From positions 2,111,470 to 2,175,469 of the forward strand of contig NZ_AP018290.1 in assembly GCF_002368415.1 (NCBI RefSeq): DNA of 64,000 nucleotides, read 5' to 3'. The notes below the pieces were generated by a model. The model was not told where the DNA came from, did no database searches, and saw only the letters and a program-made list of their open reading frames with translations. The position numbers were made by a program, and so were the translations under genes. Within the stretch, counting starts at the first letter, position 1. Every line of letters begins with the position of its first letter. Shown here piece after piece: positions 1 to 64,000 of the stretch. This DNA is from Calothrix sp. NIES-4105. GTDB lineage: Bacteria; Cyanobacteriota; Cyanobacteriia; Cyanobacteriales; Nostocaceae.

Positions 1-417
1 AATCCTGCTGGAGTAGAAAATATATTGACGCGCGTAACAGGTGGAAATGCATCCCATATTTTCGGTACGTTGGGAGTGCTTGGTACATCAAATTTATTTT
101 TGATTAATCCGAATGGAATTTTATTTGGGCAGAATGCTTCTTTAGATATGCAAGGAAGTTTTGTTGGAACAACAGCGAATGGAGTGCAGTTTGAGAATCA
201 AGAACTTTTTAGTACCATAAACCCCCAAACACCTTCATTACTTATGGTAAATGTGCCTACAGGGTTGCAGTATGGGAGAAATCCAAGAGCAATTCAAGTA
301 CAGAAAGCGAGTTTACAGGCGCCTAATGGTCAAGCCTTAACCCTGGCAGGTGGCACTGTAAATATTCATGGTGGGCAGTTGCTGGCGCCTTCTGGGCAAG
401 TTGATTTAGGAGGTTAA
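1..417 (+). pseudogene. Filamentous haemagglutinin (TpsA-type) N-terminal domain fragment, open at left edge
   Basis: The frame is already open at base 1 (residues NPAGVENILTRVTGG) and stops at 415-417, leaving about 138 residues. Motifs such as SNLFLINPNGILFGQNASL and the beta-helical stretch ending in LLAPSGQVDLGG are typical of the haemagglutination-activity/TPS domain that begins large two-partner-secreted adhesins. Known family members run on for many hundreds of residues after this domain, so the stop after DLGG marks a truncated copy unless the protein is a minimal secreted domain. No TpsB transporter is visible in the window. A 17-base sequence that recurs beside two other broken genes starts 12 bp after the stop. 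Confidence 0.75.
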
Positions 418-428
418 ATTTTAAATTC

Positions 429-445
429 GAGGAACTCGTGAGGAA
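429..445 (+). repeat. 17-bp GAGGAACTYGTGAGGAR repeat, copy 1
   Basis: GAGGAACTCGTGAGGAA lies just downstream of the haemagglutinin stop. Near-identical copies occur at 21769-21785 and 27273-27289, each also next to a truncated gene. Its nature is unknown. Confidence 0.6.
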
Positions 446-573
446 TTTTAAGTAAGTTTTAAGATTTGTAAAAAAGCTCAACTGTGGGACAGGCTACTTT
501 GTATTATCAATATGGTAAGTATAAAACTAATTTGATGCGAAGTAAATTATGCCCTGAAACTAAAAGCCCAGGT

Positions 574-601
574 CTGCACAAATAAAGCTTGCTTTGTGCA
601 G
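574..601. other. Hairpin upstream of the first response regulator
   Basis: CTGCACAAA (574-582) and TTTGTGCAG (593-601) form a perfect 9-bp stem around a 10-base loop. No U-rich tail follows, so a simple intrinsic terminator is doubtful. It lies in the leader region of the regulator starting at 685 and could be regulatory. Confidence 0.4.
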
Positions 602-684
602 GCTAATTATATACAGAAAGTATATGACTAATTTCTTGACTGTGAGCTATAAAATTTCAGTTCCCATCGCTAAATAATTAGGTA

Positions 685-2949
685 ATGAAAATTTTAGTTA
701 TCGAGGATGATGTGCTTGTTTGTGAAGCGCTAACGCTCATCCTTACCGACCAAAACTATGCAGTTGAGACAGTAGCGGATGGTGAAGCCGCTAAAGATTT
801 AGTTCAAACTTACGAGTATGATTTAATACTGCTTGATATTGTAATACCCAAAATAGATGGTATCAGCCTTTGCCGTCAAATTCGTGACTTAGGTTTACAA
901 ACCCCAATTTTGTTATTAACAGGACGCGATAGCAGTCACGATAAAGCAGTCGGTTTAAATGCAGGTGCTGATGATTATCTTGTTAAACCTTTCGATCAAG
1001 AAGAGCTAATAGCGAGGATACATGCTCTTTTACGCCGTGGTCAAATGTCTTCACAACCTGTATTAACAGCTGGAGAATTAAGACTTGACCCGACTAGTTG
1101 TGAAGTTAGCTATGGCAATGAAATCTTGGCTTTAACTCCAAAAGAATACGCGCTTTTAGAACTTTTTATGCGGAATAGCAAGCGAGTATTTAGCTGCGGA
1201 ATGATTTTAGAGCATTTATGGTCTTATGAAGAAGTTCCTAGCGAAGATGCTGTTCGTACTCATATTAAAGGGTTACGGCAAAAGTTAAAAGCAGCTGGAG
1301 CATCTAGCGATATAGTTGAAACAGTTTATGGAATTGGTTATCGGTTAAAAGCATTACAACATCAAAAAACTGAGAAATCTACCTCTCATGTTGAAACAGC
1401 TTCTTCAAAGCAAAAAACGATTTCGGCAATCACTGGAGTCTGGCATAAGTATAAAGAAGTCGTCGCTCAACAAGTCAATATTTTAGTACAAGCTGCTGAG
1501 TCCTTAAAATCTAATAATTTTAAACCAGACTTACGTTCATCAGCACAAACAGTGGCGCATAGTTTCGCTGGCTCTCTAGGAACTTTCGGCTTGGAAAAAG
1601 GTTCTAAAATTGCCCGTAAGCTGGAGAAGATGCTACAACCTGAAAATGATTTAAACGCAAACGATGCGAAAAAAATTAATGAATTAATAAAAGCTTTAGT
1701 ACAAGAAATCGAGCAGTTTTCACCACCAACATCACAGTTAACTGAAAATGAACAAAACCAACTTCCATTGATTTTAGTTGTTGATAATGAAGTAGTAGTA
1801 GTCGAACTTATAAATCAAGCAATAAATAAAGGTTTACAAGTTATTGGCGCCAGTGATGTTAATACAGCTCGTACTAAACTTTATAGTGAACATCCAAGTA
1901 TTGTTTTGCTCGACCCTACTGTTTGTGAAAGTTGGGAGGATGTTAGTAGCTTACTGACAGACCTCAAGCAACGAAAACCACCTGTACCTGCTGTAATTTT
2001 CACAGAGAAGACAGATTTTGCTAATCGCTTACAAACCGCTCGTAAGGGTGGAAATACCTTTTTACAGAAACCGACTACAGCAACACAAGTCTTAGAAGTT
2101 GTTACACAAGTATTAGAGCGAGATGAAAATGCTGAAACTAATATTTTAGCAGTCGATGATGACCCGAAAATTCTAGAAATTTTACAAATTTTACTGGGGC
2201 ATTGGGGATTAAAAGTACGTACTTTGGATAATCCCAATAAATTTTGGGAAGTATTAGAAGCAACAAAACCAGATTTACTTATCTTAGATGTAGAAATGCC
2301 AGAGATAAACGGTATTGAGCTTTGTCAAGTAGTTCGTAATGACCCTCACTGGAGTGATTTGCCTATTGTGTTTTTAACGGCTCATACTGATGCTGATATT
2401 ATAAATCAAGTATTTAGTGTAGGCGCCGATGATTTTGTCAGCAAGCCAATTGTTGGCCCCGAACTCATTGCCCGCATTCTTAACCGTTTGGAACGTAATA
2501 AATTATTACGACGTGTAGCACAAAGCCAAACTTCCGTGGATCGCAATTCTTGTTCATATTGGCGCACTATATTTGATGCGGAACCAGAATGTGTAAAGGT
2601 GCTTGCAAGCGATGGGACTTTACTAGAAATGAATCCCGCAGGATTTGCAATGATTGAAGCTGAAAAAGGTGATGATATAATTGGTCATAATATTTACTCT
2701 TTAATTACCCCAGAATACCGCGATGCATTTGAAAAACTAAATCAAAAAGTATTTGCAGGCAGTTCCGGGACGTTAGAATTTGAAATCATTACTTGTAAAG
2801 GAAACCATCGATGGCTAGAAACTCACGCTGTACCTATGCAGCAACCTGATAAAAGTATAGTAGCAGTATTGATTACACGTGATATTACAAAACAGAAAAA
2901 AGCTTTATCAGAATTGAAGAAAATCGAGCAATTGTTACAACAAACTTAA
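685..2949 (+). CDS. OmpR-family regulator with HPt, two extra receivers and a PAS domain
   Basis: A 754-residue cytoplasmic signalling protein. Order: receiver 1 (about 1-120, acidic pair ED-D, phosphoacceptor D51 in LILLDIVIP, K in LVKPFD); winged-helix DNA-binding domain (about 128-225, ending TVYGIGYRLK); HPt domain (about 250-345, candidate His in AHSFAGSLGTFG); receiver 2 (about 360-475); receiver 3 (about 485-605, LLILDVEMP, KPI); PAS domain (about 625-740). Receiver 2 is divergent: DNE replaces the usual acidic motif and its phosphoacceptor loop reads VLLDPTV. The PAS domain closely matches the second PAS of the kinase at 5159 (both contain AEPECVKV), so this gene looks like a regulator with part of a kinase N-terminus fused on. 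There is no kinase core. The target promoters are inferred, not seen. Confidence 0.9.
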   Translation: MKILVIEDDVLVCEALTLILTDQNYAVETVADGEAAKDLVQTYEYDLILLDIVIPKIDGISLCRQIRDLGLQTPILLLTGRDSSHDKAVGLNAGADDYLVKPFDQEELIARIHALLRRGQMSSQPVLTAGELRLDPTSCEVSYGNEILALTPKEYALLELFMRNSKRVFSCGMILEHLWSYEEVPSEDAVRTHIKGLRQKLKAAGASSDIVETVYGIGYRLKALQHQKTEKSTSHVETASSKQKTISAITGVWHKYKEVVAQQVNILVQAAESLKSNNFKPDLRSSAQTVAHSFAGSLGTFGLEKGSKIARKLEKMLQPENDLNANDAKKINELIKALVQEIEQFSPPTSQLTENEQNQLPLILVVDNEVVVVELINQAINKGLQVIGASDVNTARTKLYSEHPSIVLLDPTVCESWEDVSSLLTDLKQRKPPVPAVIFTEKTDFANRLQTARKGGNTFLQKPTTATQVLEVVTQVLERDENAETNILAVDDDPKILEILQILLGHWGLKVRTLDNPNKFWEVLEATKPDLLILDVEMPEINGIELCQVVRNDPHWSDLPIVFLTAHTDADIINQVFSVGADDFVSKPIVGPELIARILNRLERNKLLRRVAQSQTSVDRNSCSYWRTIFDAEPECVKVLASDGTLLEMNPAGFAMIEAEKGDDIIGHNIYSLITPEYRDAFEKLNQKVFAGSSGTLEFEIITCKGNHRWLETHAVPMQQPDKSIVAVLITRDITKQKKALSELKKIEQLLQQT

Positions 2950-2981
2950 TCAAGTTGAACAAATCGCGCGTTGCCCGATAG

Positions 2982-3160
2982 TTAAGTCTTAAAATATATT
3001 ACGAAATATTGCAAAATTGTACTGCCCTGTTGCTTGGCTAATTTCTGCATAATATTCACCACACCCCGACCAAATTTACTATCTAACGCTGCTGTCGGTT
3101 CGTCTGCTAATACAAGTTTTGGTTCACCAACCAATACGCGCGCGATGGCAATGCGTTGTC
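2982..3160 (-). pseudogene. Fragment of a DevA/MacB-type ABC transporter ATPase
   Basis: The minus strand encodes about 55 residues beginning [20 protein letters not shown], followed by [12 protein letters not shown] and a piece up to an early stop. This is the stretch from the ABC signature through Walker B and D-loop of DevA-like (MacB/LolD) ATPases. The Walker A part and the end of the protein are missing. It is joined directly to a fragment of an unrelated gene at 3161, so this is a decayed remnant. Confidence 0.8.
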
Positions 3161-3260
3161 GATTTATATTTATATGGTGAAGTATTAACTATTGATGGCA
3201 CTATTAAAGACTCGGCGGTGCTATCTAGTCAAACAATAACTATTAACGGCGCCGTCAATG
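3161..3260 (+). pseudogene. 100-bp copy of the bactofilin-like gene at 21938
   Basis: These 100 bases align without gaps to 22118-22217 with about ten differences by eye. The copy reads [20 protein letters not shown] and stops at TGA soon after. It abuts the devA fragment at 3160/3161 and supplies DNA just upstream of the next gene. Confidence 0.85.
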
Positions 3261-3296
3261 CTGACTGAGCTAAACACCACATCTAGAATATTACTC

Positions 3297-5162
3297 ATGA
3301 AAATTTTATTAGTCTCAGATGATGGATTGCAGAGTGCCACACTCACTAAAGTATTATCGGCAAATCGCTACATCCTCGACAAGGCTTTAGATGGGCAAGC
3401 TGGGTTAAACCTAGCAACGGACATAGAGTATGACTTGATTTTGTTAGATGTGCATTTGCCTTCCTTGGACGCAATGAGTCTGTGTCGAAAGTTGCGCTCA
3501 ATAGGCTACTTAAAACCGATCTTGTTCATGACAGCCAATGATGACGATGAAGATGTGGTAGCTCTTTTTAATGCAGGCGCCGATGATTACATAAGTAAAC
3601 CTTTTGCTCCAGAAGTACTGTTAGCCAAGATGCGAACCTTACTGCGCCGTAGCGGTGTGATAGCTGCTTCGTCGGGTGCTTTAAACCCAACGACTTTAAA
3701 GTGGGGTAAGCTTTGTTTAAGCCCAGATTCCGGTCGGGTAACAGTGGATGACCTTGTTGTTGCTCTCACCGCAACCGAATATAATCTGCTGGAATTGTTT
3801 TTGCGAAATCCTAATCGTATTTTTAGCCGCAGTGCCATTTTAGACAAGCTATGGAGTCTTTCACAGGCGCCAACTGATCGGGCTATTATTACTCATATTA
3901 AAGATTTACGAAAGAAACTGAAAGCAAGCGGGTTAGTTGAAGACTTGCTTGAAACTATTTATGGCATGGGCTATCGATTGAAGCCGGCTCCTAGCTCGAA
4001 CTCAAAAGAAAATAACCAGCTTGACAAACCGCAGTCCGCGATTAACAAAATTCTAGAACGATTCCGTGATACTTTTAATGAACAAGTCACCGTATTGAAA
4101 CAAGCAAAGAGCGTCCTGTTGGCAGGACAAACAAAAGAGTTGCAAGCGGCAAAGCTTGAAGCGCATAAGTTAGCAGGCTCGTTAGCGACCTTTGGGTATC
4201 CAGATGGGTCAAAGCTGGCGAGATCGCTGGAGCATTTATTAATGAAGGACTCGCCTTTTACGCTTGTTGAAATTGAGCGCTACTGTGAACTTGTCACCGC
4301 ATTACAGCAAGCGTTAGCAAAAGCACCCGTGACCCAGACAGCTTTACCAATTTCTACCACCCCAGCCTATAAAGTGCTGGTAATCGATGACGATGTGGCA
4401 TTGACCGAGCGATTAAAGGCAGAATCCGAAGCTTGGGGGGTACAGATAAAGGTTATATCTAATCTTACCGATGCTCGTAGTAGTCTCAAAAAGGCGCCTC
4501 CTGACCTGATTCTGCTGGATTTGAGTTTTCCTGATGCAGAGTTAGATGGATTAACGCTACTGCAAGAGATAAAAGGGCTAACGCCAAATCTGCCGATAAT
4601 TATATTTACAGCTCGAGATAGTCTCACGGTAAGATTAGCAGTCTCTCGGTTAGGGGCACGACAATTTTTGCATAAACCTGCCACTACTGAGCAAATATTT
4701 CGGACGATTACTCAGGTATTATCCCCTTATAAAGCATCAAGAGCCAAAGTATTAATTGTTGATGATGATCCAGCGGCATTAACTCTATTGTCAAGTATAC
4801 TGACTCCTTGGGGGTTAGAAGTTGTCACCCTCACCGAACCCCAACACTTTTGGGAGGTTTTAGTATCAACCAAGCCTAACCTAGTTTTGTTAGACTTGGA
4901 AATGCCTAATGTTAGCGGATTAGAGCTATGTCAGGTCGTGCGGCAAGATTCCCAGTGGGGCAATTTACCTATCCTTGTTGTGACGGCTCATACAGATGCT
5001 GACTCGCTTGTTGGTGCATTCGCCGCTGGCGCCGATGATTTTATCACAAAACCGATTTTGGGACCAGAACTCGTAACCCGAATCCTCAGCCGAATTGAAC
5101 GAAGCCTACATCAAAGTATCTTCGCTACAAACACCAGCATTAAAGGGGAAATCCAACCATGA
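3297..5162 (+). CDS. OmpR-family regulator with HPt and two extra receivers (quartet A)
   Basis: A 621-residue protein: receiver 1 (1-118, D51 in LILLDVHLP, K in ISKPFA), winged helix (about 130-225, ending TIYGMGYRLK), HPt (about 250-340, H in AHKLAGSLATFG), receiver 2 (about 355-472, LILLDLSFP) and receiver 3 (about 480-605, LVLLDLEMP). The acidic pocket of receiver 1 reads SDD. ATG 3297 (MKILLVSDD) matches the N-terminus of the two sister regulators. An upstream ATG at 3258 would add 13 residues encoded partly by the duplicated fragment that ends at 3260, so it is rejected. The stop overlaps the kinase start (ATGA at 5159-5162), so translation is probably coupled. A phosphorelay kinase-receiver-HPt-receiver ending in DNA binding is a reasonable inference. 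Confidence 0.92.
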   Translation: MKILLVSDDGLQSATLTKVLSANRYILDKALDGQAGLNLATDIEYDLILLDVHLPSLDAMSLCRKLRSIGYLKPILFMTANDDDEDVVALFNAGADDYISKPFAPEVLLAKMRTLLRRSGVIAASSGALNPTTLKWGKLCLSPDSGRVTVDDLVVALTATEYNLLELFLRNPNRIFSRSAILDKLWSLSQAPTDRAIITHIKDLRKKLKASGLVEDLLETIYGMGYRLKPAPSSNSKENNQLDKPQSAINKILERFRDTFNEQVTVLKQAKSVLLAGQTKELQAAKLEAHKLAGSLATFGYPDGSKLARSLEHLLMKDSPFTLVEIERYCELVTALQQALAKAPVTQTALPISTTPAYKVLVIDDDVALTERLKAESEAWGVQIKVISNLTDARSSLKKAPPDLILLDLSFPDAELDGLTLLQEIKGLTPNLPIIIFTARDSLTVRLAVSRLGARQFLHKPATTEQIFRTITQVLSPYKASRAKVLIVDDDPAALTLLSSILTPWGLEVVTLTEPQHFWEVLVSTKPNLVLLDLEMPNVSGLELCQVVRQDSQWGNLPILVVTAHTDADSLVGAFAAGADDFITKPILGPELVTRILSRIERSLHQSIFATNTSIKGEIQP

Positions 5163-7870
5163 CAACAATTGAACAACTAAACCAACAATTTGTTCAAGAC
5201 GATACGGAGCGCTTAAGAATTGCCTTAAATGCAGCTCAGATGGGAATGTGGGATTGGAACCTAGTGACGGGGGAAATTAACTGGTCGTCAGAACATGAGC
5301 AGTTGTTTGGCTTACCTTCTGGCTCGTTTGATGGCAGCTATGAAACTTTTGATGCTTGCCTGCATCCCGATGATCGAGATGGCTTGAGGGTGGTGGTTGC
5401 CCACTCATTGCGCGCTCGTGTACCTTATCAGCACGAATTTCGGGTAATTTGGGCAGACGGTAGCATTCATTGGATTGAAGGACGAGGGCAAGCGTTTTAT
5501 GACGAGCTTGGGGAAGCGGTACGGATGTTAGGAACGGTGATGGCCATCGATGACCGCAAGCGTTTAGAGGGTGCTTTAAAGCAGAGCGAACAACAATTTC
5601 GCGCGATTTTTGAAGCCGAACCTGAATGCGTCAAGGTGGTAACGGCTGATGGAATGCTGCAAAACATGAATCCTGCCGGACTTGCAATGATTGAAGCTGA
5701 TAGTTTAGAAGCAGTGCTTGGGCAATGTGTTTGTCCCCTGGTTAGCCCAGCCTATCAGCAAGCGTTTCTAAACTTCACACAACAAGTAGCACAAGGCAAG
5801 AGCGCTATCTTAGAGTTTGAAATGATTGGCCTTAAAGGGACTCAGCGTTGGTTAGAATCCCATGCGGTGCCACTAATTGTCTCGGATCAAGCCGAGGCTT
5901 TAGTTTTAGCAGTAACACGAGACATCACAGAACGCAAGCAAGCTGAAATTGAATTGGTAAGAGCCAAACTCGAACTGGAACAACGAGTTGCAGAGCGCAC
6001 CGCAGAACTTACCACCGTTAACGATCACTTGCAAGTGGCGTTGATTGAACAACAACAGGCAAAACAGGAAATTGAGGATATTTACAATAACTCTCCATGT
6101 GGTTATCACTCACTTGATGCAGATGGAAAGTTTGTTCGGATTAATAATACAGAACTCCAATGGTTAGGGTATACCCGCGCTGAAATTTTGCACCAGAAAT
6201 TTGCTGATTTCCTTACTCCTGAAAGCAAACAGGTTTTTTACGAAAATTTTCCCAACTTCAAGCAGCAGGGTTGCATTAATAATTTGGAGTTTCAGATGGT
6301 TGCCAAAGACGGCTCAACCCGTTGGTTCAACCTGAATGCAACCGCTATTCAGGACGATAAAGGAAACTTTATCATGAGCCACAGTAACCTTTTTGACATC
6401 GACGAACGCAAACGTTTACAGGAGAAGTTGACTAACCGGGAAGCATGGCTAAATACTTTTTTTACCCACAGCCCCATTGGAATGGCAATTCTAGATAATC
6501 AAATGCGGGTTGTTCAAATCAATGCATCTGCTGCTACATTCAACAATCTTGCCATTGAGGAACATATTGGTAACTCAATGCTCGATCTATTTCCTGATTG
6601 GGCTTCAACACTCGAACCGATTTATCAGCAGGTTCTAGAAACGGGACAACCCTTGATCAATCTCGAAGTTAGTGGCAATGACCCCCGCAAGAAAGGCGCC
6701 TTGAGACATTTCTTAGTGTCTTATCAGCCGATTTTAACACCAAAAGGGCAAGTAAATGGCTTTGGTTATGTTGCCATTGATGTCAGTGATCGCAAACGGA
6801 CTGAAGCCGCTTTAAGCCACAGTGAAGAAAAGTTTCGTCAGCTTGCCGAAAATATTCAAGATGTATTTTGGATCGCGGATATCGCCAATCAGCAAGTTCT
6901 CTATGTTAGCCCTGCCTATGAAACGCTGTGGGGACGAAGCCGTGAGTCGCTGTATCAAAATTTCGGCGAGTGGCTCAATGCGATTCATCCGGAGGATCGC
7001 CCGCGTGTGGAGCAAACTTTACGCTCGAAGGCGCCGCAGGGCTGTTATGACCACGAGTATCGTGTGATACATGCGGATGGTTCGATTCGCTGGATTCGTG
7101 ATCGCGCCTTTCCCATTAAAAATGAAGCTGGAGAAATCATTCGCACGGCTGGCATCGCCGAAGATATTACTGAGCGGCAACGAGTTGAAGAAATCAAGAA
7201 TGAGTTTATCAGCATTGTTAGCCATGAATTACGAACACCACTGATGGCAATTCAGATGTCGCTAGGATTACTCAAAACAGGAATTTATGCCAATAAGCCA
7301 GACAAAGCTCAACGCATGATCGAGATTGCCTCGATTGATACCAATCGCCTGGTTAACTTAGTTAACGACATTTTAGATTTAGAACGCTTAGAATCAGGGC
7401 GCACAGTTTTAGAAAAGACGGTTTGCCAAGCTTATGAGTTAATGCAGCAAGCGGTAGACGGAGTACAAGCGCTCGCAAGTGGGCAAAATATTACGCTTGT
7501 GATTGCACCAAGTCACGCAAGCGTTTGGGCAGCAGGCGATACAATTGTCCAAACCCTGACCAACTTGTTAAGCAATGCCATTAAGTTTTCACCTCCCTAT
7601 TCAGTCATTCATTTAGGCGCCGAACAGCAAATAGATCACGTGTTATTCCAAGTCAGCGATACTGGGCGAGGTATTCCCGCTGACAAGTTAGAAACAATCT
7701 TTGGGCGGTTTCAACAGGTTGATGCTAGTGATGCACGCTCAAAAGGAGGAACTGGGTTAGGGTTGCCCATCTGTCGCAGTATTGTTGAAAAGCAGGGTGG
7801 TAAAATTTGGGCAGAAAGTACCTTGGGCACTGGCAGTAAATTTTTCTTCACCTTACCTGTTCCACTATAA
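5159..7870 (+). CDS. Multi-PAS sensor histidine kinase (quartet A)
   Basis: A 903-residue soluble kinase with no membrane segment. Five PAS-type domains occur at roughly 20-135, 145-260, 308-425, 428-550 and 555-675, with a coiled-coil linker near 262-305. The catalytic core follows: H box IVSHELRTPL with H689, N box LLSNAIKFSP, G1 DTGRGIP, F box IFGRFQQVD and G2 GGTGLGLPIC, all intact. The first PAS has the PAS_3 type WDWNLVTGEINWS and ends in a DDRKR linker. It shares a 4-bp overlap with the preceding regulator and is followed 14 bp later by a single receiver, its likely partners. The sensed signal cannot be read from sequence. Confidence 0.93.
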   Translation: MTTIEQLNQQFVQDDTERLRIALNAAQMGMWDWNLVTGEINWSSEHEQLFGLPSGSFDGSYETFDACLHPDDRDGLRVVVAHSLRARVPYQHEFRVIWADGSIHWIEGRGQAFYDELGEAVRMLGTVMAIDDRKRLEGALKQSEQQFRAIFEAEPECVKVVTADGMLQNMNPAGLAMIEADSLEAVLGQCVCPLVSPAYQQAFLNFTQQVAQGKSAILEFEMIGLKGTQRWLESHAVPLIVSDQAEALVLAVTRDITERKQAEIELVRAKLELEQRVAERTAELTTVNDHLQVALIEQQQAKQEIEDIYNNSPCGYHSLDADGKFVRINNTELQWLGYTRAEILHQKFADFLTPESKQVFYENFPNFKQQGCINNLEFQMVAKDGSTRWFNLNATAIQDDKGNFIMSHSNLFDIDERKRLQEKLTNREAWLNTFFTHSPIGMAILDNQMRVVQINASAATFNNLAIEEHIGNSMLDLFPDWASTLEPIYQQVLETGQPLINLEVSGNDPRKKGALRHFLVSYQPILTPKGQVNGFGYVAIDVSDRKRTEAALSHSEEKFRQLAENIQDVFWIADIANQQVLYVSPAYETLWGRSRESLYQNFGEWLNAIHPEDRPRVEQTLRSKAPQGCYDHEYRVIHADGSIRWIRDRAFPIKNEAGEIIRTAGIAEDITERQRVEEIKNEFISIVSHELRTPLMAIQMSLGLLKTGIYANKPDKAQRMIEIASIDTNRLVNLVNDILDLERLESGRTVLEKTVCQAYELMQQAVDGVQALASGQNITLVIAPSHASVWAAGDTIVQTLTNLLSNAIKFSPPYSVIHLGAEQQIDHVLFQVSDTGRGIPADKLETIFGRFQQVDASDARSKGGTGLGLPICRSIVEKQGGKIWAESTLGTGSKFFFTLPVPL

Positions 7871-7884
7871 AATAAAAATAATTT

Positions 7885-8265
7885 ATGACAGATAGAAAAA
7901 TTTTAGTCGTCGATGATGAGGAACGCCTTCGAGAATTAGTGCAGGCGTGTCTGGAAGACCTAGCAGGGTGGGAAACGCTGACGGCAGCCTGTGGAGAAGA
8001 ATGTTTACAAATTTTACAGACAGAATCGGTAAATGCCATTTTGTTGGATGTGTCCATGCCTGGGATGGATGGAGTTGCTGTGCATGAGAGGCTTCAGGCG
8101 AATTTAGACACACGCTCAATTCCTGTAATTCTGCTAACAGCAAAAGTTTTGCCCAGCGACCGTGCCAAGTTTGCTCAAATGGGCGTTCTGGGCCTGATTT
8201 CCAAACCGATCCAACCCGCTACCTTGGTGGCAGAAGTGGCAGAGATTTTAGGGTGGGAAGAATAA
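7885..8265 (+). CDS. Single-domain response regulator (CheY-like)
   Basis: A 126-residue stand-alone receiver with all key residues: DDEE near the N-terminus, phosphoacceptor Asp in AILLDVSMPGMDG, Thr in ILLTAK and Lys in ISKPIQP. It starts 14 bp after the kinase and matches the receiver at 17174 in its quartet (both contain AILLDVSMP and IPVILLTAKVLP). It probably carries phosphate between the kinase and the HPt domain of the regulator, or acts on a partner protein. Confidence 0.92.
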   Translation: MTDRKILVVDDEERLRELVQACLEDLAGWETLTAACGEECLQILQTESVNAILLDVSMPGMDGVAVHERLQANLDTRSIPVILLTAKVLPSDRAKFAQMGVLGLISKPIQPATLVAEVAEILGWEE

Positions 8266-8719
8266 TTTAATAATTTAACGTTTGTAACGTAACTGTTATC
8301 TTTACTAAATCTCCATTTTTATAATTTAGCTTATTTGTATATCTGACAATTCATTTGTATGTTGAAAACCTCTCCCCCAACCCCTCTCCTACAAGGAGAG
8401 GGGAGTAATTATACTCAGGAATTTCCTATACCGGGAACTAATGTGTACACACAAGCCTCTCAAAGTTACTTTTCTTATCTTTCTCCTCTTCCTTTGTGAC
8501 ATGCAGTGACCTTTGTGGTTCCTTAAAGAGATAAACCACAAAGACACACTCGTACACAAAGGGGGAATATAAGCAGGATTAAAAGATGTGTGTACACAGT
8601 AGATACCGGAAAGGGGGTCGGGGGGTTAGGTTCTACGTTTGTTTTTCCACAAGACGTGAAAAGTCAGATTTGTATATAAGGTGCAAAAAACCTTAAACCA
8701 ATTGTTAAATGTAAAAGTT
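8266..8719. other. Spacer with interspersed repeats
   Basis: No gene is seen. A hairpin of CCCCTCTCC and GGAGAGGGG (8381-8403) belongs to a repeat type common in cyanobacterial spacers. At 8495-8565 sequences of the CACAAAGG/CCTTTGTG family face each other. GTGTACACA-like words occur near 8441 and 8587. A degenerate 11-bp-spaced box pair (ATCTTTA at 8298, ATCTCCA at 8309) is followed by TATAAT at 8320, a weak promoter candidate. Confidence 0.5.
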
Positions 8720-9145
8720 ATGAAAGGTTTGCTTGCAACGGCTATGACCGCTAAAACAATTTTGTTAATTAATAATGAAGCTAATCTTGGAGAAATTTTG
8801 CACCTGAGTTTGACGGACTTTGGCGGATGGCAAGTCTTTAGTACGGGTTCTTTGTCAGAAGGATTACAACGTGCCGTTCAAGATCAACCGGATGCGATCT
8901 TACTAGCACTTTCTTCACCTTATACAGATTATTTCACATTTTTGCAAAAACTGAGGGCACAGCCTGAAACTCAAAACATTCCCGTGGTCATCTTAACCAC
9001 TGGTGCCAAGTGGCTTGACTCAAAAAGGCTTCAGCAGTTTCAAGCGGTCGGGGCAATTGATTATGCTGCTGATCCAAGCTTGCTTTCCAATCAGATTACA
9101 AAGTTGCTGAACCTTAAGGCGCCTTTAATTGGGGATGAGAGCTAG
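8720..9145 (+). CDS. Degenerate (pseudo-)receiver protein
   Basis: About 141 residues with a clear receiver fold but missing phosphorylation residues. The acidic motif is NNE instead of DDE, the phosphoacceptor loop is AILLALSSP instead of LLDLS, and the conserved KP is replaced by YAADP. The paralogue at 17672 in quartet B keeps IDDE, VVLDLS and LKPF, so this copy has lost phosphoacceptor function but not its frame. ATG 8720 (MKGLLATAMTAKT) is preferred because the alignment with the paralogue starts there; GTG 8681 and ATG 8744 are alternatives. It may work as a phosphorylation-independent binding partner, or be an early stage of decay. Confidence 0.8.
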   Translation: MKGLLATAMTAKTILLINNEANLGEILHLSLTDFGGWQVFSTGSLSEGLQRAVQDQPDAILLALSSPYTDYFTFLQKLRAQPETQNIPVVILTTGAKWLDSKRLQQFQAVGAIDYAADPSLLSNQITKLLNLKAPLIGDES

Positions 9146-9299
9146 ACACTCTAACAAATTGAAACAATTCAATTCGTCCAGAAAAATGCTTATGCAAGCT
9201 TTTTAAGTCTTGCAATTGTTACGGCATTGATACATTTCTTTAGATTTATTGTTTTTCTGAAAAATATTTCAATATAAAACGATTTACTAACAATTGGTA

Positions 9300-9332
9300 A
9301 TCTTTACTAAGTCTTTACTTTCCCTGCATACA
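9300..9332 (+). promoter_or_regulatory. Promoter with 11-bp-spaced direct repeats (site 1)
   Basis: ATCTTTAC at 9300 and GTCTTTAC at 9311 are repeats 11 bp apart. CATACA (9327-9332) is a plausible -10 element 16 bp after the second repeat start. The same layout occurs at 17578, 19979 and 20932. The gene downstream starts at 9426. OmpR/PhoB-family proteins bind such repeats; the regulator here is inferred. Confidence 0.6.
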
Positions 9333-9425
9333 GTCTAATTATTGGTCATTGACAAATTAAATTCTTGTCCAAGTCTAAGTATTGTCTGTGTTATATCAAC
9401 CACATTGTTTTAAGGAAGAAATTTT

Positions 9426-9608
9426 ATGGCTACTTGCCCTTGTTGTTCGCATCGAATGATCCGCCATGTTCGCCATCGTCAGGTGTCTTGGTTTTGTCGT
9501 AGCTGTTGGCAAGATATGCCCAATATACAAGAAAAATCGGCTTCACACCTTAGTTTAGAAAGAATTTTGGCGCCGCAGAGAGTTTTAGGATTGGGCGCCA
9601 GTCGCTAA
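9426..9608 (+). CDS. Small zinc-ribbon protein
   Basis: A 60-residue protein with two CxxC-type knuckles (CPCC near residue 4 and CRSCW near residue 29), basic in its first half, so a zinc-ribbon fold is likely. AAGGAAG at 9412-9418 is a fitting ribosome binding site. Short proteins of this look (CPCC...WFCRxCWQ) occur in cyanobacteria next to signalling genes, from memory of the group; no function is known to me. It sits downstream of the 11-bp-repeat promoter and 41 bp before a histidine kinase. Nucleic-acid binding is possible but unproven. Confidence 0.75.
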   Translation: MATCPCCSHRMIRHVRHRQVSWFCRSCWQDMPNIQEKSASHLSLERILAPQRVLGLGASR

Positions 9609-9649
9609 AAATTGGAATTTTACACCTTATTCATGAAAGTATTTGATCA

Positions 9650-11858
9650 ATGCTTGTTAAAGGTTTATCTCTGCGTCAAAACCAAACCACGTTGTCTTTT
9701 AACCACAACAATGTGCTTAATTCCACACCAACAACGATACAATTTCAGGCGCCCTCTATGTTAACTAACACCAGTTTATGGCAGCTACGAGATAGAGATC
9801 GACTGCTATGCGATATTGCACTGCGAATTCGACAATCACTTGATCTTAACACGATGCTGCAAACCACCGTGGATGAAGTGCGCCAATTTTTACACACAGA
9901 TCGCGTGGTGATTTTTCGTTTTCATCCCGATTGGACGGGCACTGTAGAGGTGGAATCGGTGGGTTCAGATTGGCTTTCTATTCGCTCGACCACCATTGAT
10001 GAACCTTGTTTTGTCGAAGGATATATTGAACCTTTCCGACACGGGCTAGTTACTGCCAAAGCCAATGTTTATACTGCTGGGCTAACGCCGTGCCATCTGG
10101 AGTTGCTGACAAAGTTTCAAGTTAAAGCCAATCTCGTCGTTCCGATTTTGCAAGGCGAGCATCTGTGGGGATTGCTGGCTGCCCATCATTGCTCCCAACC
10201 TCGACAATGGCAGACCATCGAAATTGACCTGCTCAAGCAACTGGCAACGCACGTTAGCATTGCTATTCAACAAGCTGAACTCTATCAACAATTGCAAACT
10301 GAACTAGAAGAACGTAAAGCCGCCGAACAAACTATTCGTGAACAAGCGGCATTGCTTGATTTTTGCAAGGATGCAATCGTCGTTTACGATTTAGAGCATC
10401 GCATTGTGTTTTGGAATCAAGGGGCTGAACGACTATATGGCTGGAAGGCAACCGACGTGCGAGGCAAATATGCTGCATATTTGCTGTACAAAGTGGGAGA
10501 CTGCCAATTGCAACTCGAACCAATCCAAGCAGTCCTCCTACAGCAAGGAGAGTGGGAAGGAGAATTATACCAAATCACCCAGGACGGCAAAAATATTGTG
10601 GTAGAAAGCCATTGGACTTTAATCACAGATGAAGCTCTTAATCCCAAATCTATCCTTGTCGTCAACACCGATGTTACCGAGAAAAAGCAACTCGAAGCGC
10701 AATTTCTACGTGCCCAACGGCTCGAAAGTTTAGGTACGCTTGCTAGTGGCATTGCTCATGATCTCAATAACATTCTTACCCCCATCTTAGCAACGGCTCA
10801 ATTACTACCACTAAAATTTCCTGGCGCCGACCCCAAGCAACAACAGTGGTTCCAAATTCTCGAAACCAGCGCCAAACGCGGTGCGGATCTAGTCAAGCAA
10901 GTGTTATTATTTGCACGTGGCATGGAAGGTAAGCGCACAGATTTAGAAGTCAAACATCTACTGGCAGAAATCAGACAAGTAGTTAAACAAACCTTTCCCA
11001 AATCAATTGATATTTCGCTTGATCTTGAGCCAAACCTCTGGACTGTGAATGCCGATGTCACCCAATTGCATCAAGTACTAATGAATCTAACGATCAATGC
11101 TCGCTTCGGCAATGCCACAAGGGGGAACCCTCGTTCTCACTGCTCAAAATATAACGATCTATGAGCATTATACGCGCATGAATCTAGATGCAAAAGTGGG
11201 TGACTTTGTTGCAATTACGGTTGCTGATACAGGAATGGGGATTGCAAAAGAAATACTCAATCGTATTTTTGAGCCGTTTTTTACCACGAAAGAAGTAGGC
11301 AAAGGAACCGGACTAGGGTTATCCAAGGTGATTGGAATTATTAAAAGTCATGGTGGATTTGTAAACGTATACAGTGAAGTTGGTCGCGGTACTCAAATGA
11401 AAGTCTTTATTCCTGCTTTGCAACAGACAGAACCCGCACCTATCGAAGCAGCAACGCTTCCCATAGGACACGGAGAAACGATTCTCGTAGTCGATGATGA
11501 AGTACACATTCGCTCGGTGTCTAAAACAGCTTTAGAAACATACTACTACCAGGTGCTAACCGCTTGTGACGGTATTGATGCGCTCGCACTTTATGCCCAA
11601 CATCAAGCCAAAATTAAAGGCGTGGTCATTGACATGATGATGCCTGGAATGGATGGTATTACTACGATTCGTGCCTTAAAGCAATTAAATCCCCACGTCA
11701 AAATCATTGCTATGAGTGGACTCAGTATGAACGAAGAGCTAGTTCGAGAAGTCGGCATTACCGATTTTTTGCTTAAGCCCTATACTATTAAAGACATGTT
11801 AGTTTTGTTGAACAAAAATGTTGATCATGTCCTTAGCTATAACGATGTTGATTGTTGA
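9650..11858 (+). pseudogene. GAF-PAS hybrid histidine kinase with a single-base frameshift
   Basis: The first frame (9650-11164) encodes a GAF domain (about 45-210), PAS (225-345), an HDLNN-type H box (H370 in IAHDLNNILTP) and the start of the ATPase domain up to MNLTINAR. The second frame (from about 11107 to 11858) continues with SAMPQGGTLVLTAQN, the G boxes ([16 protein letters not shown]) and a C-terminal receiver (VVIDMMMPGMDG, LLKPYT). Removing one T of the TT at 11105-11106 restores the expected NAR-x-AMPQGGTL. The GAF has C120 in EPCF and C148 in TPCHLELL, 28 residues apart, as in DXCF cyanobacteriochromes. Both halves look well kept, so a recent mutation or an assembly error is more likely than long decay. 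The start is ambiguous (ATG 9650 or 9758). Confidence 0.85.
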
Positions 11859-12046
11859 CCTTCCGTGATGAATTTTTGAGCTAGCGATAAAAGCTATAAT
11901 TAATCCAACATTGGAGGCGCCGTCTTTAATACCTTATCTTTAGCAAATGTAACGATTTATATATATTAATAACTAATTTCAGCAAAGGTAAAGATAATGC
12001 AAAATGTAATCAAGGTGTAATGCAAATCCTCGCGATTATGCCGCTT

Positions 12047-13906
12047 ATGAAAATTTTGTTGATAGAGGCTGACATATCACTCAGTACGGCACTAGTAGAG
12101 TTACTTAGAGCAAATCATTACAGTATTGACTTAGCCAATGATGGCGAAACTGGGTTAGACTTAGTAATGTCGGCTGAATATGATTTAATTTTGTTGGACT
12201 GGCTCATTGCGAAAGTGGATGCTATTACCTTATGTCGGCAACTAAGATCGCAAGGCTACTGCAAACCAATCGTGCTATTAACTGCTTTTAATAGTGATAC
12301 AAACATTATTGCAGGATTAGATGCTGGAGCAGATGATTACGTTATCAAACCATACAACCCAGAAGCATTGTTGGCGAAAATTCGGTCTTGGTTACGTCGA
12401 AGTGGGATAGTCGCATCATCCACATTAAGTTGGGGAAATCTCACTTTAGATCAAAACTCTAGCAAAGTAACTTGTGGGGAACAAATAATTTCCCTCACCG
12501 CGAATGAATACAAACTGCTGGAATTGTTTTTACAAAATCCCAATCGCATCTTTAGCCGGAAGTTAATATTAGATCGGCTTTGGGGTTTTGAAGATGCACC
12601 AGTTGAAAATGCAGTGACAACTCATATTAAAGATCTACGCAAGAAGTTGAAAGCAGGAGGATTGACTCAAGAATTCCTAGAAACTGTCTATGGAATGGGC
12701 TATCGCTTAAATCGTGCCCCAGACCATACTAATCATGCGGCAACGCAACAACAAGATATTCACAAAAAACCCCGCGCGAAAGATTTAGCTTCTATAAATC
12801 GGGTATTAGAACGATTCCGTAATTCGTTTAGTCAACAGGTAACGGTGCTAGAGCAAGCAAAAACTGCGCTCTTAGCAGGCAACTTACAAGCCCAAAGAAA
12901 GCAGCAAGCATTGCATGAAGCACATAAGCTAGCAGGTTCAATGGGAACGTTTGGATATCCAGAAGGTTCTAAACTGGCGCGAGAATTAGAGGATTTACTC
13001 GTCCGAGAATGCACGCTGAATGCGAATGAAATTAACCATTTTTCCCAACTGGTAACAGCATTGCAACAGGAGTTAGCAAAACCACCCGCAACGCTTACTG
13101 CTCAACCTGCTCCTTTGCAGCAAACTCATCGTGTACTAGTAATTGATGATGATACTACTTTGAGGGAGCAGTTGTTGGCTTCTGCAGGGGCTTGGGGAAT
13201 GCGAATGAAAATTGCTCCCGATTTAATCACTGCTCGATCACTCCTAGCCTTGGCAACTCCTGATGCAGTTTTACTAGATTTGAGCTTTCCCGGTAACCAA
13301 GAAGATGGATTAACGCTATTACACGAACTGGTACAAAATTACCCTAATCTGCCAATTGTTGTTTTCACAGCACGAGATAGCCTTGCTGATAGATTAGCAG
13401 TATCACGCTTAGGCGCGCGGCAATTTTTACATAAACCTTCAACAATTGAGCAAATTTTTGGGACGATAACTCGTGTCCTGCCTCAAGCCAAACCATCATT
13501 AGCCAAGGTCTTAATAGTTGATGATGACCCTGTAATCCTAGCTGGATTATCGCAGTTACTTACTCCTTGGGGGTTAGAAGTAATCACCTTATCTCAACCA
13601 CAACAATTTTGGGAAATATTAATCGCAACCTCACCAAATTTAGTGTTGCTAGATTTAGAAATGCCAATAGTTAATGGGTTAGAGTTGTGTCAAGTTTTGC
13701 GCCAAGATGCTCACTGGGGAGATTTGCCTATTTTGGTGGTGACAGCCCATACTGATTCTCAATCGCTTCAACAAGCCTTTGCCGCTGGAGCCGATGATTT
13801 TATCAACAAGCCAGTCCTAGGCCCGGAACTCGTGACACGGGTAATGAGCCGCATTGAAAGAACACGCGCGCGTCAAAGTCCAAAACTAAATATAGTACAA
13901 ACATAG
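12047..13906 (+). CDS. OmpR-family regulator with HPt and two extra receivers (quartet B)
   Basis: A 619-residue paralogue of the protein at 3297 with the same order: receiver 1 (D51 in LILLDWLIA, K in VIKPYN), winged helix (ending TVYGMGYRLN), HPt (H in AHKLAGSMGTFG), receiver 2 (AVLLDLSFP) and receiver 3 (LVLLDLEMP). Receiver 1 has EAD in the acidic pocket, a conservative change. ATG 12047 (MKILLIEAD) aligns with both sister proteins; ATGs at 12020 and 12038 lie in frame upstream. The kinase follows 21 bp later. Receivers 2 and 3 are closer to the 3297 protein than to the one at 685. Confidence 0.92.
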   Translation: MKILLIEADISLSTALVELLRANHYSIDLANDGETGLDLVMSAEYDLILLDWLIAKVDAITLCRQLRSQGYCKPIVLLTAFNSDTNIIAGLDAGADDYVIKPYNPEALLAKIRSWLRRSGIVASSTLSWGNLTLDQNSSKVTCGEQIISLTANEYKLLELFLQNPNRIFSRKLILDRLWGFEDAPVENAVTTHIKDLRKKLKAGGLTQEFLETVYGMGYRLNRAPDHTNHAATQQQDIHKKPRAKDLASINRVLERFRNSFSQQVTVLEQAKTALLAGNLQAQRKQQALHEAHKLAGSMGTFGYPEGSKLARELEDLLVRECTLNANEINHFSQLVTALQQELAKPPATLTAQPAPLQQTHRVLVIDDDTTLREQLLASAGAWGMRMKIAPDLITARSLLALATPDAVLLDLSFPGNQEDGLTLLHELVQNYPNLPIVVFTARDSLADRLAVSRLGARQFLHKPSTIEQIFGTITRVLPQAKPSLAKVLIVDDDPVILAGLSQLLTPWGLEVITLSQPQQFWEILIATSPNLVLLDLEMPIVNGLELCQVLRQDAHWGDLPILVVTAHTDSQSLQQAFAAGADDFINKPVLGPELVTRVMSRIERTRARQSPKLNIVQT

Positions 13907-13927
13907 GGCTAGGGAGAGACAAGAATT

Positions 13928-16900
13928 ATGCGATTTTATCCACAATTATTGTCTTACGGTGTTGCTATAGGCTCAACGGCAATCGCCCTAATGCTGTCAC
14001 TTTCCTTAGAACCGCTTATATCTCGAACTATTGGTGCTTTTTTCTACATAGCTATCCTTGTAAGCACTTGGTATGGTGGTTTTCGTTCAGGGATAGTTAC
14101 AATCGTTCTTTCGACGCTGGCAATTGATTATTTCTTCATTCCTCCTCGATATCACCTTTTTCCCTCTGAGCCACAGGATATATTGCGGCTAGCTGTTTTC
14201 CTATTAGTTGGGTTGATAATTAACCTCCTAACTAGCAATTTTCTCAAAAGTAAACAAAAGATAAAAAAACTGTGTCAACAATTAGCTCAGGAAAATGCAG
14301 AACAACTGCGGATGGCACTATCTGCGGCACAAATGGGCATATGGAACTGGAATATGGTGACAGGAGAAATCAAGTGGTCGCCAGAACATGAGCAGTTATT
14401 TGGCTTGGCTGTTGGTAGCTTTGATGGTAGATATGAAACTTTTGCAGCTTGTGTGCATCCTGAAGATAACTCTTTGGTAAACCAGGTACTACAACAAGCA
14501 CTACAAACGAAGGGCGCCTACCACTGTGAGTTTCGGGTGGTTTGGGGAGATAGTAGCATTCACTGGGTTGAGGGACGGGGACACGCATTTTATAACGAAG
14601 CAGGTCAGCCTGTCCGCATGACAGGAACTATTATGGCTGTTGACGAGCGCAAGCAAGCGCAAAGAGAGCTACAACAGCAATTTCAGCAACAACGTTTAGT
14701 GATGGAAATGACACAGCGTATTCGACAACCGCTCAATTTACAGGAAATTTTACAAACTACTGTTGATGAAGTGCGGCAGTTTTTGGGGTGTGATCGCGTC
14801 ACTATCTTCAAATTTTTTCCTGGCTGGGGTGGAACGACTGTCGTCGAGTCTGTTACATCTGAATGGATGCCTATATTACCACTTCAGATTTACGACCCAT
14901 GCATTGGGGAAGAAAACGTCGAACCCTTTAAAAGAGGTTTAGTTACTGCTAAAGCTGATATTTATAATGCTGGTATTAGCCCCTGTCACGTTGAATTCCT
15001 GTCCAGCCTCCAAGTCAGGGCAAATTTGGTAGTTCCCATTCTCGTGAAAGATAAATTATGGGGATTACTGGCTGCTCATCACTGTGCGGCGCCTCGTGAG
15101 TGGCAATCAAGAGAAATTGATCTACTACAGCAGTTAGGAGCGCAGGTGAGCATTGCTATCCAGCAAGCAGCTTTGTTTGAACAGCTACAAACCCAACTAA
15201 CAGAGCGTCAACAAGCAGAACAAACTCTAGCAAAAGAGCTACTTCGTATTCAAACACTCTTTAATACCTCATTTGATGGCATCGTGATTTTGAATTTGCA
15301 AGGAAATGTGATCGATGCCAATCTCCGATTTGCTCAAATGCTTGGTTACACGCATAAAGAAACCGCAAAGCTTAATATTATAGACTGGGATGCTCAATTT
15401 ACGCCATCTGAACTTCAGCAATTAATGCATGACTATATCAACTTCAAAACTGGAGTTCTAGAAACTTACCACCGACGAAAAGATGGCTCTATATATAATG
15501 TAGAGATCAGCATTAGTATCGTGGAATGGGAGGGAGAAATTCTGCGATTCTGCGTTTGTCGAGATATTACAGAACGCAAACAGGCGCAAATTGCCCTGCA
15601 ACAACTGAATGCCGAACTTGAGCAACGGGTAGTCGAGCGCACTGCACAACTGACCCAAGCAAATGATCGTCTTTTAGAAACGGTGATAGAGCAGCAACAA
15701 ACCCAACTTGTTCTTTTAGAGCAGGCGCAGTTATTGGATCTAGCACACGACACGATTATCACCCGTGACATAAGTGGGGTGATATCTTTCTGGAACGAGG
15801 GAGCAGAGCATATGTATGGTTGGAAAAAAGCCGAAGCAATAGGTCAAATCTCGAATATTCTCTTACAAAGTCAATTTCCTCAACCATTAACAGAAATTGA
15901 AGCAGAACTTTTTGAAAAAGGCTATTGGGAAGGAGAAATTATTCATTTGAGCCGAGATGCTCAACCCCTGACTGTAGCCAGCCGTTGGGTTTTACAAAGA
16001 GATAATGCTGGTAAACCAATTAAGGTTCTGGAAATCAACAATGACATTACTGAGCGTAAACGTATCGAAGATGCTTTACGCCAGAGTGAAGAAAAGTTTC
16101 GCCAACTTGCAGAAAACATCCAAGCTGTATTTTGGATGACAGATATTTACAATCAGCAAGTTCTATATGTGAGTCCTGCTTACGAAAGCATCTGGCAAAG
16201 AAGTTGTGAAAGTATTTACCAAAACTTTTCCAATTGGTTAGATGCAATTCACCCTGCGGATCGCTTGAGCGTGGAAACCGCATTTATGGAACAAGTAAGA
16301 ACAGGGCAATCGGATACAAAATATCGTATCATCCGCCCTGATGGTTCAATGCGTTGGATTCGGGATCGCGCGTTTCCTATCAAAAATGAACTAGGGGAAG
16401 TAGTACGGGTAGCGGGTATTGCAGAGGACATTACCGAGCAGCAAAAAATTGAGCTTCTTAAAAGTGAGTTTATTAGTATAGTTAGTCACGAACTGCGTAC
16501 CCCTTTAACTGCTATTCGAGCTGCACTAGGTTTATTAAATACTGGTATCTACGATAAAAAACCAGACAAGTTTAAACGTATGATTGAAATTGCCGCCATT
16601 GACAGTGATCGCTTAGTGCGTTTAGTCAACGACATTCTCGATTTAGAACGCTTAGAATCAGGACGCGCTGTTTTAAAAAAAACCACCTGTAATGCAAATG
16701 ACTTAATCAAACAAGCTGTAGAGGGAGTGCAAGTGATCGCCAAGCAGCAAAATATTACCTTTAATATTCATCCTACCGATGCTGAGGTTTGCGTGGCGCC
16801 TGATGCGATTATTCAAAACATGATCAACCTGTTAGGTAATGCAATTAAATTTTCGCCTTCTGATTCTACTATTACCCTAATTGTCGAACAGCAAACAGAT

Positions 16901-17149
16901 CATGTACTGTTTCAAGTAACGGATCAAGGTCGAGGTATTCCCACTGATAAGTTAGAAGCAATCTTTGGTAGATTTCAGCAAGTAGATGCCTCTGATTCCC
17001 GTGCCAAAGGAGGTACTGGTTTAGGATTGGCGATTTGTCGTAGTATTATTGAGCAACACGGTGGAAAAATCTGGGCAGAAAGTACTATTGATGTTGGCAG
17101 CACATTTTTCTTCACTCTGCCAACGAACAAGGCAACCATTGAATATTAA
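13928..17149 (+). CDS. Membrane sensor histidine kinase with DUF4118, PAS and cyanobacteriochrome-like GAF (quartet B)
   Basis: A 1073-residue kinase. The first 110 residues hold about four hydrophobic helices of the DUF4118 (KdpD-like) type. Next come PAS_3 (about 125-245, WNWNMVTGEIKWS), GAF (255-415), PAS (430-560), a coiled coil, PAS (600-715) and PAS_3 (720-840). The core has H854 in IVSHELRTPL, N box LLGNAIKFSP, IFGRFQQVD and GGTGLGLAIC. The GAF has C325 in DPCI and C353 in SPCHVEFL, spacing 28, and LQVRANLVVPIL: the pattern of DXCF cyanobacteriochromes with Ile for Phe. The PAS_3, final PAS and core are close to the kinase at 5159, but the DUF4118 and GAF differ, so the sensory parts have been reshuffled. 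A receiver follows 24 bp later. Confidence 0.93.
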   Translation: MRFYPQLLSYGVAIGSTAIALMLSLSLEPLISRTIGAFFYIAILVSTWYGGFRSGIVTIVLSTLAIDYFFIPPRYHLFPSEPQDILRLAVFLLVGLIINLLTSNFLKSKQKIKKLCQQLAQENAEQLRMALSAAQMGIWNWNMVTGEIKWSPEHEQLFGLAVGSFDGRYETFAACVHPEDNSLVNQVLQQALQTKGAYHCEFRVVWGDSSIHWVEGRGHAFYNEAGQPVRMTGTIMAVDERKQAQRELQQQFQQQRLVMEMTQRIRQPLNLQEILQTTVDEVRQFLGCDRVTIFKFFPGWGGTTVVESVTSEWMPILPLQIYDPCIGEENVEPFKRGLVTAKADIYNAGISPCHVEFLSSLQVRANLVVPILVKDKLWGLLAAHHCAAPREWQSREIDLLQQLGAQVSIAIQQAALFEQLQTQLTERQQAEQTLAKELLRIQTLFNTSFDGIVILNLQGNVIDANLRFAQMLGYTHKETAKLNIIDWDAQFTPSELQQLMHDYINFKTGVLETYHRRKDGSIYNVEISISIVEWEGEILRFCVCRDITERKQAQIALQQLNAELEQRVVERTAQLTQANDRLLETVIEQQQTQLVLLEQAQLLDLAHDTIITRDISGVISFWNEGAEHMYGWKKAEAIGQISNILLQSQFPQPLTEIEAELFEKGYWEGEIIHLSRDAQPLTVASRWVLQRDNAGKPIKVLEINNDITERKRIEDALRQSEEKFRQLAENIQAVFWMTDIYNQQVLYVSPAYESIWQRSCESIYQNFSNWLDAIHPADRLSVETAFMEQVRTGQSDTKYRIIRPDGSMRWIRDRAFPIKNELGEVVRVAGIAEDITEQQKIELLKSEFISIVSHELRTPLTAIRAALGLLNTGIYDKKPDKFKRMIEIAAIDSDRLVRLVNDILDLERLESGRAVLKKTTCNANDLIKQAVEGVQVIAKQQNITFNIHPTDAEVCVAPDAIIQNMINLLGNAIKFSPSDSTITLIVEQQTDHVLFQVTDQGRGIPTDKLEAIFGRFQQVDASDSRAKGGTGLGLAICRSIIEQHGGKIWAESTIDVGSTFFFTLPTNKATIEY

Positions 17150-17173
17150 CTATTAACTATTAACTATTAACCA

Positions 17174-17554
17174 ATGACTACCAAAAAAGTATTGATTGTC
17201 GATGATGAAGAAAGAATCCGCGAGCTGGTGCAGGCAATTTTAGAGGATTTGGCCGGATGGGACACAATAACAGCTGGATCAGGGACAGAATGTTTAACAA
17301 TCGCGGCTACAGAACGCATTGATGCTATTCTGCTTGATGTGTCTATGCCTAACATGGACGGCTTTGCAGTGTATGAGCAACTTCAGGCAAATTCAGCCAC
17401 CACTACAATACCCGTAATTTTACTTACAGCCAAAGTTTTGCCAACAGATCGCGCTCACTTTGCCCAAATGGGAATTAGTGGAGTAATCACTAAACCTTTT
17501 GAACCTACGACTATTTCCGACCAAATAGCTCATATTCTTGGGTGGCAAGAATAA
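17174..17554 (+). CDS. Single-domain response regulator (CheY-like)
   Basis: A 126-residue receiver with intact DDEE, AILLDVSMPNMDG, LLTAK and ITKPFEP. It is the same length as, and clearly paralogous to, the receiver at 7885. It begins 24 bp after the kinase; the spacer contains tandem TATTAACTAT repeats (about 17140-17172). It is the probable partner of the kinase at 13928. Confidence 0.92.
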   Translation: MTTKKVLIVDDEERIRELVQAILEDLAGWDTITAGSGTECLTIAATERIDAILLDVSMPNMDGFAVYEQLQANSATTTIPVILLTAKVLPTDRAHFAQMGISGVITKPFEPTTISDQIAHILGWQE

Positions 17555-17577
17555 TTAACTTTTGTAAACAATTCGGA

Positions 17578-17610
17578 TTCTTTATTAGTTCTTTACTTTT
17601 CTAATTTATC
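17578..17610 (+). promoter_or_regulatory. Promoter with 11-bp-spaced direct repeats (site 2)
   Basis: TTCTTTA at 17578 and TTCTTTA at 17589 repeat with an 11-bp period. A weak -10 candidate, TTTATC, lies at 17605, the same 16-bp offset as in the other three sites. It would give the receiver at 17672 its own promoter inside the quartet. Confidence 0.55.
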
Positions 17611-17671
17611 TTTTTTATTTAAAGATAAAGAGTTTCTACTATCACACGAAAGATAACTGGAGTTTGATTTA

Positions 17672-18088
17672 ATGATTACCATAAAGGAGGTAAATATAAC
17701 TAGCAAAACGATATTATTAATCGATGATGAAGTTAGTGTGCGAGAAATTGTAGGACTCTGCCTCAAAGATTTAGGTGGATGGGATGTAGTAATCGCTGAT
17801 TCTTTATTAGACGGATTGCAAAAGGCAGAACTTTTTAAGTTTGATGCAGTTGTACTGGATTTATCAATACATGCTATGAATAGTTTTAGATTTATTGATA
17901 AACTGAGAAATAATCCCCAATTCCAAGCAGTTCCCGCTGTGCTGTTGAGTGCTACGCGGTGGATAGACCCGCAAATTCTTCAACGCTATCAAATTGCAGG
18001 TGTTATTCTCAAACCTTTTGATCCAGTTACACTTTCTTGTGATATTGCTGCAATCTTGGGCTGGAAATCAATGCCAATTGATGATTAA
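17672..18088 (+). CDS. Single-domain response regulator
   Basis: A 138-residue receiver with IDDE, phosphoacceptor Asp in VVLDLSIHAMN, Ser/Ala in LLSATRW and Lys in LKPFDP. It is the intact counterpart of the degenerate protein at 8720 (shared elements KTILLI-D/N and DLGGW/DFGGW). ATG 17672 has TGGAG upstream at about 17658. A strong AAAGGAGGT lies inside the coding sequence at 17683 but no standard start codon follows it in frame, so it is probably incidental. Confidence 0.9.
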   Translation: MITIKEVNITSKTILLIDDEVSVREIVGLCLKDLGGWDVVIADSLLDGLQKAELFKFDAVVLDLSIHAMNSFRFIDKLRNNPQFQAVPAVLLSATRWIDPQILQRYQIAGVILKPFDPVTLSCDIAAILGWKSMPIDD

Positions 18089-18305
18089 TCAAGTAATAGT
18101 GATTGTCCAAAGTTGACTAATATAACCAAACTTAGAAACGCTTGTAAATATAAATTTATTAATTTTGAATTGGTATAATAGTTGGTTCGCTAAACAATTA
18201 TTCATACAGCAAATTCTGTATTTTTAAAAAATAAACTGAAAAAAGTATTTTATCTTATTTTTTTTCGGAGACAAATTTAAATTTATTAAATATAATTTTT
18301 TGTAT

Positions 18306-19913
18306 ATGGTCTTCAATCACTCTTTTAGTACATCATTTCAGCCAAAGCACAAGTTTAAACTAACAAAAACAAATTTTTCCAAAAATTGTAGAAACGTGGT
18401 GGTCTGCGACCGACCGGAGACGATTGTCAAAGAAACAGTATCTACAAATAAAATATCACTAGCAGACTTAAGAGCTTTTGACCGATTACAAACTCCAATT
18501 TGGATTTATGATATTCAAAATTTGCGGATGTGGTGGGTAAATAAAGCAGTTCTACATATTTGGGATGCTCGAAGTCAGGAAGAATTACTTGGGCGCCACA
18601 AGAGCGATATTTCAGAATCTACTCGTATTTTACTACAAAAGTATCTACATCAACTTGAGCAAGGAAAAATCATCGCTCCCAACTGGACATTTTACCCAGA
18701 AGGCAAGCCTGTGTCTTTTCGTTGTTTGTGTTCTGGGGTGCAAATCGATTCGGGGCAGATGGCGATGCTGGTGGAAGGGACAGATCAAGTTATAGAGCAA
18801 ATTGATAAGGATATTACAGAGCGCAAACTAGCTCAACAAGCACTACAAAAGCGGATGGAACAGGAACGGATGGTGTGTACAATTGCTCAACATATCCGTG
18901 AAACATTAGATTTAGACAAAATTTTAACTACAACTGTTGCTGAAGTTAGGCAATTTCTGCAAACCGACCGCGTCATCATCTACCGCTTTAATCCTGATTG
19001 CAGTGGTGTAGTTGTTGCTGAGTCTGTGGCATCCGGTTGGCAATCGCTCCTGAATATGGAAATTACAGACAATTATTTTGTAGAAACCCAAGGACAGTTT
19101 TATCAACAGGGTACAATAGCTACTTCCGACATCTACACCGCCAGACTTACCCCAAGTCATTTAAAATTACTCCAACAATTGCAAGTTAGAGCCAAGCTAG
19201 CTGTACCAATTTTACAAGGCAATAAGCTTTGGGGTCTGTTAATTGTTCATCATTGCAACGCAGAGCGCGAATGGCAACCTTGGGAGAGCGAACTGCTGCA
19301 ACAACTTGCAACACAACTAGCGATTGCTATCCAGCAATCAGAACTTTATCAGCAATTACAGCTTGCCAACCAAAAATTAGAAAATTTAGCGATGGTAGAT
19401 CAATTAACCCAAATTGCCAATCGCCGACGTTTTGATAGCAAGCTTGATTATGTATGGCGACATTTTTTACGGGAACAAGGTTGTGTCTCACTAATTTTAT
19501 GCGACATCGATTATTTCAAGCGCTATAACGATACTTATGGTCATGCTGCCGGAGATGATTGTTTGCGGCTTGTTGCTAAAGCTTTTCAACAAACTGTCAA
19601 ACGTTCTACTGATTTAGTCGCTCGTTATGGCGGAGAAGAATTTGCAATTATCTTACCAAATACTGATTGTGAAGGTGCCACGCAAGTTGCCCAAGAAATT
19701 CATCAAGCCATTCAAAAGTTGAGTATTCCCCACCATGCATCAGATGTAAAACCTTATGTCACGTTCAGTATAGGCATTGCCACCCTCATTCCTACATCTA
19801 ATATGGTTCCATTGGATTTGATTGAAGCAGCCGACCAAGCTCTTTACCAAGCCAAAGCACAGGGACGTAATCGTTCGTTTGTTAGTAAAATTTCCATCTC
19901 AATGAAAGATTGA
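18306..19913 (+). CDS. PAS-GAF diguanylate cyclase (GGEEF)
   Basis: A 535-residue enzyme predicted to make cyclic di-GMP from two GTP. A divergent PAS (about 55-165), GAF (about 190-350) and GGDEF domain (about 370-530) follow one another. The active-site motif is GGEEF in ARYGGEEFAIILP, and an RSTD inhibitory I-site lies five residues before it, so product feedback is likely. The GAF resembles cyanobacteriochromes but has Ser where the bilin Cys would be (TPSHLKLL, codon AGT) and TDNYF without a second Cys, so it should not bind a bilin covalently. ATG 18306 is preferred over TTG 18300. It may link the light/phosphorelay cluster to second-messenger signalling (inference). Confidence 0.9.
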   Translation: MVFNHSFSTSFQPKHKFKLTKTNFSKNCRNVVVCDRPETIVKETVSTNKISLADLRAFDRLQTPIWIYDIQNLRMWWVNKAVLHIWDARSQEELLGRHKSDISESTRILLQKYLHQLEQGKIIAPNWTFYPEGKPVSFRCLCSGVQIDSGQMAMLVEGTDQVIEQIDKDITERKLAQQALQKRMEQERMVCTIAQHIRETLDLDKILTTTVAEVRQFLQTDRVIIYRFNPDCSGVVVAESVASGWQSLLNMEITDNYFVETQGQFYQQGTIATSDIYTARLTPSHLKLLQQLQVRAKLAVPILQGNKLWGLLIVHHCNAEREWQPWESELLQQLATQLAIAIQQSELYQQLQLANQKLENLAMVDQLTQIANRRRFDSKLDYVWRHFLREQGCVSLILCDIDYFKRYNDTYGHAAGDDCLRLVAKAFQQTVKRSTDLVARYGGEEFAIILPNTDCEGATQVAQEIHQAIQKLSIPHHASDVKPYVTFSIGIATLIPTSNMVPLDLIEAADQALYQAKAQGRNRSFVSKISISMKD

Positions 19914-19978
19914 GCATTTTTTTACTAGTACTTTAGATTCCTTAAATTATTTTATTTCAATTTATTACAATCTTTCTG

Positions 19979-20011
19979 TTCTTTACCATTTCTTTATTTT
20001 CCTTCTATACA
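19979..20011 (+). promoter_or_regulatory. Promoter with 11-bp-spaced direct repeats (site 3)
   Basis: TTCTTTA at 19979 and 19990 are 11 bp apart, and TATACA (20006-20011) lies 16 bp after the start of the second. It precedes the receiver at 20129. The sequence up to about 20040 resembles the region at 20912-20995, so the promoter was duplicated with its gene. Confidence 0.65.
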
Positions 20012-20128
20012 TTGAATACGTTGAGTTCAAGCCAATTTACAAAATGTATTAGCAATTAAGTAAGCTGCCGTTAAAAATCAAAGTATGTAACAAAATGTCA
20101 ACTAGCCTAATCCACACAAGGATAAGTT

Positions 20129-20548
20129 ATGAAGTCTAAAAATTTAGAAAAATCTAAAGCACTAATTGTAGATAATGAAGGTAGCAATCGACTTTACCTT
20201 ACTGTTGCACTTGAGCAAGAAGGTTGGGAAGTAAGCCAAGCACAAGATGGTCGAGAAGCAATAGAAAAAGTTTTGAAATGGCGACCAGATTTATTGATTT
20301 TAGATTATCAGATGCTAGAATTAACAGGAGTCGAAGTCGATCAGCTTCTTCAGTTACATGGTATTAAACCAATAGTTGTATTGATTTCCTCAGACAGCGA
20401 GTTAGAGAAAATAGCCTCTTATTTGGCTATTACTTATTATCTCTACAAGCCATTTGACATTGCGGAATTTCTGAAAATTATTAATTATGCTTACGAAACT
20501 TATTTAAATTGGTGTAGATATAGCCAAGCTGTCACCAAAATTAATTAG
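20129..20548 (+). CDS. Single-domain response regulator, tandem copy 1
   Basis: A 139-residue receiver with phosphoacceptor Asp in LLILDYQM and Lys in LYKPFDIAEF; the acidic motif is DNE rather than DDE, and Ser (LISSD) stands for Thr. ACAAGGATAAGTT precedes the ATG, giving AAGGATAA as ribosome binding site, and the same sequence stands before the copy at 21076. The two proteins are the same length and mostly identical in the first 60 residues, so they come from a tandem duplication. It is transcribed from its own 11-bp-repeat promoter. Confidence 0.88.
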   Translation: MKSKNLEKSKALIVDNEGSNRLYLTVALEQEGWEVSQAQDGREAIEKVLKWRPDLLILDYQMLELTGVEVDQLLQLHGIKPIVVLISSDSELEKIASYLAITYYLYKPFDIAEFLKIINYAYETYLNWCRYSQAVTKIN

Positions 20549-20931
20549 TATAAAATATTTGATTTTTAGTATACAGCAACATAGCTCAAACCCTTATTTT
20601 TTTCCTAACAGGCGCCAATACTACTTGGCGCACGAAGTTTTTTAGGTTGGTGTCGAGGAAGCATTTTTCGAGTTTTCCCACTCTTTGACCCAACAACGAA
20701 TCGCACTTTAGCTATCCCTTGCAGTATTGCAACAGGCGCCACACGCTCGCAAAAAAAAATAAGTGTTTGTTACCTATTATTACGCCCAAATTTATTTTTG
20801 TAATGTATCTAAAAACGTAGTAGTTAGTCGTAAAACTAAAATTTATATCCCAATGTAAGATTAAGCATTTAAATTATAACTTTACATTTCTTGACTGATT
20901 TTTTTGTGTTTCAATTTATTACAACCTTAAT
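20549..20931. other. Spacer between the duplicated receivers
   Basis: No gene recognised. It contains two GGCGCC sites (about 20611 and 20733) and A/T-rich sequence. The part from about 20880 onward aligns with the sequence before the first copy. Confidence 0.4.
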
Positions 20932-20964
20932 TTCTTTATAAGTTCTTTATTTTTTTTCTATATA
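20932..20964 (+). promoter_or_regulatory. Promoter with 11-bp-spaced direct repeats (site 4)
   Basis: TTCTTTA at 20932 and 20943 repeat with an 11-bp period, and TATATA (20959-20964) is at the same 16-bp offset as in sites 1 and 3. It precedes the receiver at 21076. Confidence 0.65.
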
Positions 20965-21075
20965 TTGAATACGTTGAAGTTTAAGCCAACCTACAACGTC
21001 ACTCCTCTAGGAAATAACGAAGGTTTGATTATAGGCGCAGCAATAATTATCAGAGATGACACATAAGGATAAGTT

Positions 21076-21495
21076 ATGAAGTATAAAAATTTAGAAAAAA
21101 TTAAAGCACTTATTGCAGATGATGAAGGTAACAATCGGCTCTGCCTTAGTTTTGTACTTGAGCAAGAAGGTTGGGAAGTAAGCCAAGCACAAGATGGTCG
21201 AGAAACAATAGAAAAGGTTTTAAAATGGCGACCAGATTTATTGATTTTGGATAACCAAATGCCAGAATTAACAGGAGTTGAAGTTTATAAGCTTCTCCAA
21301 TTATATGGGATTAAACTAGCAATTGTATTGATTTCCGCAAACAGCGAGTTAGAGGAAATAGCTTCTAGTTTGGGTATTCCTTATTATCTCCAAAAACCAT
21401 TTGACATTGCAGAATTTATAACAAAGACGAATTCTGCTTACGAAAATTATTTAAATCAGAAGCTGCTAGTTTATGAAGATATCTCACATAATTAA
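21076..21495 (+). CDS. Single-domain response regulator, tandem copy 2
   Basis: A 139-residue receiver with DDE, phosphoacceptor Asp in LLILDNQMPELTG and Lys in LQKPFDIAEF. It has the complete acidic motif that copy 1 has partly lost, so it may be the better conserved duplicate. It ends the signalling cluster; its stop overlaps the end of a remnant on the other strand. Confidence 0.88.
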   Translation: MKYKNLEKIKALIADDEGNNRLCLSFVLEQEGWEVSQAQDGRETIEKVLKWRPDLLILDNQMPELTGVEVYKLLQLYGIKLAIVLISANSELEEIASSLGIPYYLQKPFDIAEFITKTNSAYENYLNQKLLVYEDISHN

Positions 21496-21716
21496 ATATT
21501 TTCATATTCATATTTAAACTCATAAAAACGCGAATCTGAAGCGTTTAGTAAACGGAAACGATACTTTCTCGGTTCGACCTCAAGCTTGGACCATGCAATT
21601 CCATTAACCAGGATAAAATTGCCAAAAAACTCTGGCTGTACACTTGGATTTGGCGCCGTTCCAGATGCTTGGGATGGGTAGAACAACTGACCGTTTGTTG
21701 TAAACTGCTTTTTAAG
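21492..21716 (-). pseudogene. Multicopper oxidase (CotA/bilirubin-oxidase-like) fragment
   Basis: About 74 minus-strand codons read LKKQFTTNGQLFYPSQ, then VQPEFFGNFILVNGIAW and EVEPRKYRFRLLNASDSRFY, a characteristic internal stretch of CotA-like multicopper oxidases. No copper-binding motifs are present, and neither end of the enzyme is found nearby. It is a remnant. Confidence 0.8.
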
Positions 21717-21768
21717 TTTATGTTACCCGATTAACTTGTCCTATATTTCTGTTGTATAGAAAAAGCTT

Positions 21769-21785
21769 GAGGAACTTGTGAGGAA
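21769..21785 (+). repeat. 17-bp GAGGAACTYGTGAGGAR repeat, copy 2
   Basis: GAGGAACTTGTGAGGAA, 53 bp beyond the broken end of the multicopper oxidase fragment. One base differs from copy 1. Confidence 0.6.
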
Positions 21786-21937
21786 AATTACTTTCTGTTT
21801 TAGCCATTATTGGTTATCATTCTTAAGCCGACTATCCCCGTGTTTGTGTTTCTGCCCATTTCTTCACAACATCCTCAAAATATTTATATATAAATGACTT
21901 ATTCATACGCACATCTGTTAGCTCAGATGTTCTAGAT

Positions 21938-23308
21938 ATGGAAGTTAAAGATATTAAGTTTTTTAACGAATTTACCAAGCCTTTCAAAAAGATTGCTTTA
22001 CTTATCTTTACTTTTACCTTGGTAGTATTGCTGTTTGTCATTTTTTCTCCAGCAGTATCAATTAATGCAGATGCAAATAAACAAATCACCATCACTGCAA
22101 ACCAAGTTATTGATGACGATTTATATTTATCTGGTGAAACATTAACTATTGATGGCACTATTAAAGGCGATGCGGTGTTATCAGGTCAAACAATAACTAT
22201 TAACGGCGCCGTCAATGGTGATTTAATCGCTGCTGGGCAAACAATAACCATCAACGGCATTGTTAAAGATGATGTTCGCATTGCTGGACAAGTTATGTCT
22301 ATTGGCGACAAAGCCCAGATTGCTGATGACTTAATTGCTGCTGGCGCTAGCTTGGAAAGTAAAGTCGGTAGTAAAGTTGGTGGTGATGTGAGCTTTTTCG
22401 GCGCCCAAGCACTACTTGCTGGTACAGTCAACAGAAACGTTTTGGGAGCGATGAACTCTCTGGAATTACGCGGTTCTGTTGGACAAAATATGCGAGTTGC
22501 AGCAATTGCCGACCCAAACCCATTGAAACTACCTTTTATCCCGAAACCCAAAGCAACCATCCCAGAAATCCCTGAAGGATTAACTATTTTAGATACAGCA
22601 AAAATTGGTGGTAAGCTGACCTATCAATCAACCCTAGATGCACAAATAAATCCAAAAGCACAAGTAATTGGTGGTGTAGTTCGTGAAGAGTTGCCATATA
22701 AAGGACGACATAGCGAAGAATGGAATGCATCAATCCAACCACAAACCTCAAGTAGAATCATCTTACAACAGCTGCAACGGTTAGCCGCATTACTCTTAAT
22801 TGGTTGGTTGCTACTACGGTTTGTTCCTCATTGGACACAAGCTTTGACAACAACCGTGCGAGCCAGACCATTGCCGAGCTTAGGATGGGGTTTAGTTACA
22901 GTTATTAGCATTGTGCTGATTGTAATACTTATGCCAATTATCACTTTCTTATTCAGTGGATTACTTGCTTTTGTCTTACCTAACTTAGCTTTGCCCATAA
23001 TGAGCATTGGTATTCTCTTTACTATTGGCATTAGCGTTGGATTTGCAATTTTTGCCACTTGCATACCGCAAATCATCATCAGTTTTTTAAGTGGACGATG
23101 GTTAATGGAACATTTACGACCAAATCAAGTAACAGGAAAGATTACGTCCCTACTTGTTGGTTTACTAGTATTTGTTGCCATATCATCAATACCCCTGTTG
23201 GGTGGTGTTTTTGAATTGATTGTTACTCTCATGGGTTTAGGCGCCATTTGGTTATGGGGCAAAGGTGGAATATGGGATATTAAACATCGTCAACCAATGT
23301 CTGTATAG
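21938..23308 (+). CDS. Bactofilin-like polymer-forming domain membrane protein
   Basis: A 456-residue protein. A signal-anchor helix (about 21-45, ALLIFTFTLVVLLFVIF) precedes a right-handed beta-helix-like domain (about 50-190) of short repeats such as [15 protein letters not shown] and ITINGAVNGDLIAAG, typical of polymer-forming cytoskeletal/bactofilin-like domains. After a linker, the C-terminal 180 residues hold about four to five transmembrane segments. This layout of repeated domain plus membrane bundle occurs in bacterial proteins of unknown role; scaffolding at the membrane is a guess. A 100-bp piece is duplicated at 3161-3260. ATG 21938 has no strong ribosome binding site. Confidence 0.85.
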   Translation: MEVKDIKFFNEFTKPFKKIALLIFTFTLVVLLFVIFSPAVSINADANKQITITANQVIDDDLYLSGETLTIDGTIKGDAVLSGQTITINGAVNGDLIAAGQTITINGIVKDDVRIAGQVMSIGDKAQIADDLIAAGASLESKVGSKVGGDVSFFGAQALLAGTVNRNVLGAMNSLELRGSVGQNMRVAAIADPNPLKLPFIPKPKATIPEIPEGLTILDTAKIGGKLTYQSTLDAQINPKAQVIGGVVREELPYKGRHSEEWNASIQPQTSSRIILQQLQRLAALLLIGWLLLRFVPHWTQALTTTVRARPLPSLGWGLVTVISIVLIVILMPIITFLFSGLLAFVLPNLALPIMSIGILFTIGISVGFAIFATCIPQIIISFLSGRWLMEHLRPNQVTGKITSLLVGLLVFVAISSIPLLGGVFELIVTLMGLGAIWLWGKGGIWDIKHRQPMSV

Positions 23309-23373
23309 CTATATAGTAATTTTGTTTAATCTTTGAAAAAATAGTGGAGCAAGGACGAATTACGGGGAAACTG

Positions 23374-24891
23374 ATGAGTGATAAGCAAATCGATATCATT
23401 ATTATTGGCGCCGGAATTGCTGGACTTAGTGCAGGATGCTATGCCCAGATGAACGGTTACCGTACCCAGATTTTTGAGATGCACAACTTACCTGGTGGCT
23501 TGTGTACTGCATGGAATCGAAAAGGGTACGTTTTTGATGGTTGTATTCATTATCTATTTGGTTCTGGAAAAAACCAGCCGTTTTACCAAATGTGGGAGGA
23601 ACTTGGAGCAGTTCAAGGGCGCCAGTTTATCGATCATGATGAGTTTATGCGGATTGTGGCGCCGGATGGAAAAACTCTAATTGTTTACACCGACCCTGAC
23701 CGACTCGAAAGGCATATGTTAAGCCTCTCACCTCGTGATAGTAAACTGATTAAGGAATTTTGTGCAGGGATTTGGGATTTTACAGACTTTGATATGTCCC
23801 TACTCCTGCAAAAACCTAAAGCTTTAATGGGTTTGGGCGATTGGCTACATCTTGGTACAAAAATGCTACCATTTCTCGGATTACTAAACAAATGGGGCAA
23901 TATTTCGGCATCTGAGTTTGCCAAGCGTTTCCATGACCCTTTTTTACGTTATGCAGTTGCACAAATGTTCGCTTGGGAAAGCATCCCAATGATGGTGGGG
24001 ATGTCGCTACTAGCTTATATGTATAATAAAAACGCTGGTTTTCCTGTGGGAGCATCACTGGAATTTGCGAAGGCGATTGAAAAGCGCTATTTAGAATTAG
24101 GTGGGAAAATTTATTACTCTTCTCAAGTTGAGCGAATTATCGTTAAAAATAACCAGGCTTACGGTGTGCGACTATACAACAATCAAGAATATTATGCTCA
24201 CCGTGTGATTTCAGCTTGTGACGGACGTGGAACAATTTTTGACATGTTAGGTGGGCAATTTCTCAACCACAAGATTAAAAAATTATACGATGGTCATCTC
24301 CCCCTACATTCCCAACTTCAGGTATCACTCGGCTTAAACCGTGACCTATCCAAAGAACCTCATTGGGTTACTTATATACTTAACAAACCAATAATTATTG
24401 CTGGGGAAAAACGTTACGAAATAGGTGTGAAACACTACTGTTTTGACCATTCCCTCGCTCCTGCTGGGAAATCAGTAATGATTATCATGTTGAGTACACC
24501 TTATGATTATTGGCAACGCATTTATGGGCGCCCACTTTATGATGCCGAGCAAATACAGGAATCACAAATTCTCATTGACCAATTAGAGCAATTTTACCCT
24601 GGTATTAAAGCCGATATTGAATTTATGGATGTGGCGACACCACTGAGTTATGAACGCTACACTGGTAATTGGCAAGGCGCCAGTTGCGGTTGGTTGTTGG
24701 GAAAAGAAACAATGTCTATGATGATTGCTGGTATGGAGAAGACATTACCAGGTTTAGATAATTTTTACATGATTGGGCAATGGGTTGAACCCGGTGGCAG
24801 CGTACCAATTGTAGCAATGTCAGGACGCAATATTATACAACAAATATGTTATGAAGATGAAAAAAAATTTATAGTGCTAGAACTTTTATAA
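23374..24891 (+). CDS. FAD-dependent oxidoreductase of the CrtI/carotenoid desaturase-isomerase type
   Basis: A 505-residue flavoprotein. The N-terminal dinucleotide-binding motif [18 protein letters not shown] is followed by [20 protein letters not shown], as in phytoene desaturase, CrtO, CrtISO and retinol saturase-like enzymes. The C-terminal FAD motif is present as [22 protein letters not shown] 23374 ([10 protein letters not shown]) puts the motif at the usual distance from the start; GTG 23344 would add ten residues. The substrate cannot be told from sequence, and no carotenoid genes are nearby. The last bases overlap the convergent gene at 24886. Confidence 0.88.
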
Positions 24892-27102
24892 ATTGATAGT
24901 GGCTTTTACTACAGAAACATCAGTAGTGGATTGAATGGTAAACCCTAGTCTTTGACAAACTCGTTGCATACCGCGATTTTCTAACAAAATTTCTGCATTT
25001 ATTTCACTCAATTTTTCGTCTCTACCAACTTGTAATAAACGTTTTAACAATTCGCTTCCCAATCCTTGATGTTGGTATTCATCTGTAACAATTAAAGCAA
25101 ATTCAGCCTGATTTTTACTATGTAATTTACTCAATCTACCAACAGCTAAAATTTCATTCATCCCAGTTTTAGGATTATCATAATCGGCAACTAAAGCCAT
25201 CTCTCTATCATAGTCGATAAAACATAGCCTTGTTAAACGCTCATGGGCTACACGCTGACTAAGTTTAATCAGATGAAAGTATCTAAAATAAACACTTTCC
25301 TGCGATAAATTTTGATGGAATTGAATCATCAATAGTTCATCTTCGGGACGTATAGGACGTATAGTTACTTTCATGCTATTTTTCATTGTCCAGTCTGAAA
25401 CATATTGTTCCGGATAAGGACGAATTGCAGGTTTTGGTAACTGGTCAATATGTATATCTAAATCATGAAGTACAATTCTCCCATCTAATGCCATCAGAGA
25501 ATTATCAACACCAGGTTTTACTAAAAGCGGATTAATATCTATTTCTTTTATCCAAGGATGTTCTAGAACTAACTGACTAAAACGAACTAAAATTTGCGAC
25601 AATTCATTCAATGCAATTGTCTTTCTGCCTCTAACTCCTTTTAATGCCGTATAAATTCTCGTATTTTCCATCATACGCCGTGCTAAAGTACTATTAAGCG
25701 GTGGTAAGCCTAATACTCTATCGTCCAATACCTCAACTAATTGTCCTCCTAATCCAAATAGTAAAACCGGGCCAAATTGAATATCAATACTACTGCCTAA
25801 AATTAATTCATAACTATTTTTTAAATCTACCATTGGTTGAATAGTTACCCCAGCAAAATGACTTGCTCCAATTTTATGTGTCACCAATGCTTGAATTGCT
25901 TCATATGCTTCTCTAACAGCATCCCCACAATATAAATTTAAATGTACTCCATTCACATCAGATTTATGAGTAATTGTGTAAGAATATACTTTTACCACCA
26001 CTGGATAACCAATTTTATCTGCTAGAGTAACCGCTTCATCTACTGTTGTTGCTAAGTAAGTTTCTACAGATGGAATTCCATAAGCTGTAAATATTTGCTT
26101 TGCCTCAATTTCTGTTAATAAACATCTTCCTGACTGACGTACTGCTTCAATAATCTCTCTAACGCACGCGCGCTTCGGAGCAAAATCTATTCCTGGGTTA
26201 GCTGTGGGAGTTTCATACAAACTATGTAAGTTAGAACTATAGCGCCACATGTAATTAAAAATTTGGGCAGCGGTATCGGGATAGAGAAAAGTGGGAATTG
26301 CAGCTTGATTGAGAATTTCTGCCCCAACTTCGGTGTCTACGTCACCCATCCAACTTGCTAAAATCGGTTTACCAATTTTGGCGTAAGGTGCTAAAAGCTT
26401 TGCCGTCTGGGTTGGGTTGGTCATTGCTTGAGGTGTCAAAATTACCAATGTCGCGTCAGTATTTTCGTCTTGACTAACAATTTGCAAAGCCTTTTCATAA
26501 CGACTGGGTTCCGCATCACCCAATAAGTCAATTGGATTGTTGTAGTTGCTATGGGCAGGTAATAATTCTTTTAAAGCATTGCGAGTTTCTACAGATAATT
26601 CCCCCAGTTCTCCCCCTCCAGAAATCAACGCATCCGTTGCCAAGACTCCTGGCCCCCCAGCGTTGGTAATAATTGTCATTCGTTTACCTTGGGGACGGGT
26701 TTGTTTTGCTAGCACCTCTGCCATATCGAATAATTCGGAAATGCGCTCAACTCTTAACACCCCACAGCGTCGCAATGCTGCATCAAATACCGCATCGCTT
26801 CCCGCTAAAGCTCCTGTGTGTGATGTTGCGGCTTTCGCTGCGGCTTCTGTACGTCCAGCTTTAATAACTATAATTGGTTTTGTCAAAGCAACTTCCCGTG
26901 CTGCCGAAACAAACGAACGCGCGTTGCCGATAGATTCCATGTAAATTAGAATACTTTCTGTATGCGGGTCATCACCAAGGTAGTATATTAAATCTCCCCA
27001 ATCCACATCCAGCATGGCGCCGATGGAAATAAAAGCGCTAAATCCAACATTTTCATAGATACTCCAATCTAAAATCGCGGTACATAATGCCCCACTTTGG
27101 CT
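24886..27102 (-). pseudogene. 5'-truncated acyl-CoA synthetase (NDP-forming)/GNAT acetyltransferase
   Basis: The sequence encodes the ligase CoA-binding part (from [14 protein letters not shown] through [19 protein letters not shown] and [15 protein letters not shown]), an ATP-grasp part (around [20 protein letters not shown]) and a C-terminal GNAT domain (about the last 150 residues, with [16 protein letters not shown]). Related proteins, including Pat-type lysine acetyltransferases, run to about 900 residues and start with a further CoA-binding domain of about 200. Here the frame is open only to 27102, where an in-frame TAA (27103-27105) precedes SQSGAL and nothing recognisable continues upstream. 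ATG 27015 could give a 709-residue product, but the missing domain suggests a dead or altered gene. Confidence 0.85.
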
Positions 27103-27429
27103 TTACCTCAAAAGATGAGTTTTTTTTAATGCAAACAAAGATAATTACGAGTTAAGGGACATGTTTAATTAAAGAGTCTTGACATAACCATCCACCCCTA
27201 CCGCGAAAAAAGGCTCTAAAATTTAAGCCGTGCGTTCTACACTGCTATATTTTGAGATTAGAGAAGAAAGTTGAGGAACTTGTGAGGAGAGTTTTTGCAG
27301 GCGCCGTGAGTACCACCTTAAACATGATACGGCAAACTAGGAAAAAGTCACTTACAGGCGCCGCAGGAACTATTGATTTGTTTTATTCGGTTTTCTGGAA
27401 TAAAGAGTAGTGAAAACCGAACAACTAAG
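27103..27429. other. Spacer beyond the truncated synthetase
   Basis: No gene seen. It contains the third 17-bp repeat (27273-27289), two GGCGCC sites (27300 and 27358 region) and no trace of the missing N-terminal domain. Confidence 0.45.
27273..27289 (+). repeat. 17-bp GAGGAACTYGTGAGGAR repeat, copy 3
   Basis: GAGGAACTTGTGAGGAG lies about 170 bp upstream of the broken 5' end of the synthetase. It differs from copy 2 only in its last base. Confidence 0.6.
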
Positions 27430-27636
27430 ATGTCGCACTAGGAGCAGCTAAAACGCGCGTGGAAAGTAATAGGTAAGGCAGAAGAAAAAAAGCAAGAAAT
27501 TTTAGGTTCTCGCTCACTTTTGGTGATGCTCTGGCATTTTTTTTGGCAGAGGGCAGTAAAATTTTTCGCTCTCCTAGTAATTGCCATAACATTACTGAAC
27601 CTTATTATTGAGTTTTGGATTAAATTATATATTTGA
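27430..27636 (+). pseudogene. Small membrane protein with a stop at codon 4
   Basis: ATG TCG CAC is followed by TAG (27439-27441), then an open frame of 64 codons to TGA at 27634. The frame is basic and charged at first (QLKRAWKVIGKAEEKKQEIL) and then strongly hydrophobic (FFALLVIAITLLNLIIEFW), a plausible one-helix membrane protein. A CAG to TAG change would explain the break. No other start codon lies close after the stop. A terminator hairpin follows at 27664. The family is not recognised. Confidence 0.5.
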
Positions 27637-27663
27637 GTAACACTCCTAACTCTTAACATCTTG

Positions 27664-27686
27664 AAGACCGAATATATTCGGTCTTT
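27664..27686. terminator. Intrinsic terminator hairpin
   Basis: AAGACCGAAT and ATTCGGTCTT pair perfectly around a two-base centre, followed by T. It lies between the small plus-strand frame and the 3' end of the minus-strand PhoH-like gene, so it could end transcription from both sides. Confidence 0.7.
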
Positions 27687-27721
27687 ACACTCAGCACGAG
27701 CGCACTTTACACTCAGCACTC

Positions 27722-29041
27722 TTAAAGCAATAGCGCTGCTCGTTCTGCTAGGTTGGAGCGTTCACCTTTACCTAGGGTGATGTGACCTGCGAGAGGTTCT
27801 TCTTTAAAGCGTTCGACTACGTAAGTTAGACCGTTACTTGCTGCATCAACATAAGGATTATCTATTTGATCTGGATCTCCTGTTAATATTATTTTTGTAC
27901 CTTCCCCAGCGCGCGTTAAAATTGTTTTGACTTCGTGGGGTGTTAAGTTTTGCGCTTCATCAACAACTAAAAATTGCTTGGGTATAGTTCGACCACGGAT
28001 ATATGTTAATGGTTCGATTTGCAGCATACCACGCTCGATGAGTTCTTCGTGCCCTCGGCGCCAGTGTGCGGGTTTTCCAGAAGGGTCTTGTGTACCAAAG
28101 ATTAAATCAAAGTTGTCATATAAGGGTTGCATCCAAGGAGTAAGTTTATCTTCGATATCTCCTGGTAAAAAGCCAATGTCCCTTCCCATTGGTACAACAG
28201 GACGAGATATAAGCAACCGTGTGTAAATACGTTCGTCGGCAACTTTTTGCAATCCTGCAGCAATAGCAAGCAGCGTTTTTCCTGTACCAGCTTTTCCTAC
28301 CAGCGTTACCAAAGGTATAGAATCGTTCAATAATAAATCAAGAGCAAATTTTTGTTCGCGGTTGCGAGGTTGAATGCGAGAAACGCTACCGTTCGAGATT
28401 TTGGCAAGCGGAACAATTCTACCGTGGGTAACTATTCCCAAACCAGTGTGGGAAGGGTTTAATTTATCAACAAGAGTTACAGCTTGGTTTGGGAAGAACT
28501 CTGACTCAAGTATGACGCATCCTAGCTTAAATAATTGGTCAATATCTGATGTGTCTACTAGTACTTCTGCTGTACCAGTATAAAGTTCATCGATATCAAC
28601 TTTGTCGGTTTCGTAATCTTCTGCATCTAAACCAACTGCATTAGCTTTAATACGTAAGTTCGTATCTTTACTTACCAATACTACGTGTGATGTTCCTGTT
28701 CGTTTTATTTCTAGAGCAACCGCGAGAATTGCATTGTCTCCATTACCATGTGCAAGTTCAACGGGAAGCGAGTTTAATATTTCTCGACTGCATAGCGCTA
28801 CTCTCACGCTACCACTATTATTTATTGGAACTCCATCTATTAAATGACCTTGTTCGCGCAAAGCATCCAAAGCGCGCGATACTTGACGTGCGTTGCGTCC
28901 AGTCATTTCCGCTTGCTTCTTAAAGCGGTCGAGTTCTTCTATCACTGTAATAGGTAAGACTACATCATTGTCCTGAAACCGTAACATTGCGGTTGGGTCA
29001 TGCAGCAGAACGTTGGTATCTAGGACAAAGGTTTTTTTCAT
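27722..29041 (-). CDS. PIN domain-PhoH-like ATPase
   Basis: A 439-residue cytoplasmic protein. An N-terminal PIN domain (about 1-140, TFVLDTNVLLHDP with the first catalytic Asp, then VLPITVIEELD) is fused to a PhoH-type P-loop ATPase (about 230-430, Walker A LVGKAGTGKTLLA, Walker B FLVVDEAQNL, and LTGDPDQID). This is the YlaK/PhoH2-like family, which couples an RNase-type PIN domain with RNA-dependent ATPase or helicase activity in studied members. ATG 29041 (MKKTFVLDTN) is chosen because the homologous part begins there; ATG 29071 would add ten unrelated residues. It is monocistronic. Confidence 0.9.
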   Translation of the reverse strand: MKKTFVLDTNVLLHDPTAMLRFQDNDVVLPITVIEELDRFKKQAEMTGRNARQVSRALDALREQGHLIDGVPINNSGSVRVALCSREILNSLPVELAHGNGDNAILAVALEIKRTGTSHVVLVSKDTNLRIKANAVGLDAEDYETDKVDIDELYTGTAEVLVDTSDIDQLFKLGCVILESEFFPNQAVTLVDKLNPSHTGLGIVTHGRIVPLAKISNGSVSRIQPRNREQKFALDLLLNDSIPLVTLVGKAGTGKTLLAIAAGLQKVADERIYTRLLISRPVVPMGRDIGFLPGDIEDKLTPWMQPLYDNFDLIFGTQDPSGKPAHWRRGHEELIERGMLQIEPLTYIRGRTIPKQFLVVDEAQNLTPHEVKTILTRAGEGTKIILTGDPDQIDNPYVDAASNGLTYVVERFKEEPLAGHITLGKGERSNLAERAALLL

Positions 29042-29377
29042 AGCATTTATTTTACGTTGGCACCCAAACACAGATAAATTCTAAATTTCAAGTATTGAAT
29101 TTGAGATTCAATATCAAATTTATCAAAATTTAAATTTAAAAATTATTTGTATTTATTTACAAGACAAATTTACACCAAAAAGTGTTACATAGTTTATACC
29201 AAAAGATATTCAATCGAAAGTAAAGCTATTTTAAAAGCTTAAAAAATATCTAGTAGGTATACCTATATTTATATATTCCATCAGATTGGCGCCTGACACC
29301 AACCGTAAAATTTCGGGTTTATTGAGAAGTACCACTATCAGTGTAAGATTAGTTATGAAGTTAGTAGAAGGTGCTGT
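29042..29377. other. A/T-rich spacer
   Basis: No gene recognised. The first half is very A/T-rich and probably holds the promoter of the PhoH-like gene. One GGCGCC lies near 29288. Confidence 0.4.
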
Positions 29378-29488
29378 ATGCCAGACCCTGACAAAAACAT
29401 TATCAAGATCGACCCTTTGACTGTTGTGGTTATTTTAGCCGTACTTATTCTGGCGCCACTTTTACTAACAGGTTTCCTCGGACAGTGA
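29378..29488 (+). CDS. Possible 36-residue single-helix membrane protein
   Basis: ATG 29378 opens a frame for MPDPDKNIIKIDPLTVVVIL and then AVLILAPLLLTGFLGQ, a short charged head and one clear transmembrane helix. AGAAGG lies 7 bp upstream as a possible ribosome binding site. Its 3' end overlaps the convergent hydrolase gene by 24 bp. Not recognised; the composition makes it a better candidate than a random frame. Confidence 0.5.
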   Translation: MPDPDKNIIKIDPLTVVVILAVLILAPLLLTGFLGQ

Positions 29489-30331
29489 ATCCTTTTGCGC
29501 TTGGAGAAACTTGCCAACCGTTCGATTAAACTCTTCAGGTTTAGTCAAAAATGCCCAGTGATTACCGGGTACTGTAACAACCTGCAAATTTTTGAGGTAA
29601 GTTTTGTACGGTTTCAGCTGCCACTCTTGACGGTTAACACCTTTTTCTGGCTGGATAAACAACGACGGTATATCAATAGGTGTTGTAAAACCAGGAGCGC
29701 GCATAACCTCCTCAAAAATACCATCGCGCCCAGCTATAGTAAATTTACTACCCCAAGTCCCATTACTATTTTGCTCAATACTGGCTTTAAAAACTTCTTG
29801 TTGTAAAGGTGTCCAATCTTTATATTGATTCATCTGTCTAGCTTTTTCTAAAGCAGCTTCGTAAGTTGGGAAAGGACCCATTCCTTGGAGAAAAGGTAAT
29901 ACTTTGTACAAAAGTGGGAATGTTAGCTTGAAAATGCTAGGTATTTTCCAGATAAATATCGGGTCTATCAGTATCATACTCCGCAGGCGCCGAGGATTCT
30001 GACGTGCCCAAATTGCCGCTAGTTTTCCCGACCACGAATGTGCAACTACATGAGCGGAAGACCAACCGAGTTTATCCATTAGCGCTTCGAGGTCATTTAT
30101 TGCTAGCTCAAAACTGTAGTTGTCTTTTTCAGGTTTGCCGCTTTCACCATGACCCCGCATATCTGGCGCCACAATATGATAGTCATGCGCTAAATACTCA
30201 CCAGTACTCAACCAAACCAGCGCATTATCTGCCATACCATGCAGTAACAGCAGTGGTTGTTGTCCTTGATTCCATTCGAGGTAAGATAGCTCGATATCCG
30301 GTTTTATACAAGTATGGCGTACAGGCATCAT
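29465..30331 (-). CDS. Alpha/beta-fold hydrolase
   Basis: A 288-residue soluble hydrolase. It has the oxyanion region LLLLHGMADNALVW, the PDMRGHGESGKP segment, the nucleophile elbow VVAHSWSGKLA (AHSWS in place of the commoner GHSxG) and a C-terminal catalytic His in VPGNHWAFLTKPEEF. The family covers esterases, lipases, haloalkane dehalogenases and others, so the substrate is unknown. Either of two adjacent ATGs (30331 or 30328) could be the start. It stands alone. Confidence 0.88.
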   Translation of the reverse strand: MMPVRHTCIKPDIELSYLEWNQGQQPLLLLHGMADNALVWLSTGEYLAHDYHIVAPDMRGHGESGKPEKDNYSFELAINDLEALMDKLGWSSAHVVAHSWSGKLAAIWARQNPRRLRSMILIDPIFIWKIPSIFKLTFPLLYKVLPFLQGMGPFPTYEAALEKARQMNQYKDWTPLQQEVFKASIEQNSNGTWGSKFTIAGRDGIFEEVMRAPGFTTPIDIPSLFIQPEKGVNRQEWQLKPYKTYLKNLQVVTVPGNHWAFLTKPEEFNRTVGKFLQAQKDSLSEETC

Positions 30332-30431
30332 ATGCAGAAAAATATGCGCGAAAAATATCTCTCAAAATACTACAGCTAAGTTGAAATTATCGCTATATTC
30401 AAAGAAAAGGCATTCAGGTGAATTATTAACT

Positions 30432-30885
30432 ATGGTACTAATACCAAGAGCGACCCTTTGAAGAAATTGAAATCTTACACCGTCAAATGGATAGAATATT
30501 TGACCAGATATTTGGTGATGGTGGTAGTAGCTATAACTTACCAACACTACAAAAACCGAATATCGAATTAAGAGATACTTTCGACAGCTTGATTTTACGT
30601 GCTGAAATACCAGGTGTTGATAATAAAGATTTAGAGGTAGAAGTCGCATGAAAAGCTGTGTTAATTAGAGGTGAGATACGTTACAATAATCACTCAAATA
30701 AGCACGGTTTTTATCATACAGAACTTAAGTATGGTAAGTTTCAACGAGTTATTAACTTACCAGTAGCTGTGAAGAACGAACAGGTAAATGCTGAATTTAA
30801 AAATGGTATCTTAACTTTGATATTACCCAAAGACCAAAATACTTAATCCAAAGTTGTAAAAATTAACTTTGGCGACAATAACCGT
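30432..30885 (+). pseudogene. Decayed Hsp20/alpha-crystallin small heat-shock gene
   Basis: From near ATG 30432 the sequence needs a frame change to reach FEEIEILHRQMDRIFDQIFG. The alpha-crystallin domain follows (LRDTFDSLILRAEIPGVDNK, then LEVEV). A TGA at 30649-30651 breaks the domain; the frame resumes with KAVLIRGEIRYNN and FQRVINLPVAVKNEQVNAEF up to a second stop at 30844-30846. Beyond it the expected C-terminal tail SKVVKINFGD is still readable. One frame change and two stops show a dead small heat-shock protein gene. The lesions are few, so the inactivation looks fairly recent. Confidence 0.85.
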
Positions 30886-30993
30886 GTACTTTTTAGCTTA
30901 ATTGTACTTTATCCGGTGCCGAAGGTTTTAGATGTTTCTGTTCAACGCACGTAAAAACGCGATAAATAACCCTGTTGGCAAATAGGAAGGGGT

Positions 30994-31069
30994 CTTATAT
31001 CATGTCCGAATGCTTACCGTTACATGTAAGGTCTGTACCGGAGCGGGCAATCAACCGGGCATGATATAA
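30994..31069. other. Long-stem inverted repeat (possible structured RNA or small mobile element)
   Basis: TTATATCATGTCCG (30994-31007) pairs with CGGGCATGATATAA (31056-31069) over 14 bp with a single G-U pair. The 48-base loop contains further short palindromes such as TTACATGTAA. It lies between the Hsp20 remnant and a toxin-antitoxin pair. No family is recognised. Confidence 0.5.
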
Positions 31070-31164
31070 ATTTATTAGACTTACCTGTTTACGTTACAAA
31101 TCAGTTGGTTGTAAAGCTTTATCACCTTTTACTATATAATTAGAGTGTTTAGGGTTTTTATACT

Positions 31165-31407
31165 ATGAGATTTTACACATTACCAGGAGTTCTGGCTGAT
31201 TTGGAAAATTTTAGCTTAGAAGAATTATTGGAAGTCAAAAGAAAGGTTGATAAACTTGTTGCTTCGTCAGTGCAGCAGGCAAACGAGCAAAGTGACATGC
31301 AAGCTTTGGATGCAATGATTGGACTTGTAGAGGAATGGTTACAAGATGATTCAGGATATGATGAGTCAGTTTACCCTCATATAAAGGCGGGTTTAGTTCA
31401 AGATTAA
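31165..31407 (+). CDS. Putative antitoxin of a PIN-domain toxin module
   Basis: An 80-residue, mostly acidic and helical protein (LEELLEVKRKVDKLVAS) placed 13 bp upstream of a PIN-domain gene. No DNA-binding motif is obvious. The assignment rests on size, composition and position. Confidence 0.65.
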   Translation: MRFYTLPGVLADLENFSLEELLEVKRKVDKLVASSVQQANEQSDMQALDAMIGLVEEWLQDDSGYDESVYPHIKAGLVQD

Positions 31408-31420
31408 ATTTACCCAAAAA

Positions 31421-31885
31421 ATGCAACAATTAGTTTTGCTAGATGCTAATCCATTGTCAGAAGTTATTCATCCTAAGATCAAACCAGCAGTCAAAAATTG
31501 GGTGCAATTTTTGAGGGATAATAAGATTGCTTTAAAAGCTCCTGAAATCAGTGTCTATGAGGTGAGGCGAGAGTTAATAAGGTTAGATAATAACAAAAGT
31601 ATTAATCGACTTAATAGATTTATAAGTCATAGTTTAATACATATTGATTCAGAAACATTTGAGCAAGCTGCTGTATTTTGGGCTGAAGTACGGAAACAAG
31701 GAAAGCCAACATCCGATGATAAAAGCTTGGACTGCGACGCTATTCTAGCAGCACAGGCTTTGCAGCAGCTTGAATACTATGACAAGGTAACTGTTATTAC
31801 GACTAATGTTAAACATATAGAACGTTTTGCTGTAAATAATGATTTAGAGATAATTGATTGGGTAACTACCTTAAACTCATTTTAA
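31421..31885 (+). CDS. PIN-domain toxin (VapC-like ribonuclease)
   Basis: A 154-residue PIN protein with the first acidic residue in VLLDANPLSEVIHP, a central Glu in ISVYEVRRELIRLD and the downstream acidic cluster SLDCDAILAAQAL. PIN toxins cleave RNA, often tRNA or rRNA, when their antitoxin is lost. The 13-bp spacing to the preceding gene fits a type II module. Its 3' end overlaps the extended but unlikely start of cbiD. Confidence 0.85.
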   Translation: MQQLVLLDANPLSEVIHPKIKPAVKNWVQFLRDNKIALKAPEISVYEVRRELIRLDNNKSINRLNRFISHSLIHIDSETFEQAAVFWAEVRKQGKPTSDDKSLDCDAILAAQALQQLEYYDKVTVITTNVKHIERFAVNNDLEIIDWVTTLNSF

Positions 31886-31932
31886 AGACGAATCTTGATG
31901 CTAATTACCATTCCATTGATAAAACTAATCTA

Positions 31933-32997
31933 ATGGCACGTACAGGTTACACTCTACCAGTTTTTGCGGTTGCTGCGGCTAAGGCTGCTTTACTTCGTTT
32001 ACAAAATATTACAGAATCTGTAATTACTCTTGATTTGCTTGATAGTACGGCAAAGATTGATATACAGCAAGTTGCTGTTTTAGATATAGATACTGCTTTG
32101 GCTATTACAAAAAGTGACCCAGGAGATAATTTAGATTTAACTAAGAATACTCCAATTTGGGCTTTAGTAAAGTTATCAGCACGACAAGAAAACGCGTTAG
32201 TTTTGGAAGCTGGTGAAGGTTTGGGGAAAAATGCAATGGGGGAAGCTGCTATTTATAGCTTTGCTCGTAAGTTATTTGAGGCTAATTTATTAGCTTTAAT
32301 ACCTGAAGATAAAACTGCTACTGTTAGAATTATTTTACCGGAAGGGCGCCTACTTGCACAACGCACATCAAATGAGGCTTTTGGAATATTAGAGGGTTTA
32401 GCTTTACTCGGTACTAGCGGTATTTCTAAACCGCTGAGTGCTGAAGAACACTTAGAAGAGTTTCGTACTAATTTACAAGACAAAGTTAAGAAGAATCCGG
32501 ATTTAGTATTTTGTATAGGTAGTAATGGTTTCTCTGTAGCACAACGTTTATCTATACCAGAGGATAGTATCGTACAAACTGGAAACTGGATAGGCGCCTT
32601 GCTTGTGGAGGCAGGTTTGTATAAAGCTAATTCAGTATTATTATTAGGATATCAAGGTAAACTGATTAAGTTAGCTGGTGGGATTTTTAATACGTCGAGT
32701 CATCTAGCTGATGCGAAGTTAGAAATTATTGCTGCTGCGGTTGTGGAAGTGGGGGGAGATATGCAAGCAGTGAAAGCAGTGTTAGAAGCTCAGACAGCAG
32801 ATGCAGCGCATAAAATTTTGATTGAATTAGGGTTAGCAGATAATGTATTTGGGTATTTAGCAGATAAAATTAGTCAGAAAGCCGAAATTTATGTCAAAAA
32901 ATATGCGGATGTTTATATAACAGTAGGAGTGATTTTATTTGACCGTAAAGGAGAGATAATAACCCGTAGGGGCGGGTTAACCAACCATCCACACTGA
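31933..32997 (+). CDS. cbiD: Cobalt-precorrin-5B (C1)-methyltransferase
   Basis: A 354-residue enzyme that methylates C1 of cobalt-precorrin-5B in the cobalt-early (anaerobic-type) cobalamin pathway. ATG 31933 (MARTGYTLPVFAVAAAKAAL) matches the usual RxGYTxPVFA start of CbiD; an in-frame TTG at 31858 would overlap the toxin gene. The glycine-rich TIRIILPEGR-like region (VRIILPEGRLLAQRTSNEAF) and the VFCIGSNGF stretch are visible. It is followed 74 bp later by cobK. Confidence 0.93.
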   Translation: MARTGYTLPVFAVAAAKAALLRLQNITESVITLDLLDSTAKIDIQQVAVLDIDTALAITKSDPGDNLDLTKNTPIWALVKLSARQENALVLEAGEGLGKNAMGEAAIYSFARKLFEANLLALIPEDKTATVRIILPEGRLLAQRTSNEAFGILEGLALLGTSGISKPLSAEEHLEEFRTNLQDKVKKNPDLVFCIGSNGFSVAQRLSIPEDSIVQTGNWIGALLVEAGLYKANSVLLLGYQGKLIKLAGGIFNTSSHLADAKLEIIAAAVVEVGGDMQAVKAVLEAQTADAAHKILIELGLADNVFGYLADKISQKAEIYVKKYADVYITVGVILFDRKGEIITRRGGLTNHPH

Positions 32998-33071
32998 AAA
33001 CGCATAATCATCTAAACCCGCCCCCACCCATACGTTACGCAATACGTATAATTAATTTAAAATGTAGATTC

Positions 33072-33899
33072 ATGAAACGAACCACAAAGGAGACAAAGGA
33101 CACAAAGGAAGAGGGGAAAAAAGTTTCATTATTAATATTGGGTGGAACTGGTGATGCTTCAGAACTAGCCAAACAAGCTTCTAACATACCTAGTTTAGAG
33201 GTGAGAGTATCACTTGCTGGTCGTACTAGTCAACCTAGTGATGTGTCTGGAATAGTTAGGATAGGTGGTTTCGGTGGTGTTGATGGGTTGGTAACGTATT
33301 TACGCGCGGAACAAATAGACTTACTTATTGATGCTACTCACCCGTTTGCGTCACAAATATCATGGAATGCAGCAGCAGCAGTAAATATTGTTGGAATACC
33401 TAGTTTAATGCTTGTTCGTCCAGGGTGGGAAAAAGATAAGAGTGATAACTGGGTGGAAGTAGAAAATGTCGAAGCAGCAGCGAATATTCTTCCTGGTTTG
33501 GCAAAACGAGTTTTTTTGACTATTGGCAGACAACAACTGGCGCCTTTTGCCTATCTCAATAATATCTGGTTTTTAATGCGCGCGATTGACCCTCCTTCAC
33601 CGGATATACCTTTACCACAGGGAAAATTATTACTTGCACGCGGTCCTTTTTCGCTGGAAGACGAGAAGAAACTTTTACTTGAGTACGAAATAGATACTGT
33701 TGTTAGTAAAAATAGCGGTGGTGGCGCCACTTATGCGAAAATTATTGCCGCGCGGGAATTAGGAATAAAGGTAGTTATGGTACAGCGTTCACCGATACCA
33801 GAAGGAGAAAAAACTACTTCGGCCGAAGGTGCGATGATGTGGTTGGTTGATAAGTTGAGTTTTTACCACAGAGACACAGAGACACAGAGTAAGAGTTAA
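33072..33899 (+). CDS. cobK: Precorrin-6A (cobalt-precorrin-6A) reductase
   Basis: A 275-residue NAD(P)H-dependent reductase with LLILGGTGDASELA at the start, LLIDATHPFASQIS and VVSKNSGGGATYAKI further on, all hallmarks of CobK/CbiJ. The first dozen residues (KRTTKETKDTKEE) and the last dozen (YHRDTETQSK) are encoded by copies of the interspersed ACCACAAAG/ACCACAGAG repeat, so both ends appear to have been extended or replaced by repeat DNA. No other start lies before the conserved core, so translation must begin at ATG 33072 in the repeat. It is functionally linked to cbiD and cbiET. Confidence 0.93.
   Translation: MKRTTKETKDTKEEGKKVSLLILGGTGDASELAKQASNIPSLEVRVSLAGRTSQPSDVSGIVRIGGFGGVDGLVTYLRAEQIDLLIDATHPFASQISWNAAAAVNIVGIPSLMLVRPGWEKDKSDNWVEVENVEAAANILPGLAKRVFLTIGRQQLAPFAYLNNIWFLMRAIDPPSPDIPLPQGKLLLARGPFSLEDEKKLLLEYEIDTVVSKNSGGGATYAKIIAARELGIKVVMVQRSPIPEGEKTTSAEGAMMWLVDKLSFYHRDTETQSKS
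33081..33112 (+). repeat. ACCACAAAG-type interspersed repeat at the 5' end of cobK
   Basis: ACCACAAAGGAGACAAAGG and the following CACAAAGGAAG belong to the family also seen at 8495-8565, 33865, 44892 and 52001. Confidence 0.65.
33865..33890 (+). repeat. ACCACAGAG-type interspersed repeat at the 3' end of cobK
   Basis: ACCACAGAGACACAGAGAC continuing with ACAGAG encodes the C-terminal YHRDTETQ of cobK. Confidence 0.65.
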
Positions 33900-33995
33900 G
33901 AGAGGTTTTGCTGTGTATTACCTAGCCTCTTAAATATTTACCTGTTTTATACTAAATTAAGTAAACTCAAAATATTTTTCGACTACTATATGGTA

Positions 33996-34322
33996 ATGTC
34001 TATCGTTGCTGACCCTGTTCCACTCATCGCTGATGCAAATAATGTTATCCGAGTTGGTAAAACTCGCGTAACTTTGGATACACTTATTATTGCTTTTCTT
34101 GAAGGAGCAACAGCAGAGGAAATTGTAGAGCAGTATCCATCACTACTACTTTCTGACGTTTATTCAGTAATTGGTTACTACTTACGGCACAAAATAGAAG
34201 TAGATACCTATCTTTCAGAACGTCAAGCGAAAGCAGACGAAGTTCGCCAAGAGGCAGAAAAACGTTTTAACCCGATTGGAATACGTGAACGCTTATTAGC
34301 AAGACGCAACCAACAACAGTAA
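33996..34322 (+). CDS. DUF433-family antitoxin
   Basis: A 108-residue protein with the DUF433 signature: a conserved RVTLDTLIIAFLEGATAEEI segment and EQYPSLLLSDVYSVIGYYL, forming a helix-turn-helix-like unit. It sits 8 bp before a DUF5615 PIN-like gene, the standard pairing of this toxin-antitoxin type. ATG 33996 or 33990 may be used. Confidence 0.85.
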   Translation: MSIVADPVPLIADANNVIRVGKTRVTLDTLIIAFLEGATAEEIVEQYPSLLLSDVYSVIGYYLRHKIEVDTYLSERQAKADEVRQEAEKRFNPIGIRERLLARRNQQQ

Positions 34323-34330
34323 AACTTATT

Positions 34331-34684
34331 ATGCTACGATTTTTGGCTGATGAGAACTTTAATAATCAAATTGTACGTGGTGTTCTGCGTCGAAATCCAG
34401 ATGTTGATATAGTTCGCGTTCAAGATGTAGGCTTATCTGAGGCAGATGACCCAACTGTATTAGAGTGGGCTGCACAGCAAGGGCGAATTGTACTAACTCA
34501 TGACGTAGCAACAATGACAGACTTTGCATATCAGAGAGTACTAGCTGGTTTGTCAATGCCAGGTTTATTTGAGGTTAGCCGTCGCGTTCCAGTAGGTTTA
34601 GTAATCGAGGAAATCTTACTTATTGCAGAGTGCAGTTTAGAAGACGAGTGGGAAGGGCAAGTGAGATTTTTACCTTTAAGGTAG
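34331..34684 (+). CDS. DUF5615 PIN-like toxin
   Basis: A 117-residue protein beginning LRFLADENFNNQIVRGVLRR and with VLTHDVATMTDFAYQRV in the middle, the acidic motifs of the DUF5615/Mut7-C-like PIN subgroup. It is the predicted RNase partner of the DUF433 protein just upstream. The pair interrupts the cobalamin genes. Confidence 0.85.
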   Translation: MLRFLADENFNNQIVRGVLRRNPDVDIVRVQDVGLSEADDPTVLEWAAQQGRIVLTHDVATMTDFAYQRVLAGLSMPGLFEVSRRVPVGLVIEEILLIAECSLEDEWEGQVRFLPLR

Positions 34685-35343
34685 CAATAAAAATAGGGGT
34701 GGTTCAGCTAATGTTAGATATTACATTTTACTTACATAACAAAGAAGAAGCTGAAGTTGTTGAAATCCCTGAAAATTTTGGGTAGATAGTTTGTGCGTTT
34801 GTTCTAGCTGCATCCAAAACAAAATTAAGTAAAGTCAGAACTACTGGAAAAAGCCACACACCACGTTGTCGGAGTATCATTTACAAGCCTCCAATATTAA
34901 ATAAATATTAATTTTCACAAAGGCTAATCCTAACCTGTGCAAATTGATGATTAAATCGCTCCTTTGACTCTACCTATTAATTAATATCAAATGCTGAGTT
35001 CTTTTTCTATTCATAATCTTTTGCTTAACTTGTGATTTTTTTTGCTGTTGCAACAAAAATTTCCGCCAACATGAGTGATTGATTTTGGTAAATTCCAGTT
35101 TCCATAACTAATGATAGTTTTATTTGAAGAGAGTCTGCGCGTCAAAAACACACCCTGAATTGCTTGTAAAATAAGCGTTTAAGACTTTATTGACATATAA
35201 TTCTAAAAAAAAATCAACAATAAAATAATATGTAAAAATTCAGACTTATTTAAATATGTCAATACCCTTGATGGTGGATATATAAACAAAAATAATTGCT
35301 ATAACAAAAGCCCTGTCCCGGATTTCAAGTTTATTTAAAATAA

Positions 35344-35499
35344 TCAGCGCACGCTAAGTACGCAAGAACCGAAAGCTTGATAGAACGACCTCTAAACCTC
35401 TGGATATTTGAGAATTATCTTGATTTAAATGCTCTGGTAGGAAGGCGTTTAATTGTTGCTTTGGGAAGCAATAATATTATATCTGTAACAGATGGTTAA
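35344..35499 (+). other. Unidentified open frame of 51 residues without a start
   Basis: The frame between two stops reads LIERPLNLWIFENYLDLNAL and GRRLIVALGSNNIISVTDG, which looks like real protein rather than random translation. There is no ATG, so it is probably the tail of a lost gene. Not recognised. Confidence 0.35.
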
Positions 35500-35550
35500 A
35501 TTTAAAAAGGATGATAATAGTTAGTATTATTTGTCACTAAATATTACGTA

Positions 35551-35578
35551 GACTGCCAAACGGAAGTTTGGCAGTCTA
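35551..35578. terminator. Hairpin, possible terminator
   Basis: AGACTGCCAAAC and GTTTGGCAGTCT form a near-perfect 12-bp stem around a short loop at about 35551-35579. No gene end is close by, so it may be a leftover of the lost gene at 35344-35499. Confidence 0.5.
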
Positions 35579-35787
35579 TCTGTAATCAGGTAGGGCTACA
35601 GAGCCACATCATGTAGTTCTCGCGCTTTAGCTTCCTGGTAATTGCTCTTGTTGTGCGGGTGAAAGTTGCTGCGTCTCAATCGAGATAGGTTTGAACGGCT
35701 TGAATGTATTGATGTCCACGCAGTTGGTAGAATCCAGCTTGGTTCTGAGTTCAGCGCACCCGCTTATGAATTCAATCATCTGGAGCG

Positions 35788-36590
35788 CTTGTCCATCATA
35801 CATTAGGTACTGGCGATTTTTCCATGTTTGCCCAGATGTATGAGAAGGTAACGGCAGCGCAAGCATATTTGACACCGGAGAATGCAACAGCAGAAATCGA
35901 CAGAGTTTTAGGTGTTTGCCTTCTCAAGAAATTACCGAGTATGCTTGATAAAGCATCAAAACCAGTAATTATTGCTGACTTGGGTGTGGAGCGCTATCAC
36001 TTGCAAGAAGAATTACGATCACTTCTTGACGCTACTGGATACCCTTATGCCACTATGACTATGGGGAAGGGGCTGCTTGAGGAAACGCACCCGCAATTTA
36101 TCGGTATATATGACGGTGCTGTCAGGCGGTAATTCCTTTACCAAAGGGAACCTCTTTTGTTGGACAAGTGCTTTGGGGTTCGATTGGCTACTCAGTAAGG
36201 TCAGCACTCGGTTGTGCAATCGCTGCTCCACAACGACGGTCTATCCTATTAGTTGGTGATGGGTCGTTTCAAATGACGGCACAAGAATTATCAACAATGT
36301 TACGCTATGACCTCAAGCCAATTATTATTTTGATTAACAACGATGGATACACAATAGAGCGTGACATCCACGGTGAGAAAATGCCATACAACGACATCCA
36401 ACCGTGGAAATATCACAAGCTGCATGAAGTTTTTGGTAACAATGGCTGGGGCGTGAAAGTAGCCACCGAGGCTGAGTTAGAATCGGCACTGCTTTCATCT
36501 GAACAAAATAGGGACAAACTTGCCTTTATTGAGATAGTGATGGACAAAATGGATAGCCCAAAGGTTATTTTAGAGATGTTGCAAAAATAG
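35788..36590 (+). pseudogene. Remnant of a pyruvate/indolepyruvate decarboxylase (TPP enzyme)
   Basis: The frame picks up abruptly at VHHTLGTGDFSMFAQMYEKV, which lies about 110 residues into such enzymes, and runs through TAAQAYLTPENATAEIDRVL and TGYPYATMTMGKGLLEETHP to IYDGA, then hits a stop near 36130. The C-terminal TPP-binding part resumes in another frame: PKGTSFVGQVLWGSIGYSVR, LLVGDGSFQMTAQELSTMLR with the GDG motif, and ILINNDGYTIERDIHG. The start and the middle of the gene are lost, so it cannot make enzyme. A functional copy would convert pyruvate or indolepyruvate to the aldehyde. Confidence 0.88.
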
Positions 36591-36600
36591 AGAATTAAAA

Positions 36601-37809
36601 TTAAGATTTAATAACAGACCATTGTGTGACAGGCGCCATTGCTTTCCACCCCATAAATTTACCTATAGGTTCTGCTCTTTGAATAGCGATACGAGATAAT
36701 TCTCCCCCAACTCGTTGATACCATTCAAATAGTTTTTGCTCTCCTTCTATTGTGACGACATTCGCAACCAGGCGCCCATTTTTAGGTAATGCTTGCCAGC
36801 AAGTTTCTAAGACTCCTTCGGATGTTACACCACCACCTATAAATATAACATTCGGTGTAGGTAAACTTTTTAAAGCATCTGGTGCTTTGCCTTGAACTAT
36901 ATCTATATATGGAGTGCCAAGAGTGGCTGCATTATCAGATATATATTTTAATCTTGATGTGCTTTGTTCGATAGCAATCGCGCGGCACAAAGGATGAGTT
37001 CGCATCCATTCGATAGATATCGAACCACAACCAGCACCTACATCCCATAACAATTCTCCTGGTTTTGGCGCCAGTGCAGCTAAAGTCACTGCTCTAACTT
37101 CGCGTTTAGTTAACTGTCCATCATGATGATAAGCATTATCAGGTAAACCTGCTAATCTTGATAGTCCAGTAACTCCAACATCTGCTATACACTCAACGGC
37201 AATAGTATTTAAATCAGCTAAATCTGTAAAATAGGTGCTTTGTGAAGCGATACTTGTAATAATGCGCTCGTTAACACCACCCATTCGTTCTAAAATAGTA
37301 ATCTGGCTCTCACAATATCCTGATTTTGTCAATAGATTGGCGATAATTCCAGGTGTATGTTTATCAGCGCTTAGTATTAATAGTTTGGCGCCTGGGTAAA
37401 AGTATGAATTAGCTAGTTCAACTGGGCGCCCACACAAACTAAAAGTTTCGACATCAGTTAAAGACCATCCCAAACGCGCGCAACCAAGACTAAATGCAGA
37501 AGGTGCGGGAATGATGGTCATTTCCGATATATTAATATAACGTAGAAGAGTAACTCCAATACCCAAACACATCGGGTCGCCACTAGCAAGAACACAAATA
37601 GACTTTGACTGCCTTCTAATAATTTCTTCCACAGTTTGCTGTATGGGTACACCCCAAACAAGTCTCTCACGATTATCATTATTACAAAGCATTGCTAAAT
37701 GGCGCCGTCCTCCAACTAGTACATCAGCTTGGTCTATAAAAGAACGCGCGATTTTTCCTAACCCCTCTAGCCCATCTTCACCAATTCCAACTACAGACAG
37801 CCATTTCAT
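36601..37809 (-). CDS. cobL: Precorrin-6Y C5,15-methyltransferase (decarboxylating), CbiE-CbiT fusion
   Basis: A 402-residue two-domain enzyme. The N-terminal CbiE-type tetrapyrrole methyltransferase (about 1-205) has VVGIGEDGLEGL, VLASGDPMCLGIG and a PAPSAFSLGCARLGW segment. The C-terminal CbiT-type Rossmann methyltransferase (about 215-400) has LTKREVRAVTLAALAP, LLWDVGAGCGSISIEWMR and VIFIGGG. It methylates C5 and C15 and removes the C12 acetate carboxyl. ATG 37809 (MKWLSVVGIGED) fits the family start; ATG 37839 adds ten residues. It is opposite in strand to the other cobalamin genes in the window. Confidence 0.93.
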   Translation of the reverse strand: MKWLSVVGIGEDGLEGLGKIARSFIDQADVLVGGRRHLAMLCNNDNRERLVWGVPIQQTVEEIIRRQSKSICVLASGDPMCLGIGVTLLRYINISEMTIIPAPSAFSLGCARLGWSLTDVETFSLCGRPVELANSYFYPGAKLLILSADKHTPGIIANLLTKSGYCESQITILERMGGVNERIITSIASQSTYFTDLADLNTIAVECIADVGVTGLSRLAGLPDNAYHHDGQLTKREVRAVTLAALAPKPGELLWDVGAGCGSISIEWMRTHPLCRAIAIEQSTSRLKYISDNAATLGTPYIDIVQGKAPDALKSLPTPNVIFIGGGVTSEGVLETCWQALPKNGRLVANVVTIEGEQKLFEWYQRVGGELSRIAIQRAEPIGKFMGWKAMAPVTQWSVIKS

Positions 37810-37877
37810 TCCATCACTCACTTTATTAGATTGAGGCACCAGGTTACAAAGGTGTCTTTTACTGCTATTTACAATAC

Positions 37878-38222
37878 TTATGATGTACCAAACTCAGTAA
37901 ACTGGCGTATATAAGGTTCATGAAATGCTAAAATAATATCCTGCTTAGGTACTCCCATTTCAACTAAACGATTTGCAATTCCTTCTTCCGTACCATCATG
38001 CTGAATCCAAATTTTGCCATTTTTGATATCAAGATGTAAAATACAACCAAAATCACGTTTATTTCCACGCCAGCCGACATAAAGTAATTGATAGTGGTCT
38101 TGTTTCTCGTCGAAAACAGTTTGTATTTCATACTCTTCAGCATTTCTTTTCTGCATTGAAGAACGCTGTTGTCGTTCAGAAAGAAGATGCTGAATATATT
38201 GCCGATATTGTTCTACAGCCAT
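37878..38222 (-). CDS. xisI: XisI-like fdxN element excision controlling factor
   Basis: A 114-residue XisI-family protein: MAVEQYRQYIQHLLSE at the start, DEKQDHYQLLYVGWRG in the middle, and WIQHDGTEEGIANRLVEMGV plus ILAFHEPYIRQFTEFG at the end. In Anabaena, XisI with XisH controls excision of the fdxN element during heterocyst development; such pairs are also common elsewhere in cyanobacterial genomes without the element. It overlaps xisH by 10 bp. The XisF recombinase is not in the window. Confidence 0.9.
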   Translation of the reverse strand: MAVEQYRQYIQHLLSERQQRSSMQKRNAEEYEIQTVFDEKQDHYQLLYVGWRGNKRDFGCILHLDIKNGKIWIQHDGTEEGIANRLVEMGVPKQDIILAFHEPYIRQFTEFGTS

Positions 38223-38623
38223 TGATTAATAACCTCCTTTTCTACATCATAAATCACCAATCGCAACTTATATCGTGCAATTGCCGATACTATAAACTTT
38301 CGTTGAAAAAAAGTTTCATAAATGGGTACGCGAACTGCTAAATATAACTGGCGTTCTGGGTCGATTTTATCTAATGCGTCTCGATAGTTTAAAAATTGCC
38401 CAAGGGCAGTATGAAATTCTGAAACATTCGATGTGCTGATAAAACTTTTTACTTCTACCGCTATTTTTCGTCCCTCTTTTTCTGCTCCTAAAAGTTCTTC
38501 TGCTGCTAAGTCAATCTCAAAATCTACATCGTCTACATTAATGTTATAACACTCAGCCGTAATTTTCCAGCCATCTTTTTCTAAGGCTGTTTTAACCACA
38601 CCATGAAATCTATCTTTTGCCAT
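38213..38623 (-). CDS. xisH: XisH-like fdxN element excision controlling factor
   Basis: A 136-residue XisH-family protein with MAKDRFHGVVKTALEKDGW, IDLAAEELLGAEKEGRKIAV and KSFISTSNVSEFHTALGQFL, resembling a PDDEXK-type nuclease fold (D, E-x-K in IAVEVKSF). It is the first gene of the xisH-xisI pair, and the pair is divergent from the riboswitch-controlled cobG. Presence of xisHI alone does not prove a nearby excision element. Confidence 0.92.
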   Translation of the reverse strand: MAKDRFHGVVKTALEKDGWKITAECYNINVDDVDFEIDLAAEELLGAEKEGRKIAVEVKSFISTSNVSEFHTALGQFLNYRDALDKIDPERQLYLAVRVPIYETFFQRKFIVSAIARYKLRLVIYDVEKEVINQWL

Positions 38624-38817
38624 ACAAGTTCAACTTCATACTAAAAACCCACTTTAGCTAAGGTGGATAATATAGAACATTTATTTTAAACTTTATTGTA
38701 ACTTAAGGCTTAATTTATTAGTAACAGAATACTGCAAAACATTAAGATTTGTAAATAATTATTTTTTAAGAATAAGTAAGAATTAGAGTTTAGCGAGCCA
38801 AGCATGTGATATAGTTC

Positions 38818-38900
38818 ATATGCTTCAAGTTGGGAAACTCCGGTGAGATTCCGGGACTGTGCCGCAGCTGTGATTATAAGTCAGAATGCCAACTTGAGCA
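38818..38900 (+). ncRNA. Cobalamin (B12) riboswitch
   Basis: AAGTTGG...CCAACTT closes a structured region holding GGGAAACTCCGGTGAGATTC, then CCGGGACTGTGCCGCAGCTG and AAGTCAGAATGCC. These match the conserved adenosylcobalamin aptamer elements (GGGAA, CCGGTGAGATTCCGG, a B12-box-like CCGCAGCTGT and AGTCAGAA). It lies directly upstream of cobG, a B12 synthesis gene. Confidence 0.92.
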
Positions 38901-38915
38901 GTGTTCAATAGTCAA

Positions 38916-38940
38916 CTCCCTGCGTTGCACAGGGAAGGAG
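38916..38940 (+). promoter_or_regulatory. Likely expression platform: hairpin and ribosome binding site of cobG
   Basis: CCCTG (38918-38922) and CAGGG (38930-38934) form a stem just before AAGGAG (38935-38940). CTCCC at 38916-38920 could also pair with GGGA or GGAG and mask the ribosome binding site. This suggests translational control by the riboswitch (inference). Confidence 0.6.
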
Positions 38941-38948
38941 ATAGTGCA

Positions 38949-40409
38949 GTGTTCAACATTTCCGTTAATCAAATTGATGACCCGTTACGTTTATTAGATA
39001 ATCCTCTAACTTGTCCGGGATTATTTTATGCGACACCAGCTATTGATGGAGTTATTTCTCGCATCCGTATTCCGGGAGGAATTTTAACTAGTCATCAGGT
39101 AAGGGTTATTGCTGATTATGCCAATATTTTTGGTGGTGATGGAAGTATAAATGTAACGAACCGCGCGAATTTACAGGTTCGAGGAATAAGAGGTTCAGAA
39201 GCAGCGTTAATTACTTTGCGTTCTGTAGAGTTAGCTGGAATTCCCGAAGTTGACCACATTCGCAATATCATGGCCAGTCCAACAGCGGGTATTGACTCTT
39301 CGGAGTTAATCGATACTCGTTATTTAGTTCGAGAGTTAGATGAGTATATATGTTCGCATAAAGAACTAGGAGGATTGTCACCTAAGTTTAGCGTAGCGTT
39401 TGATGGTGGTGGTAAGGTGTCGGTATGTCAGCAACCAAATGAGATTACTTTTTCTGCGGTTAAAGAAAATACATTTATATATTTTCACCTTTTAATAGGA
39501 GGGGAAGCAACCAATATCTTATTAAAGCCCGAAGAGTGTTTGTTCGTAGTTGCCGCTTTAGCGCAACTCTACCTCAATGAAATTGATATTACTGAAAAAC
39601 GCAAACCTCGCTTAAAAAAGTTATTTCAAGAAAAAGGTCTTTCAAAGACTTTAGAACAAGCTCAAAAGTATTTACCCTTTCCACTTAATGTCTCCAATCA
39701 CACATATCATATAAATACAAATACCAATTATCATCTCGGCGCCCATCCTCAGCGGCAAAAAGGTTACTCTTACATTGGAATAGTTTTACCATTAGGTAAG
39801 CTAAATATAAACCAATTATATAACTTAGCAAACTTAGTAGATACTTATGGTAGCGGTTCACTAAGGTTAACACCTTGGCAAAATCTAATCATCCCTGATA
39901 TCAAAAGTGAATTTATACCTCAAGTTCAAGAACATATCGAAAATTTAGGATTGCATTGGTCGGCAAATCATATTTATAGTGGTTTAGTTGCCTGTACAGG
40001 GAATAAAGGTTGTGCATCTTCTGCTACCGACACTAAAACCGATGCTCTCGCTTTAGCAGAATATCTACAGCAACACATTAGCCTAGATATACCTATAAAA
40101 ATTCATTTCACTGGTTGTTCTAAATCCTGTGCTTATCATGGTAAAAGTGATATCACATTGTTAGGTGCCCAAAAAATTGAGAATAATACAACTATTGAAG
40201 GGTATCAAGTTTTTGTCGGAAGTTATGAGCAACCTTTTGGTAGAGAAATATATAGTTATATCAATCAAGCTGAATTACCCGAAGTAATTTTACGGTTACT
40301 GCAAGTATATAAACTGCGTGAAGATGCGAATGAATCGTTTGGGGAATGGGTAGATAGATATCTAGTATCAGAATTACAGCACTGGTTTTATGTAGGAGGA
40401 ATTGCATAA
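38949..40409 (+). CDS. cobG: Precorrin-3B synthase (CobG-like, nitrite/sulfite reductase fold)
   Basis: A 486-residue siroheme/Fe-S reductase-fold protein. Ferredoxin-like half-domain repeats carry TPAIDGVISRIRIPGGILTS and VTNRANLQVRGI. The cluster ligands are four Cys in CTGNKGC and TGCSKSC. CobG makes precorrin-3B by oxygen-dependent ring contraction chemistry in aerobic bacteria. GTG 38949 is preferred because AAGGAG ends 8 bases before it; the longer frame from GTG 38901 would start inside the riboswitch. It opens a tight operon with cobH and cobI (1-bp overlaps). Confidence 0.9.
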   Translation: MFNISVNQIDDPLRLLDNPLTCPGLFYATPAIDGVISRIRIPGGILTSHQVRVIADYANIFGGDGSINVTNRANLQVRGIRGSEAALITLRSVELAGIPEVDHIRNIMASPTAGIDSSELIDTRYLVRELDEYICSHKELGGLSPKFSVAFDGGGKVSVCQQPNEITFSAVKENTFIYFHLLIGGEATNILLKPEECLFVVAALAQLYLNEIDITEKRKPRLKKLFQEKGLSKTLEQAQKYLPFPLNVSNHTYHINTNTNYHLGAHPQRQKGYSYIGIVLPLGKLNINQLYNLANLVDTYGSGSLRLTPWQNLIIPDIKSEFIPQVQEHIENLGLHWSANHIYSGLVACTGNKGCASSATDTKTDALALAEYLQQHISLDIPIKIHFTGCSKSCAYHGKSDITLLGAQKIENNTTIEGYQVFVGSYEQPFGREIYSYINQAELPEVILRLLQVYKLREDANESFGEWVDRYLVSELQHWFYVGGIA

Positions 40410-41041
40410 TGGGAATAGATTACATCCGCGATGGTAATGAAATTTACCGTCGTTCTTTTAGTATTATTCGGTCGGAGGCTAATTTAGAAAGCTTACCTAC
40501 TGATTTAGCAGCTGTAGCAGTACGTCTTATACATACTTGTGGAATGACCGATATTGTAAACGATTTAGGCGCCTCGCCTGATGCAGTGACGGCAGGACGC
40601 AATGCGCTCAAAAACGGTAAACCGATATTATGCGATGCTCAAATGATCGCTGAAGGTATTACTAAGAAACGATTACCTGCTGCAAATCAAATCATCTGCA
40701 CTTTAAATAACCCAGAAGTGCCAACATTAGCGCAAAAGATGCTCAACACTCGTTCTGCGGTAGCCTTGGAACTTTGGGAGCCTTACCTTGAAGGAGCAGT
40801 AGTAGCAATTGGTAACGCTCCAACTGCGTTATTTCACTTACTCGAACTACTTGATGCAGGAGCTAGCAAACCAGCGGTAATTCTAGGTTTTCCAGTTGGA
40901 TTTGTCGGTGCAGCAGAGTCTAAAGCAGCGCTGGCAGAAAACAGTCGAGGTGTGCCGTTTATTACTTTACATGGTCGGCGTGGTGGTAGTGCGATGGCAG
41001 TAGCAGCAGTAAACGCTTTGGCAAAAGAGGAGGAAATATAA
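40409..41041 (+). CDS. cobH: Precorrin-8X methylmutase
   Basis: A 210-residue CobH/CbiC enzyme that moves the methyl group from C11 to C12 to give hydrogenobyrinic or cobyrinic acid. It shows IIRSEANLESLPTDLAAVAV, VRLIHTCGMTDIV with the catalytic His and ILCDAQMIAEGI, plus AVILGFPVGFVGAAESK at the C-terminal half. Start and stop codons overlap by one base with cobG before and cobI after, so translation is coupled. Confidence 0.95.
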   Translation: MGIDYIRDGNEIYRRSFSIIRSEANLESLPTDLAAVAVRLIHTCGMTDIVNDLGASPDAVTAGRNALKNGKPILCDAQMIAEGITKKRLPAANQIICTLNNPEVPTLAQKMLNTRSAVALELWEPYLEGAVVAIGNAPTALFHLLELLDAGASKPAVILGFPVGFVGAAESKAALAENSRGVPFITLHGRRGGSAMAVAAVNALAKEEEI

Positions 41042-41754
41042 TGTCTACGATATCTCAACCAAAAGGGTGCCTATATGGTATTGGTATTGGCCCAGGCGAC
41101 CCAGAACTATTAACAATAAAAGCTTTACGGGTATTACAAGCTTCTCCTGTAGTCGCTTATCCAATATCCGACCAAAAAAAACCACTCGCACGTTCAATTA
41201 TCGCTGAGTATTTAACGGGGAATCAAATCGAAGTACCAATGCTTTTCCCCTTCAAGCTAGAAGAATCTGCTCAACCTTACTATGACAGTGCCGCAAAAAA
41301 ACTAGCCGAATATTTAAGTGCAGGGCTGGATGTCGTGGTGTTATGTGAAGGCGACCCGTTTTTTTACGGTAGCTTTATGTATCTTTATACGCGCTTATCA
41401 TCTCAGTTCCATGTCGAAGTAGTGCCGGGAGTTTCATCAATTATGGCAAGCGCATCAGCTTTGGGGGCACCGCTTACCTACCGGAATGATGTATTCATGG
41501 TACTATCATCCATCTTAAGCGCGGAAATACTCACAGAAAAATTAGCAGCCGCAGATGCAGCAGTAATTATTAAACTGGGCAAACATTTTAGAAAAGTATA
41601 TGGCGTATTAAAAGATTTAGGTTTAGCAGAACGCGCGAAGTATATCGAACGCGCGACAACTAGTAGTCAGGTAATTATGCCTTTAGAGAAAGTTGACCCA
41701 GATAAAGTACCTTACTTTTCACTGATATTAATACCAAGTCAATGGCAACCCTAG
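41041..41754 (+). CDS. cobI: Precorrin-2 C20-methyltransferase
   Basis: A 237-residue SAM-dependent tetrapyrrole methyltransferase with LYGIGIGPGDPELLTIKALR at the start, VVVLCEGDPFFYGSFMYLY as the SAM-binding GDP motif and VEVVPGVSSIMASASALGAP. This is the CobI/CbiL subgroup that adds the C20 methyl group at the entry to the corrin branch. It ends the riboswitch operon. Confidence 0.94.
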   Translation: MSTISQPKGCLYGIGIGPGDPELLTIKALRVLQASPVVAYPISDQKKPLARSIIAEYLTGNQIEVPMLFPFKLEESAQPYYDSAAKKLAEYLSAGLDVVVLCEGDPFFYGSFMYLYTRLSSQFHVEVVPGVSSIMASASALGAPLTYRNDVFMVLSSILSAEILTEKLAAADAAVIIKLGKHFRKVYGVLKDLGLAERAKYIERATTSSQVIMPLEKVDPDKVPYFSLILIPSQWQP

Positions 41755-41794
41755 GTAGATATGATAAATCTATATATAGCGGCGCCAACTGATT

Positions 41795-42472
41795 ATGTTA
41801 GAGTACAACCCATTACACTGCTTACCTTCAGCAGAAGATTTACCGGACTCAGACGATACGCCTGTGGACAACGAACTACAAGATTATATTCCGCATCTAC
41901 TTAAAACAATTCTTGCATGGATTTGGTTAAATCGCGACGATTGGTTTTTTGGTATCGATATGGGAATTTATTACGACCCTAAGATACCAGCTGTAGTCCC
42001 TGACGGTTTTTTGAGTATGGGTGTGCAGCGAGTCATCGATGAAGATTTACGGTTGAGTTACCTTCTTTGGGAAGAACTGGTTTTACCAATCTTAGCAATC
42101 GAAGTTGTTTCTCATAAGCGACGAGGTGAATATTCGAGTAAAAAGGAACTTTATCAACAACTAGGAATTTTATATTACGTTGTTTACAATCCTTTACGGA
42201 AGCGAAAAGCAAGGTTAGAGGTTTATCGTCTAGTAAATGGAGAATATATATTACAGCTGGGAAATCGCGTTTGGCTACCAGAAATTGGTTTAGCGATTGG
42301 TTATGAAAGAGGTACTTTTCAAGGCATTACGCGCGAGTGGTTGTACTGGTATAACCAAGATGGTGTTAGATACAAGGCGCCTGAAGAACTAGCAACCGCT
42401 GCGGAACAACGCGTGCAAAAATTAGCGGAACAGTTACGTAAATTAGGTATAAATCCTGATGACATAGAGTGA
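41795..42472 (+). CDS. Uma2-family (DUF820) putative endonuclease
   Basis: A 225-residue Uma2 protein with VPDGFLSMGV, LAIEVVSHKRRGEYSSKKE (the E-V-x-S-x-x-K part of the PDDEXK-like core), YYVVYNPLRKRKARLEVYR and a C-terminal helical tail. Cyanobacteria hold dozens of such genes, whose role is unresolved. It is separate from cobI by 40 bp and probably independent. Confidence 0.85.
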   Translation: MLEYNPLHCLPSAEDLPDSDDTPVDNELQDYIPHLLKTILAWIWLNRDDWFFGIDMGIYYDPKIPAVVPDGFLSMGVQRVIDEDLRLSYLLWEELVLPILAIEVVSHKRRGEYSSKKELYQQLGILYYVVYNPLRKRKARLEVYRLVNGEYILQLGNRVWLPEIGLAIGYERGTFQGITREWLYWYNQDGVRYKAPEELATAAEQRVQKLAEQLRKLGINPDDIE

Positions 42473-42523
42473 TGTACAAAAATAAACATATTTATAATTA
42501 GTTATACTTATGCAAAACCTGTT

Positions 42524-42551
42524 GTAGAGACGCAATTAATTGTGTCTCTAC
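42524..42551. repeat. 28-bp GTAGAGACG palindrome, copy 1
   Basis: GTAGAGACGCAATT faces AATTGTGTCTCTAC, a nearly perfect 28-bp palindrome in the spacer after the Uma2 gene. Same-length copies lie at 49883, 52399, 52552 and 57324. Confidence 0.8.
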
Positions 42552-42725
42552 GGATATTTAATGTTTTTACTCATTTAATGTTGCACATACTCTTAGGTAT
42601 GAGTTATACCAGACGTGGAGTTATTAGAACTACCAATAAATCAAATATACAAATCTATTTTGCGAAATTACGCTGTCTTAGATTGTATTGATTAACGTAA
42701 TAGCTAGAATTAGAGGTTTTGTTTC

Positions 42726-43388
42726 TTGAAATACGAAATCCGCTACAAACCCGCATTTGCATCTATTTTTATCACTCTCAACCCTGGTGACAGTATTACT
42801 GCGGAAGCGGGAGCAATGACTAGTATGGATGGTCAGGTATCCATGCAAACTCAGTTTTCTGGTGGTTTAATTTCTGGTTTATTAAAAAAATTTCTTGGTG
42901 GAGAGTCTTTGTTTGTCAACGAGTTTACAAATAAAACCTCTCAACCTTTGACGGTTGTGTTAAACCAGTCTTGCGTTGGTGATATCGAAAAATTTGATTT
43001 GGATAACGGTGAAATATGCTTGCAACCCGGCGCCTATATAGCTCATACTCCTGGTGTCAACATGGGTGTTGCTTGGGCTGGTTTTTCCAGTTTGTTTGCT
43101 GGTGAAGGATTGTTTAAGCTGAAATTAAGCGGTAAAGGACAGGTGTTTTTCGGCGCCTATGGTGGTATTACCAAAAAGCGTGTCAACGGAGAATTTATTG
43201 TTGATAGCAGTCATTTAGTAGCATATCCAGCCAATATGAAGCTACAACTTAAGCTAGCTGGGGGTTTAATTGGTTCTGTGACTTCTGGAGAAGGTTTGGT
43301 TAGTAAAGTCTCTGGACAGGGAGATATTTACTTGCAGTCTCGCAGTATTGATGGTTTAGTTCGGTTTTTAACTCCTAAAATTCGTTAA
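42726..43388 (+). CDS. AIM24/TIGR00266-family protein, tandem copy 1
   Basis: A 220-residue beta-rich protein of the AIM24 (DUF124) family: YEIRYKPAFASIFITLNPGD, an AEAGAMTSMDG segment, KKFLGGESLFVNEF, SLFAGEGLFKLKLSG and SHLVAYPANMKL. It is translated from TTG 42726 with GAGGTTTTG upstream; no ATG lies near. Family members form trefoil-like beta structures with no known enzyme activity. It is the first of three consecutive paralogues. Confidence 0.85.
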   Translation: MKYEIRYKPAFASIFITLNPGDSITAEAGAMTSMDGQVSMQTQFSGGLISGLLKKFLGGESLFVNEFTNKTSQPLTVVLNQSCVGDIEKFDLDNGEICLQPGAYIAHTPGVNMGVAWAGFSSLFAGEGLFKLKLSGKGQVFFGAYGGITKKRVNGEFIVDSSHLVAYPANMKLQLKLAGGLIGSVTSGEGLVSKVSGQGDIYLQSRSIDGLVRFLTPKIR

Positions 43389-43425
43389 TTGCCTTCGTGT
43401 TAAATTCATTGAGAGAAAATTAAGC

Positions 43426-44112
43426 ATGGATATAAAAGTATTACAGCAGCCAGATAGTGCAATCGCGCGTGTCACAATGCAAGCTGGTGAAGAATTAGTA
43501 GCTGAAGCTGGGTGTATGATTGCGATGAGCGGCAATATTAATACCAGTACTACTTTGAGGCAAGGAAAAGGAGGAGGTATCCTCGGTGGACTCAAGCGAA
43601 TGCTCGGTGGTGAATCTTTATTTTTGAGCGTTTACCGTTCTCCAGTAAATGGGGGAGAAGTTTTCCTTGCTCCAAAATTAATGGGAGATATTTTACTTTA
43701 CAAAGTTAGTAATAATGAATTAGTCGTGCAAGCTAGTTCGTATCTTGCTGGTGCTTCAAGTGTAGATATTGATTTAGGATTTCAAGGTTTTAAATCAATG
43801 TTTTCAGGAGAGTCTATTTTTTGGTTAACAATAAGTGGTTATGGTGAAGTTGTACTGACTTCGTTCGGCGCCGTTTATGAAATCGATGTAGATGGCGAAT
43901 ACGTTGTTGATACGGGTAACATTGTTGCGTTCGAGAAAACTTTGACGTTTAGTATTAGTAAAGCAAACACATCTTGGCTCGGCGCTTTCTTTGGTGGAGA
44001 AGGTTTAGTGTGTAGATTTAAAGGTAAAGGTAAAGTATTTTGTCAAACTCATAACCCAGGCGCCTTTGGTCAGCTAGTTGGTTCACAGTTGCCAGCAATA
44101 AAAACCTCATAA
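43426..44112 (+). CDS. AIM24/TIGR00266-family protein, tandem copy 2
   Basis: A 228-residue paralogue with VAEAGCMIAMSGNINT, KRMLGGESLFLSVYRS, SMFSGESIFWLTISG and the end motif GGEGLVCRFKGKGKVFCQT. It starts 37 bp after copy 1 at ATG 43426. Copies 2 and 3 share the GNIVAF/GYIVAF plus EGLVCRF region and are closer to each other than to copy 1. Confidence 0.88.
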   Translation: MDIKVLQQPDSAIARVTMQAGEELVAEAGCMIAMSGNINTSTTLRQGKGGGILGGLKRMLGGESLFLSVYRSPVNGGEVFLAPKLMGDILLYKVSNNELVVQASSYLAGASSVDIDLGFQGFKSMFSGESIFWLTISGYGEVVLTSFGAVYEIDVDGEYVVDTGNIVAFEKTLTFSISKANTSWLGAFFGGEGLVCRFKGKGKVFCQTHNPGAFGQLVGSQLPAIKTS

Positions 44113-44147
44113 CAACATTACAAAATTACAACAAATTAAATATCAAC

Positions 44148-44864
44148 ATGAATAGAATAGCCTACAAAATTGAACATTCACCCGCTTACGCTTCGTTACA
44201 AGTAGATTTACAAGCGCACCAGACGATAGTCGTAGAATCTGGTGGAATGGCAGCAATGGATCCCTGGATAGAAATGAAAGCTAAAACCAGAGGGGGCTTA
44301 ATGAAAAGTGTGGCTCGAATGTTTGCAGGTGAATCACTATTTTTGAGTGAATTTACAGCTAAAGACAAACCGGGTCAACTATATATTTCTCCTGGTGTAC
44401 CTGGAGATGTACAGCATTACTATCTCGACGGCAGTAAAGGTTTGATGGTACAATCATCAGGATTTCTGGCATCGAGTGTAACTGTAGAAATCGATACTAA
44501 GTTTCAAGGATTTAAAGGCTTTTTCAGCGGTGAATCTTTCTTTTTGCTAAGAGCTATCGGTGAAGGAGATATTTGGTTTAGTTCCTATGGTGGTATTGTC
44601 GAAATTCCCGTGACAGGCGAATATGTAGTTGATACGGGTTATATCGTAGCATTTGAAGATACTCTAAATTACAAAGTCGAAATGATAGGCGGTTTATCAT
44701 TTAAAGGATTAAAAACAGGTATTTTGGGTGGAGAAGGATTAGTTTGTAGGTTTACAGGTACAGGAAAACTGTGGGTACAGTCACGTCAACTTTATAACTT
44801 AATAAACTACTTGAATGTCTTCCGTCCTGTTCAAAGTAGTTCGAGTAGTAGTAATGATAATTAG
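44148..44864 (+). CDS. AIM24/TIGR00266-family protein, tandem copy 3
   Basis: A 238-residue paralogue with VVESGGMAAMDPWIEMKAKT, RMFAGESLFLSEFTAKDKPG, GFFSGESFFLLRAIGEGDIW and GGEGLVCRFTGTGKLWVQSR, ending in a serine-rich tail. It starts 35 bp after copy 2, so the three genes probably form one operon and may assemble together. A role in membrane or stress physiology has been suggested for relatives, without firm mechanism. Confidence 0.88.
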   Translation: MNRIAYKIEHSPAYASLQVDLQAHQTIVVESGGMAAMDPWIEMKAKTRGGLMKSVARMFAGESLFLSEFTAKDKPGQLYISPGVPGDVQHYYLDGSKGLMVQSSGFLASSVTVEIDTKFQGFKGFFSGESFFLLRAIGEGDIWFSSYGGIVEIPVTGEYVVDTGYIVAFEDTLNYKVEMIGGLSFKGLKTGILGGEGLVCRFTGTGKLWVQSRQLYNLINYLNVFRPVQSSSSSSNDN

Positions 44865-44891
44865 TCATTTATTTTGACGATAAAGTTTTCT

Positions 44892-44960
44892 ACCACAGAG
44901 GACGCACAGAGGTATTCAAATCTTTCTTTGTGCCCTTTGTGCCTTTGTGGTTCACCTCTC
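44892..44960. repeat. Facing copies of the ACCACAGAG/CTTTGTGGTT repeat
   Basis: TACCACAGAGGACGCACAGA at the left faces TGTGCCTTTGTGGTTCACC at the right, with CTTTGTGCCCTTTGTGCC between. It fills the spacer between the AIM24 genes and the peptidase. An upstream ATG at 44874 reads through it but the translation (LCPLCLCGSP) is repeat-derived. Confidence 0.65.
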
Positions 44961-44972
44961 TTAACTAATAAC

Positions 44973-45773
44973 ATGGCGCCAACAAATCGTAACCCACCAA
45001 CCAGCAACCGTCAGCTATTAATCATCCTAGGTATATTTTTATCTATCATTCTAGGTATAATTTGGCTAGTAGGGTTAATAGTTGATAATTTAGTTTGGGT
45101 AATTCCTCCAGATGTTGAAAGACAATTAGGCGCCTTAGTAGTTCCTGCATATGAAAAATTATCCCAACCTTCGCAGACGCAGGATACTCTAAATCAACTT
45201 TTAAACAAATTAGAATCAAATCTACCATCACAACAAAGTAAACGTGATTATCAAGTTTTGTATGTACCAAATGAAACAGTTAACGCTTTGGCACTACCAG
45301 GTGACCGCATTGTGATTTTTTCTGGTTTACTCAAGCAAGCAGAGTCAGAAAACGAGTTAATGATGGTTTTAGGTCATGAGTTAGGACATTTCAGCAACCG
45401 CGACCATCTACGCAGTATATTAAGACAATTAATACTACCAATTACTTTAGCTTCTATTACAGGAAATAATGATTTACTTGTATCAGTGGCTTCTGGTATA
45501 ACAACCTTTAGTGATGCTAAGTATTCGCAATCACAAGAATCGCAAGCAGACAAGATAGGATTAGATTTACTATATAAAACCTACGGTCATGTAGCTGGAG
45601 CAACCGACTTTTTTAAAAGATTGAGTCAACAAAACAGTATAGACATAGAATTTTTATCAACCCATCCGGCGCCGCAACAAAGAGTCAAAGATTTACAACA
45701 CTTAATTAAACAAAAACAATATATAATTAAAAATCTATCTCCATTACCAAAACAATTGAAAAGTTTGAAGTAA
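44973..45773 (+). CDS. M48-family zinc metallopeptidase, membrane anchored
   Basis: A 266-residue protease with a hydrophobic signal anchor (about 13-40, LLIILGIFLSIILGIIWLVG) and an M48 domain: VLGHELGHFSNRDH gives the HExxH zinc site, and ESQADKIGLDLL supplies the third ligand Glu and Asp. The C-terminal LSTHPAPQQRVKDLQ is a family hallmark. ATG 44973 is chosen because the signal anchor follows directly; the upstream ATG 44874 would add residues coded by repeat DNA. It would act at the periplasmic face, like BepA/Oma1-type quality-control proteases. Confidence 0.9.
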   Translation: MAPTNRNPPTSNRQLLIILGIFLSIILGIIWLVGLIVDNLVWVIPPDVERQLGALVVPAYEKLSQPSQTQDTLNQLLNKLESNLPSQQSKRDYQVLYVPNETVNALALPGDRIVIFSGLLKQAESENELMMVLGHELGHFSNRDHLRSILRQLILPITLASITGNNDLLVSVASGITTFSDAKYSQSQESQADKIGLDLLYKTYGHVAGATDFFKRLSQQNSIDIEFLSTHPAPQQRVKDLQHLIKQKQYIIKNLSPLPKQLKSLK

Positions 45774-46048
45774 ACATATTCTCTACAAGATGTGATATTA
45801 ATAACTTTTAAGTATAGTCAAAGTATATATACTTCTATAAAGATATACATGTAATATAATAACTTTTCCGTACTCATCGGTTGTGGGAAAAAATACATAG
45901 TAAGATGACAGCATCAAACAGACATGAGATTTAAGGGCATTCCGCATCAAAATGTATATAACTTAAGCTCAAGCTACATACAAACTGTCGCTGTTGTCGT
46001 TTGATAACTGATGCTTTAATAGTAGAATTTTACTAATATTTAATTATT
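45774..46048. other. A/T-rich spacer
   Basis: No gene or clear signal is seen; A/T-rich runs near 45805-45860 could include the carbonic anhydrase promoter. Confidence 0.35.
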
Positions 46049-46813
46049 ATGAGTCGAATAAATGGATTTGTTGGGCGCCGTAATTTTCTGCGAGTAATAG
46101 GAGCTAGTGGTGCTAGTATTGCCACTATTGCGGCAGGTAACAATATCGCAGGAGCTATATCATCAAATAGTACATCATCACCAGCTACAGCAAAAACAGA
46201 TACTAATAAAACTGCGGCGCCTGCGAACAAACCAGTTAATCCTTCCGAAGCATTAAAACGATTATTGGACGGAAATAGTCAATTTGTGATGCAGAAAGCA
46301 ACACATCCTCATCAATCTATGCAAGCACTTAAAGAACTTATATCAGCACAGCATCCTTTCGTGTCCGTTCTTGGATGTGCAGACTCTAGAGTTTCATCAG
46401 AAATTTTGTTTGACCAAGGACTGGGGGATATATTTGATGTAAGAATAGCTGGAAATATTGCCAGTGATGCAGCAATTGCTAGTTTGGAATACTCAACATT
46501 ACACCTTGGTACACAGCTAATCCTCGTTCTAGGACATGAAAGTTGTGGTGCTGTTAAAGCAGCATTATCAGATGAAGTGTTTCCCGGTAGAATTGGTTAT
46601 TTAGTTGAATCGATTAAACCTGTAGTAACAAAAGTCACATCAAAAGCTGCCACTAATACTTTAGATGATGCCGTTATTGCTAATATTCGCTACCAAGTAC
46701 AAAAGCTGAAAGACAATTCAACTGTTTTAACAAAGCTGCAAAGTGAAGGTAAACTGGAAATCAAAGGCGCCCGTTACGATTTACATACAGGACAAGTTAA
46801 AATTATCACCTAA
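46049..46813 (+). CDS. Beta-carbonic anhydrase with Tat signal (EcaB-like)
   Basis: A 254-residue enzyme for the interconversion of CO2 and bicarbonate. The N-terminus has a twin-arginine motif (GRRNFLRVIG) and an Ala-rich signal, followed by a Thr/Ala/Pro linker (about 40-65). The beta-class zinc ligands are in VLGCADSRVSSE and LGHESCGAVKAAL, with the catalytic Asp-Arg dyad in ADSR. Folded export by Tat to the periplasm or lumen is predicted, where an enzyme like EcaB would help inorganic carbon balance. It appears monocistronic. Confidence 0.93.
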   Translation: MSRINGFVGRRNFLRVIGASGASIATIAAGNNIAGAISSNSTSSPATAKTDTNKTAAPANKPVNPSEALKRLLDGNSQFVMQKATHPHQSMQALKELISAQHPFVSVLGCADSRVSSEILFDQGLGDIFDVRIAGNIASDAAIASLEYSTLHLGTQLILVLGHESCGAVKAALSDEVFPGRIGYLVESIKPVVTKVTSKAATNTLDDAVIANIRYQVQKLKDNSTVLTKLQSEGKLEIKGARYDLHTGQVKIIT

Positions 46814-46821
46814 ATTCATAA

Positions 46822-46846
46822 GTAGGGTGGGCAGTGCCCACCATAC
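46822..46846. repeat. 25-bp GTAGGGTGGGCA palindrome, copy 1
   Basis: GTAGGGTGGGCAGTGCCCAC followed by CATAC, a near-perfect palindrome after the carbonic anhydrase stop; it may act as a terminator. Two further copies lie between sufC and sufB. Confidence 0.7.
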
Positions 46847-46861
46847 ATTTTGTACATGTTG

Positions 46862-47494
46862 TTATGTTATTTTTTGCCGCACCCAAGCGCGAAAAGATTT
46901 AAGTAAAGCAATTTCTGGCGTTGTTTTACTTCGCTCAATAAAAATATTCATATCACTTGCAGAAACTATAGTAAAAGCAACACTAAAATCACATTCCACA
47001 TATTTATTTTTTACTAATTCATAAAACTTAACTGTATTACCGTTATATCTCCAAATTTCAGGTACCTTTAATGCTGAATAGATTGAAAATTTATTGACTG
47101 AACTGCTTGTAATGTCAATCTCAATAGCTAAATCTGGAGGAGGGTCAGTTTCAAAATCAAGCGTTTCCCTTCCTCTTACGGCTAATTCATTCTGAATATA
47201 ATAACAATGATCAGGCTCTATACCCTTTCTGAGGACTTCTTGTTTCAAAGTCGTTGAACCAGCGCTTCGGACTTCAATTTCTAATTCTTCCGCTAAAGCA
47301 ATTATAAAATTACCAAAATTACATTTTGGGTTTTCGTGTCCAAAAAGCGGTGTCATAATTTCCAAGGTACCATCTTCATATGCAAACCGTGAACCTCTGC
47401 CACTACCTGTTTCACGCAGCAAAGCTTCAAAGGTTTCCCAGCTAATGTTATGCAGTATGGTTCGCTGTTCAGCTTGTGTTGAGGTGGCTAGCAT
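46862..47494 (-). CDS. Uma2-family (DUF820) putative endonuclease
   Basis: A 210-residue Uma2 protein: ISWETFEALLRETG at the start, FAYEDGTLEIMTPLFGHE, then PPPDLAIEIDITSSSVNKF (the D and E-x-D/K core) and YSALKVPEIWRYNG. It is in a different subgroup from the copy at 41795. The gene start adjoins a duplicated scrap of an Imm1 gene. Confidence 0.87.
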   Translation of the reverse strand: MLATSTQAEQRTILHNISWETFEALLRETGSGRGSRFAYEDGTLEIMTPLFGHENPKCNFGNFIIALAEELEIEVRSAGSTTLKQEVLRKGIEPDHCYYIQNELAVRGRETLDFETDPPPDLAIEIDITSSSVNKFSIYSALKVPEIWRYNGNTVKFYELVKNKYVECDFSVAFTIVSASDMNIFIERSKTTPEIALLKSFRAWVRQKIT

Positions 47495-47600
47495 AGTTTT
47501 TTCCGTTTTTATGCGGCAGCTAATGACTTATATTATATCCAGGTAAGCAATTCATCAAATTTTCCTTTCAAGCAAATTTTCTTGCTACAAGTAAATAGTG
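47488..47600 (-). pseudogene. Duplicated 3' end of the Imm1-like gene
   Basis: The sequence around TATGCGGCAGCTAATGACTT and TATCCAGGTAAGCAATTCAT matches 48626-48732, the 3' end of the immunity gene at 48647, with scattered differences. Only the last 30 or so codons are present, ending in LLTWI and a stop. It shows that an immunity-type gene was once duplicated or replaced here. Confidence 0.7.
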
Positions 47601-47631
47601 GGGTTCGTTTTTATGGGCAGTAGCAACAAAA

Positions 47632-47916
47632 CTAACTGTGAACGACTTCATTCAATGCTTCATCAATTATTTCATCGCTGACTCCTCGACGCTTCAAACT
47701 TGCAATTAACGCTGTTACCGTTTCGCTCTCAAATCGCTCTAAATCTGTACGTAATCCTTGACCAATATAAGCACGAATTAACGGTTGATATCCGGAAAAG
47801 CCTAACAATGGCGCCAGTCGCTTTAGGTCTTCCACCACATCTTCGGGAATGCGAATCGTCACACTGGTCATAGGACGATTTCGATCTAATCTCTTTTTTA
47901 ATGCTTCAATTTTCAT
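47632..47916 (-). CDS. brnA: BrnA-like ribbon-helix-helix antitoxin
   Basis: A 94-residue protein with a predicted ribbon-helix-helix start after a basic leader (TSVTIRIPEDVVEDLKRLAP), then an acidic C-terminal tail. It overlaps the upstream BrnT-like toxin gene by 11 bp, the standard order toxin then antitoxin of BrnTA modules. It probably binds the toxin and represses the pair. Confidence 0.8.
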   Translation of the reverse strand: MKIEALKKRLDRNRPMTSVTIRIPEDVVEDLKRLAPLLGFSGYQPLIRAYIGQGLRTDLERFESETVTALIASLKRRGVSDEIIDEALNEVVHS

Positions 47917-48202
47917 ACTCTGCTCTCTCCTGACGAGTGGCTTTACGTGCTGAAATAATCCGAATTATATTCTCCTCACGTTCAATGTGAACAACATATA
48001 ATAAATTCCATCGAGTATCTAACCCAATTACAGCATCGCGCGCTTCGTTATTGCGACTTGCATCAACAACAATGAGAAACGGATCGAAAAATACTTCAGC
48101 AGCTTGCTGGAATGTAATCCCATCATGCTTTCCTGGATTATTACGAGCTTTCTCATCGTTCCAAACAAAGGTAATGCCATTTAGCACGAAGTACACATCC
48201 AT
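47906..48202 (-). CDS. brnT: BrnT-family RNase toxin
   Basis: A 98-residue BrnT protein: FVWNDEKARNNPGKHDGITF (the W-D/N-x-x-K...N-x-x-K-H-x-v-x-F signature), EAAEVFFDPF-like FQQAAEVFFDPFLIV and IIRIISARKATRQERAEYE at the end. BrnT is a ribonuclease neutralised by BrnA. Confidence 0.9.
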   Translation of the reverse strand: MDVYFVLNGITFVWNDEKARNNPGKHDGITFQQAAEVFFDPFLIVVDASRNNEARDAVIGLDTRWNLLYVVHIEREENIIRIISARKATRQERAEYEN

Positions 48203-48646
48203 GCTTCATAGTGTAGACAAAGCGTATTTACATTGTCAATACAGTTTTAACTTTGAACTTATGGCTATGGTTTTAAATCTTTGATGAAGTGCGTTAGGAG
48301 GTGTTGTAGTAGTGGGAATGGTAGGGACGCACTTCTGTTATCTATGAAGTTGAAATATTTGGCGTGCAAGTCAAGGCATTGAAAGATTTAAGTATTTTTG
48401 ATGAGCTAACTTTACAAGAAGACTATAATTACATCAACCATGAAGGTAGGAAAACTTTAACACCTTTTGCTTATTTGAATTACCGCAGATCAATACTTAA
48501 ACGCATTACACCAATTATATAGTATGAAACCTAACATTCTAATCACTGCAAACTGGTCAACTTACTTGTATAGGCACAGCTGACCCGTTTGTAATACAGT
48601 TCTCTATTCAGTTTATGTTAAGGTGGCTAGCATAATTTTGCCTTCT
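48203..48646. other. Spacer with a protein-coding remnant
   Basis: Apart from the open frame at 48325-48522 (separate entry), no gene is seen. The region from about 48620 is the shared end of the Imm1 duplication. Confidence 0.4.
48325..48522 (+). other. Unidentified 65-codon frame without a start
   Basis: The frame after a stop at 48322-48324 reads SVIYEVEIFGVQVKALKDLS and LTLQEDYNYINHEGRKTLTP, ending RSILKRITPII. It looks like protein and is probably the tail of a lost gene; I do not recognise it. Confidence 0.35.
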
Positions 48647-49276
48647 TTATGCGGCAGCTAATGACTTATCCTCTATCCAGGTAAGCAATTGATCAAGTTT
48701 TCCTTCTAAAGCAAATGTTCTTGCAGCAAGTAAACAGCGAAGTAAATCAATACATTGATTTGCTGGGTAATTAACTGCTTGTCCGCCAATAACTAGTTTT
48801 TCTATATCATTTGGTTTAGATGAATCAACCAACATGTAAAAGTCAAGATTATCAAAAGTGACTGTAACTACATATTTTCCTGCTCCACCACCAATGCTCA
48901 TGTAGGTTTCTTCATCGGCGCCTAAAGTTACTAAAGTATGGTTGGCGCCGTCTAATTCGCGGATAGCTGCTTCTATTTGATCCCAGTTTGGTTCGTTAAT
49001 CAAGTTATCCTGATTTTTATTACCTAACCATTTTTCTTTTGAGAGGTTAGACACGAAATTTTTTTCGCTCTCAGATTGTTTGCCCCATTGCTCAAAACCT
49101 AATTGCTTGCCTACATCTGAATTTCTCCAGAATGCTTGGCGTTCTGCGTAAGTCATTATTTGTTTTGTACCTACACGTACTTGCTCAGGAGTCAATGAGT
49201 GTAGGGGTTCCCCAGGTGCTTTCAATTTGTCGGCTGAAGGTTGCGGCGTTGTTTCTGGTAAATTTGAAGACATACC
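48647..49276 (-). CDS. Imm1-type immunity protein
   Basis: A protein of about 209 residues. Its C-terminal 110 residues (EAAIRELDGANHTLVTLGAD, YMSIGGGAGKYVVTVTFDN, then YPANQCIDLLRCLLAARTFA) match the Imm1 immunity domain of contact-dependent or polymorphic toxin systems. The N-terminal part (AERQAFWRNSDVGKQLGF) is not assigned. The start is uncertain: ATGs at 49294, 49276 and 49156 are in frame, and the first two overlap the upstream gene by up to 110 bp. ATG 49156 (MTYAERQAFW) would avoid overlap. The cognate toxin is not in the window. Confidence 0.75.
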   Translation of the reverse strand, partial: GMSSNLPETTPQPSADKLKAPGEPLHSLTPEQVRVGTKQIMTYAERQAFWRNSDVGKQLGFEQWGKQSESEKNFVSNLSKEKWLGNKNQDNLINEPNWDQIEAAIRELDGANHTLVTLGADEETYMSIGGGAGKYVVTVTFDNLDFYMLVDSSKPNDIEKLVIGGQAVNYPANQCIDLLRCLLAARTFALEGKLDQLLTWIEDKSLAAA

Positions 49277-49754
49277 CATCCTCTCCCGGAGCAATTGTTG
49301 TTGCTCCCATATATTCCATTTCTATTATGTCTCTATAATAATCGACAGCTACGTCTAAGGAAACTAGAATAACGAAAATATCCTTCACCCCACCAGAACA
49401 TAATCGTAAACTGACCTGCGTTGCATACCACATAAGCCACTTCCCAACAGGTTCAACTAACCGATTTGCGAGTTTGCCTGTATTTATTGGATTAGTTTCT
49501 AAATGTTCAACTTCTAAACTCTCTGGTATACCTGGGTAAGGAAATACGCTATACCTAATCAATCCCCAAATTTGCTGGTCGTACACTAATTTGATAATAT
49601 TCTGTAACTCAAAGTCAGTGCGCTGCCATAACTCACGCCAAGCAAAAGTCCAATTACTTGGCATGTCATCAACTGTGGCAGGCGAGATGATAGCTTCTTG
49701 CTTCACTCCGTTTTTTGTTAAAACCTGCACTTTATAGGAGCCAATATATGTCAA
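49185..49754 (-). CDS. Hypothetical protein, possibly GNAT-like
   Basis: A 189-residue protein. EVEHLETNP, WLMWYATQVSLRLCSGGVKD, IFVILVSLDVAVDYYRDIIE and MEYMG recall GCN5-type acetyltransferases (LE-x-P, a central helix, then YYxxxGF-like), but no clear acetyl-CoA loop (Q/R-x-x-G-x-G/A) is visible. It precedes and overlaps the Imm1-like gene on the same strand, so they may be co-expressed. The last 20 residues lie in the overlap and are less certain. Confidence 0.55.
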   Translation of the reverse strand: MTYIGSYKVQVLTKNGVKQEAIISPATVDDMPSNWTFAWRELWQRTDFELQNIIKLVYDQQIWGLIRYSVFPYPGIPESLEVEHLETNPINTGKLANRLVEPVGKWLMWYATQVSLRLCSGGVKDIFVILVSLDVAVDYYRDIIEMEYMGATTIAPGEDGYVFKFTRNNAATFSRQIESTWGTPTLIDS

Positions 49755-49882
49755 TTAACCAATCCTCACACTCTTAACAGAAATAATACAGCTTTTTCCT
49801 TGGTAAGAGATAAAACTACCTAATGTTTCATAACTAGTTTTACATAGCGTTTCCTATATTATTTATAAAAAATCACGCAATT

Positions 49883-49910
49883 GTAGAGAGGTGATTAATC
49901 GCCTCTCTAC
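49883..49910. repeat. 28-bp GTAGAGACG-type palindrome, copy 2 (variant)
   Basis: GTAGAGAGGTGATT faces AATCGCCTCTCTAC, a 28-bp palindrome downstream of sufS. It may double as a terminator. Confidence 0.75.
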
Positions 49911-49959
49911 AATACACCGATTTTATGAATGATGTGCGGACTGCTATATGTGTTAACTA

Positions 49960-51225
49960 CTAACCCAAAATACTACTGAAGAAGTCGATTGTATCTTTGA
50001 GGGCTTTAATAAAGGTGTCGATTTCTTCGTGGGTGTTATAGAAGGCTAAACTCGCGCGCGCGGTTCCGCTAGTTAAATTCAAATAACGGTGTAAGGGTTG
50101 GGTACAATGATGACCGGAACGAATTGCTACTCCTTCTTGGTCTAATAATGCTGACAAGTCGTTGGGGTGTATGTCTCCTGCTGTGAAGGATGCTAGTGCC
50201 GCGCGTCCAAAACCATTGGCGTTGGGTTTGGGACCGTATATGGTAATATCTGGAATGGCTTCGAGTTGTTCAAATAAGTATGATGTTAATTCTGCTTCAT
50301 AAGCATGAATTTGATCCATACCTAGTTTCGTTAGATAGTCTACTGCGGCGCCTAATGCGATAGCTTCACCAATAGCGGGTGTACCGGCTTCAAATTTATG
50401 CGGTAATTCTGCGTAGGTAGAATGGTCTAAATATACATCGGCTATCATTTCACCACCACCTAAGAAGGGTGGCATTGCATTAAGGATTTCTTCTTTACCG
50501 TATAAAAAACCAATGCCTGTTGGGGCGCACATTTTGTGACCGGAAGCAACTAACCAGTCACAGTCTATTTGCTGTACGTCTACTGGCATGTGAGGTACAC
50601 TTTGGCAAGCGTCAATTAAAACTTTGGTGCCATATTTATGAGCAAGTTTGCAAATTTCTTGGACAGGGTTAATGCATCCCAAGGTGTTTGAGACATGCAC
50701 TACCGATACTAATTTAGTTTTTTCTGAAATTAATGTTTTAAAGTGTTCAAAATCAAAAGTTTCTTCTTCTGTTAGTTCCACATGCTTTAATATAGCACCC
50801 GTTTTTTGAGCAACAAAATGCCAAGGTACTAAATTGCTGTGGTGTTCCATCACTGAGAGGATTATTTCATCCCCTGCTTTTAAGTTATTCATTGCCCAGC
50901 TATACGCTACCAAATTGATAGCTTCGGAAGCGTTGCGGGTGTAAATGATTTCGTTACGAGAATTTGCGTTTACAAATGCTGCTATTTTATCGCGCGCTGC
51001 TTCGTAAGCCTCTGTTGCTTTTGCACTAAGAGTATGGGCGCCACGGTGAACGTTAGCATTGTAGCCTTCGTAGTATTGGCGCCAGTTATCGAGAACGAAC
51101 AGCGGTTTTTGTGAACTAGCTGCGCTATCTAAGTAAACTAGAGGTTTGCCGTTGACTTCTTGGTGCAAAATAGGAAAGTCACGACGTACTCTATGGGCAA
51201 TGGTAATGTCTTTTGCAAGAGTCAT
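49960..51225 (-). CDS. sufS: Cysteine desulfurase SufS
   Basis: A 421-residue PLP enzyme that takes sulfur from cysteine for Fe-S cluster assembly. The PLP lysine is in [18 protein letters not shown] and the active-site Cys in [35 protein letters not shown] starts the protein as in group II desulfurases. It is the last gene of sufBCDS, 106 bp after sufD, with a 12-bp inverted repeat (51246-51305) in between. Confidence 0.96.
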
Positions 51226-51245
51226 AGGTAAGAGTTAGGAGTTAG

Positions 51246-51305
51246 GGTGCGTGACGCTACTAAGAATTCTCAAACAAAACTAGTGATCTGGTGGCGTCAC
51301 GCACC
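51246..51305. repeat. Inverted repeat GGTGCGTGACGC between sufD and sufS
   Basis: GGTGCGTGACGC (51246-51257) and GCGTCACGCACC (51294-51305) are a perfect 12-bp inverted repeat with a 36-base loop. The same word occurs singly at about 57453. It could attenuate or stabilise the suf transcript. Confidence 0.7.
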
Positions 51306-51331
51306 TCACACATTCAACGAGCTAATGCGCT

Positions 51332-52687
51332 TTAAAATTGTTTGACTTCATTTAAAAGATTATCCCGTAAGGAGGTAACAGGAATATTATTGATTATCTC
51401 AGTGGCGAAGGCATTAATTAACAAGTTACGCGAATCATTCTCGTTAATACCTCGACTTTGTAGATAAAAAATCTCATCGTCTTCTAACTGGCTAACAGTG
51501 GCGCCGTGGGCACATTTGACGTTATCGGCAGTAATTTCCAGTTGCGGTTTTGTATCAACTCGCGCTTTGCTCGATAACATCAAGTTACGATTTAACTGTG
51601 ATGCATCGGTTTGCTGTGCTGGTTTGGGTACAAATACTTTTCCGTTAAAAATAGCGTGTGCTTTATCGCCGACAATATTCTTTTGTAACTGCTTGCAAAC
51701 ACCATTAGGATAATTTAAAGCAATAGCGCTATGCATATCCGCTAATTGTTCGCCTTTTATCATCGCTAACCCGTTCAGGGTTGTCTCGGTTTGCTCGCCA
51801 GTTTGTAAAATTTCTAAATTGTGGCGCCCTAATAAACCACCATTATTAATAGCATTACAGGTATAGCGACTATAACGCGCTTGAGTGACAGCAGTCTTAC
51901 CAACGTGAAAAGCTTCTGAACTTTCCTTCTGTACTCTAGTATGACTCACACTAGCATTATCAGAAATCCAGATTTCCGTAACTGCATTGGTAAAATAACC
52001 CCTCTGTGTGCCCTCTGTGTCTCTGTGGTAAAAGTCCTCCACAAAACTCACCTGAGAACCAGTCTCCGCGACTACCAAACAACGCGGCAAAGAAATAGCA
52101 CCCTCACCAGCAGTAATATATACCAAATGAATTGGTGTTTCAACGACTACATTTTTTGACACCCAAATTACTGCCGCATCTTGCATTCCCGCAGTATTTA
52201 ATGCTGTAAATACTTCTAAGGCGCCTTCCGCTTGTGCTAGATACTGCTGTGTTTTAGCAGTATATTCTTCAGGAAGATTAGCTAAATTTGTAACTAATAT
52301 TCCTTCTGGTAAGTTTGAGACTGCTGATAATTCAGGTGTGTATATACCGTTGATAAATACCAAACGGCTGTTTTCGGCCTCGGGTAAAATTTGGGGTTGT
52401 AGAGACGCGACATGTCGCGTCTCTACATTTTTGAAATTTATCTGTTTTAATTTGGATAAATCTGTGAAACGCCACTCTTCATCGCGGTTGGTTGGTAATG
52501 TTGAATGACGCACCCAATTTGCCGCGCGCTGTTTAATTTCTTGTAACCAATGTAGAGACGAGACATGTCGCGTCTCCACAACAATATTCAATAGCTCTGT
52601 TAAATAAGTATCTCTATCTAACAAAGTAGAGGTTAGACTGATAACGCTGGAATTGGGAATGGGGCTAGGAGAAACTTGTGTTGTCAT
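51332..52687 (-). CDS. sufD: Fe-S cluster assembly protein SufD with repeat-encoded insertions
   Basis: A 451-residue SufD, scaffold partner of SufB and SufC. The conserved C-terminal core is intact (NLEILQTGEQTETTLNGLAM, DNVKCAHGATVSQLEDDEIF, SRGINENDSRNLLINAFATE). Three stretches are encoded by interspersed repeats, all in frame: VETRHVSSL near residue 40 (52552-52579), VETRHVASL near residue 90 (52399-52426) and FYHRDTEGTQRG near residue 225 (52001-52030). They sit where SufD proteins vary, probably in surface loops. ATG 52687 (MTTQVSPSP) is chosen over 52711 because it follows sufC by 1 bp. Confidence 0.95.
   Translation of the reverse strand: MTTQVSPSPIPNSSVISLTSTLLDRDTYLTELLNIVVETRHVSSLHWLQEIKQRAANWVRHSTLPTNRDEEWRFTDLSKLKQINFKNVETRHVASLQPQILPEAENSRLVFINGIYTPELSAVSNLPEGILVTNLANLPEEYTAKTQQYLAQAEGALEVFTALNTAGMQDAAVIWVSKNVVVETPIHLVYITAGEGAISLPRCLVVAETGSQVSFVEDFYHRDTEGTQRGYFTNAVTEIWISDNASVSHTRVQKESSEAFHVGKTAVTQARYSRYTCNAINNGGLLGRHNLEILQTGEQTETTLNGLAMIKGEQLADMHSAIALNYPNGVCKQLQKNIVGDKAHAIFNGKVFVPKPAQQTDASQLNRNLMLSSKARVDTKPQLEITADNVKCAHGATVSQLEDDEIFYLQSRGINENDSRNLLINAFATEIINNIPVTSLRDNLLNEVKQF
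52001..52030 (-). repeat. ACCACAGAG-type repeat inside sufD
   Basis: On the minus strand TACCACAGAGACACAGAGG is followed by GCACACAGAGGGG. It encodes YHRDTEGTQRG within SufD. The same family occurs at 8495, 33081, 33865 and 44892. Confidence 0.8.
52399..52426. repeat. 28-bp GTAGAGACG palindrome, copy 3, inside sufD
   Basis: GTAGAGACGCGACA faces TGTCGCGTCTCTAC, a perfect 28-bp palindrome, read in frame as NVETRHVASL. Confidence 0.88.
52552..52579. repeat. 28-bp GTAGAGACG palindrome, copy 4, inside sufD
   Basis: GTAGAGACGAGACA faces TGTCGCGTCTCCAC, two mismatches, read in the same frame as copy 3 to give VVETRHVSSL. Confidence 0.87.
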
Positions 52688-52688
52688 C

Positions 52689-53477
52689 TTACACCCCCAC
52701 AGTTTCAGCAAATTGTTCTAATACCCAGTCGTAACCACGTTCTTCTAATTCCAACGCCAAGTCTTTACCACCAGAGGTTAGAATTTTCCCGCGCGCCATT
52801 ACATGTACATAGTCGGGAACTATATAATTAAGCAAGCGCTGGTAGTGAGTAATCATGATTGTGGCATTTTCAGGTTTAGCTAATTGATTTACCCCACTCG
52901 ACACAATTTTGAGCGCGTCAATATCTAAACCTGAGTCAGTCTCGTCTAAAATTGCTACTACTGGTTCCAAAAGCGCCATCTGTAAAATTTCATTGCGCTT
53001 TTTCTCACCACCAGAGAATCCTTCGTTAACGCTACGGTTTAAAAAAGCTGAGTCCATTTTGACAACTTCGAGCTTTTCATAAACCAAGTCTTCAAAGTCA
53101 AAAGGTTCTAATTCTTCTAAACCCTGTGCTTTCAGCTTTGAGTTGTATGCTACCCGCAAAAAGTCTAAATTTGTAACACCAGGAATTTCTAAAGGATATT
53201 GGAAAGCAAGAAATACACCACTACGCGCGCGGTCTTCAGGTTCCATCTCTAATAGATTTTGCCCTTTGAATATTACTTCGCCACCTGTGACTTCGTATGC
53301 TGGGTGTCCTGCTAATACTTTGGATAAGGTGCTTTTTCCTGAACCGTTGGGTCCCATTATGGCGTGAATTTCGCCCGCGCGAACTTCTAAATTTACACCT
53401 TTGAGGATTGGAGTTTCATCAACGTTTGCCGTCAAGTCACGCACTGACAGCACTACTTCACTGTTTTCAATAATCAT
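52689..53477 (-). CDS. sufC: Fe-S cluster assembly ATPase SufC
   Basis: A 262-residue ABC-type ATPase that powers the SufBCD scaffold. Walker [13 protein letters not shown], signature [11 protein letters not shown], Walker [16 protein letters not shown] and the switch His in [10 protein letters not shown] are all present. ATG 53477 ([15 protein letters not shown]) is the family start; an open frame continues to 53636 but that part translates the palindromic repeats in the spacer. Confidence 0.96.
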
Positions 53478-53499
53478 ATTTTCTGCTGTTGTCTTTTGT

Positions 53500-53524
53500 G
53501 TAGGGTGGGCAATGCCCACCTTAC
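53500..53524. repeat. 25-bp GTAGGGTGGGCA palindrome, copy 2
   Basis: GTAGGGTGGGCAATGCCCAC followed by CTTAC between sufC and sufB. Confidence 0.8.
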
Positions 53525-53542
53525 TGTTACTTGTGTTGTATA

Positions 53543-53567
53543 GTAGGGTGGGCAATGCCCACCTTAC
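53543..53567. repeat. 25-bp GTAGGGTGGGCA palindrome, copy 3
   Basis: A second identical 25-bp copy 43 bp further on. The tandem pair may shape processing or stability of the sufB-sufC junction. Confidence 0.8.
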
Positions 53568-53580
53568 AAGATTTGGCAAG

Positions 53581-55020
53581 TTAGCCGACGCTGCCTTCGA
53601 GTTTGAGGCTGAGTAATTTGTCTGCTTCGACAGCAAACTCCATTGGTAGCTGGTTAAATACGTCTTTACAGAAGCCGCTTATCATCATTGATATTGCGTC
53701 TTCGGATGAAATGCCCCGCTGTGTGAAGTAGAATAGTTGGTCTTCTCCAATCTTCGATGTCGATGCTTCGTGTTCTACTTTGGCTGTATGGTTCTGTACT
53801 TGGATATATGGAAAAGTATTCGCGTGGGCATTATCCCCTATTAACATCGAGTCGCACTGCGAGTAGTTTCTGGCGCCTGTTGCTTTGGGGTTAATTTTGA
53901 CTAAACCACGGTAGCTGTTGCTTGATTTGCCTGCGGAAATACCTTTGGAGATAATTGTGCTGCGGGTGTTTTTGCCGACGTGAACCATTTTGGTTCCAGT
54001 ATCAGCTTTCTGCATATTGTTGGTTAACGCTACAGAATAAAACTCCCCAACTGAGTTGTCGCCAACTAATACACAGCTTGGATATTTCCAAGTAATCGCT
54101 GAACCTGTTTCGACCTGTGTCCAAGAAATCTTAGAGTTAACGCCTTGGCACAAACCGCGCTTGGTAACGAAGTTGTAAATACCGCCTTTACCGTTGGCAT
54201 CACCAGCATACCAGTTTTGCACGGTGGAATATTTAATTTCGGCGTTATCGAGAGCTACTAATTCTACAACTGCGGCGTGTAACTGGTTGCTGTCGTACAT
54301 CGGCGCCGTACAACCTTCGAGGTACGATACATAGCTGCCTTCTTCGGCAACAATTAAAGTACGCTCAAATTGTCCGGTGTCACCGCTATTGATACGGAAG
54401 TAAGTACTAAGCTCCATTGGGCACTTAGTACCCTTCGGAATATACACAAATGATCCATCACTGAAAACAGCAGCATTCAATGCCGCAAAGTAGTTATCAG
54501 CAGCAGGTACAACACTACCTAAATACTTCTTGACTAATTCAGGATGTTCTTGTAGTGCCTCGGAAATGGAACAAAATATTACACCGTCTTTGGCAAGCTT
54601 CTCTTTGAAGGTAGTTGCTACAGAAACGCTATCAAATATTGCATCTACTGCGACGTTCGCCAAGCGCTTTTGTTCGGTCAAAGGAATACCCAATTTTTCA
54701 AACGTTTCCAGCAACGTTGGGTCTACCTCATCCAAACTGTCTAATTTTTTCTTCGCTTGCTTTGGCGCCGAGTAATAGATAATGTCTTGGTAATTGATGG
54801 GTGGGTAATTTAGACCAGACCAATCTGGCTCAGTCATCTTTAACCACTGGCGATACGCTCGCAGACGAAATTCCAACATGAACTCCGGTTCATTCTTCTT
54901 CTCGGAGATGAGGCGGATAATGTCTTCATTTAACCCACGCGGTATGGTGTCCGCCTCAATATCGGTGACGAAGCCATACTTGTAGGGTTGGTTGACTAGG
55001 GTTTTGACAGTAGCACTCAT
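53581..55020 (-). CDS. sufB: Fe-S cluster assembly scaffold SufB
   Basis: A 479-residue scaffold protein on which Fe-S clusters form. It shows [20 protein letters not shown] at the start, the [20 protein letters not shown] segment, [20 protein letters not shown] and the C-terminal [20 protein letters not shown]. It is the first gene of sufBCDS and is divergent from sufR across a 241-bp spacer with two SufR operators. Confidence 0.97.
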
Positions 55021-55153
55021 TGGTAGTTCTCTTGTCCTAATTAAGGCGTTCTCTTTAAGGATGTTTAACGGGCTAGCCAGATGTTTTCTAGCTGTTTTTA
55101 GGTTTTTGTTACCACGGGGTAACAGGGCTGTTAGAATAGATTTAAGAGTAAAA

Positions 55154-55167
55154 CAACATCTATGTTG
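55154..55167. promoter_or_regulatory. SufR operator 1 (CAAC-N6-GTTG)
   Basis: CAACATCTATGTTG within AAACAACATCTATGTTGTTT matches the CAAC-N6-GTTG site described for SufR in Synechocystis. It lies in the sufB/sufR spacer. Confidence 0.85.
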
Positions 55168-55198
55168 TTTAATGTATCTCTATTTTACGCTAAATTAA

Positions 55199-55212
55199 CA
55201 ACAAGAATGTTG
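55199..55212. promoter_or_regulatory. SufR operator 2 (CAAC-N6-GTTG)
   Basis: CAACAAGAATGTTG, 45 bp from operator 1 start to start and 50 bp before the sufR start, suits repression of both sufB and sufR. Confidence 0.85.
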
Positions 55213-55261
55213 TTAAAGTCAATTTTTTTTGAAATTATTTTGGAAATTAACTGGGACGAAC

Positions 55262-55921
55262 ATGCAAACAGCGCAGCAGTCCTCTAAGCAAGATATCCTA
55301 GAGTATCTTTTGAAACACACCCAAGCATCAGCACTCGAACTTGCCGATGCATTAGAGATTAGTGTCCAAGCGGTTCGGCGCCATTTAAAGGATTTAGAGT
55401 CAGAGGAATTGATTGTAAATTCGGCTAACTTACAAACAGGAACGGGGCGCCCGCAACATATATATAAATTAAGTCAGCAAGGACGCAATAGCCTACGAAA
55501 GGATTTTGTCGATAGCTATGGAGACTTTGCCGTATCACTGTTAGACACTGTAGCCCAAACAGTGGGACGCGAACAAGTAAGCATGATATTACGTTTACAG
55601 TGGCAGCGTAAAGCAGTTGAGTACCACCAAAAATTAGGAACGGCGCCATTAAAAGACCGGGTGGCAATGCTAGTAGAGTTACGAAAAGCCGAGGGTTACA
55701 TGGCAGAGTGGCATCCGGTAGAATCATCGGATCAGCGTTTTATTATCGCAGAACATAATTGTGCCATATCGAACGTCGCAGAGTCTTTCCCCAGCGTATG
55801 CGGTCACGAATTAGAAATGTTTGCCGCTGTATTGCCTGATTGTACAGTCGAGCGTACCCATTGGATAATCAATGGTGAACACCGCTGTGGCTATTTAGTG
55901 CAGTCACGAAAGATGAAGTAA
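55262..55921 (+). CDS. sufR: SufR, Fe-S-dependent repressor of the suf operon
   Basis: A 219-residue DeoR/ArsR-like winged-helix regulator. The N-terminal HTH (about 10-70, SALELADALEISVQAVRRHL, then GRPQHIYKLS) precedes a C-terminal domain with Cys in HNCAISNV, FPSVCGHE, LPDCTVE and EHRCGY, which provide the 4Fe-4S ligands in SufR. With a cluster it represses sufBCDS and itself; loss of the cluster under iron or oxidative stress relieves repression. ATG 55262 (MQTAQQSS) is preferred over 55229. Confidence 0.95.
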   Translation: MQTAQQSSKQDILEYLLKHTQASALELADALEISVQAVRRHLKDLESEELIVNSANLQTGTGRPQHIYKLSQQGRNSLRKDFVDSYGDFAVSLLDTVAQTVGREQVSMILRLQWQRKAVEYHQKLGTAPLKDRVAMLVELRKAEGYMAEWHPVESSDQRFIIAEHNCAISNVAESFPSVCGHELEMFAAVLPDCTVERTHWIINGEHRCGYLVQSRKMK

Positions 55922-56110
55922 AATTAAATAAATTAAGTTTCATTACTAAATATATAGTTTATGTGAAGATTGTTGAGTAATTGGTAATCTGATTTACCGA
56001 TTAACTACACTCATCAGTTTTTGGGTATTTGTTCGTAGTAGCGCAAAGAGCGCCTCATATTCAAGCACTCACCATACCCACTAAAAACAGCAATATATCA
56101 AGGACTAATC

Positions 56111-56371
56111 ATGGAAACCCAACCACAACAACCAGGAGCGCAATTTTTAACCTTAGAAGAATCAGCAAAAGTAGATGCAGCCCTACTTTCTTCACCAGAA
56201 AAATTTTTAGCTAGACTAACAGCATCCTCGCATAAGCTATTAATACATATCGCCAACTCATACGGTATCACCGTAGAAGAACTAAGCACACAGCAAATAA
56301 TCGCTTGGTTTGAAAAAGACGGTAAAATTCGTCGCGAACAAGGAATCGAAGCAGCTTATTTAAAATGGTAA
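56111..56371 (+). CDS. Conserved hypothetical protein
   Basis: An 86-residue, mostly helical, soluble protein (FLTLEESAKVDAALLSSPEK, FLARLTASSHKLLIHIANSY, then a charged tail IRREQGIEAAYLKW). No domain is recognised. CAAGGACTAATC before ATG gives a weak ribosome binding site. It lies alone between sufR and a minus-strand membrane gene. Confidence 0.7.
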   Translation: METQPQQPGAQFLTLEESAKVDAALLSSPEKFLARLTASSHKLLIHIANSYGITVEELSTQQIIAWFEKDGKIRREQGIEAAYLKW

Positions 56372-56459
56372 AAACATATTACCCTTTCCCCTTTACCCAA
56401 ATAAAAAACACCCAAGTGGGTGCTACAAGGAAGTGATTGCTGATTGTTAATAGAAATCA

Positions 56460-57086
56460 TTACACGTAATTATTTGTGCGTGGACTGCGTGTACCAGCAG
56501 CGGCGCCTATCATTGAAGCGAGTAGTCCGAGCAGTGAACCAAACACAAACCACCATAAACCTTGACGTACAGCAGCAGCAGTTTCACGAGCTTGTTGTGC
56601 GCTAACGTTAGCTTGAGGAACATTAACACCACCTTGTTGCTGCACTTGGTTGATAACTTCTCCTGCGTTTGATGCAGCAACACCAAAAGCACCAGATACA
56701 CCACTTGCTAATAACCAAGAACTAACAGCTAAAGTTGTTGCCCAAAGAATAGCACCGTTAAGTAATGCAGTGTTACGGTTCATTGGACCACAAGCGCGCG
56801 CTGTCACCCAACCACCAGTAAATAAAGAAATTAATAAACCAATAGTAGACCAAATACCAACATTACCAGCAACATCTCCAGCAATTGTTCTAGGTCTACC
56901 AGAACCTTCTACAGTACCGGCGCCAATTGCAGAAAACATTGCGCTAAGAATTAATTGAGTAGCTAATGCGACTAGCAAACCAGATATGATAGGGCCCCAA
57001 CGAACGCGGTCATGGTAATCGGCAACTCGACCAACCACAGCGGGTTCCTGAATAACATCATCACCAACTCGATTTACATATGACAT
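56460..57086 (-). CDS. Conserved membrane protein, unknown function
   Basis: A 208-residue protein with a 28-residue soluble head and about four hydrophobic segments (WGPIISGLLVALATQLILSA, WSTIGLLISLFTGGWVTA, LLNGAILWATTLAVSSWLLA and GLWWFVFGSLLGLLASMIGA). Between segments 3 and 4 lies a Gln/Asn/Val-rich loop (about 143-172). GGAGAA-type ribosome binding site precedes the ATG. The layout recalls membrane proteins often annotated as TIGR04086 or YrzE-like; I cannot assign a role. Confidence 0.75.
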   Translation of the reverse strand: MSYVNRVGDDVIQEPAVVGRVADYHDRVRWGPIISGLLVALATQLILSAMFSAIGAGTVEGSGRPRTIAGDVAGNVGIWSTIGLLISLFTGGWVTARACGPMNRNTALLNGAILWATTLAVSSWLLASGVSGAFGVAASNAGEVINQVQQQGGVNVPQANVSAQQARETAAAVRQGLWWFVFGSLLGLLASMIGAAAGTRSPRTNNYV

Positions 57087-57323
57087 AGCTTTTCTCCTTA
57101 CCGTTTAAGTAAATTTTTTGTCTTTTTTCTGATGATGTCTATGATTTAAATGCATATTAGCTATAAACATATCTATCACTGGAAATACTTATTTAATCTA
57201 TCCTTAGTTATAAAGGTAAACTAAGTCTATTGAAATAAAAAATTAAGTGTATAGAATATCTGGAAACTTTAATATTTATTAAGTATATGTAGTATTTATA
57301 AAATCTTCATAAAACTATAGATT

Positions 57324-57351
57324 GTAAAGACGCGAATATTCGCGTCTCTAC
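57324..57351. repeat. 28-bp GTAGAGACG palindrome, copy 5
   Basis: GTAAAGACGCGAAT faces ATTCGCGTCTCTAC, 28 bp with one mismatch. Confidence 0.82.
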
Positions 57352-57572
57352 ATTTATGATTTTTTTACAAATCAGATACGACTACCATATTTTCGATTTT
57401 AAGTTCAAATTAAATATAATAGGACTTAGGCAACAGGCACATAAAAACCGTAGGGTGCGTGACGCTTCGGAAAAAATTAGAACGTAGTGATTAGACTTGT
57501 AGCCTGATCGCACCGAATAAGCGATTGTGACAATATCGTAAGTCATGCATAATTATCATTCACATTTGTTAG

Positions 57573-57613
57573 CAGGTAGAGACGTGAGAATTCGCGTTGC
57601 TATATCTACCTGC
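57573..57613. repeat. Extended hairpin related to the GTAGAGACG family
   Basis: GCAGGTAGA at the left pairs with TCTACCTGC at the right, enclosing GACGTGAGAATTCGCGTTGC. It looks like a degenerate family member inside a longer stem, at the 3' side of the UPF0145 gene. Confidence 0.6.
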
Positions 57614-57636
57614 CAAACAAATGCAACCCACATTAA

Positions 57637-57960
57637 TCAAACTCTGACTGCAGTACCGCTAGCAGTTATAAGTAAAAGAACTCCAGATTGGTCAACATTA
57701 ATTGTACCCGTGTCAATTTCTATACCAACAACTGCATTTGCTCCAAGGCGCCTTGCTCGTTGTTCAAGTTCATCAAGAGCTTTTTGTTGTCCTTCCTCAA
57801 ATAATCTTTCATAGCTAGCAGTGCGTCCACCAATAATGTCACGTATACCTGCGAAAAAGTCGCGTAGGAAATTGCTGCCATACACCACCTGCGCGGTAAC
57901 TACACCCAGGTAGGACTGAACAATCGTTCCTTGGATGACATCTGTAGTAGTTAAAATCAT
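57637..57960 (-). CDS. UPF0145 (YbjQ-like) protein
   Basis: A 107-residue protein of the YbjQ family: MILTTTDVIQGTIVQSYLGV, then FAGIRDIIGGRTASYERLFE, ALDELEQRARRLGANAVVGI and VLLLITASGTAVRV. These form pentameric beta-rich assemblies of unknown role. ATG 57960 has GGAG 7 bases upstream on the minus strand and begins at the conserved part, so the upstream ATG 57996 is rejected. Confidence 0.9.
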   Translation of the reverse strand: MILTTTDVIQGTIVQSYLGVVTAQVVYGSNFLRDFFAGIRDIIGGRTASYERLFEEGQQKALDELEQRARRLGANAVVGIEIDTGTINVDQSGVLLLITASGTAVRV

Positions 57961-58212
57961 CGCATTCTCCAAAGGAAATATAACTAAGGCTTGCATTGAT
58001 TACAGTTTTTGTTTCATCCGTATAACCCGAAACTGTATCAATAGCAACGGTTTACATAAGATTTAGGTACGGGGAACATACTGTCTCAATAGTAAATCTT
58101 TTGTAAAAGTAAAGTAATGGAGTTTCCAAAACTGAATATTTTTGTTTTAATGTACTAGCGATTACGGAAATTTAGAAAATAACATTGGCAAAAAACTTTC
58201 AGGAAATTTACT

Positions 58213-58896
58213 GTGTATAATCGAACATCATTTATTTTAAGTGTTCTCTTACTAGGAAGCATTGCGGCAACAGTACCAACCAAGGCAAACGCGCAGGTTG
58301 TAGCGCAAGCTCAACAGACAAATCAACAGGTCAAGCAACTTCTAGAGGACGGGCGCCGGATGGTTGATTCAGGCGACTACAATGGAGCTATTAGCGTTTA
58401 TCAACAAGCTGCCAATTTAGAGCCAAAAAATGCCTCAATTCATTCGGGAATAGGTTATTTGTATGCATTGCAGGGAAATTTCCAAACTGCCCTATCCTCG
58501 TATCGTAGAGCAGTAGCACTCAACCCTAATAATGCTGACTATCAATATGCACTAGCTTACATCAGTGGTAACTTAAACGATAACCGCACAGCGAGGGACG
58601 CATATCGCAGAGCTATCCAACTTAACCGAAGTAACATTGATGCTTATTTAGGACTAGCAACAGTACTACTGCGTTTAGGAGAGACTAATAACGCAATGTG
58701 GGCAACTGAGCAAGCAATGAATATAGATAGAAACAATCCTCAAGTCTTTGAATTACGTGGTACGTTCTTAATGAAACAAGGCAAAAAAGGAGATGCTGTA
58801 ACCTTGTTTAGAAGAGCGCGCGAAATATATCAAAGACAAGGAAAACAAGAAAACGTCACCCGTATTGACGCAACATTACGGCAACTCGGAGGATGA
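58213..58896 (+). CDS. Exported TPR-repeat protein
   Basis: A 227-residue protein translated from GTG 58213. It has a signal peptide (about 1-27, FILSVLLLGSIAATVPTKANA with an ANA-type cleavage site) and five tandem TPR motifs (about 37-220), for example LEDGRRMVDSGDYNGAISVY and LNPNNADYQYALAYISGNLN. It probably acts as a periplasmic or lumenal protein-binding scaffold. A strong hairpin terminator follows 20 bp after the stop. Confidence 0.87.
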   Translation: MYNRTSFILSVLLLGSIAATVPTKANAQVVAQAQQTNQQVKQLLEDGRRMVDSGDYNGAISVYQQAANLEPKNASIHSGIGYLYALQGNFQTALSSYRRAVALNPNNADYQYALAYISGNLNDNRTARDAYRRAIQLNRSNIDAYLGLATVLLRLGETNNAMWATEQAMNIDRNNPQVFELRGTFLMKQGKKGDAVTLFRRAREIYQRQGKQENVTRIDATLRQLGG

Positions 58897-58915
58897 TACG
58901 ATTTTTCAGATTCCC

Positions 58916-58952
58916 TCAGATTCCCGACTTCTCACAGAAGTCGGGAATCTGA
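58916..58952. terminator. Bidirectional terminator hairpin
   Basis: TCAGATTCCCGACTTC (58916-58931) and GAAGTCGGGAATCTGA (58937-58952) form a perfect 16-bp stem around TCACA, between the convergent TPR and ABC transporter genes. Confidence 0.85.
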
Positions 58953-58953
58953 A

Positions 58954-60699
58954 CTAAACGCTAAATTGTTTTGTATGTAATTTTGCGTAGCGTCCTTGTA
59001 TATCTAGTAAGTGTTCGTGGCTTCCAGATTCGACGATTTGTCCTCTTTCTAGAACAAGTATTCTATCGCTTTTCCTGACAGTTGATAATCTGTGAGCAAT
59101 AATAAAGACCGTTCTGCCTTGCATTAATCTTTCGAGTGCTTCTTGTACTAAAGCTTCGGACTCAGAGTCTAACGCGGATGTGGCTTCATCGAGAATGAGA
59201 ATACGTGGGTTAAGAAGAACCGCACGCGCGATAGCGATACGTTGTCTTTGCCCCCCTGATAAATTAACACCGCGTTCGCCAACCAAAGTATAATAACCAT
59301 CGGGCATTTGGCTGATAAATTGGTGAGCGTTGGCTATTTTTGCAGCATTCTCTACAGCTTGCATGTCAAAAGACTCTTGTCCAAAGGCAATATTTTCGGC
59401 AATAGTGCCAGAAAACATCGTGGTTTCTTGGGGTACTATGCCAATTTGGCGCCTTAAACTATTTAATGTGACATCACGTATATTGACACCATCGATAAAT
59501 ATGTCGCCATTTTGAGGGTCATAGAAACGTGGTAGTAAGTTAACAAAAGTCGTTTTACCTGAACCACTGGCGCCAACTAGTGCAATTGCTTCACCAGGAT
59601 ATGCCATTAAGCTTATATTATTCAAAACAGGTTCATTTGGTTTATAAGCAAAAGACACGCGACGATATTCGACTTTACCGCTAACTGTGGGGAGTACATC
59701 AGCATTGGGTTTTTCTTCAACAGCAGGTTTAATAGCAAGTAATTCAAATACTCTATCTACAGATGCTTCAGCCTCTTTGAATAAATTATAGTTGGTTGTA
59801 GTGTGACCTACAGGGTCTATTAATAAAGCGGCGCCACTTAGAAAGCTGAAAAACTTACCAGTAGTTAAATTACCTGCGGAAATTTGCCAAGCTGCAAAGA
59901 AAAGTAACAATAAGAAACTTAAAGCCTGTAAAAATCCGACAATTGGTACTTGAATTGCTTTTAAACGCTCCGTGGAATACTTCGCGCGCATAGCAACTTC
60001 TGCTTCTCTACCAAACCGTGCAATTTCGTATGCTTCAGCAGCAAAAGCTTGAACTATCCGAATACCATTAAAAACTTCAGTCAAAATCGCTGATAAATCC
60101 GAAACTTGATTTTGACTACGACGCGAGTATTTTTGTAGCCTTTCTCCAAACCAAGCAATTAATACTAACATAATTGGCACAACTACTAACGTTGCCAATG
60201 TTAGTTGCCAGCTGAGATATACCATATATATGGGAATCGCCACTAGCTGCAACGCACAGGGAATAAAATCATGTAGTAGCTTGTGAACGACTTCACCAAC
60301 TCGGTCAACATCTTCAGTGACGCGGTAAGATAAATCACCAGCCTTCGCCGTCTCAAAATAACTAAGATTAAGCTTTTGTAAATGTGCGTACACTTGCTTA
60401 CGTAGATTAAAAGATACGCGCAGTGCCGCTTTTGCCATGTAAATATCTTGCACCGACTGAAAAAAACCGCGTACCAGAAACACACCTCCCAAGATACAAG
60501 CAAGTTCAGCAATAGCAATTACATTACCATTCCCGAAAGGCGCCGAAAGTTTCTGCACCAGATGCATTAAACTCAGTGTTGCAAGAACATAACCCAGAAT
60601 ACCAATAAATCCCGTAGCGATATGGCGCCATTGGGGACGTATATACGGTAGAAGTAGCCAATAATTTGAACGGTTCGAGCTTTTCACCACACCACACAC
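58954..60699 (-). CDS. ABC exporter, fused permease-ATPase (MsbA/LmrA type)
   Basis: A 581-residue half-transporter. Six transmembrane helices fill about residues 15-310 with LSYFETAKAGDLSYRVTEDV in the first coupling region; the ATPase domain (about 345-575) has Walker A LVGASGSGKTTFVNLLPRFY, signature [14 protein letters not shown], Walker B ILILDEATSALD and the switch His in IIAHRLST. It should work as a homodimer exporting lipids, peptides or other hydrophobic compounds; the substrate is unknown. The short N-terminal MCGVVKSSNRS precedes YWLLLPYIRPQW, and internal starts are not better. Confidence 0.93.
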   Translation of the reverse strand: MCGVVKSSNRSNYWLLLPYIRPQWRHIATGFIGILGYVLATLSLMHLVQKLSAPFGNGNVIAIAELACILGGVFLVRGFFQSVQDIYMAKAALRVSFNLRKQVYAHLQKLNLSYFETAKAGDLSYRVTEDVDRVGEVVHKLLHDFIPCALQLVAIPIYMVYLSWQLTLATLVVVPIMLVLIAWFGERLQKYSRRSQNQVSDLSAILTEVFNGIRIVQAFAAEAYEIARFGREAEVAMRAKYSTERLKAIQVPIVGFLQALSFLLLLFFAAWQISAGNLTTGKFFSFLSGAALLIDPVGHTTTNYNLFKEAEASVDRVFELLAIKPAVEEKPNADVLPTVSGKVEYRRVSFAYKPNEPVLNNISLMAYPGEAIALVGASGSGKTTFVNLLPRFYDPQNGDIFIDGVNIRDVTLNSLRRQIGIVPQETTMFSGTIAENIAFGQESFDMQAVENAAKIANAHQFISQMPDGYYTLVGERGVNLSGGQRQRIAIARAVLLNPRILILDEATSALDSESEALVQEALERLMQGRTVFIIAHRLSTVRKSDRILVLERGQIVESGSHEHLLDIQGRYAKLHTKQFSV

Positions 60700-60767
60700 G
60701 ATATTTTCTTTTTAAGACGCTAGCAGATGAAGGGTAGTTTCTGATAGGTTACAGGAAAACGAAAATC

Positions 60768-60799
60768 TGGCAACGGATATAACGGATGTAACGGATAGT
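60768..60799 (+). repeat. ACGGATGTA-type short tandem repeat
   Basis: GGCAACGGATATAACGGATG followed by TAACGGATAG, units related to the array at 63313. A reverse-oriented copy lies at 61188-61224. Confidence 0.7.
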
Positions 60800-60884
60800 G
60801 GATAATTGTAGGTTGGGTTGAGAAACGTTCACGTAGTGTGCCGAAGGCAAAACCCAACATAGACTATAATTTTTATAAAGAATA

Positions 60885-61118
60885 ATGCCAAGTCTTAATT
60901 TAGACCAAACTATTAGAGCATGGTCAACCATTGCCGATAATGTCTTTGTTCCTCATAGTGAAGCAGAATATGAACGATTGGTTGAGATTTGTGATAGTTT
61001 AATTGACCACGTTGGTGAAGATGAAACTCATCCTCTAGCTTCTCTAATGGAGGTTATAGGTGTACTTATCGAAAATTATGAAGCAGAGCATGTTCCTGAA
61101 TTAGAAGAAACTTTCTAA
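60885..61118 (+). CDS. HigA-antitoxin-like short protein lacking the HTH
   Basis: A 77-residue acidic protein. AWSTIADNVFVPHSEAEYER, LVEICDSLIDHVGEDETHPL and IGVLIENYEAEHVPELEE match the N-terminal segment that precedes the helix-turn-helix in HigA-type antitoxins, but the frame stops before any HTH. No HigB toxin is seen next to it. It may be a truncated antitoxin or a stand-alone family member. The gene is bracketed by ACGGATGTA repeats. Confidence 0.65.
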   Translation: MPSLNLDQTIRAWSTIADNVFVPHSEAEYERLVEICDSLIDHVGEDETHPLASLMEVIGVLIENYEAEHVPELEETF

Positions 61119-61187
61119 TTTGATTTTAATCTTTCTAATTGGATTTTCATTTCAAGGCGCCCCAAAACTTCGCCACTATTTATAACA

Positions 61188-61224
61188 AATAACCCATCCG
61201 TTACATCCGTTATATCCGTTGCTA
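61188..61224 (-). repeat. ACGGATGTA-type short tandem repeat, inverted
   Basis: On the minus strand CTAGCAACGGATATAACGGA continues with TGTAACGGATGGG. It overlaps the stop of the kinase-FGE gene and directly follows its variable-looking C-terminus. Confidence 0.7.
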
Positions 61225-63090
61225 GAAACTTACCACCACTCGAAAACCACATATTCGCAAACCACCATCAGACTCATTCCAACTGCGACTAGCACTACGA
61301 CATAGAACAGGACTAAAACTCCAGGAACCTCCGCGCAATACTCGACGGTTTTTGTCTCCATCCCATTCCCATACACTACCATCGGTCGGCGCCCCTACAT
61401 AATTATTGTGCCAAGGATCAGCGCACCATTCCCAGACTTGACCGTGCATATCGTATAGTCCAAAGGAGTTAGCGACTTCAAAGCTACCTATGGAAGTTGT
61501 TTCTTTGCGAATTTTGGTTTTAGCTTCAAATTCAAATATTTTAGTTTCACTGTTTCCGCAGTTTGCTAAGTCGGGGGTAATAGTATCTCCAAAGTGAAAC
61601 GGTGTAGTTGTTCCCGCGCGACAAGCATATTCCCATTCTGCTTCGCTTGGTAAACGATATTTACGTCCAGTTTTTTGATGCAACCGCGCGCAAAATTCCT
61701 GTGCTTCGTGCCAAGATACATTTTCGACTGGACGATTCGCGCCTTTGAATTTAGATGGATGTGGATTTAGTGATAGATTTATTTTAGGTAGATTTGATAC
61801 GGCACGCCATTGCGCTTGTGTTACTGGGTATTTGCCGATGCAGATTGGTTCGATTTGAACATTATGTTGGGGACGCTCGTCAGCATCACCTTCACCATCA
61901 ATTGAACCCATCATATAACTACCACCGGGTATTGATACCATTTCTAAGAAAACACCATTACCTAAATCTTCGGTAAAGAAACGCGCGCTTCCCCTTGTAC
62001 GTTCAATTTCTAGACCTTGTGCATTGAGTGTAACTACATCGAAATCAAAAGTGTGAAATGGTGGGTATAAATTTGACTCTGTAGATTTAGAACGAGGAGT
62101 TGATATTGGTTGTAAGGGTTGTGTAGACTCAAGTTGAGGAACAGTCGTCATTCCAAAAAAACTTTTAAAGTTATTACTATTTAAATCTTGTAGTACTTCC
62201 ACTGCAGTTTGATATCTTTCTCGCACTACATGCTTGAGTAATTTATCAAGAATGTATCCTAGCTGTTCACTGACCTGGATATTTTTAGCTTTTACATATT
62301 CTCGCCATTTCCAATGTGCATTAATTGCATCATATAGCGGGTCATTTATATTACCATATGCATCTTGATACGGTAAACATTGTGTTAAAAGACGTATACA
62401 AGTTACACCTAATGAATATAAATCACTTGCATGACAAGCAAAACCTGCCATTTGCTCGCTTGATGCATAACCTACTGTATAAATTACCGTTGCTTGTCGA
62501 GCTAAACTTGTTTGAGTGATTTGTTTGGCGCCACCAAAGTCAATTAATACTAATTTGGAATCGCTGTATCGACGTATAATATTTTCAGGTTTAATATCTC
62601 GGTGAATAACATTACGTGAATGCACAAAATCAAGTATAGGTAAAATATCGATTAATACATGACGAATTTTTACTTCAGTGTATGTAGTGTTCTGAAGCTC
62701 CTTATGTAGAGTATCTCCCTCAATAAATTCTTGCACCAAGTACAAACTGGCGCCTTGTTCAAAGTAAGCAAGTAATCTAGGTATAGAAGGATGATTTTCA
62801 CCTAGTTCATACAGTCGAAACGCTTCCTCTTTGAATAACTGTGCAGCTTTTGCGCGCGCGGCAGTTCCTTGAACCTGGGGTACAAATTGCTTGACAACAC
62901 AAGAACCATCAAGTCTATCAACATCTTCAGCATAATATGTCCTGCTAAAACCACCCTCACCTAACAACCTGATAACGCGAAAGCGGTTTCTCAACAAGTC
63001 ACCAAAGCTGCTATGTCCGCAGGTCGTGCAAAACCGATTACCGTCTGCGTTAAATGGATTTGAGCAATTGGGATTTTGGCAGATTCGCAT
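61222..63090 (-). CDS. Ser/Thr protein kinase fused to an FGE-sulfatase/C-type-lectin-like domain
   Basis: A 622-residue protein. An N-terminal zinc ribbon (two CxxC-like pairs, residues 4-24) leads into a Hanks-type kinase (about 32-300: LLGEGGFSRTYYAED, K in CVVKQF, HRDIKPENII, IDFGGAKQ). After a linker, a formylglycine-generating-enzyme-like domain (about 385-622) has FLEMVSIPGGSYMMGS, YRLPSEAEWEYACRAGTTTP, LYDMHGQVWEWCADPW and RVLRGGSWSFSPVLCRSASR, ending GFRVVVSF. Such domains in cyanobacteria include diversity-generating-retroelement targets, where Asn-coded sites near this end are varied. Here those sites are Ser, Phe, Val, Leu, Trp and Gly. The catalytic Cys of true FGE is not evident, so ligand binding is more likely than sulfatase activation. 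Confidence 0.92.
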   Translation of the reverse strand: MRICQNPNCSNPFNADGNRFCTTCGHSSFGDLLRNRFRVIRLLGEGGFSRTYYAEDVDRLDGSCVVKQFVPQVQGTAARAKAAQLFKEEAFRLYELGENHPSIPRLLAYFEQGASLYLVQEFIEGDTLHKELQNTTYTEVKIRHVLIDILPILDFVHSRNVIHRDIKPENIIRRYSDSKLVLIDFGGAKQITQTSLARQATVIYTVGYASSEQMAGFACHASDLYSLGVTCIRLLTQCLPYQDAYGNINDPLYDAINAHWKWREYVKAKNIQVSEQLGYILDKLLKHVVRERYQTAVEVLQDLNSNNFKSFFGMTTVPQLESTQPLQPISTPRSKSTESNLYPPFHTFDFDVVTLNAQGLEIERTRGSARFFTEDLGNGVFLEMVSIPGGSYMMGSIDGEGDADERPQHNVQIEPICIGKYPVTQAQWRAVSNLPKINLSLNPHPSKFKGANRPVENVSWHEAQEFCARLHQKTGRKYRLPSEAEWEYACRAGTTTPFHFGDTITPDLANCGNSETKIFEFEAKTKIRKETTSIGSFEVANSFGLYDMHGQVWEWCADPWHNNYVGAPTDGSVWEWDGDKNRRVLRGGSWSFSPVLCRSASRSWNESDGGLRICGFRVVVSF

Positions 63091-63806
63091 GGTTGTTGAG
63101 ATGTTGCATCAATCCAAACTTAGCCCCAATGTAATGATTTTGTATATTGTTTAAATTTGAGGGTTTTCTAAGTACGATTGAATATTTTTTACCTATTAAT
63201 TCATCCGTAATTAGAGTTTAACAATTTCGTTTACAATATCAATTTAATGTGGGCACTTTTATTGGAATTATAGGGCGAATATTATCTTAATATAATGAGT
63301 TTTGTCAAGTAATTGGCAACGGATGTAACGGATGTAACGGATGGGTGATTTGTTTGGTTGTGGATATTGCTTTGGCAACGGATGTAACGGATGAGTTATT
63401 CGTTTGGTTGTGGATATTGCTTTGGCAACGGATGTAACGGATGTAACGGATAAGTTCTTGGTTTGGTTGTGGATATTGCTTTGGCAACGGATGTAACGGA
63501 TGAGTTATTCGTTTGGTTGTGGATATTGCTTTGGCAACGGATGTAACGGATGTAACGGATGAGTTATTGGTTTGGTTGTGGATATTGCTTTGGCAATGGA
63601 TTGGATTCTTGGTTTGGCTGACACTAATTTTTAATTTGTTAAAATTTGTTTTTTATATTGCGATTATTTAATACTTACAATACTTTAGTACTAAGGGTTA
63701 TTTATAAGCAATTGGCTCTTTTTATATTTGACATATATATACAAAACTAAGCTTAGTCAATGCTTATATCTTTGTTTTTTAAGAAAGCTTAAAGATATCA
63801 TAAAAA
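63091..63806. other. Spacer dominated by a tandem repeat array
   Basis: No gene. A/T-rich sequence (63100-63300), the repeat array (63313-63600), then more A/T-rich sequence to the next start. Confidence 0.5.
63313..63600 (+). repeat. Tandem array of alternating 59- and 50-bp units
   Basis: Units begin with TTGGCAACGGATGTAACGGA at 63313, 63372, 63422, 63481 and 63531, with a partial sixth at 63590. Successive lengths are 59, 50, 59, 50 and 59 bp. The 9-bp difference is one extra GTAACGGAT word. The other half of each unit is GGTTTGGTTGTGGATATTGC or close to it. Confidence 0.9.
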
Positions 63807-64000
63807 ATGGAAAAAAATATTACTAATATTCCACATCAAGATGTTACCTATGCTATTATTGGCGCCGCAATGCGTGTTCACAGTCGGATGGTTCGTGGTT
63901 TAAAGGAAATACATTATCAACGTGCGCTGACTCAAGAGATGCGTCAAGCTGGGTTAATTGCTGAAGAGGAATACCACATAGAAATTTATGATAATCAGAT
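63807..64000 (+). CDS. GxxExxY-type (PDDEXK_3) protein, partial at right edge
   Basis: The start of a gene running off the window: IPHQDVTYAIIGAAMRVHSR, then MVRGLKEIHYQRALTQEMRQ and AGLIAEEEYHIEI. This matches the N-terminal part of the GxxExxY family, where G-x-x-E-x-x-Y reads GLKEIHY. Members have a PDDEXK nuclease-like fold with unclear role and occur widely in cyanobacteria. TAAGAAAGC... upstream gives no strong ribosome binding site. Confidence 0.85.
   Translation, partial: MEKNITNIPHQDVTYAIIGAAMRVHSRMVRGLKEIHYQRALTQEMRQAGLIAEEEYHIEIYDNQ

Follow-up and report, generated by a model that had tools for sequence, protein, structure and literature searches.

In-frame 28-bp palindromes in SufD and other core enzymes of Nostocales: possible blockwise overwriting of protein loops

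Introduction

How do two members of a dispersed palindrome family come to be translated inside sufD, a gene whose product otherwise appears undamaged? A sequence-only reading of this locus held that whole elements had been inserted, each adding 9-10 residues to the protein in the manner of the Rickettsia palindromic elements. Here we compare the two sites, their orthologs and further host genes of the same family, and we hold with moderate confidence that the best explanation is that short patches are copied from other family members onto protein loops that tolerate them, at the cost of some target codons.

Results

The sufD gene occupies positions 51332..52687 on the minus strand of the window, the whole 64-kb stretch of DNA that was analysed, as a single open frame of 451 amino acids whose best PDB matches are SufD chains (SufD is present in entries 5awf and 2zu0). 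Site 2, at 52399..52426, is a perfect 28-bp palindrome (GTAGAGACGCGACATGTCGCGTCTCTAC) that encodes VETRHVASL(Q), SufD residues 88-97, and site 1, at 52552..52579, is an imperfect one (GTAGAGACGAGACATGTCGCGTCTCCAC, 12 of 14 pairs intact) that encodes VETRHVSSL(H). The sequence-only reading was thus right that two family members lie in one shared open frame and that the rest of SufD is intact, and the three copies it placed elsewhere are all present: two outside sufD at 42524..42551 (subtype CAATTAATTG, one arm mismatch) and 57324..57351, and one at 49883..49910, just past the end of ORF 49960-51225, which we take from its place and sequence to be sufS. A degraded copy that it had missed, with three arm mismatches, lies at 57576..57603 and brings the window total to six. 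No match to the palindrome was found in 100 dinucleotide shuffles of the window, and the predicted RNA fold at site 2 has an energy of -22.2 kcal/mol (z -8.35). In Rfam, searched at gathering cut-offs over the whole window, the palindromes are unmatched and the sole match is an AdoCbl-II (cobalamin) riboswitch at 38814-38899 on the plus strand (49.7 bits). The window also holds an array of 109-nt units at 63313-63639 (motif ACGGATGTAACGGATG), with a related piece at 60768, and two 300-nt direct repeats at 20113-20412 and 21060-21359 that are 88% alike and 947 bp apart.

These copies belong to a family in Nostocales whose 28-bp unit consists of arms GTAGAGAC..GTCTCTAC around one of a few discrete inner subtypes. 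The whole genome from which the window comes (G000; 12.04 Mb in 8 contigs) contains 450 copies at ≤2 arm mismatches, and a control search of it with the reversed pattern returned 0. Perfect palindromes make up 76 of the 94 distinct copies with exact 8-nt outer arms, a set drawn from fetched DNA and hence not a random sample, and five inner types account for 69 of these 76. Seven genomes were counted for exact-arm copies, which number 21-300 in five genomes of the same family and 0 in a genome of another family (G036).

The majority of copies are dispersed outside genes, and 23 of the 93 distinct own-genome copies examined lie in ORFs of ≥120 aa, in a sample that comes from fetched loci and was partly picked for likeness to the sufD copy. 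The sequence-only reading had proposed looking for the palindrome inside other genes and recording its frame; 17 of the 23 copies read as VETxxxxSL and six as RDAxxRVST, and since the third frame opens with TAG, zero copies fall there by construction while the TAG is intact. In the fetched loci the 23 copies fall in 21 ORFs, a few of them perhaps pieces of one gene, and Pfam domains were found in 16 of the 17 own-genome ORFs tested. The hosts include RecJ, two CobN/ChlH-like proteins, UreD, SMC, a UvrD-like helicase, peptidase M1, NACHT, an ABC transporter, NRPS condensation and AMP-binding domains and WD40 proteins, among others. With so many copy-bearing genes, sufD is one case of many. Three own-genome AMP-binding (NRPS) domains (L010, L194 and L015) carry palindromes at apparently the same place, directly ahead of a putative L[TH]Y motif, although automated matching did not pick up L015.

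A clean insertion should lengthen the protein, and this was examined in 130 SufD loci (30 of the same family including our own, 20 further and 80 named) representing 121 distinct genes. The site 2 segment, from RFTDLS to SRLVF, is 39 aa long here, 34-46 aa in the family and 37-48 aa in an outgroup set of 14 sequences (L051-L065 minus L056). Linkers without the palindrome are similarly long, and so the predicted gain of 9-10 residues leaves no sign at site 2; an absence of length change in alignments, the outcome that the sequence-only reading had itself set against its claim, is what is found there. The PDB SufD chains, from E. coli, run through site 2 ungapped, though aligner confidence is low just there. 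At site 1 the segment measures 25 aa against 22 in most Nostocaceae, a net gain of 3 aa in place of the 9-10 expected. One congener (G001) also has 25 aa, with a related palindrome; five others have 22 aa, with a remnant of the left arm; and longer forms of 31, 33 and 45 aa occur in L108, L112 and L109. In one relative (L122) the compared stretch of SufD has 46 aa, where its sister L129 has 39 and both L124 and L126 have 37; this is nearer to a plain insertion, and the L122 palindrome seems to sit within an older remnant. The SufD loci L029, L033 and L035 show repeated right arms. A unit of 28 bp is not divisible by 3, and its clean insertion would shift the frame. At one locus (G045:C123:14441-15641) the SufD frame is split in two, in a draft genome that is 86% complete, and this could be an assembly error.

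Site 2 proved to be a recurrent position. Arms at ≤3 mismatches are found there in 45 of the 121 SufD genes, in the same frame in all 45, and in one of 331 control segments elsewhere in sufD; site 1 has them in five of the 121. Their presence across the family shows that insertion at site 2 is neither recent nor private to this genome. On a SufD tree built with the palindrome columns left out, a quick tree in which some long branches meet, 43 of the 45 arm-bearing genes fall inside a supported clade of 91 rows, and the arm label takes 27 changes, at least 15 of them forced by supported branches. The label is clustered, 0 of 500 shuffles giving a count as low. Read from these sequences, the pattern at site 2 is one of old presence followed by repeated loss or renewal, in a change count that cannot separate gain from loss. 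The complementarity of the SufD arms is preserved while their letters change, and in Anabaena and Sphaerospermopsis (L123, L125 and L132) paired changes surround one inner sequence.

The loops of other hosts behave in a similar way. The RecJ segment is 43 aa in 13 sequences (our own genome and L250-L263, of which L262 and L263 are one gene), whether or not a palindrome is recognisable; L254 and L259 are unreadable there, a stop cutting the frame, and their alignment length equals that of the rest. Among 26 further sequences (L292-L317) it is 42 aa in 17, 43 aa in L292 and L299 (same family), in the palindrome-bearing L293 and in L302, 44 aa in L316 and L317 (one gene), and 51, 52 and 68 aa in L307, L310 and L315; the net gain is from 42 to 43 aa (+1). 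In the ChlH-like protein of L218, the same position carries different subtypes across more than a single genus, and the lengths there resemble those of palindrome-free sequences; in that of L248 three congeners with the palindrome have 54-55 aa against 51-53 in four without it (+1 to +4). In other genera the ChlH-like linker carries, in L271, two stretches resembling the palindrome and, in L275, an insert that is longer and of another kind. The UreD loop is 47 aa in four congeners that bear the palindrome or its remnant; among eight more distant relatives, from which a 24%-identical match in G007 was excluded and to which G035 contributed no match, it is 41-43 aa in five and 45, 45 and 50 aa in three, a net gain of about +5. 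In two other congeners (L341 and L342) heptamer repeats of the ACTCAGC type are found where the palindrome would be, also at 47 aa, and in a third (L343) heptamers and other repeats make up 63 aa, so that one UreD loop (L338-L348) has hosted several repeat families.

For PabB-like proteins the best 120 of 7997 listed proteins were compared, at the protein level except for the DNA of G002 and G003. The loop preceding RPIAGT, a motif that one of the 120 did not match, has 10 aa in 81 of the 119 matched proteins and 15 aa in 30 (about +5), and the last residues of the 15-aa loops, VST or AST, are those expected from translation of the repeat. These proteins (P0002-P0121) range from 453 to 604 aa, a range of which the studied loop accounts for a small part. 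In the alignments made with relatives, several species or genera have copies in the same loop. Across the genes compared, a copy goes with a length difference of 0 to about +5 aa, a small change that points to replacement of part of the target.

Comparison of orthologous sites in close relatives revealed that the inner subtype itself can differ between otherwise similar genes. In the chlH-like gene of L218, half of the 12 inner bases (6) are changed between G000 and G003, in a pattern symmetrical on the two arms, while the flanks differ at 6 of 234 positions; for G000 and G002 the counts are 6 of 12 inner and 9 of 234 flanking bases. At sufD site 2 the subtype is TTACATGTAA in G003 and CGACATGTCG in G000, G002 and G005; relative to G000, four inner bases differ in G003 and, as aligned, ten in G006, with 22-34 of 231-234 flanking bases differing among congeners. 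The letters of G002 and G005 equal those of G000 exactly beside flanks that differ at 26 and 27 of 234 bases, and exchange is therefore not constant at this site, or the site is held. In recJ, the differences amount to 3-6 of the 12 inner bases and 25-37 of the 240 flanking ones, several copies are imperfect, and clean subtype switching was not seen among the congeners compared. The place orthologous to the 42524 copy holds subtype TTACATGTAA in G002, between flanks that are 86% and 74% identical.

A wider comparison of G002 and G003 covered 400 and 360 kb, of which 180 kb lies in long matches that are 93.5% identical, with 15 and 19 copies, respectively. Both flanks could be located for 12 of the 19 G003 sites: three are identical, one has a one-base change, one is partly changed on both sides, three are switched, one forms a filled/empty pair and three, left unclassed, are caught up in indels of 91-322 nt. 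At one additional G002 site, G003 shows a deletion of 4 nt. The switched sites, three of nine common to the two genomes, are those of sufD, the chlH-like gene and the pabB-like gene, all in genes, the last with a 30-nt length difference as well. The filled/empty pair lies outside long ORFs and shows a gain of 25 nt without target duplication, which by eye is 28 nt minus three matching bases (G at one end and AC at the other). Junctions of differing in-gene copies vary by 3 or 6 nt, and some G003 copies, judged by eye and uncounted, seem to fuse halves of two subtypes. Between G000 and G002 (400 kb each), synteny amounts to a block of ~20 kb around sufD and two short matches elsewhere, and 3 of the 22 palindrome sites in G000 are alignable.

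Discussion

What is seen would require inner letters brought in from elsewhere, slight alterations at the junctions and the loss of some target bases, and the best fit is short-patch ectopic template switching or conversion. In each event a short patch would be copied from another family member, anchored by the shared arms or by a few matching bases and usually replacing some of the target bases; hairpin template switching could afterwards re-match the two arms. Selection would then clear frame breaks and harmful peptides, and copies in tolerant loops would persist in the two stop-free frames, the encoded peptide probably having no function of its own. The copying itself we infer from compared sequences. 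In 24 outgroup recJ sequences (L294-L317), the landing site ranks, at the median, within the top 18% of in-frame positions for likeness to the arms; this resemblance is weak, and anchoring by matching bases is thus also something we infer. Arms of 8-9 bp offer little shared sequence for RecA-dependent conversion. Related work describes how templates are switched at imperfect inverted repeats in E. coli (PMC7202029) and how inverted-repeat arms are homogenised in yeast coding genes (PMC8604942), and gene conversion was proposed earlier for the evolution of REPs (Higgins et al. 1988). More broadly, and tentatively, since we rate this somewhat below even, the 28-bp palindromes may be a shared pool of spare loop sequences with which loops of core enzymes across Nostocales are repeatedly overwritten, in frame and blockwise, as short patches pass between family members, so that SufD, RecJ, ChlH-like proteins, UreD and PabB-like proteins would change there by the block and not by point mutation.

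The main competitor is repeated transposition, in which a Y1/RAYT-like transposase would re-insert elements into the same tolerant loops and slippage between old and new copies would delete the rest, mimicking exchange. The own genome does have 23 Y1 transposase matches, REPINs are known from RAYT-containing genomes that include Nostoc punctiforme (PMC3116915, accessible part), and both the nested-looking remnant of L122 and the repeated right arms of L029, L033 and L035 fit such a history. However, with RAYTs and other Y1 transposases counted together, three of 20 fetched Y1 loci (66.5 kb; three further matches yielded no locus) have a palindrome, all three with ≤1 arm mismatch, against about 2.5 expected from 450 copies; the filled/empty pair gained its 25 nt without target duplication, and every switch would need two precise steps between conserved flanks. 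We regard repeated transposition as unlikely, albeit the most serious of the alternatives. The clean Rickettsia-type insertion of the sequence-only reading, with whole elements adding 9-10 residues at each sufD place, accounts for in-frame translation, for an intact host and for the net +3 aa at site 1, yet it conflicts with the lack of a length gain at site 2 relative to relatives, outgroups and PDB SufD chains, with a unit of 28 nt and with arms in 45 of 121 SufD genes. At site 2 the alignment lengths rule out such a gain, in agreement with the PDB alignment, and for the two places together we consider clean insertion the least probable account of all.

Two further alternatives would keep all change within the site, and to each we assign a small probability, marginally above that of clean insertion. 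If a hairpin in the suf mRNA were selected for pausing, stability or processing, this would keep the arms complementary, and the strong predicted fold at site 2, the complementarity that persists despite letter changes and the identical letters of G000, G002 and G005 beside an 11% flank difference are what one would expect. Against it, G.U pairs are not preferred over A.C (21 versus 20 in 36 sufD copies; 10 versus 23 in 13 recJ sequences), which gives no sign of RNA selection, 76 of the 121 SufD genes are without arms at ≤3 mismatches, and the same DNA behaves alike outside sufD and sits in unrelated genes. Mutation in place alone, by hairpin template switching (quasi-palindrome correction) with no exchange between copies, would suit the predominance of perfect palindromes (76 of 94) and the paired SufD changes of Anabaena and Sphaerospermopsis, but the differing subtypes are mostly ones that are abundant in these genomes, and at L218 half of the inner bases differ beside a flank that is nearly unchanged.

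If copying between family members is the correct reading, comparison of close strains would offer a natural system for counting ectopic copying of ~28 nt, protein loops would evolve by block exchange, and the orthologous filled, empty and switched sites would make the spread of tiny gene-less elements testable. It also carries a caution, in that a repeat-encoded peptide seen in an alignment is not necessarily an insertion, as overwriting can change the letters and leave the length unchanged.

Rickettsia palindromic elements add a peptide of their own to the host protein as an extra piece, and the likeness to them drawn by the sequence-only reading stands for the in-frame tolerance and fails on size (28 bp) and on clean gain (0 to about +5 aa). 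In the accessible part of PMC10969869, those elements are translated in frame in many unrelated genes, as here, and are about 150 bp long versus 28 bp. Unlike them, the present family combines a small net gain, to which the longer SufD of single relatives (L109 and L122) forms an exception, with recurrence at the same loop across genera and exchange in place.

Small dispersed repeats (SDRs; Elhai et al. 2008) are reportedly mobile elements of very small size (21-27 nt) in Nostoc-related cyanobacteria, with eight high-copy families limited to a coherent cyanobacterial group, and are reported to show compensatory changes, nested insertions and an association with heptamer repeats. The 28-bp family is probably related to these SDRs of Nostoc or to the GTAG repeats. 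GTAG-type REPs (Di Nocera et al. 2013, PMC3733652, accessible part) are likewise short palindromes with a terminal GTAG, filamentous cyanobacteria are among their hosts, and some are intragenic and translated, as here. They are dispersed and mostly intergenic, a trait that the present family shares, with 23 of 93 copies of a non-random sample in ORFs. The same source proposes flexible linkers as tolerant hosts and mentions repair genes, and repair-type hosts occur here too (RecJ, the UvrD-like helicase and SMC). However, a GTAG-type REP has an unpaired GTAG tag at one end, whereas in the present family GTAG is paired with CTAC and the palindrome extends over all 28 bp; its association with RAYTs (Y1) is matched here by no excess (the 3 of 20 loci given above); and the accessible text of PMC3733652 contains no description of in-place subtype exchange. 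Template switching in coding genes (PMC8604942, accessible part) is alike in making arms match and altering several bases of a protein-coding sequence at once, but acts within one inverted repeat, and the new letters here agree with copies elsewhere in a dispersed family. Bacterial proteins with palindromes translated in frame are already known, from the accessible parts of PMC10969869 for Rickettsia and of PMC3733652 for intragenic REPs. The main texts of the literature searched, as far as accessible, gave no description of the 28-bp family translated in frame in cyanobacteria, nor of recurrence at the same loop across genera together with subtype exchange in place. The element itself resembles the known small repeats of cyanobacteria, and it is the exchange in place that sets it apart as unusual.
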